The position numbers were made by a program, and so were the translations under genes. Under the pieces are notes generated by a model. The model worked only from the letters and a program-made list of their open reading frames with translations, searched no databases and had not been told where the DNA came from. A stretch of 64,000 nt of DNA. Origin: Vicingus serpentipes. GTDB lineage: Bacteria > Bacteroidota > Bacteroidia > Flavobacteriales_E > Vicingaceae. Positions 1 to 64,000 of the stretch are shown here, piece by piece. Numbering within the stretch: the stretch's first letter is position 1; each line of letters starts with the position of its first letter. The stretch spans positions 248,001-312,000 of the forward strand of contig NZ_VOOS01000004.1 in the NCBI RefSeq assembly GCF_007993035.1, written 5' to 3'.

Positions 1-483
1 AATTGAAACTCCGGTTACTCTTTTTAAAGCCCCCGCAGCTGAGTTATCGCCTGTTTTTGCAAATGTTTGAGCAGAGATACCATCAATTAAATTAACAGAC
101 TTTCTTTTTATTGTTGAAATAGCAGCTTCGTTATTTCTTACTTGTTTTGCTGTTAATTCAAATGTTTCTCCTGTAATTGATTGGTCTTTCATTCTTAACG
201 GAACAATTGTTACCCCACCATCTTTAACCACAACATCGCTAACTTTTTGTGTTGCAAACGACACATAAGAACTAACAACGGTATAAGTTCCTGGGGCAAC
301 AGAAATAGTATAATTTCCATCAAAATCAGTTATTCCTCCTGTTGTTGTTCCTTCAATTATTACACTACAACCTATAAGAGGCAAGCCTGTTGCATCCTCA
401 ATTACTGTCCCTCTAATTTTTCCAGTTTGAGCAAAAACTCCAAAACTTAAAACTGTTAATGTTACTGCTAAAATATTTTTCAT
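1..483 (-). CDS. TonB-dependent receptor with carboxypeptidase-regulatory-like domain, N-terminal part
   Basis: This is the first 161 codons of an outer-membrane TonB-dependent receptor; the gene runs off the left edge of the window. Translating the minus strand from the ATG at 483 gives a Sec signal peptide ending in Phe-Ala-Gln (about residues 1-19). A carboxypeptidase D regulatory-like beta-sandwich follows (about 20-100), containing the typical Gly-Thr-Val, Ala-Thr-Gly-Leu-Pro-Leu and Asp-Phe-Asp-Gly-Asn-Tyr stretches. The start of the plug domain follows (Ala-Leu-Lys-Arg-Val-Thr-Gly-Val). It lies downstream of the beta-solenoid lipoprotein at 584-1864 with a 100-bp gap that contains a terminator-like hairpin. 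The substrate cannot be read from this fragment. The neighbouring PhoB/PhoR-like genes make a phosphate-related substrate a possibility, which is inference. Confidence 0.9.
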   Translation of the reverse strand, partial: MKNILAVTLTVLSFGVFAQTGKIRGTVIEDATGLPLIGCSVIIEGTTTGGITDFDGNYTISVAPGTYTVVSSYVSFATQKVSDVVVKDGGVTIVPLRMKDQSITGETFELTAKQVRNNEAAISTIKRKSVNLIDGISAQTFAKTGDNSAAGALKRVTGVSI

Positions 484-497
484 AAATCTTTTAAAAT

Positions 498-530
498 AAA
501 AATTGCCGCAATGTTTCATGCGGCAATTTT
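498..530 (-). terminator. Terminator-like hairpin between lipoprotein and TonB receptor genes
   Basis: A perfect 10-bp stem pairs AATTGCCGCA at 501-510 with TGCGGCAATT at 519-528 around an 8-nt loop. Read on the minus strand it is followed by a T-rich tract, so it has the form of an intrinsic terminator. It ends only about 15 nt before the receptor start codon, so it would act as a partial terminator or attenuator if the two genes share a transcript. Confidence 0.7.
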
Positions 531-583
531 AAGACTGTAAAATGTTGTAAGTATTACTTCAACATTAACTAATTGTTAATTAG

Positions 584-1864
584 TTATTGCATTTTGTATT
601 GAGCAGTATTTGAAGCTAAAGACCACCCTGCAAATTGACTCATATCAATTCCGTTTGTAATACCAGTATTGGTTGTGTTTGAACCATTAAATGTTGTCGC
701 ATCAAAACCAGCTTGGTCTGAATTCAACACTCCTGACAAAGAAGCCACATTAAAAGTGTTGTTTGTAATAGTTAGTGTAGAAGCGCCCGTTCCTGCATAA
801 TTACCATAAGCATCAGCACCAAGAATCCTAACTAAAGCGCCAGATTTAAAACCTGTAAAATGTATGTTTTGTAAAGTACCTTGAGCTTTTGATTTAAATA
901 CCGCAAAGTTTCCGTTAGAAATTGTTGATGAAGCACCAGAACCAACAACATACCCTTTGTTAAATGTAAACAAACCAGAGCTGTTTGCAGACCCTTCTGG
1001 ACCATCTATTTCAAAAGCGTCACCATCTTGATTAGGACCTAAAACAGCAACAAAGTTTGAAATAGTTCCACTATAAGATTGATCAACATCATAACAATCA
1101 TCGTCAATTTTAATAACAATAGCATCAGTAACATTAACAGCACCACCAAAAAACTCAATACCATCATCTAATCCTGCATAAATTTCAACGTGATTTATTG
1201 TTGTGCCACTTCCAACACCTCCAAGTGTTAAGCCATTTATTTCATTACCTCCAGACAAAACAATTCCACCATGTCTAATTGAGCAATACTGAAACTCTCC
1301 AGAGTTATCAGCAACATCTGAACCACCATAAGTAGTTCCTGCTGTTCCTGCAGGAATACCTTCAACTTCTGCTGTTGTTCCAGAGCTTGGTGAAACAGGA
1401 GCATCTCCTAAGATGATAACACCCCCCCACAAACCTTTGTTGGCAACTGTTAAGTTTGGACTTTCTATTTGTCCAGGAAGAATTTGATCATCTTCTCCAG
1501 TAAAAATTATTGGGCTTGAAGCTGTTCCTGTAGCATGAATTTTAGCGCCAACACCTACTATTAAAACAGAAGCACTAGCACCATCTCCTGCTTTCCCCTT
1601 AATTACTGTTCCTGCTTCAATTGTTAATTCAGCTGGAGCAACAACAACAACACGACCATCTAACAATACTACTTTGTCTTTTGTCCATATTGTGTTTGTA
1701 GTTATGTTTCCTGATACTGTTATTGAGGGAAAAGAAGCTTCAGGAGTAGTTACAGGCAATATAATTTCCTCGTCGTTACTATCTTTTTTCTTCGAACAAG
1801 AAGTAAACACTAAGCTTGTTCCAAGTATTAAGGCTGAAGCAAATAATAGTTTTTTTGTTTTCAT
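584..1864 (-). CDS. Surface lipoprotein with predicted beta-solenoid fold
   Basis: A 426-residue lipoprotein. The N-terminus has a short basic stretch, a hydrophobic core and the lipobox Phe-Thr-Ser-Cys, with the lipidated Cys at about residue 23. Several charged residues follow (Lys, Asp, Glu), which resembles the signal that sends Bacteroidota lipoproteins to the cell surface. The rest is rich in Gly, Thr, Asn and Val with short repeating beta-strand units, typical of right-handed beta-helix proteins found beside TonB receptors in this phylum. I know of no catalytic motif here. It is the first gene of a probable two-gene unit with the receptor at 1-483 and diverges from the PhoB-like regulator. 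The likely role is substrate capture or receptor partnership, which is inference from the pairing. Confidence 0.85.
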   Translation of the reverse strand: MKTKKLLFASALILGTSLVFTSCSKKKDSNDEEIILPVTTPEASFPSITVSGNITTNTIWTKDKVVLLDGRVVVVAPAELTIEAGTVIKGKAGDGASASVLIVGVGAKIHATGTASSPIIFTGEDDQILPGQIESPNLTVANKGLWGGVIILGDAPVSPSSGTTAEVEGIPAGTAGTTYGGSDVADNSGEFQYCSIRHGGIVLSGGNEINGLTLGGVGSGTTINHVEIYAGLDDGIEFFGGAVNVTDAIVIKIDDDCYDVDQSYSGTISNFVAVLGPNQDGDAFEIDGPEGSANSSGLFTFNKGYVVGSGASSTISNGNFAVFKSKAQGTLQNIHFTGFKSGALVRILGADAYGNYAGTGASTLTITNNTFNVASLSGVLNSDQAGFDATTFNGSNTTNTGITNGIDMSQFAGWSLASNTAQYKMQ

Positions 1865-1948
1865 TTTAATTTAGATTTTAAATTTGATTAATTAGATTTT
1901 CGTTTTATAATTTTTTACAATGCAAAATAAGTTCCTTAAGGTTATGTG

Positions 1949-2002
1949 TTAATGAAAGCAACTTTACAATTGCTTTAACTTCGTGTTAAGTAAACATTAA
2001 CA
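1949..2002. promoter_or_regulatory. Pho-box-like array of 11-12 bp spaced hexamers
   Basis: The 270-bp region between the divergent lipoprotein (start 1864) and regulator (start 2135) carries TTAATG at 1949, TTTACA at 1963, TTAACT at 1975, TTAAGT at 1986 and TTAACA at 1997. The last four start 12, 11 and 11 bp apart. OmpR/PhoB-family regulators bind direct repeats with this helical spacing, and Bacillus PhoP binds TTAACA-type hexamers. A palindromic GTTAA-T-TTAAC sits at 2071-2081, nearer the regulator gene. A weak -7-like element (TTATTTTG on the minus strand, 1923-1930) would place the array just upstream of the lipoprotein promoter. Binding is inferred, not shown. Confidence 0.45.
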
Positions 2003-2134
2003 ACAAAATTGATTTGTATTTTATTAATTCACATGACTACCGGTTTTGCTGAGAAAGAAAATAATTTAATGTTAATTTAACACCTATAATTAAAGAACGG
2101 GCGTATCTTCGTAGGAGAATAAAATAATTAAAGA

Positions 2135-2803
2135 ATGGAAAAGATACTATTAGTTGATGACGAACAAGACATTTTAGAGTTCATTAGTTATAACCTTTCT
2201 AAAGAAGGGTATAAAGTAATAACGTCTTCTAATGGTAGAGAGGCTATTCAGGTTGCTCAAAAAGAAGAGCCAGACCTTATTATTTTAGATGTAATGATGC
2301 CTGAAATGGATGGCATTGAGGCGTGCTTAGAGCTAAGAAACATAGAAAAATTAAAAGATACGTTAATCGTGTTTCTTAGTGCACGAGGAGAAGATTACTC
2401 ACAGGTAGCAGGGTTTGACGCAGGGGCAGATGATTATATATCTAAACCTATAAAACCAAGGCTTTTAGTTAGTAGAGTTAAAGCAATACTAAGAAGAAAA
2501 GGTTCGCCTCAAGAAGAAACTTCCGAACAAGAAGGAGGCATTCGAATTGATAGAGAAAAATATTTAGTTTATAAAGAAGGAACAGAATATTCTTTTCCTA
2601 AAAAAGAATTTGAATTGCTGGCCCTTTTAATTTCAAAGCCAGGAAAGGTGTTTACTAGAGAAGTTATTTTAGGTACTGTTTGGGGGGGTGAAGTTGTGGT
2701 TGGAGACAGAACCATAGATGTTCACGTAAGAAAACTAAGAGAAAAACTAGGCGACCAATACATTAAAACTATTAAAGGTGTTGGATATAAGTTTGAAGCC
2801 TAG
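2135..2803 (+). CDS. PhoB/OmpR-family response regulator
   Basis: A 222-residue DNA-binding response regulator. The receiver domain covers about residues 1-118, with the acidic pair Asp8-Asp9, phospho-acceptor Asp52 (Ile-Leu-Asp-Val-Met-Met-Pro), Ser82 and Lys104. A winged-helix OmpR-type domain covers about 130-222 and ends in the usual Gly-Val-Gly-Tyr-Lys-Phe. The kinase gene starts 35 bp downstream, so the two form a standard pair. Because the partner kinase has two membrane spans and almost no extracytoplasmic loop, as in PhoR, PhoB/PhoP is the best family guess; the exact signal is unproven. The divergent promoter region carries spaced hexamers that this protein could bind. Length and motifs are complete. 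Confidence 0.95.
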   Translation: MEKILLVDDEQDILEFISYNLSKEGYKVITSSNGREAIQVAQKEEPDLIILDVMMPEMDGIEACLELRNIEKLKDTLIVFLSARGEDYSQVAGFDAGADDYISKPIKPRLLVSRVKAILRRKGSPQEETSEQEGGIRIDREKYLVYKEGTEYSFPKKEFELLALLISKPGKVFTREVILGTVWGGEVVVGDRTIDVHVRKLREKLGDQYIKTIKGVGYKFEA

Positions 2804-2825
2804 TACTTTATTATAAAAAATCATT

Positions 2826-2833
2826 TACCTTTG
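2826..2833 (+). promoter_or_regulatory. -7 element TACCTTTG immediately before the kinase start
   Basis: TACCTTTG matches the Bacteroidota -7 consensus TAnnTTTG exactly. It ends 5 nt before the GTG start codon at 2839. Transcription starting about 6 nt downstream would give a leaderless or nearly leaderless mRNA. No clear TTG -33 element was seen at the expected distance. Confidence 0.45.
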
Positions 2834-2838
2834 TTCTT

Positions 2839-3894
2839 GTGAACAACCTTACCCCCAAAGGGATAGCCCTTAGAATTTCTTTTTTGGTAGCAACCATTGT
2901 TACCATTATTGTTTTATTAGCTCAAACTTATGCCGATAAATATAATTTATTGGTGTTAGTGTGTGTTTATCCGGCAACATTTATTTCCTCTTATTATGGG
3001 TTTTTAATTGCCATCGAAAAGTTTATTTACACAAAAATCAAATTAGTTTATCGAACAATACACAATTTAAAAAGAAATAAAACAACAGAGTTTAATAAGC
3101 TTAACTTAGATAAAGACATACTTACGCAAGTGCGTGAAGACGTAATAGAGTGGGATAAAACAAACAAACAAGAAATAGAACGATTAAAAGACATGGAATC
3201 TTATCGTCGTGAGTTTGTTGGAAATGTTTCTCACGAGCTAAAAACACCTATATTTAATATTCAAGGGTATTTGTTAACATTGCTTGAGGGCGGCATTTAT
3301 GATGAAAACATCAATGTTAGCTACCTAACAAAGGCAAACAAAAGTGTAGAGCGAATGATTGCTATTATTGATGATTTGGATCAAATTACAAAGCTAGAAG
3401 CGGGAGTTATTGAAATGAACCTTAAAAAAGTTGATTTAATCGAGTTAACAAAAGAGACCATCAATTCTATAGACATTACCGCACAAGAAAAAAACATTAA
3501 AACAAGTGTTGTAAACCACACCAACAAACCATCTGTTTTTGTTTTAGCAGATAGTGATAAAATAAGTCAAGTTTTAGTTAACCTAATAGTTAATTCGTTT
3601 AAATATGGAAAAGAAGATGGAGAAACTAAAATAGAGTTTTTCGACATGGATGAATTTATTTTGGTTGAAGTTTCTGATAACGGACAAGGAATTCCAGAAG
3701 AACATCACACAAGGTTGTTTGAACGTTTTTATAGAACAGATAAAGGAAGAGCAAGAAATGCCGGAGGTTCTGGCTTAGGTCTTTCTATTGTAAAACACAT
3801 TATAGAAGCTCACGAACAAACCATTAATGTGAGAAGCACGCCAGATGTTGGGTCAACATTTTCTTTTACATTAAAGAAATTCACGAATAAATAA
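2839..3894 (+). CDS. PhoR-like sensor histidine kinase
   Basis: A 351-residue membrane histidine kinase that starts at a GTG codon. Two hydrophobic spans at about residues 11-30 and 36-58 are separated by only a few residues, so there is essentially no periplasmic sensor domain, as in PhoR. The H-box has the phospho-accepting His132 (Val-Ser-His-Glu-Leu-Lys-Thr-Pro). The N-box (Asn-Leu-Ile-Val-Asn-Ser), G1 (Asp-Asn-Gly-Gln-Gly) and G2 (Gly-Ser-Gly-Leu-Gly-Leu-Ser) motifs of the ATPase domain are intact. It follows the response regulator and should phosphorylate it. A signal detected by a membrane partner would fit the lack of a sensor loop. An exact TAnnTTTG element just upstream suggests it can also be transcribed on its own. 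Confidence 0.93.
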   Translation: MNNLTPKGIALRISFLVATIVTIIVLLAQTYADKYNLLVLVCVYPATFISSYYGFLIAIEKFIYTKIKLVYRTIHNLKRNKTTEFNKLNLDKDILTQVREDVIEWDKTNKQEIERLKDMESYRREFVGNVSHELKTPIFNIQGYLLTLLEGGIYDENINVSYLTKANKSVERMIAIIDDLDQITKLEAGVIEMNLKKVDLIELTKETINSIDITAQEKNIKTSVVNHTNKPSVFVLADSDKISQVLVNLIVNSFKYGKEDGETKIEFFDMDEFILVEVSDNGQGIPEEHHTRLFERFYRTDKGRARNAGGSGLGLSIVKHIIEAHEQTINVRSTPDVGSTFSFTLKKFTNK

Positions 3895-3920
3895 TAATTT
3901 AGATTTCGTTACTTTGTGTT

Positions 3921-4676
3921 ATGCAGGTTAAGCTCTCGGTAGTAATAATAACATACAACGAGGAAGTAAATATCGAAAGGTGTTTAATTTCAGTTAAAGA
4001 TATTGCTGACGAAATATTGATTGTTGATTCATTTTCAACTGATAAAACCAAAGAAATTTGTTTAAATCATAAAACCAGTTTTATTGAGCATGGATTTGAA
4101 GGGCATATAGAGCAAAAAAACTGGGCAATAACAAGAGCAAAATATCCACATATTTTATCATTAGATGCTGATGAAGCTTTAACTCCAGAGCTTGTAAAAG
4201 AAATTCAAAAAATTAAAGAAAACTGGACGCACGATGGATATGTTTTTAATCGATTAACTAATTATTGTGGAAAATGGATTAAGCATAGTGGGTGGTATCC
4301 GGATAAAAAATTACGATTATGGGATAGCCGCTTGGGCGAATGGAAAGGAGAAAACCCTCACGATCGCTATGAGTTGAGAACAAACAATATTAAACACATA
4401 AATAAGGACATCCTTCATTATAGTTATTACTCAATAGCAGATCATTTAGCTCAGGTTAATTACTTTACTGACATTGCAGCAGAGGCTGCAATAAAAAAAG
4501 GAAAAAAAGCATCTTTGTTTAATGTAGTGTTTAACCCTCTTGTTAAGTTTTATAGAGATTATATTTTTAAATTAGGAATTTTAGATGGCTATTATGGGTT
4601 GGTAATTGCTTTAATTTCTAGTCACGCCACATTTTTAAAGTATGCTAAAATAAAACAACTCCAAGAAGAAAAATGA
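3921..4676 (+). CDS. GT2 glycosyltransferase, LPS-core (WaaE/KdtX-like)
   Basis: A 251-residue family 2 glycosyltransferase of the type that adds a sugar to the lipopolysaccharide inner core (WaaE/KdtX group). The nucleotide-sugar binding start is Val-Val-Ile-Ile-Thr-Tyr-Asn-Glu-Glu (about residues 7-15). The metal-binding Asp-x-Asp lies at Leu-Asp-Ala-Asp-Glu (82-84), and the family-typical Asn-Trp-Ala-Ile and Lys-Leu-Arg-Leu-Trp segments are present. There is no signal peptide; it should act at the cytoplasmic face of the inner membrane. Its stop codon overlaps the start of the next gene (ATGA), a heptosyltransferase-like protein, which supports a shared LPS role. The exact sugar cannot be read from sequence. 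Confidence 0.92.
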   Translation: MQVKLSVVIITYNEEVNIERCLISVKDIADEILIVDSFSTDKTKEICLNHKTSFIEHGFEGHIEQKNWAITRAKYPHILSLDADEALTPELVKEIQKIKENWTHDGYVFNRLTNYCGKWIKHSGWYPDKKLRLWDSRLGEWKGENPHDRYELRTNNIKHINKDILHYSYYSIADHLAQVNYFTDIAAEAAIKKGKKASLFNVVFNPLVKFYRDYIFKLGILDGYYGLVIALISSHATFLKYAKIKQLQEEK

Positions 4677-5686
4677 TTCCTAAACGCTTAATAATTAGCA
4701 GAACAGATAGCATTGGGGATGTGATTTTAACCTTGCCAATGGCTGGAATCATAAAAGAAAAATACCCAAACTGTAAAATCTATTTTCTAGGAAAAACATA
4801 CACAAAGTCTATTATTGAGCTTTCTCAACATGTTGATGAGTTTTTAAATTGGGACGAAATCCAAAAAAAAGAGAACCCTTTAGCGGAATTTGAAAAAATT
4901 GAGGCTGACACGATTGTTCATGTTTTTCCAAACAAAAAAGTTGCTGAGCTAGCAAAAAAAGCTAAAATAAAAAACAGAATAGGAACGTTAGGACGAATAC
5001 CACACGTGTTTACCTGTAATAAAAAGGTTTATTTTTCTAGAAAAAAATCAAATTTACACGAAGCCCAATTAAACTTAAAGCTTTTAAGCCCTATTGGAAT
5101 TACAAAAGCTTTTGAGAGCGACGAATTGCATAAATACTATGGGTTTCAAGTTAAAAACAAACTACCTGAAAAGCTAAAAGAGTTAATAGATCCAAATCGA
5201 TTTAATTTAATTTTACACCCTAAATCTCAAGGAAGTGCAAAAGAGTGGGGATTAAAAAACTTTCAAGAACTTATTTCTATTTTACCTCAAAACCAATTTA
5301 AATTGTTTATTTCTGGAACAGAAACCGAAAAAGAGTTGATTGGAAACGATTTAGATTTAAACCACCCCAATGTAATTTCTTTATTAGGAAAACTTAATTT
5401 AGAAGAGTTTATAAGTTTTATTGGTAGCTCAGACGGGTTGATTGCGGCAAGTACTGGCCCACTTCATATCGCCTCTTCTTTAGGCATAAATGCAATTGGA
5501 CTTTATAGCTCAAGAAGACCGATTCATCCAGGAAGATGGAAACCATTAGGATTAAAAGCTCAAGCAATTGTTTACAGCCCAAAATGTGAACAATGTGCCA
5601 AAGGAGAAGATTGTGATTGTATTACTAAAATATCACCACAAATAATTATGGATTTATTGCTAAAACTGAATCCAAAAAATAAGTAA
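4673..5686 (+). CDS. GT9 glycosyltransferase, heptosyltransferase family
   Basis: A 337-residue member of glycosyltransferase family 9, which transfers heptose (ADP-heptose) or related sugars to the lipopolysaccharide core. The N-terminus carries the family signature Arg-Thr-Asp-Ser-Ile-Gly-Asp-Val (about residues 10-17). The C-terminal half has Ser-Thr-Gly-Pro-Leu-His-Ile-Ala-Ser, the nucleotide-binding loop of the family. The end holds four Cys residues (two Cys-x-x-Cys-like groups) and a His-Pro-Gly segment often seen in heptosyltransferases. It overlaps the upstream GT2 by 4 bp, so translation is probably coupled. The kdsB gene at 36672 makes the CMP-Kdo needed for the same core. Confidence 0.92.
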   Translation: MIPKRLIISRTDSIGDVILTLPMAGIIKEKYPNCKIYFLGKTYTKSIIELSQHVDEFLNWDEIQKKENPLAEFEKIEADTIVHVFPNKKVAELAKKAKIKNRIGTLGRIPHVFTCNKKVYFSRKKSNLHEAQLNLKLLSPIGITKAFESDELHKYYGFQVKNKLPEKLKELIDPNRFNLILHPKSQGSAKEWGLKNFQELISILPQNQFKLFISGTETEKELIGNDLDLNHPNVISLLGKLNLEEFISFIGSSDGLIAASTGPLHIASSLGINAIGLYSSRRPIHPGRWKPLGLKAQAIVYSPKCEQCAKGEDCDCITKISPQIIMDLLLKLNPKNK

Positions 5687-5759
5687 GCACCTTATTTTAA
5701 AAATTACGAACTTTATGAGTTTGCAATAAGCGAAACATAAAGGTCGTTTAAGAAATTTA

Positions 5760-8700
5760 ATGAGTAGCAATTATCAAATATTAATACAAAAACTAGATGC
5801 TTTTATTCGAAAGTATTATAAAAATCGTCTTTTAAAAGGGGGTATTTATAGTCTTGCGCTTCTGTTGGGTTTATTTGTGTTGCTAACTACTATCGAATAT
5901 TTTGCCCAGTTTAACACAACAGGAAGAACGGTAATTTTCTATTCTTTTTTTGCTGCTGCAGCATACATTCTTGTTCAATACATTTTTATACCTATTTCAA
6001 AGCTATACAAATTAGGAAAGGTAATTAATCATGAACAAGCTGCCGAAATTATTGGGCGACATTTTACAGGAGTTAAAGATAAGTTAACCAATGTTTTACA
6101 GCTTCAAGAGATGTCTCAAACCCATGATAATCAACTAGTTATTGCAGGTGTTGACCAAAAATCGATAGAATTAAAACCCGTGCCATTTACCGATGCCGTT
6201 AACTTAAAGGAAAACCTAAAACATTTAAAGTTTGCTGCTATTCCATTGTTTTTAGTGTTGTTTATTTCAATTTTTTCACCAAGTGTTTTTCAGGTGGGTA
6301 CAAATAGGTTAATAAACTACAATACAGAAATTAAGCCTGTTGCTCCTTTTCAAATAAATATTTCTAATGAAAAGTTAACGGTTTTAAAAAATAAGGACTT
6401 TGAGTTAAACATCGAGATTTCGGGAGATCAAATCCCCGATAAACTTTATTTGAATCAAAACAATGTAAAAACACCTTTTAGTAAGATTAGTAATACTAAG
6501 TTTTCTTTTGTTTTTAAAAATGTCCAAGAAGCACAATCGTTTACTATTTATTCATCAGGTTTCGACTCAGAAGAATATCTTTTAACTGTTTTGCCAAATC
6601 CAATTTTAACTCGTTTTAAAATCGAGTTAAATTATCCAAACTACATCTCAAAGGTTTCAGAAACAATTGAAAACAATGGAGATTTAATTATTCCTGAAGG
6701 GACAGCTGTTAAATGGTTAATAGAAACTGAAGATGCAGGTCAATTAATGTTTTTATTGGCTGATAGTAGTATAATATTAAACCCAACAAACAATCAATTT
6801 GTTTTCTCTTCTCTGGCAAAAAGAAGTTTTAAGTACTCTTTTGTTCCTGTAAATAAACAAATAAGTTTTGGTGATACGGTAAGTTATTTTGCTCAGGTAA
6901 TTCCTGATCACTACCCAACAATACAAGCCAATGAAAAACAAGATTCACTTAATGAAAAAAGAATTTATTTTAAAGGAAAAATAGAAGACGATTACGGTTT
7001 TTCTCGCCTTACTTTTAATTGTCAAATTTTAACTAAAATAGACAGTCTTCCTCAAAGAAATGAAAAAACAACGACTGAAATGCCAGTAAGCAAAACGTTA
7101 CTAGCTGACGATTTTTTCCATTTTTGGAACATGGAAACAATGAATATTTTACCTGGAGATGAAGTTGCTTACTATTTTGAATTGTGGGATAATGATGGTG
7201 TTAATGGTCGAAAATCTGTTAAAACTAGTGTTAAAACGTATAGATTAAAAACACTAAAGGAAAGAGATGAAAAGACAAACAAATCTAATGAGAGTATTAA
7301 AAATCAACTATCTGAAAGCATTGATGGTGCTAAAGAACTAAAAAAAGAAGTTGAGGAATTGAGAAAAAAAATGGCTGAGAAGAAAGAGTTGGGATGGGAA
7401 GAAAAACAGAAAATAAAGGAGTTGGTTGAAAAACAAAAAGAGCTTGAAAATAAATTGGCAGACCTTAAGTTAGAAAATCAAACAAACAATCAGCAACAAA
7501 ACGAGTACAAAAAATACAATGAAGAAATCCTTAAAAAGCAAGAACAATTGCAAAAACTTTTCGATGATTTAATGACGGATGAGATGAAAGAATTAATGGA
7601 GCGTTTGGAAGAAATGATGGAAAAGCTAGACAAAAATTCACTTGAAAACGAATTGGAAAAAATGGATGAATCTAGTGTTGATTTAGAGAAAGAATTAGAT
7701 CGTTCATTAGAGCTGTTTAAGCAAATGGAGTTTGAACAAAAGTTAGAGGAAGCTAAAAACAAAATGGAAAAGTTAACTGAGGAGCAAAATAAACTTGCCG
7801 AACAAACTGAAAATAAAGAACAGAGCAATGAAAAGTTAGAAGAGAAACAGGAAGAGCTTAAAAAAGAGTTTGAAGAGCTTAAAAACGATTTAAACGAGCT
7901 AAAAGAGAAGAACAAAGAACTTGAAAGGCCAAAAGATTTTGACGACATGAAAGAAAAGCAGGAGCAAGTGTCAGATGACATGAAAAAAAGCTCGGACCAA
8001 TTAAGCAACAATAAGAATAAAAAATCTTCTGAATCTCAAAAAAGTGCTGCAGAACAAATGGAGCAAATGGCTCAACAGATGAAAGAAATGCAAAGCGCTG
8101 AAAGTGAAGGTGAAGACATGGATGCTTTGCGTCAGTTGTTAGAAAACCTTTTACACCTATCTTTTGACCAAGAAGCTTTAATGGAAAAATTTAAAGTTGT
8201 AAAACGAGAAAGTCCTGAATATGTAAAACTAGCTCAGCAGCAAAAAAAGCTAAAAGATGATGCGAAAATGATTGAAGATTCTCTTTTTTCTTTGAGCAAA
8301 CGTGTTGTTCAGTTGGAATCAACAATTAACAAGGAAATAAGAACTATTAATTCTAACATTGCTAAAGCTATTGACTTTATGCAAGAGCGACAAACACCTA
8401 TGGTTGTGAGTCGTCAACAATATATCATGACATCTATTAATAATTTAGCTTTATTATTTGATGAAGCGTTACAGCAAATGCAACAACAAGCACAACAAAA
8501 GCCTGGTGAAGGAAGTTGTGACAACCCAGGGGGTTCTGGAAAGCCAAAACCTGGACCAGGAAGTGTTAAGTCTATGCAAGAGCAACTAAATAAACAGCTT
8601 GATGATTTAAAAAAGGCCTTGGAAGAAGGAAAAAAACCAGGAGGTAAAAAGGGTGAGCAGGAAGGAAAAGGAATGCCTGGTGGAAAAGGAAGTTCAAGTG

Positions 8701-9110
8701 AGTCTTTTGCAAAAGCGGCAGCTCAACAAGCTAAAATTAGAGATCAGTTACAAAAAATGCGTAACGAAATGAATAAGGAAGGTAAAAGCGGTGTTGATCA
8801 AATGTCAAAATTAATGGAAGAGACAGAAACAGATCTCGTTAATAAACGTATTACCCAACAAACAATAAACAGACAAAAGGAAATTCTTACCCGTCTATTA
8901 GAGTCTGAAAAAGCTGATAGAGAAAGAGAGTTTGATGATAAACGAGAGTCAACTGAAGGAAAAAACGATAATTTTAGTAACCCTGAACTTTATTTTGAGT
9001 ATAACAAGAAGAAAGATCAAGAGGTAGATTTGTTAAAAACAACACCTCCTAATTTTAATTTATTTTATAAAAAGAAAGTTTCGCAATATTTTCAAAAGAT
9101 TAATCAATGA
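5760..9110 (+). CDS. DUF4175-family membrane protein with long coiled coil
   Basis: A 1116-residue protein of the DUF4175 type common in Bacteroidota; its molecular function is unknown. Hydrophobic spans are visible at about residues 25-44, 57-78 and 160-178. An extracytoplasmic beta-rich region runs to about 500. A very long charged coiled coil made of Glu, Lys, Leu and Gln heptads covers about 505-800. The C-terminal part has Gln/Met-rich helices, then a Gly/Pro/Lys-rich linker near 920-990. It overlaps the RsbW-like gene by 4 bp, so the two are translationally coupled. The size and coiled coil suggest a structural or tethering role at the envelope, which is inference only. Confidence 0.88.
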   Translation: MSSNYQILIQKLDAFIRKYYKNRLLKGGIYSLALLLGLFVLLTTIEYFAQFNTTGRTVIFYSFFAAAAYILVQYIFIPISKLYKLGKVINHEQAAEIIGRHFTGVKDKLTNVLQLQEMSQTHDNQLVIAGVDQKSIELKPVPFTDAVNLKENLKHLKFAAIPLFLVLFISIFSPSVFQVGTNRLINYNTEIKPVAPFQINISNEKLTVLKNKDFELNIEISGDQIPDKLYLNQNNVKTPFSKISNTKFSFVFKNVQEAQSFTIYSSGFDSEEYLLTVLPNPILTRFKIELNYPNYISKVSETIENNGDLIIPEGTAVKWLIETEDAGQLMFLLADSSIILNPTNNQFVFSSLAKRSFKYSFVPVNKQISFGDTVSYFAQVIPDHYPTIQANEKQDSLNEKRIYFKGKIEDDYGFSRLTFNCQILTKIDSLPQRNEKTTTEMPVSKTLLADDFFHFWNMETMNILPGDEVAYYFELWDNDGVNGRKSVKTSVKTYRLKTLKERDEKTNKSNESIKNQLSESIDGAKELKKEVEELRKKMAEKKELGWEEKQKIKELVEKQKELENKLADLKLENQTNNQQQNEYKKYNEEILKKQEQLQKLFDDLMTDEMKELMERLEEMMEKLDKNSLENELEKMDESSVDLEKELDRSLELFKQMEFEQKLEEAKNKMEKLTEEQNKLAEQTENKEQSNEKLEEKQEELKKEFEELKNDLNELKEKNKELERPKDFDDMKEKQEQVSDDMKKSSDQLSNNKNKKSSESQKSAAEQMEQMAQQMKEMQSAESEGEDMDALRQLLENLLHLSFDQEALMEKFKVVKRESPEYVKLAQQQKKLKDDAKMIEDSLFSLSKRVVQLESTINKEIRTINSNIAKAIDFMQERQTPMVVSRQQYIMTSINNLALLFDEALQQMQQQAQQKPGEGSCDNPGGSGKPKPGPGSVKSMQEQLNKQLDDLKKALEEGKKPGGKKGEQEGKGMPGGKGSSSESFAKAAAQQAKIRDQLQKMRNEMNKEGKSGVDQMSKLMEETETDLVNKRITQQTINRQKEILTRLLESEKADREREFDDKRESTEGKNDNFSNPELYFEYNKKKDQEVDLLKTTPPNFNLFYKKKVSQYFQKINQ

Positions 9111-9520
9111 CCTTACTTGCTCAAAACTTAGTTTTATCTTCAGACATTTCTAACCTTATTCAAATCGAAAAGCTAATTGATTCGGTATGTGACAACTGCC
9201 ACATTACTGAAGATAATTATGGAAATATTTTAATTGCATTAACAGAGGCTGTAAATAATGCTATTGTTCATGGCAATAAAGAGGATGTTTCCAAAAAAGT
9301 TACTTTAACTTATGTTGTTAGTAGTAATGAAGTTTGTTTTGTTGTTAAAGACGAAGGAAATGGCTTTGATCTAAATCAAGTTCCAGACCCAACCTTGCCT
9401 GAGAATATTAATAAATTAAACGGTAGAGGTGTCTTTTTAATGAATTCACTTGCAGACGAAGTTGTCTATGAAGAAAACGGCTCTGCTGTTTCTTTAAAGT
9501 TTTGTCTAACAAATAGTTAA
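9107..9520 (+). CDS. RsbW/SpoIIAB-like ATP-binding protein
   Basis: A 137-residue single-domain GHKL ATPase of the anti-sigma-factor/serine kinase group. The N-box Glu47-Ala-Val-Asn-Asn51 and following His-Gly-Asn, the G1 box Asp82-Glu-Gly-Asn-Gly, and the glycine-rich lid Gly-Arg-Gly-Val-Phe-Leu-Met (about 107-113) are all present. Relatives bind a sigma factor or phosphorylate an anti-sigma antagonist (STAS protein). Neither partner lies nearby, so the target is unknown. The start overlaps the end of the DUF4175 gene (ATGA), and ybeY follows 10 bp after its stop. It is cytoplasmic, with no membrane segment. A role in partner switching is family knowledge; the pathway here is not established. 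Confidence 0.88.
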   Translation: MTLLAQNLVLSSDISNLIQIEKLIDSVCDNCHITEDNYGNILIALTEAVNNAIVHGNKEDVSKKVTLTYVVSSNEVCFVVKDEGNGFDLNQVPDPTLPENINKLNGRGVFLMNSLADEVVYEENGSAVSLKFCLTNS

Positions 9521-9530
9521 GTTGTCCTTT

Positions 9531-9950
9531 ATGAGCACCATCTCTTTTTTTTCTGAAGACATTGATTTTGAATTAATCGATGAATCAAATTATATTTCAT
9601 GGCTTCAAAATGTTGTTGAATCTGAGAATAAAATTTCTGGCGAACTATCTTTTGTTTTTTGTGATGATGAATATCTACATAAGATTAATCTTCAGTATTT
9701 AAATCATGACACATACACAGATATAATTACTTTTGATTATACAGAATCTGGAGTTATCGCTGGCGATATTTTTATTAGCATTGATCGTGTTAAAGAAAAT
9801 GCTTTATTGTATAATAAACCTTTTAAAAATGAACTTTCTCGTGTTATTGTTCATGGGGTTTTACACTTGGCTGGCTATAAAGATAAATCCGAAGAAGAAT
9901 CAACCTTAATGCGTTCCAAGGAAGATTTTTATTTAAATTTGCTTCCTTGA
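9531..9950 (+). CDS. ybeY: Endoribonuclease YbeY (rRNA maturation factor)
   Basis: A 139-residue YbeY, the metal-dependent RNase that helps mature 16S rRNA and takes part in ribosome quality control. The metal site reads His108-Gly-Val-Leu-His112-Leu-Ala-Gly-Tyr-Lys-Asp118, so the usual third His ligand is replaced by Asp. I believe this form is common in Bacteroidota YbeY. The Ile-Thr-Phe-Asp-Tyr and Gly-Asp-Ile-Phe-Ile-Ser motifs are intact. I start it at the ATG at 9531; an in-frame TTG at 9522 would add only three residues. It sits between the RsbW-like gene and mnmG, and a parS-like site lies directly after its stop. Confidence 0.95.
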   Translation: MSTISFFSEDIDFELIDESNYISWLQNVVESENKISGELSFVFCDDEYLHKINLQYLNHDTYTDIITFDYTESGVIAGDIFISIDRVKENALLYNKPFKNELSRVIVHGVLHLAGYKDKSEEESTLMRSKEDFYLNLLP

Positions 9951-9951
9951 T

Positions 9952-9967
9952 TGTTTCACGTGGAACA
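9952..9967. other. parS-like ParB binding site, upstream of mnmG
   Basis: TGTTTCACGTGGAACA differs by one base from the 16-bp parS palindrome TGTTTCACGTGAAACA. It lies 14 bp before the mnmG start codon, between ybeY and mnmG. A perfect copy lies at the other end of mnmG. The match is seen in the sequence; ParB binding is established for this motif in many bacteria. Confidence 0.8.
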
Positions 9968-9981
9968 CCTAATTTTTTTAT

Positions 9982-11844
9982 ATGAATAACAGTTACGATA
10001 TTATAGTTGTAGGTGCTGGTCATGCTGGCTGTGAAGCTGCTGCTGCTGCTGCAAATCTGGGTTCTAAGGTTTTGTTAATAACCATGAATCTAAATGCTAT
10101 TGCTCAAATGTCTTGCAACCCAGCTATGGGTGGTGTAGCAAAAGGTCAAATAGTTCGTGAAATTGATGCTCTGGGCGGATACTCAGGAATTGTAAGCGAT
10201 AAAAGCGCTATCCAATTTAAAATGCTAAATAAGTCAAAAGGCCCAGCTATGTGGAGCCCTAGAACTCAAAATGATCGTATGGTTTTTTCTAACGAATGGC
10301 GAATGATGTTAGAGCAAACTGAGAACGTAGATTTTTGGCAAGATATGGTTGTTGAACTTATTTTAGAAGGTGGTAAATGTGTTGGTGTTAAAACTCAAAT
10401 TGGGGTTGAGTTTAAAGCTAAATCTGTTATACTTACAAATGGTACTTTTCTTAATGGTTTAATTCATATTGGTGAAAAACAATTTGGTGGTGGAAGGGCT
10501 GGAGATAGACCTTCTATAGGTTTGACTGAGCAGCTTGTTTCTTTGGGTTTTGAATCAGGAAGAATGAAAACAGGCACCCCTCCTAGGGTTGATGGAAGAT
10601 CGTTAGATTATTCTAAAATGGAAGAACAACCTGGAGATGATAAGCCATCTAAGTTTTCTTTTTCTAACACAAGTATATTAACAAAACAACGTAGCTGTCA
10701 TATTACTTATACAAATGATGATGTTCATGATATCCTTCGTACTGGGTTTGAAAAATCTCCAATGTTTCAAGGTAGAATACAAGGTCTAGGGCCCCGTTAT
10801 TGTCCTTCAATTGAAGATAAAATTGTTCGTTTTTCTGAACGTAATAGACACCAATTGTTTATTGAACCTGAAGGTTGGGAGACATGCGAAATTTATGTAA
10901 ATGGTTTTTCTACATCTCTACCTGAAGATGTTCAATATAAAGCAATGCATTTAATTCCTGGTTTTGAAAAAGCTAAAATGTTTAGACCTGGTTATGCTAT
11001 TGAGTATGATTTCTTTCAGCCAACGCAATTAAATATAACACTTGAAACTAAAGGTGTAGAAGGTTTGTATTTTGCTGGTCAAATTAATGGAACCACAGGT
11101 TATGAAGAAGCTGCTGGACAAGGTTTGATGGCTGGAATAAACGCTCATTTAAAAATTAATAATGAAGAGCCCTTTATACTTAAGCGTAATGAAGCATATA
11201 TTGGAGTTTTGTTAGACGATTTGATAACTAAAGGTACAACTGAGCCTTATAGAATGTTTACTTCTAGGGCTGAGTATCGTATATTGTTACGACAAGATAA
11301 TGCAGACATACGTTTAACCGAACGTTCATTTAATTTAGGATTAGCTTCTAAAGATAGATTAGATAAAGTTTTATCCAAACAATCCGATATAGAATCTGTT
11401 ATTAAAAGTTTTGAAAGAACTAGTGTTGATCCTAAAGAAGTAAATGAATATTTGTCTACTTATTCATCATCTCCTTTGAAACAAAAGGTTAAAGCGTCTT
11501 CTGTTTTAACTAGGCCAAATGTTAAGATTACTGAATTGATGAGTTATTCAGAAGATCTTAATAACAGTCTAAATTCTTTTTCTGAAGAAGTTATAGAGAG
11601 TGCTGAAATATTGATGAAATATGATGGTTATATTTCTCGTGAGAAAGATGTTGCTGATAAAATGATGCGACTTGAAAATATCAAACTACATGATAATATA
11701 GATTTTTCTAAATTAAGTTCACTTTCCGCTGAGGCAGTTGAGAAGCTTAATAAAGTAAAACCAAACACATTAGGCCAAGCCTCGCGTATAAGTGGAATTT
11801 CTGCTTCGGATATTTCTGTTTTGATGGTTCATATGGGAAGGTAG
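9982..11844 (+). CDS. mnmG: tRNA uridine-5-carboxymethylaminomethyl modification enzyme MnmG
   Basis: A 620-residue MnmG (GidA), the FAD-dependent partner of MnmE that builds the carboxymethylaminomethyl group on wobble uridine 34 of certain tRNAs. The FAD-binding Gly-Ala-Gly-His-Ala-Gly-Cys-Glu-Ala is at about residues 11-19. The family signatures [11 protein letters not shown] and [12 protein letters not shown] are present, and the C-terminal helical domain is complete. Length is normal for the family. mnmG is classically origin-linked in bacteria. Here it is bracketed by two parS-like sites, at 9952-9967 and 11846-11861. Confidence 0.98.
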
Positions 11845-11845
11845 A

Positions 11846-11861
11846 TGTTTCACGTGAAACA
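11846..11861. other. Perfect parS site, downstream of mnmG
   Basis: TGTTTCACGTGAAACA is a perfect 16-bp palindrome identical to a widely conserved parS sequence. It starts 2 bp after the mnmG stop codon. Together with the near-perfect copy about 1.9 kb upstream it suggests a ParB loading zone, which in most bacteria lies near the replication origin. parA and parB are not in this window. Confidence 0.9.
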
Positions 11862-12030
11862 ATTGTTTTTTCTTCTTTTTAAGCGATTTAACGAGTTTTT
11901 GGTGCTCGGCAATACTTTACCTTCAAAAACTTCTAAAAACCCCACAAAACGAATGTTTTTAAAGCGCTGATTTACAGACACTTACTTGTTTGGTCATAAA
12001 AAATTCCTACTCAATCAAAATAGAGAGCTA

Positions 12031-12080
12031 TAAACATACATTATTGTTATATTTGGATGCTTAAAAATAATGTATGTTTA
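12031..12080. promoter_or_regulatory. Perfect 15-bp inverted repeat enclosing a promoter element and overlapping a start codon
   Basis: TAAACATACATTATT at 12031-12045 is the exact reverse complement of AATAATGTATGTTTA at 12066-12080. The 20-bp spacer contains TATATTTG (12048-12055), an exact TAnnTTTG -7 element. The right arm covers the ATG (12074-12076) of the first gene of the polysaccharide operon. If the -7 element is used, the mRNA would hold only the right arm, so an operator role fits best. If transcription starts further upstream, the hairpin would hide the start codon. The rest of the intergenic region (11862-12030) shows no gene or other clear site. Confidence 0.7.
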
Positions 12081-12790
12081 AACTATCAATTTTGATTCCT
12101 GCCTATAATGAGGCAAAAACCATTCATTTAATTTTGAATAAAGTTAAAGATGTACAACTTACATCTGGAATACAAAAAGAAATTATTATCGTTAATGATT
12201 TTTCTTCCGACAACTCTGTTGAAGTAATCGAAAAATACATTAATGAAAATCCAGACTTAGATATTAGATTATTTTCTCAAGAATACAATCAAGGAAAAGG
12301 CGCAGCAATTCATAAGGCAATAGAATTGGCTACTGGGGAATATTTAATTGTTCAAGATGCTGATTTGGAGTATGACCCAAGAGAATATAACGACTTGTTA
12401 AAACCAATTGTGGAGGGATTTGCTGATGTAGTTTATGGTTCTCGGTTTTTAGGAGGAAACCCTCATCGAATTTTATTCTTTTGGCACTCTATAGGAAATA
12501 AATTTTTGACATTTTTATCCAACATGTTCACTAATTTAAATTTAACAGATATGGAAACCTGTTATAAATTGATGAAAAGCGATGTGGCTAAAAGCTTAAA
12601 TTTAAAAGAAAAACGCTTTGGATTTGAACCTGAATTAACAGCAAAATTGTCTAGAGTTCCTAATTTAAGAATTTATGAGGTTGGAATTTCGTACTATGGA
12701 AGAACCTATGAAGAGGGTAAAAAAATTGGGTGGAAAGATGGTTTTAGAGCCATATATTGTATTCTTAAATATAATCTTTTTAGTAAATAA
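12074..12790 (+). CDS. GT2 glycosyltransferase, DPM1-like
   Basis: A 238-residue family 2 glycosyltransferase resembling dolichol/polyprenol-phosphate mannosyl- or glucosyltransferases. The fold start is Leu-Ile-Pro-Ala-Tyr-Asn-Glu-Ala (about residues 6-13), the metal-binding segment is Asp-Ala-Asp-Leu-Glu-Tyr-Asp-Pro (about 95-102), and Val-Tyr-Gly-Ser-Arg-Phe follows. No membrane span is obvious. It opens a six-gene operon (12074-18895). It could load a sugar onto a polyprenyl phosphate, which would then serve the GT-C-like membrane protein at 15965. That coupling is inference from known GT2/GT-C partnerships. The start codon lies inside the right arm of a perfect inverted repeat. Confidence 0.92.
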
Positions 12791-12807
12791 TTTAACCTAT
12801 ATAAGAA

Positions 12808-13239
12808 ATGAAAAAAAATGCTCTTTTAGTTGTTGTTTTTGCAATGTTGTTTGCGTGTTCTTCTTCTGAAGAAAATAATAATGTCGAGGAAAATCTTCAA
12901 GAATCTTCTGCTTTAAAAAAAGAAGAGGTAAAAAAGGATTATGATTATTTTATCAAAAGAATTTCTGAAGATGCTGACTGGATGCTTCAAGTTGAGAAGC
13001 AAGCTGTTGAATTAGGAATTTCAACAGAAGAATCTCTTAGCAAAAACGCTAAGTTTATGGCTAAGCAAAATGGCTTTGAAGAAATTGTTCCTAGTGAGCT
13101 GGAAAAGCAAATTGATAAGATTAAAAATAATCCTGAATGGTTTAGTCAAGTTGAAAAACAAGCCCTAGAAAGAGGAATAAGTTTAGATTCGATGTTAGTT
13201 AGATCTGCAAGATATGTTATAAATAATAAAAGCAACTAA
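12808..13239 (+). CDS. Small lipoprotein made of two copies of a tag module
   Basis: A 143-residue lipoprotein I cannot assign to a named family. Residues 1-17 form a lipoprotein signal with lipobox Leu-Phe-Ala-Cys17, followed by an acidic, Ser/Asn-rich linker (18-45) that could act as a surface-export signal. The remainder is two copies of a helix-turn-helix-like module at about 48-87 (Trp58) and 99-140 (Trp111). Each runs Asn/Asp-x-x-Trp, an amphipathic helix with Val-Glu-Lys-Gln-Ala, Gly-Ile-Ser, and a second helix with a conserved Ala. The same module closes four other proteins in this region, at 14673, 15965, 17549 and 20077. The gene lies 17 bp after the GT2, and its TAA shares a base with the MBOAT start. 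A scaffold or anchor role is inference. Confidence 0.85.
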   Translation: MKKNALLVVVFAMLFACSSSEENNNVEENLQESSALKKEEVKKDYDYFIKRISEDADWMLQVEKQAVELGISTEESLSKNAKFMAKQNGFEEIVPSELEKQIDKIKNNPEWFSQVEKQALERGISLDSMLVRSARYVINNKSN

Positions 13240-14669
13240 TGGTTTTTAGTAGTACTTTCTTTTTATTACTTTTTTTACCCGTTTTCCTGTTTTTTTATCA
13301 TTTAGCTGCTGTTAAATATAAAAACTGGGTAATATTAATTGCTAGTTTATTTTTTTATGCTTGGGGTGCACCTAAGTTTGTTTTTGTAGTAGTTGGTTCT
13401 GTTATTGTTGACTTTTACTTAATTGATTCAATGTATAAGTCCAAAGTTAAAAGAACAAGGCTTTGGCTGTTAACTATTTCTATTTCTATAAACCTTGGTT
13501 TACTCCTTTATTTTAAATATGCTAATTTCTTTATTGAAAATGTTAACGGGGTTTTATCTTCTTTTGGACAAGAAAATGTTTCTTGGACAAGCGTTGTTTT
13601 ACCTATAGGAATTTCGTTTTATACGTTTCAAACACTTACATATTCTATAGATGTTTTTAGGGGAACACACAAACCATTAAAAACACCTTTGCAGTACTTA
13701 GTTTATATTATGTTATTTCCTCAAATGATTGCTGGTCCAATTGTTCGTTTTAATGAAATAGCTGATCAAATTGAAAATAGAGAAGACCTTGAAACCGTTG
13801 ATAATAAGTTATTAGGGTTCTTCAGATTTGGAATAGGTCTTGCAAAAAAAGTGTTAATTGCTAACGTTATGGGACTTGAGGCTGATCGAGTTTTTTCAAT
13901 GGCAGAAGAAGATTTAACAACACCAATAGTCTGGATAGGTTCTTTAGCATATACATTTCAAATTTATTATGATTTTTCTGGTTATTCCGACATGGCAATT
14001 GGTTTGGGCAAAATATTAGGATTTAAGTTTCCGGAAAACTTTAATAACCCATATGTTTCTCAAAACATAACTGAATTCTGGAGAAGGTGGCACATTACTT
14101 TAGGAAGTTTTATGCGAGACTACCTTTATATACCTTTAGGTGGTAATAGGGTGAAATCTAAAACTAGACTTTATTCAAATTTATGGATTGTTTTCATTCT
14201 ATCTGGTCTTTGGCATGGTGCAGCATGGAACTTTGTTTTATGGGGAGCTTTTCATGGGTTTTTCTTAATATTAGATCGTTTATTTTTATTAAAAGTGTAC
14301 AGCGTTATTGGTAAGTATCCAAGTATCTTAATTACATTTATAATTACAATAGTTGGATGGGTGTTGTTTAGGGTGGAGTCCTTAAGCCAAGCGGGATTTT
14401 ATATAAAAAAGATGTTTGCTTTTGATTTTAGATCTATTGACCATTATTTAGACCAACAATTTTGGACGATATTAGTTGTTGCAATAATTTTTGCTTTTAT
14501 TACTGTTTCTAAGCTAGGTTTAAAACTAGAGCAGAAAACTTTTTTTGCTGAGAGCTATACAAATAAAGGTTATGTTTTCGGAACCTTCTTGTTTTTAATT
14601 TTATTTGTTTTAAGTTTAAGCACAATAACTTCGTCTGGCTTTAATCCATTTATTTATTTTAGATTTTGA
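13239..14669 (+). CDS. MBOAT-family O-acyltransferase (AlgI-like)
   Basis: A 476-residue multi-span membrane protein of the MBOAT/AlgI group. Relatives pass an acyl group, usually acetyl, across the inner membrane for O-acetylation of exopolysaccharides such as alginate. The conserved segment Phe-Trp-Arg-Arg-Trp-His285 and the catalytic His326 (Leu-Trp-His-Gly-Ala-Ala-Trp) are present. The Ala-Gly-Pro-Ile-Val-Arg-Phe and Tyr-Asp-Phe-Ser-Gly-Tyr-Ser-Asp motifs are also intact. About ten to twelve hydrophobic spans are visible. It ends without the C-terminal tag carried by its neighbours. The AlgJ-like gene follows after 3 bp, the usual AlgI-AlgJ arrangement, so the two should work as one acetylation system. 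Confidence 0.95.
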   Translation: MVFSSTFFLLLFLPVFLFFYHLAAVKYKNWVILIASLFFYAWGAPKFVFVVVGSVIVDFYLIDSMYKSKVKRTRLWLLTISISINLGLLLYFKYANFFIENVNGVLSSFGQENVSWTSVVLPIGISFYTFQTLTYSIDVFRGTHKPLKTPLQYLVYIMLFPQMIAGPIVRFNEIADQIENREDLETVDNKLLGFFRFGIGLAKKVLIANVMGLEADRVFSMAEEDLTTPIVWIGSLAYTFQIYYDFSGYSDMAIGLGKILGFKFPENFNNPYVSQNITEFWRRWHITLGSFMRDYLYIPLGGNRVKSKTRLYSNLWIVFILSGLWHGAAWNFVLWGAFHGFFLILDRLFLLKVYSVIGKYPSILITFIITIVGWVLFRVESLSQAGFYIKKMFAFDFRSIDHYLDQQFWTILVVAIIFAFITVSKLGLKLEQKTFFAESYTNKGYVFGTFLFLILFVLSLSTITSSGFNPFIYFRF

Positions 14670-14672
14670 TGA

Positions 14673-15953
14673 ATGAAAAAATTATTGTTAGGGTTAGTAT
14701 TTTTTCTTTTATTTATACCGTTAATTCAATGGAATATACAATTATTTGAAGAGGAACCTTTGGGTGGTGAATATACTGTTGCCGAAGAACCAGAACTAAA
14801 TTGGAATAATTGGTTGACGGGTAGTTATCAAGAACAATTCTCTAGTTTTTTTAATGATACTATAGGATTTAAAAAAACCTTGGTAAGAACATATAATCAA
14901 TATTGTTTTTCCCTTTTTAATAAAGCAAATTCTGTTAACACGATTATAGGAAAAGATAAAGTCTTGTTTCAAGAAAATGTAATTGAGTCTTATTTGGGTA
15001 AGAATTTTGCAGGAGAAGATAAGCTAAACAAAATAGTTGACGACTTTAAGTCTGCTCAAATAGATTTAGAAAAGCGAGGAATTCTTTTAGTTGCTGTTAT
15101 TGCACCAGGTAAAGCTTCGTTTTTAAAAGAATATATACCAACTAGGTTTGCCTTATCACAAAAGAAAACTAACAATTATGACTACCTAACAAAGAGGCTG
15201 ATAGAAAAGGATGCAAATATTGTTGATTTAAGTGAGTTATTAAGAAATACTAAAACCGAATATCCGTTATTTCCTAAAAACGGAATGCATTGGTCTGGCT
15301 ATAGTACGATTTTAACATTTAACTCTTTAACTCGATTTATCGAAGAAAAAACAAAAAAGAATTTAAGAGGCTACATACAAAAACCAGGTGTTTTAACAAA
15401 AGATAGTTTGAGGTACACAGATAATGATATTGCAAAAGCAATGAACACTCTTTGGTTGCCAGAAAATTTTTTAATGAATTATCCGGTTGTAGAGTTTGAG
15501 GAAGATAAATATTATAAGCCAAATGTGTTAATTATAGGAGATAGTTATTCTCAAAGCTTTTATGGTTTTTACCCTTTTTATGAAAACGTTTTCAACTCTG
15601 AGTCTAGTTTTTGGTACTATAATAGAATCGAACTTTGGCCTTACGAATCGGGTAAAGAAACAAACGTTCATAAACTAGATAAAAAAGAAGAAATATTATC
15701 TAGAAATGTTATACTATTGATGGCTACAGAAGACAATTTGCATCGTTTTGGCTTTGGTTTCCTTGAGGATTATAAATATATTTTAGAAGGGGTAGAAAGC
15801 CCTAAAGATAAAGAAGTAAAAAGGCTGGAAGAAAGCATAAGAAATAACCCAGAATGGATGAAATTTATTTATATTCAAGCGAAAGAAAGAAACCAAACAG
15901 TTGATCAAACAGTTAGAGCAAACGCTATTCATCTATTCAACAATAAGAAGTAA
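14673..15953 (+). CDS. AlgJ-like SGNH O-acetyltransferase with C-terminal tag
   Basis: A 426-residue periplasmic protein of the AlgJ/AlgX SGNH-hydrolase-like group, held by an N-terminal hydrophobic segment (about residues 4-20). The catalytic elements are intact: Gly289-Asp290-Ser291 (the nucleophile block, followed by Tyr-Ser) and Met-His206-Trp207-Ser. It should transfer acetyl groups delivered by the MBOAT protein encoded just upstream to a polysaccharide. The last 43 residues form the shared tag: Asn-Asn-Pro-Glu-Trp395, a first helix ending Ala-Lys-Glu-Arg, then a second helix with Ala-Ile-His. Here the usual Gly-Ile-Ser turn is replaced by Asn-Gln-Thr, making it the most divergent of the single copies. 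It is homologous to the protein at 17549, which lacks the nucleophile. Confidence 0.9.
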   Translation: MKKLLLGLVFFLLFIPLIQWNIQLFEEEPLGGEYTVAEEPELNWNNWLTGSYQEQFSSFFNDTIGFKKTLVRTYNQYCFSLFNKANSVNTIIGKDKVLFQENVIESYLGKNFAGEDKLNKIVDDFKSAQIDLEKRGILLVAVIAPGKASFLKEYIPTRFALSQKKTNNYDYLTKRLIEKDANIVDLSELLRNTKTEYPLFPKNGMHWSGYSTILTFNSLTRFIEEKTKKNLRGYIQKPGVLTKDSLRYTDNDIAKAMNTLWLPENFLMNYPVVEFEEDKYYKPNVLIIGDSYSQSFYGFYPFYENVFNSESSFWYYNRIELWPYESGKETNVHKLDKKEEILSRNVILLMATEDNLHRFGFGFLEDYKYILEGVESPKDKEVKRLEESIRNNPEWMKFIYIQAKERNQTVDQTVRANAIHLFNNKK

Positions 15954-15964
15954 AAATTTTATTT

Positions 15965-17545
15965 ATGAGCATATTAAAAAAATCGTTTAATTTTTTGATT
16001 GTTCTATTATTAGCCATTGTGTTTTGTTTTTATTCTCTATCGCTTGGCGAGAGTATATTAGACCCAGGAGACGGGTTAAAACATTTCTTAATTGCAAAAC
16101 ATTCATGGGATTATCCTGCTCTTTTTTTTGACCATTGGGGCAAACCCCTTTTTACGTTGTTAAGCTCACCTTTTGCTCAATTTGGGTTTAAAGGTATGCT
16201 GTTTTTTAATACACTTCTTTTTGTGGTAACCAGTTTTTTTTTATTAAAAATTGCCAAATTATTTTCTTTGAAAAATGGTTGGTTAGCTATTTTGTTTTGT
16301 TTTTCTATTCCCATTTATTTTGGTGTTGTTGTTTCTGGTTTAACAGAAATATTGTTAGCAACACTTATTGTAGCAGCTTTATATTACTTTTTAAAAGAAA
16401 ATTATTTTACAGGGTGTATAATCCTTTCTTTTTCTTATTTCTCTAGGCCAGAAAGCTTATTTGTAATAATGAGTTTTGTTCTGTATTTATTGGTAATTAA
16501 AAAGTATAAGTACATTCCAATTATTGGTTTATCAATTATAATTTATAGCATAGCAGGGTCTTTTACTCACGATGATTTCTTTTGGGTTTTTACAAAAAGA
16601 CCTTATTCCTCAACAGGAACTTACGGATCAGGGGAGTTGTTTCATTTTGTTGGAAGCTATAAAGATACCTTTGGGAAATATATATCCTTTTCTTTTTTAG
16701 TTGGGATTTCTGTAATATCTTATAATTTTATTAAAACAAAACTAACTCCCTCAAATTTACAATGGAATTTGCTTGTTGTATTCCCTGTATTTTTAGTTGT
16801 TGGTGCTCACTCAATATTGTGGTGGAAAGGGATGCAGGGTTCTGCAGGATTGTTAAGAATTTTAGCTACAATAGCTCCTTTAGTTGCTTTAGTTGCGGTT
16901 TTTGCTTTAAATAAAATAGAATCTTTATTACCAATCAAAACTCTATCTAAGCCTTTTTCTTTTCTATTATTAATAGTTGGCTCATATACAGCTTATTTAA
17001 CAGTTCAAAACCATTTTGTTGATGACAGAATGATTAGTTCGGAAAAAGTGCTGTTAGAAGCTGCGGAATGGTATAAAAACGAACATAAAGGTGTGAAGAT
17101 TTACTATATGCCTCCATATTTTGCTTATCAAGCAGGTATTGATCCTTTTGGAAAAGATACAAATATGGAAATGTTTAAAATGTTTAAGGACAAAAAAAAC
17201 CCGTCAAATAATGTTGAGTTTGGTGAATTAATTTTGTGGGATGGACAATTTTCTGAAATTGAAGGAAAAATTTCATTGACAACAATGTATAACGATCCAA
17301 GCTTAAGTCATGTTAAAACTTTTAAACCAGAAAAATCCTTCAAAGTTTACGGAATTAATTATGAGGTTCAGGTGTTTAAGAAGGTAAAAAACAAACTACA
17401 ACAGGAAGTAAACAAGATTATAGAAAGAATAAAAAACAACAAAGAATGGTTTGACAAAGTCAAAGTAGAAGCTGAAAATAGGGGTGTATCGATTGAAGAA
17501 ATGTTAAAACGATCAGCAATACATGTTATAAAAAACAGAAAGTAA
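15965..17545 (+). CDS. GT-C-like multi-span membrane protein with C-terminal tag
   Basis: A 526-residue integral membrane protein whose layout suggests a GT-C glycosyltransferase using polyprenyl-phosphate sugars. An N-terminal span is followed by a first outer loop holding Asp-Pro-Gly-Asp-Gly (about residues 33-37) and His-Trp-Gly-Lys-Pro. About nine further hydrophobic spans run to about residue 355, and a soluble outer domain follows. I do not recognise a specific subfamily. The last 42 residues are the shared tag, with Asn-Asn-Lys-Glu-Trp495, Asn-Arg-Gly-Val-Ser and Met-Leu-Lys-Arg-Ser-Ala. It starts 11 bp after the AlgJ-like gene and ends 3 bp before its paralogue. It could add sugars to, or modify, the polymer that the neighbouring enzymes acetylate; this is inference. 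Confidence 0.78.
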   Translation: MSILKKSFNFLIVLLLAIVFCFYSLSLGESILDPGDGLKHFLIAKHSWDYPALFFDHWGKPLFTLLSSPFAQFGFKGMLFFNTLLFVVTSFFLLKIAKLFSLKNGWLAILFCFSIPIYFGVVVSGLTEILLATLIVAALYYFLKENYFTGCIILSFSYFSRPESLFVIMSFVLYLLVIKKYKYIPIIGLSIIIYSIAGSFTHDDFFWVFTKRPYSSTGTYGSGELFHFVGSYKDTFGKYISFSFLVGISVISYNFIKTKLTPSNLQWNLLVVFPVFLVVGAHSILWWKGMQGSAGLLRILATIAPLVALVAVFALNKIESLLPIKTLSKPFSFLLLIVGSYTAYLTVQNHFVDDRMISSEKVLLEAAEWYKNEHKGVKIYYMPPYFAYQAGIDPFGKDTNMEMFKMFKDKKNPSNNVEFGELILWDGQFSEIEGKISLTTMYNDPSLSHVKTFKPEKSFKVYGINYEVQVFKKVKNKLQQEVNKIIERIKNNKEWFDKVKVEAENRGVSIEEMLKRSAIHVIKNRK

Positions 17546-17548
17546 TTA

Positions 17549-18895
17549 ATGAAAAAGAATAAAAAAAACACAAGGTTTTCCAAGGTATTATTTTTTTTAA
17601 TTATATGCTTTTTGTTTCTTCCATTATTTCAAAAAACAACAACTTATTTTCGAGAAATAGAGATTAAAGGTGTTTATAGTTTAGCATCAAAACCTGTAAA
17701 AACTATAGAAACATGGTTTTCTGGAGAATACCAATCAAGTTATGAAAAATATTATACCGACCACATTGGTTTTAGGGGTTTTTTTATTAAACTATACAAT
17801 CAAATTGACTTTTCTTTGTTTGATAAACTAAACGCTAACAGCTTAGTTCTTGGACTAGATGGTTATACATATGGACAGGGTTATATTGAAAATACTATTT
17901 CTGGTAAGGATTTTATCGGAGAAGCTCGTATTGACAGTATTTTAACAAAAGTAAAAGAAACTCAAATTAAGCTTAAAAACGAATTGAACATTGATTTAAT
18001 AACAGTTTATGCTCCAAGCAAAGAGTTTGTAATTCCTCAATTTATTCCGAAAAGATATTCAAATAATAAAATAGGGCAAACTAATACTGAATGTTTTATC
18101 AAAAAATCAAAAAGAATAGGATTAAACTTTGTTGATTTAAATGAATTTCTAATAAATTTTAATGATACGAGTTATTACCCAGCTTACTATAAACAAGGGG
18201 AGCATTGGTCATATTACAGCATGATTAAATCGGGAATATATTTGGTTGACTATATCGAAAAAATTAGAAAAATTGACATGCCAGATATTAATATTGTTGG
18301 CTTAGAAAATTCTGATACCGCAAGATATTTTGATAATGACCAAGGTGATGCAATGAATTTATTATTTGACTTAAAACAAGACAGAATAGTTTATCCCATT
18401 TTAAGTTTTAATGAATCGAATAAAATAAAACCAAAAGTATTAGCAATTGCCGATTGTTATTATTTACATATTTTTAGATCACCAATAGCTGATAATTGTT
18501 TTAAAAATGGAGGCGATTTTTGGTTTTATAATAGACAACTTTCCTCAAAAAAATATGGTGATGAACAAGATATTTCTGTTGTAAATAAGCATCAAGAAAT
18601 AATTAAACAAGATGTTATTATTCATATGATTACAAATCAAAATTTAAAAGATTTTGGTTTTGGCTTTTTTGATGAAATAGATAATTTATTAGAGGAATCA
18701 AAATATAAAGATTTTATTAATAAAAAAGAAGGTCTAAATAAGGAGTTTGAAGAGGAGTTGGCTAGGGTAGTTTCAAGAATAAAGAAAAACAAAGAATGGT
18801 TTGACAATGTTAAAAAAGAAGCAAAAAGTAGAAAAATTTCTATTGAAGATATGTTGGAAAGGTCTGCTAAACATGTTATAAAAAGTAGGAGCTAA
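17549..18895 (+). CDS. AlgJ-like protein lacking the SGNH nucleophile, with C-terminal tag
   Basis: A 448-residue paralogue of the AlgJ-like protein at 14673, aligned along most of its length. It shares an N-terminal membrane segment (about residues 12-28), the outer-domain segments Asp-His-Ile-Gly-Phe and Phe-Trp-Phe-Tyr-Asn-Arg, and the Phe-Gly-Phe-Gly-Phe near the end. The His219-Trp220-Ser motif is kept. At the nucleophile position the Gly-Asp-Ser block reads Ala301-Asp302-Cys303, so the catalytic Ser is replaced by Cys. It may be inactive or use a thiol. The last 42 residues are the shared tag (Trp417), very close to that of the preceding gene. It is the last gene of the plus-strand operon and meets the minus-strand group 15 bp later. 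Confidence 0.88.
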   Translation: MKKNKKNTRFSKVLFFLIICFLFLPLFQKTTTYFREIEIKGVYSLASKPVKTIETWFSGEYQSSYEKYYTDHIGFRGFFIKLYNQIDFSLFDKLNANSLVLGLDGYTYGQGYIENTISGKDFIGEARIDSILTKVKETQIKLKNELNIDLITVYAPSKEFVIPQFIPKRYSNNKIGQTNTECFIKKSKRIGLNFVDLNEFLINFNDTSYYPAYYKQGEHWSYYSMIKSGIYLVDYIEKIRKIDMPDINIVGLENSDTARYFDNDQGDAMNLLFDLKQDRIVYPILSFNESNKIKPKVLAIADCYYLHIFRSPIADNCFKNGGDFWFYNRQLSSKKYGDEQDISVVNKHQEIIKQDVIIHMITNQNLKDFGFGFFDEIDNLLEESKYKDFINKKEGLNKEFEEELARVVSRIKKNKEWFDNVKKEAKSRKISIEDMLERSAKHVIKSRS

Positions 18896-18910
18896 CAAAA
18901 CAATCTACCC

Positions 18911-20077
18911 TTAATTTTTTTTTATACTTAAGCACATTTTTTTTAACTCTAATGGAGTATTTTTTGTTACAGTTAGCGAACAGGTAAAAATGTAATCTTT
19001 GCTTAATGATGTAACCTCTTCTGAAAAGTTTAAATTGTTCCAGATATTAGGTTTGTAGTTTTTCATTGTTAATATTTTTTCGTATTTTATTTCGTTTCGC
19101 TTGTTTGTTATTTGAACTCTTATTTCAAAAGACGATTCTATTTTTTGATTAAAATTAAGGTCCAGAAAATAATCTAATGACGAATCTATATTTACTTCAA
19201 ATAAAGAACATCTATATGATATCGTTAGTCCAGAATCTCCTGGAACTGTATGGTAATCGTTTTCTAAGTCTGTTTTTTTTACTGCGTCAGTTTTATTCCA
19301 TTCTAAAATTAGGTTTGCTTTTGAAGCTTCCCCAAATTTAGCACAAGGAATATTTATGGGTTTTGTAAAATTTGTTTGAATTTGCTTTATAAATAGGCAA
19401 TTTAAATCATTGTAATTAAATGTGTTTCTGTTTGAGTTTTGGAAATAAATTTTAACAACATCTTCATCAGTAATATAGGAGGGTAATTTTATGAAAATAG
19501 GACCATTTTTTAATTTTTCAGTGGAGGTTGTTTTATAGAAAAATGAAGCACCAGTTTTGTTTTTAATATTTATTGAAATATAAAGAGGAGTGTTTTCTTG
19601 TTTAATTATGTTCGCTTTTATTACTATGAACTCTCCTCCTTTTAGACCCAAATCTTCAACTTTTTTATATAAAATATTTTCAAATAAACCGTTAACTTTT
19701 TCTTTATCCTTTTTTGGTATTGATAAAAAAACTAGAGAATCTTCTATGATAATGTTTTGCGTACTCTTATAAAGTGAAAAATTATACGCAGTATCTATAA
19801 GCATGTGATTATTAAAAAAATCAGGCTTTATTTCATAAATTTTTGACAATAAACTGTCATGTATAACTACATCATTATATATCTGATCAAGGTTTGTTTC
19901 AGTAATAGAATAATATTGAATGTAGTTATTTTTCTGGGTTAAATTAGAAAAGCAAGCAATAGTGTCGGTTGGCGTGATTCCAATTTTTTTAAAAAAACTG
20001 TCGAGATTGTTGCTTTCAGGAGAGCTTGCAAAGCATGATGTAGTTATTAATAAGCAAAATAAAAACCTCATAAGCAT
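18911..20077 (-). CDS. Secreted protein of unknown function
   Basis: A 388-residue protein I do not recognise. It has a clear Sec signal peptide (about residues 1-18, ending near Phe-Ala-Ser). The mature part is rich in Asn, Thr, Lys and aromatic residues and looks beta-strand rich. Two regions (about 150-230 and 245-388) could be beta-sandwich domains, the second resembling carbohydrate-binding modules in style, but I see no diagnostic motif. It does not carry the C-terminal tag of its neighbours. The start codon overlaps the stop of the CotH gene by one base (TAATG), so it is translated from the same mRNA. It is the last gene of the minus-strand group. Confidence 0.8.
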   Translation of the reverse strand: MLMRFLFCLLITTSCFASSPESNNLDSFFKKIGITPTDTIACFSNLTQKNNYIQYYSITETNLDQIYNDVVIHDSLLSKIYEIKPDFFNNHMLIDTAYNFSLYKSTQNIIIEDSLVFLSIPKKDKEKVNGLFENILYKKVEDLGLKGGEFIVIKANIIKQENTPLYISINIKNKTGASFFYKTTSTEKLKNGPIFIKLPSYITDEDVVKIYFQNSNRNTFNYNDLNCLFIKQIQTNFTKPINIPCAKFGEASKANLILEWNKTDAVKKTDLENDYHTVPGDSGLTISYRCSLFEVNIDSSLDYFLDLNFNQKIESSFEIRVQITNKRNEIKYEKILTMKNYKPNIWNNLNFSEEVTSLSKDYIFTCSLTVTKNTPLELKKMCLSIKKN

Positions 20078-22059
20078 TAATTCTTACTCATTTTTTTAGC
20101 TTCTAGAGTTACTAATTCACTTTCTGAAACACCTCTTTCTTTCGCTTTTTTACGAATTTCATTCATCCAGGTTGGTTTGTTAATTATTTGAACCTCGAAA
20201 TAGAGAGGAGACTTGTTTTTTTTGTCTAAAATTTCTATATCTAGAAATAATAATCTTTTGTTAATCCAACTTTTTAAATAATCAATTTCGTCTTCATATG
20301 TTTTGCCCAAATAGTGGTTGGGCCAAAAGTCTTTACTATTTAAAACGGTCCATTTTTTAAAGTTGTTTTGAGCTGGGGTTTTACAAATGTTATAAAAAGA
20401 ATCTATTTTGGCATGAATATATTCATTGCTCAATGTAGTTTTTCTTAGTTGAAAGTAGCGATTTTTTAAAGCGTCGTTAAATGTGTTGTTTGCCATTAGT
20501 TTTTCCCACCAAAAAGGCACATAGCTAGCCGAATTGTAAACAAAACTTTCAGGATTAAAGCCATCATTATAATTGGTTAGTCCGTAAGCAAAATTATAAT
20601 CCCAAATAGGACCCATATAAAATATAGGTGTTTTTGCATTTATATCAGGATTGTAGATATATGTACTAAGCCTATAAGCATCTATGTTTTTAGTAAACTC
20701 AGAAATAATAAAGTGGTCTACAAAAGAATTTATATCTACATTGGTTAGCATATCCTCGCTTTCTTGATATAAATTCTTTTCGAAAATATTAAATTGACGT
20801 TTTATTAATTCTTGTGTTGAGCTATCTGTTTTTTTTGTTTTAGGACATTCCAACGTGTAATATAAAGGAAGATGAGAAGTGTCGTTAGATGAAGGGAAAA
20901 TAGCACTCCATTTATTCCTGTCAACCTCTAATAAATAGCCTCCCGATGTAATACCGTTATTTTCTATTTTAAGTTCAGGAATATTTAAGTGATTAGGACC
21001 AATATTAATTTTTTCGGTAAGCACATAAACACCTTGGTAGTTGTCATTTATAATTAACTCAATAAAAGCAGTTTTAACTGAATAATGCCCCATATCATTA
21101 TATAAGCTATAGGTTAAAGCATTTCTAATTAAAGATTTGTCGGCATATGGTCCATATAAGACCCATTTTTTAGCTGCTGGTAAACCTAATAATGGTGTTG
21201 CTCTTGGTATACCATCATCAAGAACTGAAAACCCATAAGATTTTTTAGCAAAGTTTTGCGAACTAAACCCTCTACGTTCAATTTTTATTTGATAGGAAAT
21301 AGGCTCGTCAGTTATTTTGTTTTCGTTTTTGTTATCAAAAACATTTAATAGAGATTCAATTTTTGGCTCATCAGGAATAGCCTTATTATTTGTGTTTATT
21401 TTAAAAACAGGCAGGGTTGAACTTGAAAAAATTGATGAAGAATTTTCTCTAAAATGATTTATATTTTCTTCTTCAGGCAGTAATTTTTCTTCTAAAAAAG
21501 AGATGCTTATTTTACTAGGAGAAAAATGTTTTAAATCATTAACATTTTCCACCAATAATATTATTGTGTTTTCTCCATTTCTTAAAAAGGTAGAAACTTT
21601 TTCTAAGTTAATAAATCGTTTAGCTCTAGACCAATTTTCATAAATTTTTAACGTGTTTTTTGACCCAGTCAAAAGGTCTGTTTCAGAGGTTATTAAGTGT
21701 CTGCTTGCTTTATAGGATAGATTATTGTTTAAGTATAATGAAATAGAATATTTGTTATTATATTCTAATAGAATATGCTTTATGGACGAGATGTTTTCAA
21801 CTGATAAATTGGTTTTAAAAAGGATGTTTTTGTTGTTTTTACTTTCATCTAGCTCAATTTCTTCAATAGAACTTGGATTAACCCAGCTTATTTTAGATAA
21901 AAAGTCGGGAGTGTTTTTTAAAGCAGAATCAACTATTGCGTAAGACCATAATTTATCTTTAGAAACTGCGTAAATCCAAACATCTTTGTAAGCGAACTGA
22001 GCAGCAATAGTTAATGCTAGTGCTAAAAATATAACAATATAGACTAATTTTTTTAGCAT
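20077..22059 (-). CDS. CotH-family protein with C-terminal tag
   Basis: A 660-residue protein with a single N-terminal membrane segment or uncleaved signal (about residues 3-22). A beta-rich domain (about 30-215) precedes a CotH-type kinase-fold domain (about 250-590). Family signatures are Asn-Tyr-Gln-Gly-Val-Tyr-Val-Leu-Thr-Glu-Lys and the metal-binding Gly-Pro-Ile-Trp-Asp-Tyr-Asn-Phe-Ala-Tyr-Gly. CotH proteins are atypical kinases first known from Bacillus spore coats and widespread as secreted proteins; the substrate here is unknown. The C-terminus is the shared tag, with Lys-Pro-Thr-Trp631, Ala-Lys-Glu-Arg-Gly-Val-Ser and a closing Ala-rich helix. This makes it the only tagged protein on the minus strand. 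It abuts the larger CotH lipoprotein gene without a gap. Confidence 0.9.
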   Translation of the reverse strand: MLKKLVYIVIFLALALTIAAQFAYKDVWIYAVSKDKLWSYAIVDSALKNTPDFLSKISWVNPSSIEEIELDESKNNKNILFKTNLSVENISSIKHILLEYNNKYSISLYLNNNLSYKASRHLITSETDLLTGSKNTLKIYENWSRAKRFINLEKVSTFLRNGENTIILLVENVNDLKHFSPSKISISFLEEKLLPEEENINHFRENSSSIFSSSTLPVFKINTNNKAIPDEPKIESLLNVFDNKNENKITDEPISYQIKIERRGFSSQNFAKKSYGFSVLDDGIPRATPLLGLPAAKKWVLYGPYADKSLIRNALTYSLYNDMGHYSVKTAFIELIINDNYQGVYVLTEKINIGPNHLNIPELKIENNGITSGGYLLEVDRNKWSAIFPSSNDTSHLPLYYTLECPKTKKTDSSTQELIKRQFNIFEKNLYQESEDMLTNVDINSFVDHFIISEFTKNIDAYRLSTYIYNPDINAKTPIFYMGPIWDYNFAYGLTNYNDGFNPESFVYNSASYVPFWWEKLMANNTFNDALKNRYFQLRKTTLSNEYIHAKIDSFYNICKTPAQNNFKKWTVLNSKDFWPNHYLGKTYEDEIDYLKSWINKRLLFLDIEILDKKNKSPLYFEVQIINKPTWMNEIRKKAKERGVSESELVTLEAKKMSKN

Positions 22060-25026
22060 TTACTCAACAATAATGCTCCAGTTTTTTTGAGATTTATCGT
22101 TTATTCTATTTGATTTTATTGTTACACCTTTAGCCTCGTCAATTTCAGATATCGCGCGATAAGTGTGTTGATCTAAAACAAATCCATTTGAGTTTATAAG
22201 TGTAACCGAAGTCTCGTTGGGTGTTAGTTTAGGGAGTTCATCAATAATATTAAATGCCTTAGGATAGATGTTAGAAAACTCAATAAAATTGTTAACAAGA
22301 TAAACAGACGCTAATCGAGGTAAAATTGTGCCGATAGGAAACCTGAATTTTTTCTCTCCTTTTTCAGTTTTTATAATAATCGTATAGCCTGTTAAATTAA
22401 CATCAATATTGTAATTGTTTTGTAATTCTATCCAATCACCACTGTTTTTATCTTTAGAAGATTTAATATGAATATTAACTAAGCTAATTGCAGTTGTTTT
22501 ACTTGAAAAAGCACCAATATCATTTTTGTTTTCTTGAAGGTGATAGTCAAAATTAAGGGTGTCTAAAAAAATAGGCTTCTTATTTATTGCATCACCCCCT
22601 ATGTTTTTAGGGTAAGACAAAGAATTCGTCCTCTCTAATGTTGACCATTCATCAGCCCAAGCATACATCTCAGAGCAATTATAAAATAAATTATTTTCAG
22701 CTTTTATTGCACCGCCCAACTTATAGTCGCTTCTTTTTCTATAAGCGTATAACCCTTTTCTGTTGTTAATCATAGTGTTGTTCTTAACTAAAGCAAAAGA
22801 GCTGTCCTTAACAGAAACACATGTTTTGTTATTAATAAACAAGTTATTTTTAACTACAACTCCATTTTTAGAAGGTCCGTACTGCTCTGTGCCTATAGAA
22901 ACACCTTTGTCGGAATTATTGATTAAGATGTTATTTTCTATAATTACATTGTTACAGGCGTTTAAATCAATAGCATCATCTGGTGAATTTCTTACTAAGT
23001 TGTTTCTAATAATTCCTTTGTCTGTCTGAATGTATTCAATAGCATCAGGCATATTGTTAAAGGATGAATTTTCAGTAGTTGCGTCAACAAAATAAACAAC
23101 CATTCCTTCTCCTGTCCCATTCCCCTCAAAGGTTGAATTTAAAACATTTAATTTTCCTTTTAGTCCCCAAATCAATGCAGATCTTTTTTCACCTTCAACT
23201 AAATTTTTATTATTTATAGTTATAGAAGAGCTGTCTAATGTAACTTCTGTTTCTTTAAAGTTTATTATTCCATCTTTTAAGTGCACATGTTTAAAGTAAC
23301 CTGTTTTTGCTTTTTCATAAAAATAGATATGACTCCAATTTTTACTTGTGTTGTCAGGCATAAAATAAATGGGTTCTTCTCTCGTTCCTGACGCAAAAAT
23401 ATTCCCGTTACAACTAATTTTTACATTTTGTTTTAGGTGAATTTCAACACCAGGATTTATAGTAAGTGTTGCATTTTCTCCTATTGTTAAATTTTCTTTT
23501 ATTATATAAGGAGATCCCTCTTTAGTAAAGGTAGTGTTTGAATTAATATTAGCAGAAACCAATGTTCCGCTGTTAAAGATTAAGATGTTTTTGGTGTTAA
23601 ACCCCTCAGTAATAAAATTGCCATCGGTTGAAGATACTTTCCAATAATACTTTCCGTTTTTTAAGCTATTTAGTTTGTAAAAAGTATCGGTAATATTTGT
23701 AATGTATGTTGTTTTGCTGCTGTCAAGTAATAAAAAATCTGTTCCATAAGCTAGCGTGTAAGTAATATTCTTATTCGCCTTATGTTTAGATTTTTCCCAC
23801 TTAAAAGTAACGGTGTCAGTTTGAGTTTGTTTGAATCGATGAACATAAAAACTTAGAGGTTGCTCATTAAATTGATTTTGTAATAATGCATAATGGTTGT
23901 TAAAGTATTCTTTCTCTCGGTTAATATTTGCTAACCATTCTTTTTTCGTTTTGATTTTATCAAGAGTGTCTAATTCAACAACAGGGTCAATTAATGGAAT
24001 TAATTTATCAATAATTGGAGTTACAAATTCGTTGTTTAAATGGGACTTGTGAAGTTCGTTAATACGCTCTTTAATATCGTTGAAAATAGGCTCACATAAA
24101 ATAGCCCTTTCAATTAAAGGGTTGTCTGATTCCCATTCACTAGAAGTTCTATGATAAGTATAGGGCATCCAATTGTAGTATGATAAACTTTTGTCAATAT
24201 CCCACTGAAAAAGTTGCCATTTACCTGTTTTGTATAAATCATGATATAGGTAATAGTTATGATAATAAGTACTTCCGTTAGATAAAAACATGTTTAATGC
24301 AATAACATTTACCAAGCTTTTATATTCAAAAGTGTTTTTAACAAAAGAATAAAAATCTTTATCAGGAGTGTTATTTACTTTCTCTATCAACTCTTTTAAG
24401 TCGTTAAAACTTCCTTTTTTATTGGTTTTTTTTTCCCATTTTGCATTAACATCGTCAAAAATACTTAAGCACGCTCCGTCTTTTGTTGCTTTATAAAGAT
24501 TGTTCTTTTTAGATAAATTGTTTCTTTTAAGAAAGTGCTCATCTATATTTTCCACCTTTAAATATAAGCCGTAATATTTGTTGTTAAGATAAATTTTAAC
24601 CAGTTCGGAGTTAAAACAAATTTGCCCAGATTGCTGAATAAGTTTGCTTGAAAGGTATTGTCTTATAAGGGTTTTGTCAGAATATTCAGCATTTAAATTA
24701 AACACCATTTCGGTAGGTGAAAATGAAGTAGAATCGAATTTAATTTTTAATGATTTTTTAGGGTCTTCTCTAGATGTGTCTCCTCTAATTCTCATTTTAG
24801 CGATGTGAGTTTCGCCATTTAAAGTAATTTTTATCGGAATATAAAGGTTTTCTTTTGGCGAAGCATAAATTTTTTCAACATCACTTGTTTCGCAATCAAT
24901 ATAATATTCTTTAAAACTGGTTGGAGGAAAATCTTCATTTTCAATTTTAACTTGTGAAGTTCCACATGAAACAAAAAGAACTATGCATAAAAAAGCAACA
25001 GCGTATCTCATAGACAGAGTAATCAT
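22060..25026 (-). CDS. CotH / right-handed beta-helix / lamin-tail lipoprotein
   Basis: A 988-residue multidomain lipoprotein with lipobox Phe-Val-Ser-Cys near residue 21. An internal ATG at 25011 (Met-Arg-Tyr) would give a cleaner signal and may be the true start. The domains in order are: CotH-type kinase fold at about 30-375 (Tyr-Tyr-Gly-Leu-Tyr-Leu-Lys-Val-Glu-Asn and Trp-Asp-Ile-Asp-Lys-Ser-Leu), a fibronectin-like segment at about 390-480, a right-handed parallel beta-helix at about 490-810 with repeated Asn-Asn-x-Leu/Ile units, and a lamin-tail domain at about 840-960. It lacks the C-terminal tag. It starts 10 bp after pdxA and is followed directly by the tagged CotH gene. A cell-surface polymer-binding role is likely but unproven. 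Confidence 0.9.
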   Translation of the reverse strand: MITLSMRYAVAFLCIVLFVSCGTSQVKIENEDFPPTSFKEYYIDCETSDVEKIYASPKENLYIPIKITLNGETHIAKMRIRGDTSREDPKKSLKIKFDSTSFSPTEMVFNLNAEYSDKTLIRQYLSSKLIQQSGQICFNSELVKIYLNNKYYGLYLKVENIDEHFLKRNNLSKKNNLYKATKDGACLSIFDDVNAKWEKKTNKKGSFNDLKELIEKVNNTPDKDFYSFVKNTFEYKSLVNVIALNMFLSNGSTYYHNYYLYHDLYKTGKWQLFQWDIDKSLSYYNWMPYTYHRTSSEWESDNPLIERAILCEPIFNDIKERINELHKSHLNNEFVTPIIDKLIPLIDPVVELDTLDKIKTKKEWLANINREKEYFNNHYALLQNQFNEQPLSFYVHRFKQTQTDTVTFKWEKSKHKANKNITYTLAYGTDFLLLDSSKTTYITNITDTFYKLNSLKNGKYYWKVSSTDGNFITEGFNTKNILIFNSGTLVSANINSNTTFTKEGSPYIIKENLTIGENATLTINPGVEIHLKQNVKISCNGNIFASGTREEPIYFMPDNTSKNWSHIYFYEKAKTGYFKHVHLKDGIINFKETEVTLDSSSITINNKNLVEGEKRSALIWGLKGKLNVLNSTFEGNGTGEGMVVYFVDATTENSSFNNMPDAIEYIQTDKGIIRNNLVRNSPDDAIDLNACNNVIIENNILINNSDKGVSIGTEQYGPSKNGVVVKNNLFINNKTCVSVKDSSFALVKNNTMINNRKGLYAYRKRSDYKLGGAIKAENNLFYNCSEMYAWADEWSTLERTNSLSYPKNIGGDAINKKPIFLDTLNFDYHLQENKNDIGAFSSKTTAISLVNIHIKSSKDKNSGDWIELQNNYNIDVNLTGYTIIIKTEKGEKKFRFPIGTILPRLASVYLVNNFIEFSNIYPKAFNIIDELPKLTPNETSVTLINSNGFVLDQHTYRAISEIDEAKGVTIKSNRINDKSQKNWSIIVE

Positions 25027-25036
25027 TTTTAATAAA

Positions 25037-26077
25037 TTATTTTACACGACTCGCCTTTAACGGGTTTTCGTTTATTTCATTGTCCATTTTTCTGTTTTTT
25101 ACAACATCAATTGCTAAATAAATTGCCGATCGGAACGATTGCTCGTTGGCTATGTTTTTCCCAGCAATATCATAAGCTACTCCATGGTCGGGAGAAGTTC
25201 TGATAATATCCAGTCCTGCTGTAAAATTAATGCCAGAACCAAATACTAACGATTTGAAAGGAATTAAACCTTGATCATGATACATCGCTAAAACAGCATC
25301 AAACTTTTTATAGTTACCAGAACCAAAAAAGCCATCAGCTGCGTATGGACCAAATACATTTAAACCTATGCTTTTGGCATTGTTTATTGCAGGAATAATA
25401 ATTTCATCTTCTTCTGAGCCTAAAAGCCCATTATCTCCAGCATGAGGGTTTAACCCTAGAACAGCAATTTTTGGACTGTGAATGGCAAAATCTTGAATTA
25501 ACGCTTTGTTTAGCACTTTAATTTTTCCAAAGATTTTATCCACAGTAAGATTGTTGGCTATCGTTTTAACAGGAATGTGTCCTGTAACCATTCCAATTTT
25601 TAAGTTTTCGCTAATCATCAACATTAACGACTCACCAGTAGACTTTGATTCTAAATATTCTGTATGACCAGAAAATTTAAAGTCATCTGATTGAATATTG
25701 TCTTTGTTGATTGGAGCGGTTACGATTGCATCAATTTTACCTTCAAATAAATCTTTTGTTGCTGCATTAAGAGAGGTAAATGCATACTTGCCAGCTTCGC
25801 TAGTGGATTTTCCAAACGCTATTTCCGCCTCTTCTTCCCAACAATCAATAATGTTTGCTTTTTTGGGGTTTGCATCTTTTGCATCATCAATTTTATTAAA
25901 ACTAAAATCATGAATATCTAAACTTTTACGGTATAAACTCACTGTTTTAGAAGAACCATAAACAATAGGAGTGCATAACTCCATCATTTGAGGGTCAAGA
26001 AAGGTTTTAATAATTACTTCTATACCTATTCCGTTAATGTCGCCGACACTAATTCCAATTTTTGTTTTTTTAGACAT
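25037..26077 (-). CDS. pdxA: 4-hydroxythreonine-4-phosphate dehydrogenase PdxA
   Basis: A 346-residue PdxA, the NAD-dependent dehydrogenase of the DXP-dependent vitamin B6 pathway. It oxidises 4-phosphohydroxy-L-threonine. The N-terminal Gly-Asp-Ile-Asn-Gly-Ile-Gly-Ile-Glu signature is present. The metal-binding His residues are present in Ser-Gly-His-Thr-Glu-Tyr and Tyr-His-Asp-Gln-Gly-Leu-Ile-Pro-Phe-Lys, and length is normal. It is cytoplasmic. The gene lies 12 bp after pepA and only 10 bp before the CotH lipoprotein, so this housekeeping enzyme may share a transcript with secreted surface proteins. No feature of the sequence suggests a changed function. Confidence 0.97.
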   Translation of the reverse strand: MSKKTKIGISVGDINGIGIEVIIKTFLDPQMMELCTPIVYGSSKTVSLYRKSLDIHDFSFNKIDDAKDANPKKANIIDCWEEEAEIAFGKSTSEAGKYAFTSLNAATKDLFEGKIDAIVTAPINKDNIQSDDFKFSGHTEYLESKSTGESLMLMISENLKIGMVTGHIPVKTIANNLTVDKIFGKIKVLNKALIQDFAIHSPKIAVLGLNPHAGDNGLLGSEEDEIIIPAINNAKSIGLNVFGPYAADGFFGSGNYKKFDAVLAMYHDQGLIPFKSLVFGSGINFTAGLDIIRTSPDHGVAYDIAGKNIANEQSFRSAIYLAIDVVKNRKMDNEINENPLKASRVK

Positions 26078-26089
26078 TCTTTATAAGAA

Positions 26090-27496
26090 TTAATAGTTTT
26101 TTATAAAATCGTAAAACACTCTAACACCAGACCCAGAACCACCTTTAGAAACATAATCTACTTTAGATTTCATCCATGCTGGACCAGCAATGTCAAGGTG
26201 TATGTATGGGTAATCAGTAAAGTTTTCTAAAAATTTACCTGCAGTTATCGATCCTCCAGCACCATTTCCAAGGTTAGTTAAATCAGCAATACTAGATTTC
26301 AATTGCTCATTGTATTCATCCCAAAAAGGAAATTCAACAATACGTTCGTAAACGTTGTTTCCGGCTGTTTTAAGTTTGTTCATCACTTTTTCTTCTGCGT
26401 TACCCATAGCTACAATTCCGTAATGACCAATAGCAGCAGCAGCAGCACCTGTTAAGGTTGCAGCATCTAATACTAGTTCTGGCTTATATTTTTGAGCATA
26501 ACTTAACGCGTCAGCTAAAATCATACGCCCTTCAGCATCAGTATTTAAAACCTCTACTGTTTTTTTGTTGTGCATAGTTATTACGTCTCCAGGAGCGTAA
26601 GCATTTCCGCTAGGTCTGTTATCGGTTGCAGGTACCAAAGTAATCACATAAAATGGTAATTTGTTTTTTGCAATAGCATACATAGCTCCAACTACTGCAG
26701 CAGCTCCACCCATATCACACTTCATAATATCCATTGAGTTTGCTGTTGGCTTTAAACTTAAACCACCCGTGTCGTAAACCACCCCTTTTCCAACTAAAAT
26801 AACAGGGTTTTTGTTTTTAGCTTTTGCAGGGTTCCATTCTAACACAGAAAATGTTGGAGGATCAATACTTCCTTTATTTACCGCAAGTAGGCCACCCATT
26901 TTTAAAGCTTCTATTTTGGCTTTACCTAAAACTTCCACTTTAAACCCTGACTCTTTACCTAATCGTTTAATTTCTTTTGCTAATTGCTCAGCATTTAAAA
27001 ATGATTGTGGTTCGTTTACCAAATCTTTTGCAGAGTTTGTAGCATAAGTAATATTTACAACCTCTTCAATTTGAGTTTTAGTTATTTTTCCTATAACATT
27101 AATGGCTTGTAAGCTATTCTTTTTCTTTTCAGAATAATATTTTAAAAACTGATAATTTGATAAAATTGCACCTTCAATAAAATCAGTAGAAATAACTAAA
27201 TCAGAAATAAGAGTAATTGATTCAAGTTTGTTTTCATTAGCTATATCTACAACTTTTGAAGCGTTTTTTCTGGCTGTTTGTCTTGCTTTATAATCATCAT
27301 CTTTACTAGAAATAACAACAAATGCAATAGATGAAAGCCTATTGATTGTAACTATTTTATTATCATCTTTAATTTTAGCCTTTATGTAAGAGAGCTCATC
27401 TTTATTAAAAAAGGTATTGTCAATCTCTTTTTCGGTAGGCACTAAAAAAACAACATTGTCTTTAGTCCCTGCTTTTGTAACTTTTTTTATTTCCAT
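26090..27496 (-). CDS. pepA: Leucyl aminopeptidase (M17 family)
   Basis: A 468-residue M17 cytosolic aminopeptidase, a two-metal enzyme that removes N-terminal residues from peptides. The catalytic core has Val-Gly-Lys-Gly-Val-Val-Tyr-Asp-Thr-Gly-Gly, with metal- and substrate-binding Lys and Asp. The family signature Asn-Thr-Asp-Ala-Glu-Gly-Arg-Met-Ile-Leu-Ala-Asp-Ala-Leu is also present. The N-terminal domain is shorter and less conserved, as usual. It starts the minus-strand group that continues into pdxA, and diverges from mqnC with 72 bp between the starts. No signal peptide. Confidence 0.96.
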   Translation of the reverse strand: MEIKKVTKAGTKDNVVFLVPTEKEIDNTFFNKDELSYIKAKIKDDNKIVTINRLSSIAFVVISSKDDDYKARQTARKNASKVVDIANENKLESITLISDLVISTDFIEGAILSNYQFLKYYSEKKKNSLQAINVIGKITKTQIEEVVNITYATNSAKDLVNEPQSFLNAEQLAKEIKRLGKESGFKVEVLGKAKIEALKMGGLLAVNKGSIDPPTFSVLEWNPAKAKNKNPVILVGKGVVYDTGGLSLKPTANSMDIMKCDMGGAAAVVGAMYAIAKNKLPFYVITLVPATDNRPSGNAYAPGDVITMHNKKTVEVLNTDAEGRMILADALSYAQKYKPELVLDAATLTGAAAAAIGHYGIVAMGNAEEKVMNKLKTAGNNVYERIVEFPFWDEYNEQLKSSIADLTNLGNGAGGSITAGKFLENFTDYPYIHLDIAGPAWMKSKVDYVSKGGSGSGVRVFYDFIKNY

Positions 27497-27568
27497 TAGC
27501 GATGATTTTTATAGTAATTTTGAGAAGTTCAAAAGTAGCAATATTTACGCAAATTACATAAATAGATA

Positions 27569-28693
27569 ATGCAAGTACAATCGTTATTACAAAAAGGGTT
27601 AAACTTAGAATTTTTAAGTGCAGAAGAAGGTGAGTTCTTGTTTCATAATGCGCCTACAGCAGAGTTAGTGTTGGTAGCAAACGAGCTCAGAAAATTAAAG
27701 AAGAAAAGTAACAAAGTTACGTGGATAATTGACCGAAACCTTAACACAACAAACGTATGTATTGCGAATTGTAAATTTTGCAATTTTTATAGAATACCAG
27801 GGCACAAAGAAGCCTATATTACTTCAATGGACCAGTACAAAGAAAAGATTGAAGAAACTATAAAATATGGTGGAGAGCAATTATTGCTTCAAGGAGGTCA
27901 CCACCCAGATTTAGGATTAAAGTTTTACTGCGACACTTTTAGTGGAATAAAAAAAATGTTTCCAAACATAAAACTTCATGCATTAGGGCCCCCAGAAATA
28001 GCTCACATCAGTAAGCTTGAAGGTATTTCACACACGGAGGTTTTGAGCGCCTTGAAAGAAGCAGGGTTAAACTCACTTCCAGGAGCTGGTGCTGAAATTT
28101 TAAATGATAGGGTAAGAAGATTAATTTCAAAAGGGAAATGTTCGGGAAGAGAATGGTTGGATGTAATGAGAGCTGCACACCAATTAAATATTACAACTTC
28201 TGCAACAATGATGTTTGGACATATTGAAACAGTTTCTGAGCGTTTTGAACATTTAGTCTTACTAAGAGAAGTTCAAAGTGAAAAACCTGAAAGCTCGAAA
28301 GGGTTTTTAGCATTTATTCCATGGCCTTTTATGGATGATGGCACATTGCTAAAAAGAGTGAAAGGTGTTTCTAACAATGTTACCGATGACGAGTATATTA
28401 GAATGATAGCGCTAAGTAGAATTATGTTGCCAAATATAGATAATATTCAAGCTTCTTGGTTAACAGTTGGAGAAAAAACGGCTCAAATATGTTTACATGC
28501 TGGTGCAAATGATTTTGGCTCAATAATGATAGAGGAAAATGTTGTTTCTGCTGCAGGAGCTCCACATCGATTTACAGCTGATGGTATTCAACAAGCTATT
28601 AGAGAGGCTGGGTTTGAACCTCAATTGAGAACTCAAGAATACGAAGAAAGAGAATTGCCAAAAGATATGGTGCAGCAAGTGATTAATTATTAA
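27569..28693 (+). CDS. mqnC: Cyclic dehypoxanthinyl futalosine synthase MqnC
   Basis: A 374-residue radical SAM enzyme of the futalosine route to menaquinone; it cyclises dehypoxanthine futalosine. The iron-sulfur cluster Cys residues are Cys64, Cys68 and Cys71 (Cys-x3-Cys-x2-Cys). The MqnC-type motifs are Leu-Leu-Gln-Gly-Gly-His-His-Pro-Asp-Leu and Leu-Asn-Ser-Leu-Pro-Gly-Ala-Gly-Ala-Glu-Ile-Leu, which favour MqnC over the related MqnE. No other mqn gene is in the window. The gene shows that this organism makes menaquinone without the classical Men pathway, or at least carries part of the alternative one. The menaquinone would feed the succinate dehydrogenase encoded at 43188. Confidence 0.93.
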   Translation: MQVQSLLQKGLNLEFLSAEEGEFLFHNAPTAELVLVANELRKLKKKSNKVTWIIDRNLNTTNVCIANCKFCNFYRIPGHKEAYITSMDQYKEKIEETIKYGGEQLLLQGGHHPDLGLKFYCDTFSGIKKMFPNIKLHALGPPEIAHISKLEGISHTEVLSALKEAGLNSLPGAGAEILNDRVRRLISKGKCSGREWLDVMRAAHQLNITTSATMMFGHIETVSERFEHLVLLREVQSEKPESSKGFLAFIPWPFMDDGTLLKRVKGVSNNVTDDEYIRMIALSRIMLPNIDNIQASWLTVGEKTAQICLHAGANDFGSIMIEENVVSAAGAPHRFTADGIQQAIREAGFEPQLRTQEYEERELPKDMVQQVINY

Positions 28694-28755
28694 TTTACCT
28701 TTTTATTAAAGGTAGATAGCTAACTTTTAAAAAGCGTAACTTTAGACGTTACTTT

Positions 28756-31350
28756 ATGAAAATAATCTTTTATATACTGCTTTTTTTAATTTCGTTACCT
28801 ACGTTTGCAACGCACAACAGGGCAGGAGAGATTACTTTTAAACACGTTTCAGGGTTTACTTACGAAGTAACGGTTGTTACTTATGTTAAGGAATCTAGCC
28901 CTGCAGAACGGCCAAACTTAGAAATATTTTGGGGAGATGGCACATCACTTGACTCTATCCCAAGAATAGAGTCTATTTCTCTAGGTAATGATATCGAAAA
29001 AAATATTTATAAAGATCGGCATACCTATCCAGGAGCGAGCCCTCTTCCATATACGATTCGAATTGAAGATCCAAACAGAAATGCAGGTGTAATTAATGTT
29101 CCAAACTCAGTAAACATTGTATTTTATTTAGAAACAAAAATTTATATAAATCCATTTTTAGGGGTTAATAATTCGCCAGAATTATTAAATCCACCAATAG
29201 ACAATGCATGTGTTGGTAAAGTTTATGTGCACAACCCTGGTGCTTATGATGTTGATGGAGATAGCTTATATTATTCATTACAATCAAGTTTACAAACCGG
29301 AGGGCAACCCATACCAGGATATGTATTTCCTCAAGCTTCATCTTCTTTGTCTGTTAATCCTGTTACAGGAGATTTAATTTGGGACTCGCCAACACAGCTT
29401 GGAGAGTATAATGTGGCTATTTTAATTGAGGAATTTAGAGGGGGAATTAAGATTGGAGCTATTTTAAGAGACTTGCAAATAACAGTTGCCGCTTGTAGTA
29501 ATAATCCACCAATAATTACCGGAACTCAAGACACTTGTATTGTGGTTGGAGATACCTTAAATATGAATTTTAACGCATTTGACCCTGACGGAAATAATGT
29601 TGTTTTTTCTGCAACAGGAGGGCCTTTATTTTCAGGAGTAAATGCTGCTAGTTTTAATACCACAGCTATTTCTAGCGATGTTGATGGTAGTTTATATTGG
29701 ATACCTCAATGTTCTGAAATTCAAAAAGGTAAATATTTAGTTTCTTTTAAAGCAACAGATGATGGCGATCCAAATTTGGTTGATTTTCATTCGTTATTTG
29801 TTAAAGTAATAGCTCCTGAACCTAAAAACTTATCTTCTACAGTTTTAACAAATGCGATAAGTATAAAATGGGATAAAACAGGGTGTAATCAAGCTCTAAA
29901 ATATAAAATTTATAGAAAGCAAGGCCCATCAGGCTGGGTTCCTTCTTATTGTGAAACAGGAATTCCTGCATTTACTGGATTTCAATTAATAGGTGAAACA
30001 AACTCTAATAATGACACAATTTATGTTGACAGTAATAGTGGGTTAGGTTTAATTTCTGGTGCTAATTATTGTTACCGTGTTATAGCAGTTTACCCTGACG
30101 GATCTGAGAGTAGAGCTTCTGATGAGGTTTGTGATCAATTAAGAAAAGATGTTCCTATAATTACAAATGTTAGTATAAATTCTACTTCTACAACTTCAGG
30201 GCAAACTTATGTGGCATGGTCTAAACCAACAGAACATGATACCGCTATATTTAAAGGACCTTATCGTTATTTGGTTTATAGAGGAACAAGCTCAACAGCT
30301 CTTACATTAATAGATTCAACGGCAACAATAAACGATACTACTTACATTGATAATAATTTAAACACCAAAGACAACCAATATTTTTATCGAGTAGACATTT
30401 ACAATTTAACTGGCGGCACAAGAGATTTGATTGGAAAATCAACTGTAGCTTCTTCTGTTTATTTAAACTTAATTCCATCAGACAATCAAATTACATTAGA
30501 ATGGAACGAGAATGTGCCTTGGACAAATACACAACATGTAATTTATAAATACAATTTTTCCACATTAGCTTTTGATTCAATTAATATAACAACAAACTCT
30601 AATTATGTTGACACAGGACTGGTAAATGGTAGTAATTATTGTTATCAAGTTAAAAGTTTTGGAGGCTACTCTTCATCAGGGTTAATTTACCCTATTCTAA
30701 ATTTTTCTCAAGAGAATTGTGCAGAGCCGGTTGATAATGTGCTTCCGTGTGAACCAAGATTAAGTATTAAAGCAGACTGTGAGTTACAAGAAAATATTTT
30801 GAGTTGGGATTCGTATTACGAAAATTGTGACGATGATGTTTTATCGGTTAATATTTATAAAAAAGACTCTATCGACGGAGAATTTTATTTGGTTACCACA
30901 ATTAACAATGGAGTGGACTCAGTTTTTATTCACGACAATATAACCTCTATTGCGGGGTGCTATATTCTTGAATCAATAGATTCTGTTGGCAACAGGAGTA
31001 TAATTACTGATACTGTTTGTGTGGAGAATTGCCCTAAATATGAATTGCCGAATGTTTTTACACCAGGTAGCGATGGAAGTAATGACTTTTTTAAACCATT
31101 CCCTTTTCAGTATGTAAAATCAGTTGACATTAAAATTTATAATCGTTGGGGAAATCTAGTCTTTGAAACCACAAATCCTGAAATTTTATGGGATGGGAAA
31201 AATCAAAAAAATAGTCAACCCTGTTCTGATGGAACGTATTTTTATGTTTGTACGGTTAATGAAATTTATCTAGACGGAACACGACCAAAAGTATTAAAAG
31301 GATTTATTCACTTGCTGAGCAATAAAGGCTCAGGAAATAATTTTAATTAA
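28756..31350 (+). CDS. Large secreted protein with type B T9SS sorting domain
   Basis: An 864-residue secreted protein. It has a Sec signal peptide (about residues 1-18, ending Thr-Phe-Ala). Cadherin/Ig-like and fibronectin-like beta-sandwich domains make up the middle (about 20-770). The C-terminus is a gliding-motility-associated (CHU_C, type B) sorting domain of about 85 residues. Signatures of that domain are Leu-Pro-Asn-Val-Phe-Thr-Pro, Asn-Asp-Phe-Phe-Lys-Pro and Ile-Tyr-Asn-Arg-Trp-Gly-Asn-Leu-Val-Phe. Such proteins pass the outer membrane through the type IX secretion system and stay at or leave the surface. No catalytic domain is visible; adhesion is a reasonable guess. Its stop codon shares a base with the ribE start. 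Confidence 0.9.
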   Translation: MKIIFYILLFLISLPTFATHNRAGEITFKHVSGFTYEVTVVTYVKESSPAERPNLEIFWGDGTSLDSIPRIESISLGNDIEKNIYKDRHTYPGASPLPYTIRIEDPNRNAGVINVPNSVNIVFYLETKIYINPFLGVNNSPELLNPPIDNACVGKVYVHNPGAYDVDGDSLYYSLQSSLQTGGQPIPGYVFPQASSSLSVNPVTGDLIWDSPTQLGEYNVAILIEEFRGGIKIGAILRDLQITVAACSNNPPIITGTQDTCIVVGDTLNMNFNAFDPDGNNVVFSATGGPLFSGVNAASFNTTAISSDVDGSLYWIPQCSEIQKGKYLVSFKATDDGDPNLVDFHSLFVKVIAPEPKNLSSTVLTNAISIKWDKTGCNQALKYKIYRKQGPSGWVPSYCETGIPAFTGFQLIGETNSNNDTIYVDSNSGLGLISGANYCYRVIAVYPDGSESRASDEVCDQLRKDVPIITNVSINSTSTTSGQTYVAWSKPTEHDTAIFKGPYRYLVYRGTSSTALTLIDSTATINDTTYIDNNLNTKDNQYFYRVDIYNLTGGTRDLIGKSTVASSVYLNLIPSDNQITLEWNENVPWTNTQHVIYKYNFSTLAFDSINITTNSNYVDTGLVNGSNYCYQVKSFGGYSSSGLIYPILNFSQENCAEPVDNVLPCEPRLSIKADCELQENILSWDSYYENCDDDVLSVNIYKKDSIDGEFYLVTTINNGVDSVFIHDNITSIAGCYILESIDSVGNRSIITDTVCVENCPKYELPNVFTPGSDGSNDFFKPFPFQYVKSVDIKIYNRWGNLVFETTNPEILWDGKNQKNSQPCSDGTYFYVCTVNEIYLDGTRPKVLKGFIHLLSNKGSGNNFN

Positions 31351-31937
31351 TGTTTACAGGAATAATTGAAGGTTTAGGAGAGTTAAAAAAAATTGAAAAA
31401 GAAGGAGAAAACATTCATTTTACCTTCTATTGTGATTTTACTAACGAATTAAAGGTTGATCAAAGTTTAGCGCACAATGGAGTTTGTTTAACAGTTATTA
31501 GTATTAATAATGATGAATATACTGTTACTGCTATAAAGGAAACATTACTAAAAACGAATTTAGGAGATTTAGTTGTGGGTTCTAATGTAAACTTAGAAAG
31601 AGCTATGTCGGCGAACGGAAGATTTGACGGACATGTTGTTCAAGGGCATGTTGACCAAACTGCAATTTGTAAAAATGTTACTGAAGAAAACGGAAGTTGG
31701 ATGTTTACTTTTGAATATGAATCAAAAGGAAATATAACAGTTGAAAAAGGCTCTATTACTATTAACGGCGTGAGTTTAACAGTTGTTAATTCTAACAAGA
31801 ATCAATTCTCTGTTTGTATTATTCCGTACACATTTGAGCACACCACATTTAAAAACATTAAAGCAGGCACTCAAATTAACCTTGAGTTTGATATTATTGG
31901 GAAGTATGTTGCTAAATTAATGCAGGGTTATCAATAG
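31350..31937 (+). CDS. ribE: Riboflavin synthase, alpha subunit type
   Basis: A 195-residue riboflavin synthase that converts two 6,7-dimethyl-8-ribityllumazine molecules to riboflavin. The start Met-Phe-Thr-Gly-Ile-Ile-Glu-Gly is diagnostic. The two lumazine-binding repeats cover about residues 1-95 and 96-190, with Asn-Gly-Val-Cys-Leu-Thr-Val and Asn-Gly-Val-Ser-Leu-Thr-Val at matching places, and Gly-His-Val-Val-Gln-Gly-His-Val-Asp between them. It shares its first base with the stop of the secreted protein gene upstream, which is an unexpected operon partner. Its 3' end overlaps the end of the convergent metF by 7 bp. Confidence 0.97.
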   Translation: MFTGIIEGLGELKKIEKEGENIHFTFYCDFTNELKVDQSLAHNGVCLTVISINNDEYTVTAIKETLLKTNLGDLVVGSNVNLERAMSANGRFDGHVVQGHVDQTAICKNVTEENGSWMFTFEYESKGNITVEKGSITINGVSLTVVNSNKNQFSVCIIPYTFEHTTFKNIKAGTQINLEFDIIGKYVAKLMQGYQ

Positions 31938-32884
31938 ATTGCTTTAACTATTTCTCTTGTAGAGATTGATTTACCCATTGTGTAATAGTGAATACAAGGC
32001 ACTCCAAAATCAATCAAATCTTTTGATTGTTCTATTGCCCACTCAATTCCTACTTGTCTTACTGCATTGTCATTTTTACAAGCTTCTATAGCTTCTACTA
32101 AATCATCAGGAATATCAATATGGAAAAATTTAGATAAAGACAACAATTGATTTTTGTTTGAAATAGGTTTTAATCCTGGAATAATAGGAACATTAATACC
32201 AGCTTCACGACAAGCTATTACAAAACTTTTAAACTTTTCGTTATCATAAAACAACTGGGTTGTAATGTATTCCGCTCCAGCATCAACTTTTTGTTTTAAG
32301 TGTTTTAAGTCGTTTTTAAAACTTGGCGATTCGAAATGTTTTTCAGGGTAACCAGCCACGCCAATACAAAAATCTGTAGGAGTTGCATTTAACAAATCTT
32401 CATCAAAATATTCCCCTTTGTTTAAGCCTACTATTTGTTTTACTAAATCAACAGCATAAGCATGTCCACCTTCTTCAGGAACAAAGTTTGTTTCCGTTTT
32501 AATAGGGTCGCCACGAAGAGCTAGTACATTATCTATTCCTAAAAAATTAAGGTCAATTAGAGCGTTTTCTGTTTCTTCTTTAGTAAATCCTCCACAAATA
32601 ATATGAGGAATTGCATCTACTTGGTATTTGTTCATAATTGCTGCACAAATACCAACAGTTCCAGGACGTTTTTTTATAGAAATCTTTTCAAGGTAACCTT
32701 TCTCACGTTTTTTGTAAACAAATTCTTCACGATGATAAGTAACATTAATAAAAGAAGGTTTAAATTCCATCAAGGGATCAATACTATCGTAAATTGATTG
32801 GATACTCTTCCCTTTTAAAGGGGGAAGTATTTCGAAAGAAATAAGCGGTTTTTTGGCTTGATTTAAATGTTCAATTACTTTCAT
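31931..32884 (-). CDS. metF: Methylenetetrahydrofolate reductase
   Basis: A 317-residue MetF, the FAD-dependent reductase that makes 5-methyltetrahydrofolate for methionine synthesis. The beta/alpha barrel shows Ser-Phe-Glu-Ile-Leu-Pro-Pro near the start (catalytic Glu) and Phe-Ile-Asn-Val-Thr-Tyr-His. Further along are Leu-Ala-Leu-Arg-Gly-Asp-Pro and Gly-Ala-Glu-Tyr-Ile-Thr-Thr-Gln-Leu-Phe-Tyr. There is no C-terminal regulatory domain, as in other bacterial forms. It stands alone on the minus strand; its last 7 bp overlap ribE tail to tail. The region upstream (32885-33055) separates it from lepA. Confidence 0.96.
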   Translation of the reverse strand: MKVIEHLNQAKKPLISFEILPPLKGKSIQSIYDSIDPLMEFKPSFINVTYHREEFVYKKREKGYLEKISIKKRPGTVGICAAIMNKYQVDAIPHIICGGFTKEETENALIDLNFLGIDNVLALRGDPIKTETNFVPEEGGHAYAVDLVKQIVGLNKGEYFDEDLLNATPTDFCIGVAGYPEKHFESPSFKNDLKHLKQKVDAGAEYITTQLFYDNEKFKSFVIACREAGINVPIIPGLKPISNKNQLLSLSKFFHIDIPDDLVEAIEACKNDNAVRQVGIEWAIEQSKDLIDFGVPCIHYYTMGKSISTREIVKAIY

Positions 32885-33028
32885 TTATGCGATTATTTAC
32901 AAATTCAATAAAATTTAATTCGGCAAATGTACTAATGACTATTTATAAACAAAATAAAATTTTACGCAAAATCAATTCTTACCATAAATAAAGCGTTTAA
33001 ATAGTATTAACTAGTCCTTGAAATAATG

Positions 33029-33036
33029 TAATTTTG
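33029..33036 (+). promoter_or_regulatory. -7 element TAATTTTG before lepA
   Basis: TAATTTTG matches TAnnTTTG exactly and ends 19 nt before the lepA ATG at 33056. No convincing TTG -33 element is seen at the expected spacing, so the call rests on the -7 match and position alone. Confidence 0.4.
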
Positions 33037-33055
33037 TGAATTCTAAAATTTGAAG

Positions 33056-34849
33056 ATGGAACACATACGTAACTTTTGTATAATAGCGCATATAGACCAC
33101 GGTAAAAGCACTTTGGCAGATAGGTTGTTGCAAACCACAGGAGCGATTACAGAAAGAGAAATGCAAGAACAAACGCTCGATGACATGGATTTGGAGCGTG
33201 AAAGAGGAATTACAATTAAGAGCCATGCTATTCAAATGGAATATACTCTTGATGGTCAAGAATATGTATTAAATTTAATTGATACTCCAGGGCACGTAGA
33301 TTTTTCTTACGAAGTATCTCGATCTATAGCATCTTGTGAAGGAGCTTTATTAATTGTAGATGCGACACAAGGAATACAGGCTCAAACCATTTCTAATTTG
33401 TATTTAGCTATAGAAAATGATTTAGAAATTATACCTATACTAAATAAAATGGACCTTGATAGCGCAATGCCTGAAGAGGTAAAAGATCAAATTGTTGATT
33501 TGATAGGTTGCGATAGAGATGATATTATTTCTGCAAGTGGTAAAACTGGGTTGGGTGTTGAAGATATTTTAAAAGCAGTTATTGAAAAAGTTCCAGCACC
33601 TAAAGGAGACCCAGACGCACCATTTCAAGCATTAATCTTTGATTCTGTTTTTGACTCTTATAGAGGCATAAACGCTTATTTTAAAGTAAAAAATGGTTCA
33701 ATTAAAAAAGGAGAAAAAGTTAAATTTATAGCTACAGGTAAAGAATATCATGCTGATGAAATAGGTACTTTAAAATTAAAACAAACTCCTAAGCAGATTA
33801 TAAAAACAGGAGATGTTGGCTATATTATTTCAGGAATAAAGGTAGCTAAAGAAGTAAAAGTTGGAGATACCATAACTACAGTTGCAAGACCTGCTCCAGC
33901 TATTCAAGGATTTGAAGATGTAAAGCCAATGGTTTTTGCGGGAATTTATCCAATTGAAACCGATGAATATGAAGAGTTAAGAGATGCAATGGAGAAATTG
34001 CAATTGAATGATGCTTCATTAACTTTTGAACCTGAATCTTCTGCTGCATTAGGATTTGGTTTCCGATGTGGATTCTTAGGAATGTTACATATGGAAATTA
34101 TTCAAGAGCGTTTAGAGCGTGAGTTTGATATGTCCGTTATTACTACTGTTCCTAACGTGTCTTATCAAGCATATTTAACAAAAGATAAACAAACACCAAT
34201 AATAGTCAATAACCCAGTTGATTTTCCGGATCCGAGCCGATTAGATCGAGTTGAAGAACCATATATTAAAGCAACGATAATTACTAAGTCTGATTATGTT
34301 GGACAAATTATGTCTTTATGTATTGAGAAAAGGGGAGAGTTAACAAATCAAGTTTATTTAACTACTGATAGAGTAGAATTAAGTTTTAACGTTCCACTGG
34401 CTGAGATAGTTTTTGATTTTTATGATCGTTTGAAATCAATTTCTAGAGGTTATGCTTCTTTTGATTATCACCCAATTGGGTTTAGAGAGTCTAAATTGGT
34501 AAAAATGGACATAATGCTTAATGGAGACCCTGTAGATGCATTATCTGCTTTAGTTCATAAAGATAACGCATACGATTTAGGTAAAAAAATCTGTAAAAAA
34601 TTAAGGGAATTAATTCCACGTCAACAGTTTAATATTGCAATACAAGCAGCAATAGGAGCTAAAATTATTTCGAGAGAATCTCTTTCTGCGTTACGTAAAG
34701 ATGTAACTGCAAAATGTTATGGAGGAGATATATCTCGAAAGCGTAAGTTATTAGAAAAGCAAAAAGAAGGAAAGAAGAAAATGAAACAGATTGGAAGTGT
34801 AGAAATACCACCTAAGGCCTTTTTAGCGGTTCTAAAACTGAATGATTAA
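33056..34849 (+). CDS. lepA: Elongation factor 4 (LepA)
   Basis: A 597-residue ribosome-bound GTPase LepA (EF4), which assists translation under stress and in ribosome biogenesis. G1 (Ala-His-Ile-Asp-His-Gly-Lys-Ser-Thr), G3 (Asp-Thr-Pro-Gly-His) and G4 (Asn-Lys-Met-Asp) are intact. The LepA-specific C-terminal domain is complete, including the lysine-rich [10 protein letters not shown] segment. I start it at the ATG at 33056 (Met-Glu-His-Ile-Arg-Asn-Phe), which matches the family; an in-frame TTG at 33050 would add two residues. The stop overlaps the start of the M23 peptidase by one base. Confidence 0.98.
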
Positions 34850-35517
34850 TGTTAGAAAGTATCTTACAAAAAACCAAGTTTAGTTCATTACTTGAAGGCG
34901 ATTCTACAGATTATGTTTGGATAGACATCTCTCTAACAAATGAGCAGTTGGAGAATGTTGATGTTTCAAATGCATCTCAATTTTCTGAGTATATCAATTT
35001 GTTTTTAAAAGAAAACAATGCAAAAATAGCAATGGGAGGTTATAATGAAGCGCGTAATATTTACAAACGAAGTGAAAACTTTAATTCAAGCGATTTAGAG
35101 GAACGGTTTATTCATTTAGGGATAGATTTATGGACAAAAGCTTATACTGCAGTTTCAGCACCTTTAAAAGGCAAAGTACACAGTTTTGGAAATAATTTAG
35201 GAGTTGGAAATTATGGGCCAACAATAATCTTAGAACATAACTTAAAGGGAGAAAAGTTTTATACCCTTTATGGTCATCTTACTAAAGACTCTATAGAAGA
35301 CCTTATAATAGGTGAAGCGATTGATAAAGGAGAAATGTTTGCTGCAATTGGTAATTTTCCTGCTAACGGAGATTACCCTCCACACTTACACTTTCAAATC
35401 ATAAAGGATTTAAAAGGAATGAGTGGTGATTTTCCAGGAGTTACTTCAAATACTAAACAAGAAGAAGATTTAGCAAATTGCCCAGATCCAAATTTAATTT
35501 TGAAGATATCAAAATAA
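34849..35517 (+). CDS. M23-family peptidase-like protein without signal peptide
   Basis: A 222-residue protein with a LytM/M23 metallopeptidase fold in its C-terminal half (about residues 85-200). The zinc ligands look complete: His89-x3-Asp93, then His179-Leu-His181, with Tyr-Gly-His143-Leu as the usual additional His. Family members cut peptidoglycan cross-links. There is no signal peptide or membrane span, so export is not obvious, which is odd for such an enzyme. The N-terminal 80 residues are not recognisable. It overlaps the lepA stop codon by one base (TAATG), so the two are co-expressed. Its end lies 4 bp from that of the convergent dprA gene. Confidence 0.85.
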   Translation: MLESILQKTKFSSLLEGDSTDYVWIDISLTNEQLENVDVSNASQFSEYINLFLKENNAKIAMGGYNEARNIYKRSENFNSSDLEERFIHLGIDLWTKAYTAVSAPLKGKVHSFGNNLGVGNYGPTIILEHNLKGEKFYTLYGHLTKDSIEDLIIGEAIDKGEMFAAIGNFPANGDYPPHLHFQIIKDLKGMSGDFPGVTSNTKQEEDLANCPDPNLILKISK

Positions 35518-35521
35518 TAGG

Positions 35522-36625
35522 CTAAACAACCTTATACATTTTTCCTGGCAACGATTTTATTAAGTTATTAAACTCCATTTCTAAGAGCAGGGAAGCTGTT
35601 TTGCTCATGGGGAATTTAGCTTTTAAAGCCAAGTCGTCTATATTAGTTTTGTCTTGTTCTTTTAACAAATCAAAAAGCAGCTGTTCTTCTTGAGTTAACT
35701 CTATAAAAAGTTGGGCTTGTTTATTGTTTTTTGGAGATTGTGCCTCCCATCCCATAATATATTCTATATCTTTAAAGGATTGGAGCAAGTGAGCCTTGTT
35801 TTGCTTAATTAAAGCATTACAACCCTCAGATTGACTGTCTGTAACTCTACCGGGTAAAGCAAAGACGTCACGGTTATAACTATTGCCTAGTTCGGCAGTA
35901 ATTAACGAACCTCCTTTTTTACTCGATTCAATTACAATAATTGCATCAGCTAAACCAGAAACAATTCTATTCCTTTTTGGAAAATTTTCTCTTTCAGGCT
36001 TTGTTCCACTTAAAAATTCAGAGACAAGACCTCCATTATTCAGCATTTGATTAGCTACCGGTTTGTGTTGAGAAGGATATAACCTATCAAGTCCGTGAGC
36101 AGTAACACCAATTGTGGCTAAATTATTATTTAACGCTTCTTTATGAGCACAAACATCTACACCAAAAGCAAGACCACTAACAATTAATGGATTGTGAGGT
36201 TTTAAATCCACAAGTAATTGTGCACAAAAGTCTTTACCATAATCAGTTGCTTTTCGAGTGCCAACAATACTTATTACTTTTTTTGTGTTGTAATCAAAAT
36301 CACCTTTGCTAAACAATACAATTGGACCATCTTCACAATGGCTTAATCTTTTTGGGAACAAACCATCATTAAAACAAAGCGCTTTAATGTTGTTTTTTTC
36401 AATAAAAATTAATTCTTGACTAGCTAACGTAAGCGCTTCTGCTTTATGGTCAATTATTCGTGAGGCATTAACGGCTCCAATTCCTGGAATTTTTTCTAAA
36501 GCACTTTTCTTTTCTTCAAAAACAGCTTCGGCACCACCACAAAAAGCTATTAATTTTTTTGCAGTAATGTTTCCAATGTTAGGTATTGCTGTTAATGCGA
36601 TATGATAAAGCAATTGTTGGTTCAT
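35522..36625 (-). CDS. dprA: DNA-processing protein DprA
   Basis: A 367-residue DprA (SMF family), which binds incoming single-stranded DNA and loads RecA during natural transformation. A helix-hairpin-helix-like N-terminus (about residues 1-65, with Gly-Ile-Gly-Ala-Val-Asn) precedes the Rossmann-like core. Core motifs are Ile-Val-Gly-Thr-Arg-Lys-Ala-Thr-Asp-Tyr-Gly, Ser-Gly-Leu-Ala-Phe-Gly-Val-Asp and Pro-Lys-Arg-Asn-Arg-Ile-Val-Ser-Gly-Leu. A winged-helix C-terminal domain covers about 305-367. Length is typical. It is a single gene between convergent M23 and divergent kdsB. Confidence 0.96.
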   Translation of the reverse strand: MNQQLLYHIALTAIPNIGNITAKKLIAFCGGAEAVFEEKKSALEKIPGIGAVNASRIIDHKAEALTLASQELIFIEKNNIKALCFNDGLFPKRLSHCEDGPIVLFSKGDFDYNTKKVISIVGTRKATDYGKDFCAQLLVDLKPHNPLIVSGLAFGVDVCAHKEALNNNLATIGVTAHGLDRLYPSQHKPVANQMLNNGGLVSEFLSGTKPERENFPKRNRIVSGLADAIIVIESSKKGGSLITAELGNSYNRDVFALPGRVTDSQSEGCNALIKQNKAHLLQSFKDIEYIMGWEAQSPKNNKQAQLFIELTQEEQLLFDLLKEQDKTNIDDLALKAKFPMSKTASLLLEMEFNNLIKSLPGKMYKVV

Positions 36626-36671
36626 CGATTTTGTTTACTTTAGTCAAAAGTAAAAGATTAATTTTTATCTG

Positions 36672-37400
36672 ATGAAAATTTTAGGAATAATTCCTGCAAG
36701 GTATGGATCAACAAGGTTCCCGGGCAAGCCGTTAATTGATATCAATGGCAAATCGATGATACAACGCGTTTATGAGCAAGCCAAAAGTTGTACTAACCTT
36801 AATGAGGTAGTTGTGGCTACTGACGACCACCGAATTTTTGACCACGTGAAATCATTTGGTGGAAATGTTGAAATGACTTCTGATAAACACGAAAGTGGAA
36901 CTGACAGGTGTGCTGAGGTGATGGATAAATTAGAAGAAAATTATGATGTGGTAATTAACATACAAGGTGATGAGCCTTATATTGATCCGATACAAATTAC
37001 TCAATTATGCGAATGTTTTAATGATGAAAAAACGGACATTGCTACACTGATTAAAAAGATTGAAACGACAGAAGATTTGCTTAACGTAAATAAAGTAAAG
37101 GCTGTAAAAAGTAGTGCTGATTTTGCTATTTATTTTAGTCGTAATCCAATACCGTTTGTAAAAGGAGAGGAGAAAGAAAATTGGCTAAAAACAAATACTT
37201 ACTTTAAGCACATTGGTATTTATGGGTATAGAACTGAAGTTTTACAAAAAGTAACACAAATGCCACTTTCAATATTAGAAAAAGCTGAAGGATTAGAACA
37301 ATTAAGATGGCTAGAAAATGGATTACGCATAAAAGTTGCAGAAACACAACTGGAAGCCATAGCTATTGATTCTCCGGAGGATTTACAAAAGATAAAATGA
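36672..37400 (+). CDS. kdsB: CMP-Kdo synthetase
   Basis: A 242-residue 3-deoxy-manno-octulosonate cytidylyltransferase, which activates Kdo as CMP-Kdo for the inner core of lipopolysaccharide. Diagnostic motifs are Ile-Pro-Ala-Arg-Tyr-Gly-Ser-Thr-Arg-Phe-Pro-Gly-Lys-Pro at the start, Glu-Ser-Gly-Thr-Asp-Arg, and Asn-Ile-Gln-Gly-Asp-Glu-Pro. It is cytoplasmic and complete. It supports the same LPS pathway as the two glycosyltransferases at 3921-5686. The next gene begins 68 bp downstream and is unrelated. Confidence 0.97.
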   Translation: MKILGIIPARYGSTRFPGKPLIDINGKSMIQRVYEQAKSCTNLNEVVVATDDHRIFDHVKSFGGNVEMTSDKHESGTDRCAEVMDKLEENYDVVINIQGDEPYIDPIQITQLCECFNDEKTDIATLIKKIETTEDLLNVNKVKAVKSSADFAIYFSRNPIPFVKGEEKENWLKTNTYFKHIGIYGYRTEVLQKVTQMPLSILEKAEGLEQLRWLENGLRIKVAETQLEAIAIDSPEDLQKIK

Positions 37401-37468
37401 AGAATCAAAAAGAAATTTAGTTTTAAACCTCCTAGTTTTTTACTATTTTTATATATTCGCAGCCCTTT

Positions 37469-38506
37469 ATGAAATTAGACCTACATATTAGCCACCTTTT
37501 ATTTCAATACGATTGTGTAATTGTACCTAATTTAGGTGGTTTTGTAGCTAATTACAAACCAGCTTCTATTCAGTCAATTAAAAGCACTTTTCATCCTCCT
37601 TCAAAAGGAATTTCGTTTAACAAAAACTTAATTAATAACGATGGGTTATTGATAAATGCAATAAGTAAAGCAAACAAAACAAGTTACGAAGAAGCAAGCA
37701 AAATAGTTGATGAAGCTGTTTTGGTGATGAAAGCAGATTTAAAAAAGAACAACAAATTGGTTGTTGAAAATGTTGGTGTTCTTTTTTATGACAAAGAAAA
37801 TAGAATACAGTTTGAACCTTCTACGGATGTAAATTACTTATTAGAATCTTTTGGTTTAAGTTCTTTCCAGCAGTTTCCTGTTCAACATGAAACAATAGAA
37901 GAAAAAATAGTTAAAACCGTAAAAGAAACCCCTGTAATTGCTTTGCATCAAAAGAAAAATTCAAAAAAATGGGTTGCAGCCGCGATTATTACAATACCAT
38001 TAGCATTTTTTGCTTTTTGGTTGCCTACCAAATATGATTTAGGAGCAGATTTAAATTATGCTAATTTAAACCCTTTCAAAACACTAACAACTTCAGTTTA
38101 TGTTGCGAGAACAAACACGCCCGTTTTTGAGAAGATAGAAAAAGAAGATTTAAAAGCGACTATACAATCGATAAATGAGGATAACCCTACTGCAAGCATA
38201 TCTTTTTTAAAAGGAGAGTCTCCAATAGTTGTAAAAATTAAAGAAACAGCTATAGATACTACTAGAGTTGAAGTTTCTAAAGTTAGGCTGAAGTTTCATA
38301 TAGTTGGAGGATGTTTTTCTGAAGAACGTAATGCAAAAAGATTAGTAAGAAAACTAAACAAAGCAGGTTTTAATGCTTGGGTTATAGGGAAACGAAAAGG
38401 ATTATACGCAGTAAGTTATAATAGTTTTGAAACTAGAAATGAAGCTGTTGAAGCATTAGCTTCTGCCCAAAGTCATAACTCTAAAGCTTGGATTTTAGAG
38501 CAGTAA
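37469..38506 (+). CDS. HU/CCDC81-like and SPOR domain membrane protein
   Basis: A 345-residue single-span membrane protein. Residues about 1-125 form two halves of an HU-like fold of the CCDC81 bacterial type, with Val-Pro-Asn-Leu-Gly-Gly-Phe-Val and Asn-Val-Gly-Val-Leu-Phe-Tyr. One transmembrane segment lies at about 168-185. An extracytoplasmic linker leads to a SPOR domain at about 272-345, with Gly-Gly-Cys-Phe-Ser, Ala-Tyr/Trp-x-Ile-Gly and Arg-Asn-Glu-Ala. SPOR domains bind denuded glycan strands at division septa. By the charge pattern the HU-like part should be cytoplasmic and the SPOR part periplasmic. A cell-division role is likely, but the ligand of the HU-like domain is unknown. 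Confidence 0.9.
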   Translation: MKLDLHISHLLFQYDCVIVPNLGGFVANYKPASIQSIKSTFHPPSKGISFNKNLINNDGLLINAISKANKTSYEEASKIVDEAVLVMKADLKKNNKLVVENVGVLFYDKENRIQFEPSTDVNYLLESFGLSSFQQFPVQHETIEEKIVKTVKETPVIALHQKKNSKKWVAAAIITIPLAFFAFWLPTKYDLGADLNYANLNPFKTLTTSVYVARTNTPVFEKIEKEDLKATIQSINEDNPTASISFLKGESPIVVKIKETAIDTTRVEVSKVRLKFHIVGGCFSEERNAKRLVRKLNKAGFNAWVIGKRKGLYAVSYNSFETRNEAVEALASAQSHNSKAWILEQ

Positions 38507-38531
38507 CCCCACCTTTACTTTTCTTAGAGGT

Positions 38532-39476
38532 TTAGTCATTAAAAAATGTTTCTTCGATTTTGTCTGCTAAAAAAGATGATAGTTTTACATAAGACTCTTT
38601 TGTCCAGCCAGCAACATGTGGGCTAAGAATAACTTTATCAGATGCACATAAATAATTAAAGTCTTCAGGCAAATCTTTACTATTAATTGTTTCAAACGAT
38701 TTTGTTTCATATTCTAAAACATCTAAACAAGTACCAAGTATTTTTTTATTTTTTAAACCAGAAACTAATGCTGATATTTCTACATGGTTACCTCTTGCTG
38801 TATTAATTAAATAGAAAGGGTTTTCAAAAGCGTTTATAAATTCTTCATTAACGTAATATTTTGTTTCTGGAGTTAGTGGTAAATGAATACTAATTATATC
38901 GGATGCCTTCTGAAGTTCTGGTAAAGAGACTTCTTTAACAAAATCATTAGAAAAAGACTTTTTGTATTTGTCGAAAGCAATAACCCTACAATCAAACCCG
39001 CTTAACTTTTTAGCAAAGGCCTTTCCCATGTTCCCATAACCAACAATGCCAATAGTTTTGCCAGCTATTTCTAAACCTCTATTTCCTTCTCTATCCCAAA
39101 TACCACGTCTAACTTCTGCATCTCCTTTTTTTAGTTTGTTAAACAACATTAACAACATGCCTATTGCTTGTTCTCCAACAGCATCCATGTTCCCTTCTGG
39201 AGAATTAAAAACGGTAATTTTTTTTTGTTTGGCGTAGGCTAAATCTATGTTTTCAAGGCCAGCCCCTGAACGAGCAATAAACTTTAAGTTTGAAGCTGCG
39301 TCTAAAAACGTTTTATCTATAGGGAAACGACTTCTAATAACAATGCCTTCGTATTGATTGATTTTGGTTTCAATTTCTTGTTTGGAAGATTGATAATCAA
39401 AATCACAAACACACTTTAAAGCAAAAAGTCTTTCTTCTAAAATAGGGTGAACCGAATCGACAAAGAGGATTTTCAT
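38532..39476 (-). CDS. D-isomer 2-hydroxyacid dehydrogenase
   Basis: A 314-residue NAD-dependent dehydrogenase of the SerA/D-lactate dehydrogenase superfamily. The nucleotide-binding loop is Gly-Tyr-Gly-Asn-Met-Gly (about residues 150-155). The active-site Arg (Asn-Thr-Ala-Arg-Gly), Glu (in Leu-Asp-Val-Leu-Glu) and His (Leu-Ser-Pro-His-Val-Ala-Gly-Trp) are present. It lacks the ACT domain of full-length SerA. 3-phosphoglycerate oxidation in serine synthesis is possible, but the substrate cannot be fixed from sequence. The gene follows mgtE by 1 bp on the same strand, so the two are probably co-transcribed. Confidence 0.92.
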   Translation of the reverse strand: MKILFVDSVHPILEERLFALKCVCDFDYQSSKQEIETKINQYEGIVIRSRFPIDKTFLDAASNLKFIARSGAGLENIDLAYAKQKKITVFNSPEGNMDAVGEQAIGMLLMLFNKLKKGDAEVRRGIWDREGNRGLEIAGKTIGIVGYGNMGKAFAKKLSGFDCRVIAFDKYKKSFSNDFVKEVSLPELQKASDIISIHLPLTPETKYYVNEEFINAFENPFYLINTARGNHVEISALVSGLKNKKILGTCLDVLEYETKSFETINSKDLPEDFNYLCASDKVILSPHVAGWTKESYVKLSSFLADKIEETFFND

Positions 39477-39477
39477 C

Positions 39478-40830
39478 TTAAAGATACATTAAGTGCCCTA
39501 TTAAAAAATAGAGGAAAAGACCAAAAATATCATTTACAGTAGTTATAAATGGGCCTGTAGCAAGAGCTGGGTCAACTTTATATTTGTTTAATAACAAAGG
39601 AACTATTGTTCCGAATAAGGCTGCAAAAATAATTACCGATAGCAAAGCAATACTTACTGTCAAGCTTAAAGCTGTTGATGCTTCAAAAAAGAAACAATAT
39701 CCAAAAATTAATGAAGAGAGAACAACTCCATTAATCAATGCCACACCTAATTCTTTTAATAATTTACTCCACAACCCATCTAGCCCTAAAGAATTATTTG
39801 CTAAACCTTGTACTACAATTGCTGAAGATTGAACTCCAACATTTCCGGCCATTGCGGCAATTAAAGGAATAAAAATAGCCATTTCTGGATGTAATTGTAA
39901 TTCATGTTCGTAATTTCCAATAACTCTTGCCCCAAGAATACCTCCAAACAATCCAATAAATAACCAAGGCAACCTCGCCCTAGTTAACAACCAAACACTA
40001 TCGGAAGACTCTACATTTTCAGAGATACCAGATGCCATCTGGTAATCTTTTTCAGCCTCTTCTTTAATTACTTCTACAACATCATCTATGGTTATTCTAC
40101 CAAGTAAACGGCCAATTTCATCTACAACAGGAACAACAACTAAATCATATTTATCCATAATATTCCCAACTTCTTCATCTTTCACATTTGCTTTTACAGA
40201 TATAATATTGTCGTTGTAAATGTCTTTTATTTTCTTGTTGTCGGGTGTTAACAACAGTCGTTTTAGAGAAACAATACCTTGTAAAATATTTTTATCATCT
40301 ACAACATAAACTGTGTAAACTTGTTCTATGTCTTGAGATTGAATTCTTAATTCGTTAATACAAGTTTTAATGTCCCAGTTAATATCAACTTTAAAAAGCT
40401 CTTTTGCCATTAATCCACCAGCAGTATCTTCCTCGTAGCTCAAAAGATCAACAATATCACTTGCTTGCTCAAAATCTTCAAGATGAGAAATTACTTCATT
40501 CTTTTTTTCATCAGACATTTCTGCCAAAACATCGGCAGCATCATCAGAATCCATATTATCAATAAACTGCTTGGCAATTTCTTCAGATGAAAGAGAATTT
40601 AAAATTCGCTCTCTTGCACCTTCATCAAGTTCAATAAGAATGTCCGCCGCTTGTTCTTGAGAAAAGAATTGGTAAAAAGCAATCGCTTCTTCTAATGTTT
40701 GTTCATCAATAATTTCAGCAATATCAGCAGATTGAAGACCATCAATAAGCTCCAAAACTTTAGACTCGTTGTTTACTTCAACAGCGAGATTAAGTGTTTC
40801 TAAAAAATCTTTTGTTAACTCGAATTGCAT
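39478..40830 (-). CDS. mgtE: Magnesium transporter MgtE
   Basis: A 450-residue MgtE, an inner-membrane Mg2+ channel gated by cytoplasmic Mg2+. The N-terminal acidic superhelical domain covers about residues 1-130. Two CBS domains follow (about 135-255). Five membrane helices cover about 285-450, with the pore signature Pro-Phe-Ile-Thr-Thr-Val-Asn-Asp-Ile-Phe-Gly near the end. The acidic residues of the sensor domains, including the Asp-Glu-Asp patches, are plentiful. It lies 53 bp from the end of rsmA on the same strand. Confidence 0.97.
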   Translation of the reverse strand: MQFELTKDFLETLNLAVEVNNESKVLELIDGLQSADIAEIIDEQTLEEAIAFYQFFSQEQAADILIELDEGARERILNSLSSEEIAKQFIDNMDSDDAADVLAEMSDEKKNEVISHLEDFEQASDIVDLLSYEEDTAGGLMAKELFKVDINWDIKTCINELRIQSQDIEQVYTVYVVDDKNILQGIVSLKRLLLTPDNKKIKDIYNDNIISVKANVKDEEVGNIMDKYDLVVVPVVDEIGRLLGRITIDDVVEVIKEEAEKDYQMASGISENVESSDSVWLLTRARLPWLFIGLFGGILGARVIGNYEHELQLHPEMAIFIPLIAAMAGNVGVQSSAIVVQGLANNSLGLDGLWSKLLKELGVALINGVVLSSLIFGYCFFFEASTALSLTVSIALLSVIIFAALFGTIVPLLLNKYKVDPALATGPFITTVNDIFGLFLYFLIGHLMYL

Positions 40831-40883
40831 TATTACTTGTTTTAAGCAAATGCAAAACTACAAATTTAAATAAGGCTAAACTA

Positions 40884-41732
40884 TTAATTTAAAGTGTCTA
40901 ACAGGTTTGTTAGCTCAATAAATTGTTCAACAGAGAGTTGTTCTGGACGAAGTCGAAAAACAGGCATTTCTTTAAGCGTTTCATTTAAAAAAGGTTTTAA
41001 AGAGTTGCTTAATGTTTTCCTTCGCTGGTTAAACGCTGTTTTCACAATCGTTTTAAATAGAGTTTCGTTACAATCTAATTTGCTTTTGTTGTTTCTTGTT
41101 AGACGAATAACACCAGATTTCACCTTTGGAGGAGGGTTAAATACGTTTTCATCAACTGTAAATAAATAGTCGATATCATAAAAAGCTTGCAGCAAAACAC
41201 TAGTAATTCCGTAAACTTTACTTCCTGGTTTAGAGGCAATTCTTTCTGCCACTTCTTTTTGAAACATACCAACAACCTCTGGTATTTGATCTTTATAATC
41301 CAACACTTTAAAAAGTATTTGTGTTGAGATGTTGTATGGGAAATTACCAATTATTGCAAAAGGTTCTTTACCTGTTATCTCTTCCAGATTCATATTCAAA
41401 AAATCCCCTTCAACGATATTCTTTTCTAGTTCAGAAAAGTGTTTTTTTAGGTAAATTATAGATTCAGAATCAATATCTATAAGGTAAGTTTGGTAATTGT
41501 TGTTTTGAATTAGAAATTGAGTTAAAACACCCATTCCAGGACCAATTTCTAATACTTTTTTATAATTTTTCGCTAAAGTTAGTCCGTTTACTATGTTTTG
41601 AGCAATAGTTAAGTCAGTCAAAAAATGTTGTCCAAGGTGTTTTTTAGCTTTTACCTCTCCCGAATCTTTTCTAGGTTCGTGCTGCTTAGTGTTTTCAAGC
41701 ACTTTTGAACGATTATTCTTTTTATACTTCAA
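40884..41732 (-). CDS. rsmA: 16S rRNA dimethyladenosine methyltransferase RsmA (KsgA)
   Basis: A 282-residue RsmA/KsgA that dimethylates two adjacent adenines near the 3' end of 16S rRNA. The SAM-binding [10 protein letters not shown] and the catalytic Asn-Phe-Pro-Tyr-Asn-Ile are present, as is Lys-Lys-His-Leu-Gly-Gln-His-Phe-Leu. The protein has about 28 extra basic residues before that usual start; no other ATG is available downstream, so I keep the first ATG. The gene starts 57 bp from the divergent VWA protein gene. Confidence 0.96.
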
Positions 41733-41789
41733 TTTTTCAGATAAAAATTCTTAAATAATATTAATACTTTAGCGTTAAAGACAAAAGTA

Positions 41790-43079
41790 ATGAAAAGCTA
41801 CACGATGAAATGGATTCCCTTTTTTGTTTTATTTTTCCTTGTAAATAAATGTTTTTCAAATCAAATTGAATATTTAGCTAACACAAATGCAATTGAAAGA
41901 GTAGAGTTTAAATTAAATGAATTAACTCTAAATCAGTTGGCAATAGCAATGCCTTTTGCAAAAGAGCTAATTCTTAATCCAGAACAAAAAAAAGCTTTAA
42001 CAGAAAAAGCTATTATTAAAGTTGAACTGGTATACACTAAACACAGAACATCTCCTCTTTTTGATCAAAAAAAACTAAACATAGACCGACTAAAAGAACT
42101 GCAAAAACTACTTCCGGTAGTTTTTGAAAATCCTTTGTGGGATTTTGAATTAATTAGTCAAACAAAAGGGCGCTCTAGAGAAGATTGCAAAAAAATGTTT
42201 CATGGTTTTGTTTTTACTTTTCGTCCTAATTCAACTAAAGAGACACTTCAGTTAGAAGCTGAATATATTCAAAGGTTAGTATTACAATCAATAAAGAACG
42301 ATTCTTTAAAAAATAGCTCAAATAAATTGGAGTTAATTGCTGATATTAAAACAAGGTGGGATAATAGGGTAGGTTATGTACACGACACGATATGGAAAGA
42401 AGAGGAGGAGGTTCCTGTTCCTCATTTTTTCTATGATCAATCACTTTACCAAGATTCTACGGTTTTAAATTCATTTTCAAGGAATAAAAAATGGAATAAC
42501 TTTATTGTTGTTACAGATGTAACCGGAAGCATGTCGCCATATATAGCTCAAGTATTTATGTGGTTAAGAGAACAAACAAAAGAAACAAGTGCTCAAGGGT
42601 TTGTTTTTTTTAATGATGGAGACAATAAGCCATCAAACAGAAAGAAACCACTCGAAACAGAAGGTGTTTATGTTGTTAATAACAATTCTACAGAAGAGGT
42701 AATGTTGATGGCAGCAAAATGTATGAAAAAAGGGTCAGGAGGAGGAGAAAATTTAGAGAATGATATTGAAGCAATATTATTAGGCCAAAATCAATATAAA
42801 GAGATTGATGAGGTAGTTTTAGTTGCAGACAATAGGGAAAGCATGAGAGATTATAAATTTATTGAAAAAATAAAAAAGCCAGTTCGTATTATTTTATGTG
42901 GTTCTGATAAGCGTGTTAACATTCAATATTTAGATTTGGCAAGACAAACTAAAGGTTCGGTTCATACAAAAGTAAATGATATTTTAAACCTTGATAGCAT
43001 AGAAAATGGCGCTCATTTTTTTATAGGAGAATTTGAGTATTTATTTGAAAATAACCAATTTCATTACTTGTATAATTAA
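41790..43079 (+). CDS. Secreted VWA-domain protein
   Basis: A 429-residue secreted protein of unknown role. A signal peptide ends near Cys-Phe-Ser-Asn (about residue 24); an alternative ATG at 41805 (Met-Lys-Trp) would give a shorter signal. The N-terminal part (25-230) is not recognised. A von Willebrand factor A fold covers about 235-420, with the metal-ion site Asp-Val-Thr-Gly-Ser-Met-Ser (about 243-249) followed by Thr/Asp positions typical of MIDAS. A Gly-Ser-Gly-Gly-Gly-Glu-Asn loop lies near 315. It stands alone, 108 bp before sdhC. Adhesion or protein binding would fit the fold; nothing in the context narrows it. Confidence 0.85.
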   Translation: MKSYTMKWIPFFVLFFLVNKCFSNQIEYLANTNAIERVEFKLNELTLNQLAIAMPFAKELILNPEQKKALTEKAIIKVELVYTKHRTSPLFDQKKLNIDRLKELQKLLPVVFENPLWDFELISQTKGRSREDCKKMFHGFVFTFRPNSTKETLQLEAEYIQRLVLQSIKNDSLKNSSNKLELIADIKTRWDNRVGYVHDTIWKEEEEVPVPHFFYDQSLYQDSTVLNSFSRNKKWNNFIVVTDVTGSMSPYIAQVFMWLREQTKETSAQGFVFFNDGDNKPSNRKKPLETEGVYVVNNNSTEEVMLMAAKCMKKGSGGGENLENDIEAILLGQNQYKEIDEVVLVADNRESMRDYKFIEKIKKPVRIILCGSDKRVNIQYLDLARQTKGSVHTKVNDILNLDSIENGAHFFIGEFEYLFENNQFHYLYN

Positions 43080-43123
43080 TATTATTTAGAATCAATCTAA
43101 ATAAATTTCCTTGTTTTTTTATC

Positions 43124-43154
43124 ATTGTAATATTCAGTACAATCTCTACCTTTG
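43124..43154 (+). promoter_or_regulatory. Promoter of the sdh operon
   Basis: TACCTTTG at 43147-43154 matches the -7 consensus TAnnTTTG exactly. TTG at 43125-43127 lies 19 bp upstream, the normal spacing for a -33 element in Bacteroidota. It precedes the sdhC ATG by 33 nt. This is the only promoter in the window for which I can see both elements at correct spacing. Confidence 0.65.
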
Positions 43155-43187
43155 TACTATATATTTAAAAAATAATTTGACGATATT

Positions 43188-43877
43188 ATGAGTAAAGGAA
43201 TCTCAAACACTTCTGTTGGAAAAAAAGTGTTGATGGCCTTATCGGGCTTTTTTCTGATGTTTTTCTTATTGCAACATCTTTTAATAAATATGCTTTCTGT
43301 TATTAGTCCAGATGCATTTAACGAAGCTTCTCATTTTATGGGGACCAATCCATTGATTCAGTATGCGCTGCAGCCTGTCTTGATTTTTGGTGTTGTTTTT
43401 CACCTTGTAATGGGGATGAGATTAGAAGCTAAAAATAGAGCTTCTAGACCAATTAAATATGCCATGAACAAGCCAAGCGAAAATGCATCTTGGATGAGTA
43501 GAAATATGATTATTACTGGTATTATGGTCATGTTGTTTTTAGCGCTTCACTTTTATGATTTTTGGATTCCAGAAATTAATACAAAGTTTATTCAAGGAGA
43601 TATGAGTGGAATGATGCCTGGTATTGAGGGATATAGATATTTTGTCGAATTACAACATAAATTTGTAAATCCAGTAAGAGTTGGCTTATACATTTTATCT
43701 TTTGTGTTTTTGGCTTTACACCTTTTACATGGCTTTCAATCTGCTTTCCAATCGGTTGGGTTCAATCATAAAAAATATACTCCAGTATTAAAAAAATTAG
43801 GAAACATATACGCAATAGTAGTTCCTTTAGGATTTGTTGTTGTAGCTATTTTCCATTTTATTAACGCATCTCATTAA
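43188..43877 (+). CDS. sdhC: Succinate dehydrogenase cytochrome b558 subunit
   Basis: A 229-residue integral membrane cytochrome b of the single-subunit (b558) anchor type. Five hydrophobic spans are visible, and conserved His residues in several helices (Phe-Leu-Leu-Gln-His, Val-Phe-His-Leu, Ala-Leu-His-Phe, Ala-Leu-His-Leu-Leu-His) are suited to ligate two haems. It anchors SdhA and SdhB to the membrane and passes electrons to menaquinone. It is the first gene of sdhCAB, with 14 bp to sdhA, and has its own well-formed promoter upstream. The menaquinone is probably made by the futalosine route, given mqnC at 27569. Confidence 0.95.
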
Positions 43878-43891
43878 AATCTATTTTAGAT

Positions 43892-45907
43892 ATGTCAAAA
43901 TTAGATTCAAAAATACCAGAAGGTCCTTTAAAGGATAAATGGACAAAACATAAAAACGACATTAATGTTGTTAATCCTGCAAATAAGCGTCATATAGATA
44001 TTATTGTTGTTGGTACAGGTTTAGCAGGAGGTTCTGCAGCTGCTTCTTTAGCAGAAATGGGGTATACTGTTAAGGCTTTTGCTTATCAAGACTCTCCGAG
44101 AAGAGCTCACTCTATTGCTGCTCAAGGAGGAATAAACGCTGCAAAAAACTATCAAAATGATGGTGATTCGACTTATCGATTATTTTATGATACCGTTAAA
44201 GGTGGTGATTATCGAGCAAGAGAAGCTAACGTTTATCGTTTAGCAGAAGTTTCAGGTAACATAATAGATCAATGTGTTGCTCAGGGAGTTCCTTTTGCAA
44301 GAGATTATGGTGGTTTGTTAGACAATCGTTCTTTTGGTGGTGTTTTAGTTTCTAGAACTTTTTATGCTAAAGGACAAACAGGACAGCAATTATTGCTAGG
44401 AGCATATTCTGCAATGAATCGCCAGATAGGAAAAGGTAAAATTACTATGTATAACCGTCATGAGATGATGGACTTGGTAATTGTTGATGGAAAAGCAAGA
44501 GGTATTATTGCTAGAAACATGATAACTGGAGAAATAGAAAAACATTCAGCTCATGCTGTAGTAATTGCTTCAGGTGGTTATGGTAATGTTTTCTATTTAT
44601 CAACAAATGCCATGGGTTCTAACGTTAGTGCAGCATGGAAAATACATAAAAAAGGAGCTTACTTTGCTAATCCTTGTTACACACAGATTCACCCAACTTG
44701 TATTCCTCGTTCTGGCGAAAACCAATCTAAATTAACTTTGATGTCTGAATCATTAAGAAATGATGGAAGAATATGGGTTCCAAAAAATTTAGAAGATGTA
44801 AAGGCTATTCGTGAAGGAAGAAAAAAACCAACAGACTTAAGTGAAGAAGAAAGAGATTATTACTTAGAAAGAAGATACCCTGCTTTTGGTAACTTAGTTC
44901 CAAGAGATGTTGCTTCAAGAGCAGCAAAAGAAAGATGTGATGCAGGTTATGGTGTAAATGCAACAGGGGAAGCAGTATATTTAGATTTTAAATCAGCGAT
45001 TAATAGATATGGAAATGAAAAAGCACATGTCTTAGGTATTCATAACCCGAGTGAAGCAAAAATTATAGAGTTAGGAGAAAAGGTTGTTGAAGAGAAATAT
45101 GGAAATCTTTTCCAAATGTATGAGAAGATTGTAGATGAAAATCCATATAAAACACCTATGATGATTTATCCTGCCGTTCACTACACAATGGGTGGTGTAT
45201 GGGTTGATTACAACTTAATGACAACTATTCCAGGTTGTTATGCAGCTGGAGAAGCAAACTTCTCTGATCATGGAGCAAACAGACTTGGGGCTTCTGCTTT
45301 AATGCAAGGTCTAGCAGATGGGTATTTTGTTTTACCTTATACAATTGGCGATTATTTAGCTAACGACATTAGAACGGGAAAAATTTCTACAGATTTACCT
45401 GAGTTCAACCAAGCAGCTAATGAAGTAAAAGAGCGATTAGAAAAACTAATCAATTTAAAAGGAACAAAGTCGGTTGATTATTTCCATAAAAGATTAGGGA
45501 AAGTGATGTGGGATAAAGTAGGGATGGCAAGAAATGCAGAAGGTCTTAAAGAGGCTATGGATGAAATCAAACAGATTAGAGAAGAATTCTGGAAAGATGT
45601 TCGTGTTCCTGGAGGAATGAATGAGTTAAATCCTGAATTAGAAAAAGCAACAAGAGTTGCTGATTTCTTGGAGCTAGGAGAGTTATTTGCTAAAGATGCT
45701 TTAGAAAGAAATGAATCATGTGGAGGTCATTTTAGAGAAGAATCGGTGGAGTTGGATGGAGAGCAAAAAGGAGAAGCAAAAAGAGATGATAAAAACTTTG
45801 CTTATGTAGCAGCTTGGGAATATAAAGGAGACCCAAGAGATGCTGTAATGCATAAAGAAGAATTAACATTTAATGACATAGAACTTAAACAACGTTCTTA
45901 CAAATAA
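43892..45907 (+). CDS. sdhA: Succinate dehydrogenase / fumarate reductase flavoprotein subunit
   Basis: A 671-residue flavoprotein subunit that oxidises succinate to fumarate. The FAD loop is Gly-Thr-Gly-Leu-Ala-Gly-Gly-Ser (about residues 41-48). The covalent FAD attachment His is His73 in [10 protein letters not shown]. Catalytic-site segments include His-Pro-Thr-Cys-Ile and the Arg-rich Ser-Arg-Ala-Ala-Lys-Glu-Arg. The long form of about 670 residues is the one paired with a single cytochrome b subunit in Bacteroidota. It lies between sdhC (14 bp) and sdhB (6 bp). Confidence 0.98.
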
Positions 45908-45913
45908 CAAACT

Positions 45914-46666
45914 ATGAATCTTACATTAAAAGTTTGGCGTCAAAAAGATGCAAAGGATAAAGGTGGTTTAGAAACCTATCAAATTAAAGACGTATCAGAG
46001 CATTCTTCATTTTTAGAAATGTTGGATATGTTAAATGAGCAGCTAATAAATGAAGGTAAAGAGCCTGTAGCTTTCGATCATGATTGTAGAGAAGGTATTT
46101 GTGGAATGTGTTCTTTATATATTAACGGAGAAGCTCATGGACCAGATAGAGGTGTTACTACATGTCAGTTGCACATGAGAATGTTTAAAGATGGAGATAC
46201 TATTTTTATTGAGCCATTCAGATCAAAAGCATTTCCAGTGTTAAAAGATTTAATTGTTGATAGAGGTTCTTTTGAAAGGATTCAGCAAGCTGGAGGGTTT
46301 ATCTCTGTAAATACTTCTGGTAATACTCAAGATGCAAATGGATTACCAATAGCAAAACCAATGGCAGATAAAGCTATGGACGCGGCTACTTGTATTGGTT
46401 GTGGAGCTTGTGTAGCTACTTGTAAAAACTCCTCAGCAATGTTGTTTGTTGCTGCAAAAGTTTCTCAGTACTCATATTTGCCACAAGGTCAAGTAGAAAG
46501 AAAAGAGCGTGTTCTTAATATGGTTGAACAAATGGATAAAGAAGGGTTTGGAAACTGTACAAATACAGGGGCTTGTGAAGTTGAATGTCCAAAAGGAATT
46601 TCTTTAGAATTTATTGCAAGAATGAATAGTGAATATTTAGGAGCTTCAGTTAAATCTGAGAACTAA
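45914..46666 (+). CDS. sdhB: Succinate dehydrogenase / fumarate reductase iron-sulfur subunit
   Basis: A 250-residue iron-sulfur subunit that carries electrons from SdhA to the cytochrome b. The [2Fe-2S] ligands are Cys58, Cys63, Cys66 and Cys84. The [4Fe-4S]/[3Fe-4S] part has [11 protein letters not shown] near 158-166 and Cys-Glu-Val-Glu-Cys-Pro-Lys-Gly near 225. All clusters look complete. It is the last gene of the operon; a strong hairpin terminator follows 20 bp after its stop. Confidence 0.98.
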
Positions 46667-46686
46667 TAAGAAAATAATAATAAAAT

Positions 46687-46717
46687 AAAAAAGCCAGACT
46701 GTTTGTCTGGCTTTTTT
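46687..46717. terminator. Bidirectional terminator between sdhB and M43 protease
   Basis: A perfect 13-bp stem has left arm 46687-46699 (six A then GCCAGAC) and right arm 46705-46717 (GTCTGGC then six T), with a 5-nt loop. The A-run and T-run flanks make it work in both directions, which suits its place between sdhB on the plus strand and the convergent protease gene. Confidence 0.92.
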
Positions 46718-46736
46718 GTTGTTAGGAATACTTTTT

Positions 46737-48830
46737 TTATTTGACAATTAACTTTTCAGTCTGAACATTATTATCAGCATTGAACTCTATAAAATAAAGA
46801 CCTGAAGATAATTTATTTGTTTTATCAATTTCTAGATTGTATTTCCCGGCAGAAAAATGAGCGTTATTTACAATCCTAGTTACCTCTTTTCCTAATACAT
46901 CTTTAATTTTTACATTTAGTTGAGTAACATTATTTTTTATGAAAAAGGATAGAGTTGTTTTGTCTGACATTGGATTAGGAAACACTTTTATACTATTTAC
47001 GTTATTAATTGCGTTTATACTAGTTGAAATAGCATCCATAAGGTTTATGTCGTCTATATAAAAGTTATTCCCTCCATTGTTCTTAAAACGAAATTTAAAA
47101 CGAACATTACTTTCGTTTGCAAGTGAACTCAAATCAATTGATGCGCTATCCCAATCGTTTAAATTAGGGATAAAAGGAGAGTTTGTTGCATTTGAAGTAA
47201 CCATTGATGAGCCAGCTGTTGCAGATTTAATTGCCCAAGTATTACCACAATCTGTAGAGTAATAGATTACTAATTGATCATTTCCTCCAGATAGCTTTTT
47301 AGCAAAAGCCCACTTATAAGTTAAAGTTGGCGAGCTAAGTGTTGATAATTTAAATGAAGGGCTTATTGCTTCTGTTATATCTCCAGCACTATTGGAAATA
47401 TTATTGACCATCATTGAACGAGATCCTGTATAACTTGCTGTAGTGTTATTTTGCCAATCACTTCCACTTTGAGTTTGTATTGTCCAGTCATTATTAAATA
47501 AAGAAGTATTTTCAAACCCTTCAGAGAAAGGTAAAATATAATCTGCTGTAATACTGCTTACTGTTATAATGTTATTCTTAATCATAGGATCAGCAAAACC
47601 AGCAGCATTTCCTGGAGCATAAATTACACTATAAATACCTTCAGTATTGTAAATAATAGTTGGACTTTCTAAAGTAGAAGTATTTGGAGTTCCTCCAATA
47701 AAATCCCATGACCATTGAGTTTGAATTCCATTGTATGTATTAAAATCATTAAAAGATATTGCGTCACCTTCACAAACCCATTCTTTATTATAAGTAAAAT
47801 CGGCGTCCCATAATTTACAAACCGGATCTTGAATATAAGGGTCTTCGGTTCCTGTTAATGCAAGGTTACTTAAACTAACCATTGTTTGTCTTTTACCATT
47901 ATCTGAATTCAAGGCTGAATGCATTCTTTGTTTTTGTCCTTCTGTAAACATAACATCACAAAAGTTATACTCCATATAATTTTGAACATTATCTATTGAT
48001 CCACATGAGTTTGATGTTGCCAGACAGCCTGTTTGTCCAATTGTGTTTGGAGTATCTGTAACACCATCATCAGCATCACAATTACTAGCCACTTGAGGAT
48101 CGTTAGTGCTTCCCCATAGATGAGCTAAATTTAACCAATGACCAACTTCATGTGTTACTGTATTTCCCAATTGTTGGTATCTTAATACTATACCATCTTG
48201 ATCCATACCAACTGTTCCTGGATAATAAGCGTAACCTCCTGCACCATTTGCTAAAACAACCCCCATCCATATATTCAAATAAAATCTTCCATTTCTATTC
48301 CATGATTCAGCACCCGGCAAAAATTTAGCACTTTCATCCATTGCAAAAGTTAGCGTACTTTTTGTCCTTGTAATACCTTCTGTACAATTTCCTTCAGGGT
48401 CTAGTCTAGCCAGTCTAAATTCAATTTCAGAATCTGCAGCAATACTTGCAAATGCAGGATGAACATTGGCGATGTCAATATTTAACTTTTGAAAATCTTC
48501 ATTTAATTTTAGAATTTCCTCTTCAATTGTAGCTCTAGATATGTTTTCGGGACCATTATTATGGATAACGTGCCAAACAACAGGAATAATATAACTAATT
48601 ACTTTTTTACCATTAGCACCTGTTTTAACCTCTCCATAATGTTCTTGAGTCCATTTCAATGCTTTTTCATGAGCATCATTTAAAAGTTGTTTTTTTAATG
48701 GATTGTTTTTGATGATTTCATTATTCCTCTCACTTGCACTGCATTGGCGATAATCAACTCCAGGTATTCCTTTTTGAGAGAAAGAATAGAAAAAAAACAA
48801 AAAAAATAAAACAGTAAAGAATGATTTCAT
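46737..48830 (-). CDS. Secreted M43-type metalloprotease with type A T9SS signal
   Basis: A 697-residue secreted zinc protease of the pappalysin-like M43 family. The signal peptide ends at about residue 19. The catalytic domain (about 80-325) carries His227-Glu-Val-Gly-His231-Trp-Leu-Asn-Leu-Ala-His237 and a Tyr-Met-Glu-Tyr-Asn Met-turn-like segment. A PKD-like domain with Trp-Ser-Trp-Asp-Phe (about 340-425) and a jelly-roll domain (about 440-600) follow. The last 80 residues are a type A sorting domain with Val-Phe-Pro-Asn-Pro and a closing Leu-Ile-Val-Lys, which directs export by type IX secretion. It is a tandem paralogue of the gene at 48904 and is separated from it by a hairpin terminator. 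Confidence 0.95.
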   Translation of the reverse strand: MKSFFTVLFFLFFFYSFSQKGIPGVDYRQCSASERNNEIIKNNPLKKQLLNDAHEKALKWTQEHYGEVKTGANGKKVISYIIPVVWHVIHNNGPENISRATIEEEILKLNEDFQKLNIDIANVHPAFASIAADSEIEFRLARLDPEGNCTEGITRTKSTLTFAMDESAKFLPGAESWNRNGRFYLNIWMGVVLANGAGGYAYYPGTVGMDQDGIVLRYQQLGNTVTHEVGHWLNLAHLWGSTNDPQVASNCDADDGVTDTPNTIGQTGCLATSNSCGSIDNVQNYMEYNFCDVMFTEGQKQRMHSALNSDNGKRQTMVSLSNLALTGTEDPYIQDPVCKLWDADFTYNKEWVCEGDAISFNDFNTYNGIQTQWSWDFIGGTPNTSTLESPTIIYNTEGIYSVIYAPGNAAGFADPMIKNNIITVSSITADYILPFSEGFENTSLFNNDWTIQTQSGSDWQNNTTASYTGSRSMMVNNISNSAGDITEAISPSFKLSTLSSPTLTYKWAFAKKLSGGNDQLVIYYSTDCGNTWAIKSATAGSSMVTSNATNSPFIPNLNDWDSASIDLSSLANESNVRFKFRFKNNGGNNFYIDDINLMDAISTSINAINNVNSIKVFPNPMSDKTTLSFFIKNNVTQLNVKIKDVLGKEVTRIVNNAHFSAGKYNLEIDKTNKLSSGLYFIEFNADNNVQTEKLIVK

Positions 48831-48850
48831 AAAAGTTGATTTTCATTAAA

Positions 48851-48882
48851 AAAGCCCGGAAAAATAATTTTATCCGGGCTTT
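48851..48882 (-). terminator. Terminator after the upstream M43 protease gene
   Basis: AAAGCCCGGA at 48851-48860 pairs perfectly with TCCGGGCTTT at 48873-48882 around a 12-nt AT-only loop. On the minus strand the stem is followed by six T, so it ends transcription of the 48904-51006 gene. The second protease (start 48830) therefore probably has its own promoter. Confidence 0.85.
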
Positions 48883-48903
48883 GTTAAACTTATTAATAAG
48901 CTG

Positions 48904-51006
48904 TTATTTCACAATTAATTTTTCAACTTGAACATTGTTATCAGCATTAAACTCTATAAAATAAAGTCCAGATGATAATTTATTTGATTTATCAATATTC
49001 ATAGTATACTTTCCAGCGCTAAACCCAGTATTACTTACAACTTTGGTAACTTCTTGACCAAGTACATCTCTAATAACAACATTTAAGTTAGATACATTGT
49101 TTTTCAAAAAGAAAGACAATGTAGCATTCTCTGTCATAGGATTAGGGAAAACTTTTAAGTTGTTCACAGGAGCAACCTCATTTATTCCAACAGTAGAAGA
49201 TGTTCCCATAATGTTTAAATCATCTAAAAAGAAGTTGTTACCTGCATTGTTTTTAAAGTATAATTTAAACCTAACATTCGTTTCTGCAGCTAAAGCACTT
49301 AAGCTAACTGTTGCGCTATCCCAATCTGCAGCACTTGGAGTAAATGCTGAATTTGTTGCAGATGCTGTAGCCATAGAAGTTCCGGCTTTAATGGCTAGGA
49401 TACTCCAGGTTCCTCCACAATCTGTTGATTTATAAATAATAAATTGATCATTACCTCCAGTAAGTTTTTTTGCAAAAGCCCATTTATAAGTAAGTTTTGG
49501 GTCTGTCATAGTAGACAAATCGTAAGAAGGACTAATAGCTTCTGTAATATCTCCAGCACTATTATTAAAGTTATAAACTCTTAAAGATCTATTTCCTGTG
49601 AAACTAGCTGATGTTGATGTTTGCCACCCATTACCACTTTCTGTTTCAATTGTCCATTCATTTATAAAACTAGTATTGTTTTCAAAACCTTCAGCAAAAG
49701 GAAGAACATAGTCTGCTGTAATACTACTAACAGTTATAATATTATTTTTGACAGCAGGAGTTGCAAATCCAGCCCCATTTCCGGGAGAGTAAGTAACACC
49801 ATAAACACCTTGAGAATTATAAGTAATTGCTGGTGAAGCAACACTTGATGCATTAGGTGTTCCTCCAGTAAAAGTCCAATCCCATTGGTCTGGAGTCCCA
49901 TTATATGTTCCTTGGTCAGCAAAACTAACAACATCTCCTTCACAAATATATTCTTTGTTATAAGTAAAATCTGCACCTAATAAACCACAAACTGGATTTT
50001 GCACATAAGGATCATCGGTTCCAGTAAGCGCTCTGTTTCCAGCACTAACCATTGTTGCTCTAAATCCTGTGTTAGAATTTAAAGCTGCATGCATACGAGA
50101 CTTTTGGCCATTTGTAAACATCACATCACAAAAATTGTAATCCATGTAGTTTTGGCTATTATCTACTGACCCACAAGAAACAGTACCTTCTGCACAACCA
50201 GTAGAACCAATTGTGTTTGGAGTATCTGAAATACCATCATCACTACTACAGTTTGTAGATAAACCAGGTTCATTTGTACTTCCCCACATGTGAGGAAGAT
50301 TTAACCAGTGACCAACTTCGTGGGTTACAGTGTTACCTAGTTGACCTGCTCTTAAAACAATACCATCTTGGTTCATAGGAACATTTCCTGGATAAAAAGC
50401 GTAACCACCAGCACCACTTTCAATAGAAGACCCCATCCATATATTAAGGTAATATCTTCCATTTCTATTCCATGATCTTGCTCCGTTAATAAATTTTGAA
50501 TTTTCATTCATTGCGTAAGTTGCAACATTTTTTGTTCGAGTTATTCCTTCAGTACAATTTCCATCAGGATCAAGTCTAGCTAATCTAAATTCAACCTGAA
50601 CATCTGCTTGAATACTAGCAAAAGCAGCATGAACATTTCCTGCATCCGGATTCAACAATTGATAATCTTGATTTAACTTAAGTATTTCATTATCTATTGT
50701 AGCTTTCGATATGTTTTCAGGACCATCATTATGAATAACATGCCATACAACAGGCATTACATAAAGAATAGTTTTTTTTCCTGTAACAGGGTCAATAGTA
50801 ACATCAGTCGGATGTGTTTTTTCATATTCCAATGCCCAGGCGTTAGCTTGTTCCCAGCTTGCACGAATTTCTGGATTGTTATCCATTATTTCATTGTTCT
50901 TCTCTGCAGCAGAACAAGATCTGTAATCAACTCCAGGTATTCCATTTTGAGCAACAGCAAACAACGTTGCGAAAGCTAAAATTGAAGATAAAGTAATTTT
51001 TTTCAT
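48904..51006 (-). CDS. Secreted M43-type metalloprotease with type A T9SS signal (paralogue)
   Basis: A 700-residue paralogue of the protease at 46737, closely similar along its whole length. It has a signal peptide ending Ala-Val-Ala-Gln (about residue 20) and the zinc motif His229-Glu-Val-Gly-His233-Trp-Leu-Asn-Leu-Pro-His239. A PKD-like segment with Trp-Asp-Trp-Thr-Phe, a jelly-roll domain, and the type A sorting domain ending Leu-Ile-Val-Lys follow. Both copies keep all zinc ligands, so both should be active outside the cell. The largest differences are in the propeptide-like region (about 40-80) and in single residues of the sorting domain. It diverges from the OmpA-type gene with 177 bp between starts, in which I see only weak -7-like matches. 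Confidence 0.95.
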   Translation of the reverse strand: MKKITLSSILAFATLFAVAQNGIPGVDYRSCSAAEKNNEIMDNNPEIRASWEQANAWALEYEKTHPTDVTIDPVTGKKTILYVMPVVWHVIHNDGPENISKATIDNEILKLNQDYQLLNPDAGNVHAAFASIQADVQVEFRLARLDPDGNCTEGITRTKNVATYAMNENSKFINGARSWNRNGRYYLNIWMGSSIESGAGGYAFYPGNVPMNQDGIVLRAGQLGNTVTHEVGHWLNLPHMWGSTNEPGLSTNCSSDDGISDTPNTIGSTGCAEGTVSCGSVDNSQNYMDYNFCDVMFTNGQKSRMHAALNSNTGFRATMVSAGNRALTGTDDPYVQNPVCGLLGADFTYNKEYICEGDVVSFADQGTYNGTPDQWDWTFTGGTPNASSVASPAITYNSQGVYGVTYSPGNGAGFATPAVKNNIITVSSITADYVLPFAEGFENNTSFINEWTIETESGNGWQTSTSASFTGNRSLRVYNFNNSAGDITEAISPSYDLSTMTDPKLTYKWAFAKKLTGGNDQFIIYKSTDCGGTWSILAIKAGTSMATASATNSAFTPSAADWDSATVSLSALAAETNVRFKLYFKNNAGNNFFLDDLNIMGTSSTVGINEVAPVNNLKVFPNPMTENATLSFFLKNNVSNLNVVIRDVLGQEVTKVVSNTGFSAGKYTMNIDKSNKLSSGLYFIEFNADNNVQVEKLIVK

Positions 51007-51183
51007 AGTTAAGTTTATTGTGATAAGTCTATAAAGTTAAGCATTTTTCATTTAAATATTTGTTAAATTTTTAAAATGATTGTATTCCTATACTTTGTTA
51101 ATAGTAGGCTGTTTATAATTTTAATGCAGAAGCAATAAAAGCAAAACCAATAAACAATAGTATTGTAAGGTAAAAAAATAATT

Positions 51184-52191
51184 ATGAAAAACATAAATAA
51201 TTTAATTGTTGTTGGTATGCTTGGGGGATTATTATTTGCATGTGTCCCAGCAAAAAAATACGAAGAATTAAAGTCTAAACAACAAGCTTGCTCTGAAGAA
51301 AATGAAGCATTAAAAGCGTCAAACCAAAACTTAGAAGAGCAAAATAAAGAAATGCAGTTAAGCATAGAAGAGCTAAACAAAAGAATTAATCAATTAGTAG
51401 CTGATACTTCTATGATTGGAACTTCATTAAGACAAATGACCACAAATTATGACAACATTAATAAAACATATCAATTGTTGTTAGATAAAAATAACGAGCT
51501 ATTAGCTGGGAATAAATCAACAACAGAAAAGCTAATGAAAGAGTTGCAAAAAGCCCAAGAAGATATGCAAGCTCAAGAAGATGCTTTAAGAACGTTGGAA
51601 TCGTCACTTCACAAAAAAGAAGAAAATTTACAACGATTAACTGCAGAACTTGATGCTAGATCAAAAAGAGTAAATGAACTTGAAGCGATGATTAGCAGAA
51701 AAGACTCATTGGTTACAGCACTTAAAAATAAAGTAAAAGATGCTTTACTTGGTTTTGAAAATAATGGATTAACGATTGAACAAAAAAATGGAAAAGTTTA
51801 TGTTTCTCTTGACGAAAGTTTATTATTCTCTTCTGGAAGTTATTCTGTAGGAAGTAAAGGTACAGATGTGCTAAAAAAATTAGCTAAAGTGTTAGAGCAA
51901 AATCAAGACATTAACATTGTCGTTGAAGGACATACTGATAATGTTCCTTTAAATGGAAAAGGAGACATTAAAGACAATTGGGACTTAAGTGTTAAAAGAG
52001 CAACTTCTGTTGTGAAAATAATTACAGATAATAGTACTGTTAACCCTAAAAGATTAACTGCAGCAGGGAGAGGGGAGTATTTACCGTTGGATATGACAAA
52101 CACTGCTGACGGAAGAAAAAAGAACAGAAGAATAGAAATTATTTTAACTCCTAAATTGGATGAATTGTTTGAACTTTTAGAAGCTAATTAA
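51184..52191 (+). CDS. OmpA-family lipoprotein with coiled coil
   Basis: A 335-residue lipoprotein. The lipobox Leu-Phe-Ala-Cys20 is followed by a long coiled coil (about residues 30-185) rich in Glu, Lys, Gln and Leu. A C-terminal OmpA-like peptidoglycan-binding domain covers about 205-325. The binding segment Val-Glu-Gly-His-Thr-Asp-Asn-Val-Pro-Leu, then Asp-Leu-Ser-x-x-Arg-Ala and Arg-Arg-Ile-Glu-Ile, is intact. It should tie the outer membrane to the cell wall. It is a single-gene unit with a strong terminator directly after it. Confidence 0.94.
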   Translation: MKNINNLIVVGMLGGLLFACVPAKKYEELKSKQQACSEENEALKASNQNLEEQNKEMQLSIEELNKRINQLVADTSMIGTSLRQMTTNYDNINKTYQLLLDKNNELLAGNKSTTEKLMKELQKAQEDMQAQEDALRTLESSLHKKEENLQRLTAELDARSKRVNELEAMISRKDSLVTALKNKVKDALLGFENNGLTIEQKNGKVYVSLDESLLFSSGSYSVGSKGTDVLKKLAKVLEQNQDINIVVEGHTDNVPLNGKGDIKDNWDLSVKRATSVVKIITDNSTVNPKRLTAAGRGEYLPLDMTNTADGRKKNRRIEIILTPKLDELFELLEAN

Positions 52192-52206
52192 TCTATTGAT
52201 TTAAAC

Positions 52207-52239
52207 AAAAAAGCCCAATCAATTTGATTGGGCTTTTTT
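52207..52239. terminator. Bidirectional terminator between OmpA-type gene and fabD
   Basis: A perfect 14-bp stem has left arm 52207-52220 (six A then GCCCAATC) and right arm 52226-52239 (GATTGGGC then six T), with a 5-nt loop. It serves the plus-strand OmpA-type gene and the convergent fabD. Confidence 0.92.
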
Positions 52240-52253
52240 ATAAGATAATATAT

Positions 52254-53129
52254 TTACGCACTAACTGTTTCCAGTTGTCTATCTACCTTTTTAAATAGCC
52301 CTTGTAACACTTTTCCTGGGCCAACTTCAGTAACAGAAGTTACTCCATCAGCCAACATGTTTTGCATTGTTTGTGTCCATTTAACAGGAGCAGTTAACTG
52401 AGCAATTAAATTTTCTTGTATTTGTGTAGCATCAGTAATTGCTGAAGCTGTTACATTTTGATATATAGGACAAGTTGGATTACTAAAAGATGTATTTAGT
52501 ATAGCTTCTTTTAATTCTTCTCTTGCAGGTTCCATTAAGGGAGAATGGAAAGCTCCACCAACAGGTAAAACCAAGGCTCTTCTTGCTCCAGCTTCAGTTA
52601 ATTTTTCGCAAGCAATATTAATTGCCTCTACAGTTCCAGAAATAACTAATTGACCAGGACAGTTGTAGTTTGCAGGAACAACAACTCCATCAATTTCAGC
52701 ACATACGTTTTCTACTACTTCATCTTCTAAATTTAAGATAGCAGCCATGGTTGAAGGAACAACTTCACAAGCTTTTTGCATCGCTAAAGCTCGTTGAGAA
52801 ACCAATCTTAACCCATCTTCAAAAGTTAAAACACCATTAGCTACCAATGCTGAAAACTCTCCTAAAGAGTGTCCAGCTACAGCTTCAGGGTTAAAATCGT
52901 CGCCTAAAGTTTTAGCTAAAATAACCGAATGCAAAAATATTGCAGGTTGAGTAACTTTTGTTTGTTTTAATTCTTCATCAGTTCCATTGAACATAATGTC
53001 AGTTATGCGGAAACCTAAAATTTCATTTGCTTTTTCAAATAGCTCTTTTGCTAAAGGAGAATTATCGTAAAGGTCTTTTCCCATCCCAATAAATTGAGAA
53101 CCTTGACCTGGAAATACGTATGCTTTCAT
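52254..53129 (-). CDS. fabD: Malonyl-CoA:ACP transacylase FabD
   Basis: A 291-residue FabD that moves malonyl from CoA to acyl carrier protein at the start of fatty acid synthesis. The nucleophile Ser88 sits in Gly-His-Ser-Leu-Gly, with the catalytic His195 in Gly-Ala-Phe-His-Ser-Pro-Leu-Met. The start Val-Phe-Pro-Gly-Gln-Gly-Ser-Gln is diagnostic. It is a single gene, convergent with the OmpA-type gene and divergent from the second histidine kinase (134 bp between starts). Confidence 0.98.
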   Translation of the reverse strand: MKAYVFPGQGSQFIGMGKDLYDNSPLAKELFEKANEILGFRITDIMFNGTDEELKQTKVTQPAIFLHSVILAKTLGDDFNPEAVAGHSLGEFSALVANGVLTFEDGLRLVSQRALAMQKACEVVPSTMAAILNLEDEVVENVCAEIDGVVVPANYNCPGQLVISGTVEAINIACEKLTEAGARRALVLPVGGAFHSPLMEPAREELKEAILNTSFSNPTCPIYQNVTASAITDATQIQENLIAQLTAPVKWTQTMQNMLADGVTSVTEVGPGKVLQGLFKKVDRQLETVSA

Positions 53130-53263
53130 TTATTATAAGTTTTAGTTTTAAGGCAAAAATAAAAATATATCATAAACAAACAGAAGGCTTTTAGAAATTA
53201 AAAAAATGTTAACACAGAAAACTCTAATGGTCAAACTAACAAATTTGTTAACTTTATGCACCT

Positions 53264-54532
53264 ATGAATCGAAAGACTATTCGTATTATAATTTTGCTAG
53301 CAACGGTTTCGTTAATCGGAATTATTGCTACACAGTTCTTTTGGGTAAAAAATGCTTACAATCTAGAAGAAAAGCAATTTAACGAGCGAGTTAGTCTTGC
53401 ATTAAGTAATGTTACTCACAAACTGTTGAGTATTAATAAAGATGAAGCTGAAATTTTTAACCCTGTTAAACAGATTTCCTCTAATTATTTCATTACTACA
53501 ATTAACGATACAGTTCATCCATATTTACTAGAAACACTTTTAAAAAATGAATTTATTGAACGGAATATCAATGTAAATTTTGAATACGTTATTTACGATT
53601 GTTTTACCGATTCGATTGTTTTTGGTGATTTTATTTCATTAGATAAAACGGAGCAAGATCAACTCCAATCAAAATCTTATAATATTAAATGGGATAGAGA
53701 CGGTCATTATTTTGGAGTTTATTTTCCAACTAAGTTGACTTATATTATTAATCGAATGGGAATTTGGATGTTTTCTTCTTCTATTATTTTAATCATCATT
53801 ATTTTCTTTGCTTATACAATTAACGTAATTCTTAAGCAAAAGCGGTTATCAGAAATTAAGAACGACTTTATTAATAACATTACACACGAATTTAAAACCC
53901 CAATTTCTACCATATCGCTTTCTGCTGATGTTTTGTTACAGCCAAATTTATCTCCAGAGCGATTAAAAAATTATGCGAAGATAATTAAGGACGAAAATAA
54001 TCGTTTGAAAAATCAGGTGGATAAAGTACTGCAGCTTGCAACATTAGAAAAAGATAAGCTAAAATTAGAAAACGAAAAACTAGATTTACACGAAATAATA
54101 AACGATTCAATTAAAAGTTTTGAATTACTAGCTAAACAACAAAAAGGAAAAATAGTAAGTAATTTAACAGCTAGTAAATTTATTATTTATGGAGATAGGG
54201 TTCATATTTCTAATATCCTTTACAACCTAATTGATAATGCAATTAAGTATTCACCTGAAAAACCCAAAATTGAAATTGCTACTAACTCTACCGATGAACA
54301 TATTGAAATTAGTGTAAAAGATAATGGATTAGGAATTCCTGAACAAAGCCAGAAAAACATTTTTGAAAAATTTTATAGAGAGCCAACAGGAAATAGGCAT
54401 GACATACAAGGTTATGGCTTAGGACTTAATTATGTAAAAGCGATTGTAGAGGCTTATAAGGGTAAAATTAAGTTAATTAGTAAAGAAGGAGAAGGTTCAA
54501 CCTTTGTAATAAAACTTCCTTTTAAAAAATAA
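53264..54532 (+). CDS. Sensor histidine kinase (RprX-like)
   Basis: A 422-residue membrane histidine kinase. Transmembrane segments lie at about residues 8-24 and 167-190, enclosing a periplasmic sensor domain of about 140 residues that I do not recognise. The H-box has His208 (Ile-Thr-His-Glu-Phe-Lys-Thr-Pro). The N-box (Asn-Leu-Ile-Asp-Asn-Ala), G1 (Asp-Asn-Gly-Leu-Gly-Ile-Pro) and G2 (Gly-Tyr-Gly-Leu-Gly-Leu) are intact. The response regulator starts 3 bp after its stop. The layout resembles the Bacteroides RprX/RprY pair; the signal is unknown. Confidence 0.94.
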   Translation: MNRKTIRIIILLATVSLIGIIATQFFWVKNAYNLEEKQFNERVSLALSNVTHKLLSINKDEAEIFNPVKQISSNYFITTINDTVHPYLLETLLKNEFIERNINVNFEYVIYDCFTDSIVFGDFISLDKTEQDQLQSKSYNIKWDRDGHYFGVYFPTKLTYIINRMGIWMFSSSIILIIIIFFAYTINVILKQKRLSEIKNDFINNITHEFKTPISTISLSADVLLQPNLSPERLKNYAKIIKDENNRLKNQVDKVLQLATLEKDKLKLENEKLDLHEIINDSIKSFELLAKQQKGKIVSNLTASKFIIYGDRVHISNILYNLIDNAIKYSPEKPKIEIATNSTDEHIEISVKDNGLGIPEQSQKNIFEKFYREPTGNRHDIQGYGLGLNYVKAIVEAYKGKIKLISKEGEGSTFVIKLPFKK

Positions 54533-54535
54533 GAC

Positions 54536-55234
54536 ATGGATAAAAAAACACACATATTATTAGCTGAAGATGACAATAACTTAGGGTTTGTTATACAAGA
54601 TAATTTAATGGTGAATGGTTTTAAAGTAACCCTTTGTGGAGATGGCGAAGAAGCATTAAAAGCATTTGCAAACAATCAGTTTGATATGTGTGTGTTAGAT
54701 GTCAATATGCCACGAAAAGATGGGTTTGCAGTTGCTGAAACTATAAGAGAAGTGAACCCAGATATGCCGATTGTTTTTTTAACTGCTAAAACAATGCAAG
54801 AAGATAAAGTAAAGGGATTAACAATTGGTGCTGATGATTACATTACAAAACCTTTTGATTTTCAAGAGTTTATATTGCGAATAAATGCTATTTTAAAAAG
54901 AAGTGGAGTTACTACTGAAGAAAAAGTTGAGAAAATAGAACACTACACAATTGGCAGTTATTCGTTTGATGTAAAAAACCAAAATTTGGCACATAAATCA
55001 GGAGATAAAAAATTAACCAAGAAAGAGACTCGAATTTTAACTTTTTTATGTGAACACATTAATGACATTGCTCCTCGTGATTTAATATTAAAAAACATTT
55101 GGGGGAATGACGATTATTTTAGTGGAAGGAGTATGGATGTTTTTATTTCTAAACTGCGTAAATATTTGAGTGAAGATTCTACAATTCAAATTAATAATAT
55201 ACATGGAGTTGGATTTAAATTAGAGGTGAAATAA
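54536..55234 (+). CDS. OmpR-family response regulator (RprY-like)
   Basis: A 232-residue response regulator paired with the kinase just upstream. The receiver domain has Glu11-Asp12-Asp13, phospho-acceptor Asp55 (Val-Leu-Asp-Val-Asn-Met-Pro), Thr83 and Lys105. The winged-helix effector domain covers about 135-230, ending Gly-Val-Gly-Phe-Lys-Leu. It resembles RprY-type regulators of Bacteroidota. The AddB-like nuclease gene starts 4 bp downstream, so it may be under the same promoter. A functional link between the two is not known. Confidence 0.95.
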   Translation: MDKKTHILLAEDDNNLGFVIQDNLMVNGFKVTLCGDGEEALKAFANNQFDMCVLDVNMPRKDGFAVAETIREVNPDMPIVFLTAKTMQEDKVKGLTIGADDYITKPFDFQEFILRINAILKRSGVTTEEKVEKIEHYTIGSYSFDVKNQNLAHKSGDKKLTKKETRILTFLCEHINDIAPRDLILKNIWGNDDYFSGRSMDVFISKLRKYLSEDSTIQINNIHGVGFKLEVK

Positions 55235-55238
55235 ATCC

Positions 55239-58013
55239 ATGAATTTTCTTGAGCAAACAGCACAACATTTAATTACAACTTATGGGAAAGAGATAAGTGA
55301 TGTTTGTATTGTTTTACCTAACAAAAGAGCAGGTTTATTTTTAAAACAACATTTAAGCAAGTTAATTGATAAACCGATTTGGTTGCCTCCAATTATTGGC
55401 GCTGAAGATTTAATTGAGCAACTTGCCGATAAAGAAATAATAGACAATTTAACTCAACTTTTTGAACTCTATGAAGTTTATTTAAAAACGGTAAAAGAGC
55501 CTGAAAGTTTTGAAGAATTTAGCAAGTGGGGTCAAATGCTGTTGCACGATTTTAACGAAATAGATCGTTATTTAATTCCTGCAGATAAATTATACGAATA
55601 CATAAACGAAGCACGAGCAATTGAGGTTTGGAATTTAGGTGAAGAAATCACCGATTTTCAATCGCAATATTTAAAGTTCTGGAAACAAATGGGAGGTTTA
55701 TATAAAGCCTATAAAGAGCATTTACTTGAATCAAACAAAGCTTATCAAGGAGCAGCTTTTAGAATTGTTGCCGAACAAATAGAATTAAATCCGCTGCAAT
55801 TTATTAACTCAAAAATTAAATGGAGTAAAATAATATTTGCTGGGTTTAATGCTTTAACAGCAGCAGAAGAGACATTAATTACCGCTTTAATAAAAGAAGG
55901 AAAAGCTGAAATTTTATGGGATGCTGACCAATATTACTTAGAAGATAAGTATCAAGAAAGTGGTTTGTTTTTAAGAAAGTTTAAAGAAAAGGCAGTTTTT
56001 AGTCCGTTTAATTGGGTAAGTAACAAATTTAAAACAGAGCAAAAAAACATCAATATTTTAGGAATACCTCAAAATATAGGGCAGGCTAAATACTTAACAA
56101 ACATTTTTGCTGAGCTTAAAAAAAACAACAACTTTGAAGATACTGCAGTAGTTTTAGCTGACGAAAACTTATTGATTCCTGTATTACAATCTTTACCTGA
56201 AAGTGTTGATACGATTAACGTAACAATGGGTTATCCATTAAAAAATACACCATTAAATAACTTTTTTGAAATCTATTTTACTACAGTATTAAATGCGGAG
56301 CGTTTTGGGAAAAAAGAACAGTTAACTTATCATTACAACGATATTTTAAAATTGGTGCAATTACCTTTTAGTCAAGTAGTGTTTGGTGAGGAAAACTGTA
56401 CTAAAATAAAACAACAGATTATAAAAAATAATTGGGTGTTTATCAATAAAGATAAGCTCGATTTTATTAATGAGTTGTTGCCGATAAAACTTTCTACGAC
56501 CTATTCAATTAATGAGCTTTTAGCGAACTGTTTGCAGTTTGTAGAAAAAGGAAAAGCACATTATATCAACACCCAAAAAGAAACGAATAACAAATTGGAA
56601 TTAGAATATTTGTTTTTGTTTTCAAAGCTGTTTAATCAACTCATAGAATTAAACCAGAAATACCCGTTTTTAACAGAAATAAAAAGCTTTTACAGTGTTT
56701 ACCATCAATTACTTAGTTCACTTTCTATTGAGCTTTATGGAGAGCCTTTAAAAGGCTTACAGGTAATGGGAATGTTAGAAACCAGAAACATTGATTTTAA
56801 AAATGTAATTCTATTATCGACCAACGAAGGAATGTTGCCATCTGGTAAATCGTTTAATTCATTTATACCTTTCGATATTAAAAATGAGTATCATTTACCC
56901 ACTCACGTTGAAAAAGATGCCATTTATGCGTATCATTTTTACCGATTAGTGCAAAATGCAGAGAATATGTACATTATGTACAACACTGAACCGGGAAGTT
57001 TTACCACTGGAGAGCAAAGTCGATTTGTAACACAAATAGAAAACGAGTTGAGCGATTTTGAAAACATCAACATCACTAAAAAGATAATAACTTACCCAAC
57101 ATTAAAAAATTCAACAGAAAAAATAAGTGTTGAAAAATCACCTAAAATTTTAGCTAAAATCGAGGAGTTGTTTGAGCGAGGAGTTTCGCCAACAGCGTTA
57201 AACACTTACATTAATTGTCCCCTCGATTTTTATTACAAATATGTAATTGGCGTTAGAGAAGCTGATGATGTGGAAGAAACAATAGATCATTCTTCTTTTG
57301 GAACTTACATACACGAGGTATTGGAAATTTTATACCAACCTTTTGCCGATCAAAAAACCAACTTAACCGTTGAAGACGTAAAGTTGGTACTTAAAAAAGC
57401 ACCTGAAGTGGCGTTACAAGTTTTCTCAGAGAACATGACTGAAAGGGAACTGAAATCGGGTAAAAATTTATTGACTTTTAGTGTGGCTCAAAACTACATT
57501 AACACCTTTTTAAAGAATGAGATTAATTTTATTAAAAAGAGCAAAGATGACCTGTACATTAAGTTGTTGGAGCAATCGTTAGAAGGAAGTTTGCAATTAA
57601 ATGGTAATACCATAAAACTAAAAGGAACTGCCGATAGGGTAGATACGTTTGGAAATACTTTACGAATAATTGACTATAAAACAGGGTTGGTAAACGTGGC
57701 GGATTTAAAAATTAAATCGGTTGAAGAGTTAAAAGTTGGAAAGAAAAGTAAAGCATTTCAAATATTGATGTATGCTTATTTGTATGCCCAACAAAATGAA
57801 TTAAGCAATACACAACTACATTCTGGTATTATTTCGTTTAGGGCATTAAGTAAAGGTTTTATGCCTTTCGAATTAAATAAGATTAAGGAAATAGATACTG
57901 AAATTTTAATTGATTTTGAAGCCTTTTTAAAAGAATTGTTTGCAGAAATAATTAATCCTGAAATACCGTTTGCACACCAGCCAACTGCTCAATATTGTGA
58001 GTTTTGTGAATGA
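55239..58013 (+). CDS. PD-(D/E)XK nuclease, AddB-like
   Basis: A 924-residue protein of the AddB/PD-(D/E)XK group, which acts with a UvrD-type helicase (AddA) to resect double-strand breaks. The N-terminal two thirds resemble a decayed helicase, with Leu-Pro-Asn-Lys-Arg-Ala-Gly in place of a normal Walker A. The C-terminal nuclease core has Asp-Tyr-Lys-Thr-Gly (about residue 807). The iron-sulfur staple seems partial: Tyr-Ile-Asn-Cys-Pro-Leu-Asp-Phe-Tyr supplies one Cys and the extreme C-terminus gives Cys-Glu-Phe-Cys-Glu. The final Cys expected a few residues later is cut off by the stop codon. No addA lies in the window. It follows the response regulator by 4 bp and abuts the convergent gene. 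Confidence 0.85.
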   Translation: MNFLEQTAQHLITTYGKEISDVCIVLPNKRAGLFLKQHLSKLIDKPIWLPPIIGAEDLIEQLADKEIIDNLTQLFELYEVYLKTVKEPESFEEFSKWGQMLLHDFNEIDRYLIPADKLYEYINEARAIEVWNLGEEITDFQSQYLKFWKQMGGLYKAYKEHLLESNKAYQGAAFRIVAEQIELNPLQFINSKIKWSKIIFAGFNALTAAEETLITALIKEGKAEILWDADQYYLEDKYQESGLFLRKFKEKAVFSPFNWVSNKFKTEQKNINILGIPQNIGQAKYLTNIFAELKKNNNFEDTAVVLADENLLIPVLQSLPESVDTINVTMGYPLKNTPLNNFFEIYFTTVLNAERFGKKEQLTYHYNDILKLVQLPFSQVVFGEENCTKIKQQIIKNNWVFINKDKLDFINELLPIKLSTTYSINELLANCLQFVEKGKAHYINTQKETNNKLELEYLFLFSKLFNQLIELNQKYPFLTEIKSFYSVYHQLLSSLSIELYGEPLKGLQVMGMLETRNIDFKNVILLSTNEGMLPSGKSFNSFIPFDIKNEYHLPTHVEKDAIYAYHFYRLVQNAENMYIMYNTEPGSFTTGEQSRFVTQIENELSDFENINITKKIITYPTLKNSTEKISVEKSPKILAKIEELFERGVSPTALNTYINCPLDFYYKYVIGVREADDVEETIDHSSFGTYIHEVLEILYQPFADQKTNLTVEDVKLVLKKAPEVALQVFSENMTERELKSGKNLLTFSVAQNYINTFLKNEINFIKKSKDDLYIKLLEQSLEGSLQLNGNTIKLKGTADRVDTFGNTLRIIDYKTGLVNVADLKIKSVEELKVGKKSKAFQILMYAYLYAQQNELSNTQLHSGIISFRALSKGFMPFELNKIKEIDTEILIDFEAFLKELFAEIINPEIPFAHQPTAQYCEFCE

Positions 58014-58014
58014 T

Positions 58015-61000
58015 TTAATTCAACCTACCAGCAACCACACAAGGCTTTTTGTATTTTTTTACATCGCCATTTATGTTTACAATTTCAGCATAAACAATAT
58101 AAATTCCGATAGCAGCTTTTTCGTTGTTTTCATCAATACCATCCCAACTAAAAGTACCTTGTGTGCCTAAATATTCATTCAATACCAAGTTTTTAATTAA
58201 TCGCCCTTTTGAATCGTAAATAATTACATTGGCAACGTTTCCGGGTTCAGCAAATTGGTAAGAAATGTTTAACACATCATCATAACCATCATTGTCTGGC
58301 GAAAATGTTTCTGGGCTTAAAGTAATTTCATCACCAATTTCTGCAATTAAGTATTGTGAGTTTTCGTAGCCAGGTGTTGCAAAACCAACAGCTTCTGCTG
58401 CCGAATGCCAATTGCTTTCATCATTACTTGGGCGGTTATAATCGATACGTTCTAACGAAACACCATCGGTACTGTTTAGCAACGCAAAATGCATGTCTTC
58501 GTTGTAATTTACATTGTCAATAACCTCATCATTGTTGTTGATTAAATAAACCGAACCTTCATCATTGCTATAAGTTGGTAAACTGGCCATTTGTAAAAAC
58601 GCGTCTTCTTTTGCATTAAAATACTCTTGTTTAATGTTGTTTACATCAACCGAAAGCATCACAAATTGTTGAGGTTTTAATAAATAAGGCAGTTCCGAAA
58701 TGATTTTATAATTATCTATACTGTCATTATCGAGGTTAGCTAATTTCCAATTTTCAAGACTAATGTATTTGTTTGAGTTGTTGTATAGTTCAACAAAATC
58801 ACTTCCGCCATCGCGAGGGTTAAATAATATTTCATTAATCACAATATCATTGATTCCTCCTTGTTCTGGTAAAGCAAAATCAGCACTATTATTTGTACTA
58901 ATGGTATTGCCGACACAATCGAAAGCACCATTAACGGTAACAGTATAAATGGTTTGGTTTTGCAACTTGTTGCTCAAGTTTAACAGTATGTTTTTGTTGT
59001 CTAAAATGGTAATCGTTGCAATATTAATTCCGTTGTTAATGGTAACCGAGCCTAATTGTATAGCTTCATTAAATGTTACCAAAACAGTAGAATCATTCAT
59101 AGCATTTGCATTGACTACTTCTGGCAATAAATTGTCTGGATTGCTTGCAAAAATTGAGTTTTGAATTCCTGGAGTTCCACCAAACCATTTGGTAGATGCC
59201 GACCAGTTATCTGCTTCTCCACACGGATTGTTGTAATCAATCATTTCTATACTCCAACCACCATCTTTTTTGTCATCATCATTGTACCACGAATCAAAAT
59301 AATGAACGGTATGAATCAAATTACTATCCACATCCCAAAGGGTTATAACTTCATCCGTATTATTTAATGAAGGCAAACTACCAACAGTTATAACTTTTCC
59401 ATAAGGAGTAAATTGGCCCTCGTTATTATCGTCACAAAGAATAAGGTATTCTCCCGGTAAAATTTTACCCGATTGTATTTGATTTGCTGTGCTTAAATCA
59501 GAAATCCAGCAATTGGTTAAATCAATAATTTTAGAAGTGTTGTTGTAAAGCTCCAAATATTCTTGCTCTGGTAGTCCAATTGTTGGTGAAGGGTCTGGAA
59601 ATAATTCTGTAATGATAATTTCGTATGGCAAGGGCGCTTTTCCAATACCAAAATCAATAGAATTTAGAGAAATTAAGTTGCCTGAACAATCGGTAGCATT
59701 GTTTATTGTTAAAGTATAAACCAAAGATGAATCTAATGGAGCATCTAAGTTTAACATTACACTTTGTAAATTAGTATTAATAGTTACAGTTGTTGTATTT
59801 ATTCCTCCAGTTAACCCATAAGAAGCTGTTGCTAATGAAAGACTATCCATTGTTTCATTAAAAAATACTTCCAATTGAGTAGCAGATATTACTTTAACAG
59901 TTGAAATAGTTGGTGCTTGAACATCAGGAGAACTGTCAAAAACGGAGTTTTGAGTTCCCGGAGTTCCACCGTCTGTATTTGCAGAAGCTGACCAATTGCC
60001 ACTTCCAGAGGCACAAGGGTTAGTTGGATTAATTAATTCTAAGGTGTAACCTCCATCATCTTTGCTTGGGTCGTTGTACCAAGAAATGTCGTAGCTCACA
60101 ACATCAACAACAACTCCGTTATTATCAGTTAAAGTTAAACTATCGCCTCCGTTTGTTAAAGCAGTGAAAGAAGAAATTCCAATAACATTTCCATAAGGAG
60201 AGTATAGTGCTGTATCTGTTGTAGAACAAAGAATAACGTAGTTGTTCGGCATCAATACAAAATTAGGTAGTGATTTAGCTGTAGTTGAATTTATAAAATT
60301 CCAATTACCTAAATTGTAGGTGTTTGCTGAGGTGTTATAAAGCTCAACAAATTCAGCGTTTGGCAATCCAATTTGTGGACTTGGATCAGCAAAAATTTCG
60401 TTGATGATGACATCGCCATAAGTTACAGGAATTATTACCACATAAGTAAAAGGGTTTACTGAGGATGTAATTACATTTCCACTATTATCTTCTAAATTAA
60501 TAGTTGTTAAGTTGTTCGTTAATCCGTTTGTAAAAGCAGTGGAAAATGTTAAATGAACAATACTTGAATCAGTTAGGTCTCGCATTGCAGTAGAAGGATT
60601 ACCCAAGCCATTATCAGCGGAATAATTAGTTAGAGATTGAGCGGTGTTGATTTCTACTACTTCGTTAAAATAAACGTTCAAATTATTAGCATCAACCACT
60701 ACAACAGAATCTATGCTTGGAGGAGTTAAATCTGCTCCAATAGTTCCACAATAAAAATTATCGAAAAAGTGATTGTTGATTGGGCTTGCTGCCGAAGATT
60801 GTTCAATTAAAACTCCAAAAAAGGAGGAGCTGTTTACCGAATTATCAAACACAGAACCAGCATTGGTAAATGAGCCTAAAATACCATCATCGTAAAGTAA
60901 AGCCCAGTTATTAGATAAATCACGAGTTACTTTAATTTGAAAAGGATTGTTAGATGTACTGTTTACATCACCATCATTTCCATCAATTAAAATATTTGCT

Positions 61001-61404
61001 GTTCCACTCACTAAACTATAAAGTTTAATATCGTCTTGAGTACTACCAATTCTAACAAAGTAACCGTTTTGAGCAGTTGTTAAATCGGCAACATCAGCCA
61101 TTAAAAATACATCTACATAATTTGCTCCAGATGTTCCAAATTTTAAGTTAAGATCGAATATCCACTCGGCATTTGAGCTTAATGTTGAAGGTGTGCTTAA
61201 ATAATAAGTTGCTGCACCAGAACTTTGAGAGTTTAACTCCCCAGTTGTGATGGTAAATAATGCATCATTACCACTCCAAGTAGGGCTATTGGTAAAATCT
61301 CCATCAGAAAAATCATCAGAAAATTGGGCAAAAGCAAAAGAGCTCAACATTAAAAAAACAGCATTAAGTAGCGCGTATTTTATATTTCCCAACTTGTTAA
61401 TCAT
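58015..61404 (-). CDS. Large secreted protein with three lamin-tail domains
   Basis: A secreted protein of 1129 residues from the ATG at 61404, which gives a good signal peptide ending Phe-Ala-Phe-Ala-Gln. An earlier in-frame ATG at 61464 would add 20 residues that spoil it. A jelly-roll-like N-terminal domain (about 20-215) is followed by alternating bacterial Ig-like domains and three lamin-tail domains. Each lamin-tail domain has Val/Ile-Ile-x-Glu-Ile/Leu-Phe and Glu-Tyr/Phe-Leu/Val-Glu-Leu-Tyr-Asn. The C-terminus resembles a FlgD-like/T9SS-type sorting domain with Phe-Ser-Pro-Asp-Asn-Asp-Gly-Tyr-Asp-Asp and Trp-Asp-Gly. No catalytic centre is visible. It stands alone and ends 1 bp from the convergent AddB-like gene. 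Confidence 0.88.
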   Translation of the reverse strand: MINKLGNIKYALLNAVFLMLSSFAFAQFSDDFSDGDFTNSPTWSGNDALFTITTGELNSQSSGAATYYLSTPSTLSSNAEWIFDLNLKFGTSGANYVDVFLMADVADLTTAQNGYFVRIGSTQDDIKLYSLVSGTANILIDGNDGDVNSTSNNPFQIKVTRDLSNNWALLYDDGILGSFTNAGSVFDNSVNSSSFFGVLIEQSSAASPINNHFFDNFYCGTIGADLTPPSIDSVVVVDANNLNVYFNEVVEINTAQSLTNYSADNGLGNPSTAMRDLTDSSIVHLTFSTAFTNGLTNNLTTINLEDNSGNVITSSVNPFTYVVIIPVTYGDVIINEIFADPSPQIGLPNAEFVELYNTSANTYNLGNWNFINSTTAKSLPNFVLMPNNYVILCSTTDTALYSPYGNVIGISSFTALTNGGDSLTLTDNNGVVVDVVSYDISWYNDPSKDDGGYTLELINPTNPCASGSGNWSASANTDGGTPGTQNSVFDSSPDVQAPTISTVKVISATQLEVFFNETMDSLSLATASYGLTGGINTTTVTINTNLQSVMLNLDAPLDSSLVYTLTINNATDCSGNLISLNSIDFGIGKAPLPYEIIITELFPDPSPTIGLPEQEYLELYNNTSKIIDLTNCWISDLSTANQIQSGKILPGEYLILCDDNNEGQFTPYGKVITVGSLPSLNNTDEVITLWDVDSNLIHTVHYFDSWYNDDDKKDGGWSIEMIDYNNPCGEADNWSASTKWFGGTPGIQNSIFASNPDNLLPEVVNANAMNDSTVLVTFNEAIQLGSVTINNGINIATITILDNKNILLNLSNKLQNQTIYTVTVNGAFDCVGNTISTNNSADFALPEQGGINDIVINEILFNPRDGGSDFVELYNNSNKYISLENWKLANLDNDSIDNYKIISELPYLLKPQQFVMLSVDVNNIKQEYFNAKEDAFLQMASLPTYSNDEGSVYLINNNDEVIDNVNYNEDMHFALLNSTDGVSLERIDYNRPSNDESNWHSAAEAVGFATPGYENSQYLIAEIGDEITLSPETFSPDNDGYDDVLNISYQFAEPGNVANVIIYDSKGRLIKNLVLNEYLGTQGTFSWDGIDENNEKAAIGIYIVYAEIVNINGDVKKYKKPCVVAGRLN

Positions 61405-61489
61405 CTCTGTAATATTAAAAAAGTAGTTAAAAATACAAATTAAAGATTTGTTTTGGGCGAGCAAAAGTAATCGCAGTTAAAATTTAATA

Positions 61490-61497
61490 TACTTTTG
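61490..61497 (+). promoter_or_regulatory. -7 element TACTTTTG before asd
   Basis: TACTTTTG matches TAnnTTTG exactly and ends 24 nt before the asd ATG. No TTG -33 element is visible at the usual spacing, so the call is moderate. Confidence 0.4.
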
Positions 61498-61521
61498 TTA
61501 GAAATTTAAAACCATTTTAAA

Positions 61522-62529
61522 ATGAAAATTGCCGTTGTAGGAGCTACCGGAATGGTAGGTAACGTAATGCTAAAAGTGTTAGCAGAAAGAAACTTTGTGA
61601 TTAATGAATTAATTCCTGTTGCTTCAGAGAAGTCGGTAGGAAAAGAAATTGAGTACAAGGGCAAGAAGTATAAGGTGGTTTCGTTGCAAGATGCAGTAAA
61701 TATGGCTCCAAACATTGCTATATTTTCTGCAGGAGGTGACACTTCTTTAGAATGGGCTCCAAAATTTGCAGCTGTTGGCACAACCGTAATTGATAATTCT
61801 TCAGCTTGGAGAATGAACCCAAACAATAAGTTGGTGGTACCAGAAATTAATGCTTCAGTTTTAACCGCTGAAGATAAAATTATTGCGAATCCCAACTGTT
61901 CAACCATACAAATGGTGTTGGTAATGAATCCATTGCATAAAAAATATAAAATTAAAAGAGTAGTGGTTTCTACTTACCAATCGATTACCGGAACAGGAGT
62001 TAAAGCTGTTGAGCAATTAGAAAACGAAAGAAATAACAAAGCTGGAGAAATGGCATACCATTACCCAATTGATAAAAACTGTATTCCGCAATGTGATGTT
62101 TTTACAGATAATGGATACACAAAAGAGGAGTTAAAATTAATGAATGAACCTAAAAAAATTATGGGTGACGATAGCATTAAACTTTCTGCAACTGCGGTAA
62201 GAGTTCCTGTTGTTGGAGGACATTCAGAATCTATCAACATAGAGTTTGAAAACGACTTTGATTTAGCTGAGGTCCGTAAAATTTTACATGAAACGGAAGG
62301 AATTACTTTGCAAGATAATCCGGACACCAACACTTATCCAATGCCATTGTATGCAGAAGGTAAAGATGATGTTTTTGTGGGAAGAATTAGAAGAGATGAA
62401 TCGCAACTAAATACCATAAACATGTGGATAGTAACCGATAACTTGCGTAAAGGTGCTGCCACGAATGCTGTACAAATTGCGGAGTATTTGGTGGAAAAAG
62501 GACTGCTTAAACAAAACGTAGAAAGCTAA
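61522..62529 (+). CDS. asd: Aspartate-semialdehyde dehydrogenase
   Basis: A 335-residue aspartate-semialdehyde dehydrogenase, the NADPH-dependent branch point to lysine (and diaminopimelate), threonine and methionine. The nucleotide loop is Gly-Ala-Thr-Gly-Met-Val-Gly (residues 8-14), the catalytic Cys126 sits in Asn-Pro-Asn-Cys-Ser-Thr, and the catalytic His234 in Gly-Gly-His-Ser-Glu-Ser. Length and motifs are complete. It diverges from the lamin-tail protein and is followed by a terminator-like hairpin. Confidence 0.98.
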   Translation: MKIAVVGATGMVGNVMLKVLAERNFVINELIPVASEKSVGKEIEYKGKKYKVVSLQDAVNMAPNIAIFSAGGDTSLEWAPKFAAVGTTVIDNSSAWRMNPNNKLVVPEINASVLTAEDKIIANPNCSTIQMVLVMNPLHKKYKIKRVVVSTYQSITGTGVKAVEQLENERNNKAGEMAYHYPIDKNCIPQCDVFTDNGYTKEELKLMNEPKKIMGDDSIKLSATAVRVPVVGGHSESINIEFENDFDLAEVRKILHETEGITLQDNPDTNTYPMPLYAEGKDDVFVGRIRRDESQLNTINMWIVTDNLRKGAATNAVQIAEYLVEKGLLKQNVES

Positions 62530-62549
62530 GAATAAGCTAATAATTTATT

Positions 62550-62576
62550 GAAGCCGAGCCTAAAAAGTTCGGCTTC
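62550..62576 (+). terminator. Terminator after asd
   Basis: GAAGCCGA at 62550-62557 pairs with TCGGCTTC at 62569-62576; a G-U and a C-G pair extend the stem to 10 bp. A short TTTC tract follows. The hairpin lies between asd and the peptidase gene, 36 bp before the latter's ATG. Confidence 0.7.
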
Positions 62577-62611
62577 TTTCGTTAAGTTTGTTTCACTTCA
62601 AAAAAATAAAA

Positions 62612-63619
62612 ATGAGTAAATATAAAACACTACAAGAGCTAATTGCTATCGATTCTCCATCGGGTTATACTGATAACGCAAGTAAATATATTTTTGATTT
62701 ATTAACGAGTTATGGGTATTCTCCAGAATATACTAATAAAGGAGCTGTAAAATGTGCTTTGGGAGCAAATCCAAAAGTGGCTATTGCTGGGCATGTTGAC
62801 ACTTTGGGAGCTATTGTTTCTGGAATTAAAGCTGACGGAACGCTTTCTTTTTCATTGTTAGGAGGACTTTCATTAACTGGAGCAGAAGGAGAATATGTTA
62901 AAATTATTACACATGAAGGAAAAACTTATACCGGAACTATTTTAATTAATAACCCATCGGTACACGCGAATAACGAAAAAGAAAAAACGCAACGAAGCAT
63001 AAAAAGCATGCACATTAGAGTGGATGAAGAAGTTTATACCAAAGAAGATGTAGAAAAATTAGGAATTGGAGTTGGCGATATTATTTGTGTAGATGTAAAA
63101 TATCAGGAATTAGCTAGTGGATTTATCAAATCTCGATTTTTAGATAATAAAGCAGGTTGTTATGTGTTGTTTGAATTGGCTAGAAGATTAAAAGAACAAG
63201 GTAAAGAAGCACCTGTAGAAATTTTCTTTAGCAATTATGAAGAAGTTGGGCATGGTGGAACAGTTGGTTATTCTGATAGTATTGAAGAATTGTTAGTAAT
63301 TGACATGGGTGTGTTGGGGGATGATTGTGAAGGAAACGAAGTAAGTTGTTCTATTTGTGCTAAAGATAGTTCAGGACCTTACGATTACAATTTTAGAAAA
63401 CGATTAGTTGATTTGGCTCAAAAAAATAACATTCCATACAAAGTAGATGTTTATCCTTTTTATGGCTCAGATGGCTCAGCGGCTTTACGTGCTGGTAACG
63501 ATTTTAGAGTTGGGTTAATTGGAATGGGGGTTGCTGCCTCACACGGAACAGAACGTACACACATTAAAGGTATTGAAGCAACCATTGATTTATGTTTGGC
63601 TTATATCAATGAAATGTAG
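62612..63619 (+). CDS. M42-family metallopeptidase
   Basis: A 335-residue M42 (glutamyl aminopeptidase/endoglucanase M-like) two-metal peptidase that cleaves N-terminal residues from peptides. Metal ligands and catalytic residues are in Ala-Gly-His61-Val-Asp, Asp-Asn-Lys-Ala-Gly, Tyr-Glu-Glu-Val-Gly-His-Gly-Gly and Ile-Asp-Met-Gly. A C-terminal His lies in Ser-His-Gly-Thr-Glu-Arg-Thr-His. No signal peptide. I start it at the ATG at 62612 (Met-Ser-Lys-Tyr-Lys); an in-frame TTG at 62588 would add eight residues. The next, incomplete gene starts 12 bp downstream. Confidence 0.93.
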   Translation: MSKYKTLQELIAIDSPSGYTDNASKYIFDLLTSYGYSPEYTNKGAVKCALGANPKVAIAGHVDTLGAIVSGIKADGTLSFSLLGGLSLTGAEGEYVKIITHEGKTYTGTILINNPSVHANNEKEKTQRSIKSMHIRVDEEVYTKEDVEKLGIGVGDIICVDVKYQELASGFIKSRFLDNKAGCYVLFELARRLKEQGKEAPVEIFFSNYEEVGHGGTVGYSDSIEELLVIDMGVLGDDCEGNEVSCSICAKDSSGPYDYNFRKRLVDLAQKNNIPYKVDVYPFYGSDGSAALRAGNDFRVGLIGMGVAASHGTERTHIKGIEATIDLCLAYINEM

Positions 63620-63631
63620 TATTTTAATGAT

Positions 63632-64000
63632 TTGAAAAAACTGTTTCCCATACTCCTAATTGTCATCCTGAGTTTATCGAAGGATAGACAATGTGTTGCT
63701 CAAAATTTTAGTCCAGAAGAGCAACACCAAATAGATAGTTTAAATGCAATTATCAATAACCCAAATAGTCATGATACCTCTATAGCCGGTGCTTATGTTG
63801 GATTAAGTGAAATCTTGTATATATCAAATATTGACACTTTAAATGTCTTATGTAACAAATCAAAAAAAATAGCAGAATCAGGACTAAAAAAGAGTGATTT
63901 ACACCCACAGATTGTTCAATCGTATAAAAAATCTTTAGCTAGATCAGTTACAAACATCGCTTACACATATGTTTTAAGTGGAGAAATTGAAAGAGCATTA
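63632..64000 (+). CDS. Start of a secreted protein, probably with TPR-like helices (partial)
   Basis: An open frame runs from a TTG codon at 63632 to the window end (123 codons); no ATG lies in frame nearby and a stop codon precedes it at 63617. The N-terminus reads as a signal peptide: two Lys, a hydrophobic stretch, then Lys-Asp-Arg-Gln-Cys-Val-Ala-Gln. The charged residues between core and cleavage site come from a dispersed repeat (63659-63692) that lies inside the coding sequence. The mature part is helical, with patterns such as Ala-Tyr-Val-Gly-Leu-Ser-Glu and Asn-Ile-Ala-Tyr-Thr-Tyr that resemble tetratricopeptide repeats. Many such Bacteroidota proteins continue into a histidine kinase or cyclase, but that part is outside the window. 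Confidence 0.7.
   Translation, partial: MKKLFPILLIVILSLSKDRQCVAQNFSPEEQHQIDSLNAIINNPNSHDTSIAGAYVGLSEILYISNIDTLNVLCNKSKKIAESGLKKSDLHPQIVQSYKKSLARSVTNIAYTYVLSGEIERAL
63659..63692. repeat. Dispersed REP-like inverted repeat (ATCCT...AGGAT type)
   Basis: ATTGTC-ATCCT (63659-63669) is the reverse complement of AGGAT-a-GACAAT (63681-63692) with one bulged base; the loop is GAGTTTATCGA. The core CATCCTGAG...CGAAGGAT is a repeat I recognise from many Bacteroidota genomes, where it is usually intergenic. Here it falls within the signal-peptide coding part of the gene at 63632. Confidence 0.75.

Follow-up and report, generated by a model that had tools for sequence, protein, structure and literature searches.

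Why should five neighbouring envelope proteins of Vicingus serpentipes, which belong to unrelated families, share one short module? In the window analysed here, a stretch of 64,000 nucleotides, a module of ~42 residues occurs in six copies, two in a lipoprotein and the other four each at the C-terminus of a further protein (Table 1). When leave-one-out profile HMMs were run against all six-frame ORFs of the window, every omitted copy was regained by the profile of the other five, with i-E values of 1.1e-9 and 1.8e-18 for lipoprotein copies 1 and 2, 2e-8 for AlgJ-like 1, 8e-19 for the GT-C-like protein, 6e-16 for AlgJ-like 2 and 3.3e-6 for the CotH protein; the top unrelated match stood at 0.2 or worse. 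A profile search of the whole 2.9-Mb genome returned exactly the six copies of the window, the next match having an E of 1.2. Chance or low complexity as the source of the module is ruled out by the leave-one-out recovery together with genomes that are empty of it. The initial annotation had placed the module correctly, including its six Trp positions, but read two further motifs too strictly: Asn-x-x-Trp holds in four of the six copies (Asp stands for Asn in lipoprotein copy 1, Lys in the CotH protein), and Ala-x-x-Arg is missing from lipoprotein copy 1. The consensus reads x4-I-[KR]-x-[ND]-P-E-W-[LM]-x2-[IV]-x2-K-A-x4-I-S-x-[DE]-x2-[LI]-x2-D-A-x-[YW].

Table 1. Genes and module copies of the locus, in positions of the window.
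Feature	Coordinates	Strand	Basis
GT2 glycosyltransferase, polyprenyl-phosphate-sugar synthase type, no module, first gene of the set	12074..12790	+	PF00535, 8e-33
Lipoprotein, 143 aa, signal with lipobox (LFAC), little beyond two modules	12808..13239	+	same architecture in L094, L095 and L097
Module copy 1, in lipoprotein, residues 44-89, Trp58	12937..13074	+	own profile, E 2.8e-23
Module copy 2, end of lipoprotein, Trp111	13096..13233	+	own profile, E 7.6e-25; three helices in models
MBOAT O-acyltransferase, no module	13239..14669	+	PF03062, 2e-30
AlgJ/AlgX-like SGNH acyltransferase 1, GDSY	14673..15953	+	PF16822, 5e-14
Module, C-terminus of AlgJ-like 1, Trp395	15813..15950	+	profile match
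GT-C-like polytopic membrane protein	15965..17545	+	NF046093, 1.3e-8, below the model cut-off; 7 predicted TM segments
Module, C-terminus of GT-C-like protein, Trp495	17405..17542	+	profile match
AlgJ-like acyltransferase 2, IADCYY for GDSY (Ser to Cys)	17549..18895	+	placed by alignment; no Pfam match
Module, C-terminus of AlgJ-like 2, Trp417	18755..18892	+	profile match
CotH-domain protein, N-terminal hydrophobic segment	20077..22059	-	PF08757, 3.6e-55
Module, C-terminus of CotH protein, Trp631	20080..20205	-	profile match

The hosts had been described as extracytoplasmic and of unrelated families, and both descriptions agree with the predicted signals, lipobox or transmembrane segments and with the Pfam and NCBIfam matches. 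The untagged MBOAT ends in FIYFRF, a fit to FXYXXF, the C-terminal acyl-shuttle motif of MBOAT proteins (PMC12148441), and it adjoins the SGNH acyltransferase AlgJ-like 1, the arrangement of an MBOAT-SGNH acylation pair. Beyond the window, the two-module lipoprotein architecture is also found in the loci L094, L095 and L097, and GT2 genes related to that of the window recur close to tagged genes in other loci.

A profile search, as the initial annotation had proposed, was run over 395 genomes of Bacteroidia, and 95 of these carry the module. It lies on many unrelated envelope proteins, often beside MBOAT, AlgJ and CotH genes, which bears out the proposal of a mobile domain. A cultured relative, Acidiluteibacter ferrifornacis, also bears the tag. 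Its hosts in these genomes are nearly always extracytoplasmic: a strong N-terminal hydrophobic stretch is present in 90% of 157 hosts versus 47% of neighbouring ORFs, and the module overlapped a TM segment in none of the hosts checked. They include AlgJ-like O-acyltransferases beside MBOAT, which carry one to three copies in tandem, PMT_2/GT-C glycosyltransferases, CotH proteins, two-copy lipoproteins and a GH16-like lipoprotein family. The latter has members with and without the module, which in this family forms a clean internal insertion. On the AlgJ tree, parsimony places 18 gains or losses of the module, at least 7 of them on supported branches, and AlgJ, CotH and GH16-like relatives keep or lose it independently of their neighbours. 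Common descent of the whole genes is ruled out, since the hosts are different families with untagged AlgJ, CotH and GH16-like relatives. The module is a genuine mobile domain, hitherto undescribed. A single copy is present in 63 of the 95 tag-bearing genomes, and a recheck of 36 single-copy genomes with a deeper profile found one tagged protein only in every one of them (36/36). Most tag-bearing genomes thus have the module on one protein only, unlike the five-host window.

As the initial annotation had suspected, neither Pfam nor NCBIfam nor the PDB sequences contain a match to the module; 31 copies run against Pfam gave nothing above chance, and our literature search found no description of it. 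An AlphaFold2 model of the two-module arrangement contains six well-predicted helices, three per module (pLDDT 92; an earlier model built without an alignment reached pLDDT 72), and these predictions support a small three-helix domain that probably folds autonomously. Foldseek returned nothing below E 1; the VIA-align matches, mostly designed bundles and CopG-type proteins, did not exceed Z 5.0. We count these absent structural matches as evidence neither way; with no significant PDB match for the fold, structure offers no function to transfer.

The module can nevertheless be set against several known add-on domains. T9SS C-terminal sorting domains, which are beta-sandwiches that occupy roughly the final 70-100 residues of a protein, and dockerins, which are calcium-loop helices, are likewise C-terminal additions to secreted Bacteroidota or polysaccharide-acting proteins. 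However, neither of these Pfam families matches the module, and its all-helical model and internal position in GH16-like hosts do not suit a sorting domain. Pfam searches allowing E values up to 1 gave no match to the three-helix cell-wall-binding repeat Cpl-7, a comparison made by sequence. The SHOCT domain is similar in being short, helical, mostly C-terminal on many unrelated bacterial proteins, absent from model organisms and of unknown function. SHOCT, however, has conserved Gly and Glu in two helices that together span about 30 residues, whereas the present module is modelled with three helices, has an invariant Trp and two Ala, and resides on secreted or membrane glycan enzymes; one copy of the 31 alone matches a SHOCT-like Pfam model (E 0.038). 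Ribbon-helix-helix proteins (CopG/Arc) share an A-x4-[IG]-S-x-[DE] spacing between two helices. Pfam RHH_1 matches 2 of 31 copies weakly, at 0.0089 at best and below trust levels, and the CopG helix pair superimposes on the second and third helices of the module with Z 4.0 (39 residues, 2.5 A), likewise below the tool's trust level. The model, predicted for a single chain, has a helix where ribbon-helix-helix proteins have the N-terminal strand of their intermolecular sheet. The module, however, is extracytoplasmic, on hosts with signals, lipoboxes or TM segments and in no DNA-binding context.

It is conceivable that the module dimerises or trimerises its own host, as the weak likeness to the dimeric CopG helix pair, its small amphipathic helices and the genomes with a single host would allow. 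We consider this rather unlikely, since that likeness lies under the tool's trust level, two to three tandem copies per chain better fit binding modules, and tests on the comparable SHOCT domain did not support oligomerisation (PMC3581485).

The conserved residues bear on two further scenarios. The Trp, the two Ala and a Lys/Asp pair are conserved over 170 distinct modules on unrelated hosts; an aromatic residue at Trp+25 is conserved too. No other pair of positions covaries nearly as strongly as Lys at Trp+7 and Asp at Trp+22 (z 7.7; 113 K-D, 15 K-E, 4 R-E, 3 R-D and 12 Q-N), and their contact most likely lies within one module because both pair classes are found within single proteins. A module that binds nothing and acts passively, as a spacer or a stabilising cap, would fit the ease with which it is lost and regained on the AlgJ tree. 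Such conservation argues against a spacer, however, and GT-C, GH16-like and CotH proteins could each do with a different domain if spacing were all that is required; this role we regard as very improbable. Alternatively, Lys at Trp+7, Asp at Trp+22 and the aromatic at Trp+25 could mark a single ligand, namely one conserved untagged envelope protein (a secretion, sorting or anchoring factor) that the module binds in all these genomes, which would suit single-host genomes and the loss of the module in whole lineages. Yet there is no one untagged gene next to every tag locus. Most AlgJ hosts do have an MBOAT neighbour, but the tagged GH16-like proteins of L264-L271 have no MBOAT within 10 kb, and untagged AlgJ proteins pair with the same MBOATs. 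We regard such a common receptor as unlikely.

The initial annotation favoured yet another role, that of a docking tag: binding between tags on different proteins, or to the lipoprotein with its two tags, would gather the synthesis and O-acylation proteins and the CotH protein in a single complex. Five neighbouring proteins do hold the genome's only copies here, tagged proteins lie side by side in several relatives (G396, G425, G451 and G559), and the tag is present in every AlgJ gene that adjoins a GH16-like one (22 of 22), compared with 60 of 102 others. However, this last association was not shown after allowing for relatedness (5 independent pairs, b differs in 0.3-0.5), and each of the 36 rechecked genomes has one tagged protein only. 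Moreover, AlgJ is tagged beside an untagged GH16-like protein in L248 and L263, and CotH is untagged in the otherwise tagged locus L096. Tags of different proteins in the same locus are not significantly more alike than shuffled ones (0.326 versus 0.314, with 57 of 500 shuffles as high), and the tandem model (pTM 0.54, pLDDT 92) gives no sign of packing between adjacent modules. Single-host genomes, independent loss, the shuffling test and the tandem model all speak against docking as the general role, which we judge improbable. A private tag set per locus was rejected on the overall negative shuffling test; shared pair classes other than Lys/Asp are more frequent within loci (0.138 versus 0.043), an excess that comes mostly from this window. 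A link between GH16-like presence and multi-tag AlgJ proteins (10/15 versus 0/34) was likewise lost after correction for relatedness.

A more appealing scenario, to which we give not quite an even chance, is that the module is a ligand-binding accessory domain that holds each host on its own periplasmic or surface target. One to three tandem copies, and a lipoprotein consisting of little else, are usual for binding modules, and the host types (AlgJ/AlgX beside MBOAT, PMT_2/GT-C, GH16-like) are glycan enzymes, which argues for this reading, as do the extracytoplasmic setting of the hosts and the predicted fold with its covarying Lys/Asp pair. Since all 36 rechecked genomes have one tagged protein, the module may well function on a single protein, although homo-oligomerisation would also explain such genomes. 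Analogous arrangements exist: AlgX has a C-terminal carbohydrate-binding module, a domain of about 115 residues (PMC9734138), and the Emb GT-C arabinosyltransferases carry periplasmic carbohydrate-binding modules, which are beta-sandwiches in EmbB (PMC7341804). Like these, the present module is an extracytoplasmic accessory beyond the catalytic SGNH or GT-C domain of surface-polymer enzymes, and it follows the AlgJ-like SGNH O-acyltransferase domain with MBOAT adjoining, as in an AlgX-type protein. Unlike them, it is all-helical in the model, comprises ~42 residues in one to three repeats and is common to unrelated hosts of one genome, with no Pfam match among 31 copies and no PDB sequence match. 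The beta-sandwich fold of the Emb modules and the want of a significant PDB fold match weigh against a ligand-binding role, as does the mean net charge of ~0, which gives no pointer to an acidic glycan.

If the module does bind a ligand, its target would be either the glycan being built or some other fixed component of the envelope. In Bacteroidia it has been transferred time and again to extracytoplasmic enzymes that assemble, acylate or cleave surface glycans. For the window we infer both ligand and pathway order: the GT2 would make a lipid-linked sugar, for use by the GT-C-like protein on the outer side of the membrane. An acyl group, first loaded by the MBOAT on its own C-terminal Tyr, would then reach the glycan by way of the two AlgJ-like proteins. 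With a module of its own in each case, the lipoprotein and the CotH protein may hold this material or act upon it. It is tempting to propose, though only tentatively, a new three-helix glycan-binding family, unrelated to beta-sandwich modules, that Bacteroidia shuffle to mark the enzymes acting on one particular surface glycan; within such a pathway, glycosyltransferases, O-acyltransferases, glycoside-hydrolase-like proteins and CotH proteins would all be marked.

What directs periplasmic MBOAT-SGNH acyltransferases and GT-C enzymes to their own polymer is, to our knowledge, understood mainly for alginate. The module is a domain new to the curated libraries searched (Pfam, NCBIfam), and a portable module common to such enzymes offers a handle on polymer targeting, with the GH16-like family, with and without it, as a natural experiment. 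Its presence could predict which enzymes of one genome act on the same glycan.

The module shared by five envelope proteins of the window is a real, mobile and undescribed domain. The five tagged proteins, their ends and the positions of their Trp residues are as the initial annotation gave them, while its motif rules apply less strictly: Asn-x-x-Trp is present in four of the six copies and absent from two, and Ala-x-x-Arg is present in all but one. When profiles built from any five copies were run against the six-frame ORFs of the window, the omitted copy was recovered (i-E 3e-6 to 8e-19), with the top unrelated ORF at 0.2 or worse. Across the 2.9-Mb genome a profile search finds exactly six copies, all inside one 10-kb stretch (runner-up E 1.2), and a broader profile returns the identical six. 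Pfam and NCBIfam recognize MBOAT, ALGX, CotH and GT2 in the window proteins and give no match over the modules themselves; 31 copies scanned singly against Pfam yield chance-level matches only, most commonly RHH_1 (2 of 31, best 0.0089), and a tandem-module profile has no match among PDB sequences. These searches bear out the statement that no named domain corresponds to the module.

Window features and related loci
Feature	Position	Strand	Module copies	Observation
GT2	12074-12790	+	0	
Lipoprotein	12808-13239	+	2	
MBOAT	13239-14669	+	0	C-terminus FNPFIYFRF
AlgJ-like 1	14673-15953	+	1	
GT-C	15965-17545	+	1	
AlgJ-like 2	17549-18895	+	1	IADCYY replaces GDSY of nearly all relatives
388-residue secreted-looking protein	18911-20077	-		between the two operons; no convincing Pfam or NCBIfam match
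CotH	20077-22059	-	1	
Second CotH	22060-25026	-		right-handed beta-helix and lamin-tail domains; paired with tagged CotH, as again in several relatives
Four more MBOAT homologues, own genome	G000:C3:408664-418467		0	within 10 kb; AlgX-like genes close
GH16-like lipoprotein, locus L094	10922-12925			no Pfam match
GH16-like lipoprotein, locus L096	5775-7733			

A structure model of the lipoprotein's two modules, made with 34 natural tandem pairs (mean pLDDT 92, pTM 0.54), places helices at 3-12, 14-27 and 31-45 and again at 55-64, 67-80 and 84-99. The modules are thus predicted to be two three-helix beads, their mutual arrangement not being confident; Foldseek and VIA-align returned no trusted relative of the model. 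Among 170 distinct modules the top covarying pair by far is Lys-Asp at seven and 22 residues after the module Trp (z 7.7; K-D 113, K-E 15, Q-N 12, R-E 4, R-D 3). Since single chains, such as one at locus L131, hold both K-D and Q-N modules, this contact most likely lies inside one module.

The hosts belong to several families. AlgJ-like SGNH acyltransferases carry one to three C-terminal copies and almost always adjoin an MBOAT gene, GT-C membrane proteins (several of them PMT_2 in Pfam) carry one or two, small lipoproteins two, and some CotH proteins one. GH16-like lipoproteins hold the module internally, near residue 160-220; tagged members match the family profile over its full length, and in members from about 20 genomes the match is interrupted at profile positions ~156-218, the expected module site. 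These are large lipoproteins that retain an EIDxE motif and exist with and without the insertion (the member at L115 has a sub-threshold Pfam match only). In a tally of 157 hosts, some loci being counted twice, no more than 25 residues follow the last module in 120, and in 33, the GH16-like ones, the module is internal; a strong N-terminal hydrophobic stretch is present in 90% of all hosts, compared with 47% of ORFs nearby, and none of the modules overlaps a transmembrane segment. In a phylogeny of 124 AlgJ core sequences, from which the module was excluded, supported branches carry at least 7 changes of tag state; parsimony counts 18, an upper figure given that truncated sequences are among the untagged rows. 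In AlgJ-like 2 the replacement of GDSY would put Cys in place of Ser as the nucleophile. At the site where Pseudomonas AlgJ carries DxH and then Trp, the aligned AlgJ relatives read KxGxHWS, with an invariant Asp about 20 residues ahead, and judged from this alignment their triad acid may be a different Asp.

The module occurs in 23 of 46 genomes of the window's own order, represented by one family that includes Acidiluteibacter ferrifornacis and Vicingaceae AH-578-N02, and in 95 of 395 genomes of the class sample; 88 modules lie in 41 regions, the window among them. It is patchy and missing from many well-sampled families, since an even phylum sample drawn from different families has it in none of its other 394 genomes. 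Used as a query against 84,980 named species, the AlgJ alignment picked out 80 loci (AlgJ tagged in 49, untagged in 31), titled almost entirely Bacteroidota apart from one Glaciecola and one Chlorobiota record. The MBOAT-AlgJ pair of the former (L140; CP034120.1, Glaciecola amylolytica, labelled Pseudomonadota) groups within a Fluviicola-type clade, reflecting either transfer or an assembly that is mixed or mislabelled.

It is possible that the tags bind one another or the lipoprotein and so join the tagged proteins, as the initial annotation proposed, and the clustering of tagged genes, seen both in the window and in several relatives (G396, G425, G451 and G559 among them), fits this. However, 63 of the 95 tag-bearing class genomes show a single copy, and when 36 of these were re-searched with a 75-sequence profile at a lax threshold, all 36 retained one tagged protein at E 1e-3 (four tagless control genomes gave no module with this profile, best 0.1). 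Nor does tagging follow partner genes: at L248 and L263 a tagged AlgJ adjoins a tagless GH16-like protein, whereas at L264-L271 GH16-like proteins are tagged though no MBOAT or AlgJ lies within 10 kb. Module identity between proteins of one locus averages 32.6% against 31.4% when shuffled, with 57 of 500 shuffles as high. Thus, the module must be useful on one protein alone, which argues against docking as its general job, although such contacts may occur in the window. The functional guess is supported only in part, the observation behind it being good.

A more appealing scenario is that the module is a putative binding module for a target common to its hosts, to which the tandem copies, a lipoprotein that is nearly all module, and hosts that make, acylate or cut surface glycans point, as do precedents: known binding modules are carried by enzymes of these very classes, namely AlgX (PMC4148444, PMC9734138) and the Emb GT-C enzymes (PMC7341804). 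Alternatively, it may mediate homo-oligomerisation or bind a protein receptor. If it is such a binding module, GT2 in the window would make a lipid-linked sugar that the GT-C protein would use outside the membrane, the MBOAT would pass an acyl group on to the AlgJ-like proteins, and CotH and the lipoprotein would hold, or act on, the same material, in an order that we infer. The MBOAT ends in FIYFRF, which matches FXYXXF, an acyl-shuttle motif that was shown for PatA and is described at the MBOAT C-terminus for both PatA and DltX (PMC12148441). The genome encodes several further MBOAT genes and its modules are confined to the window locus, in keeping with one specific target.
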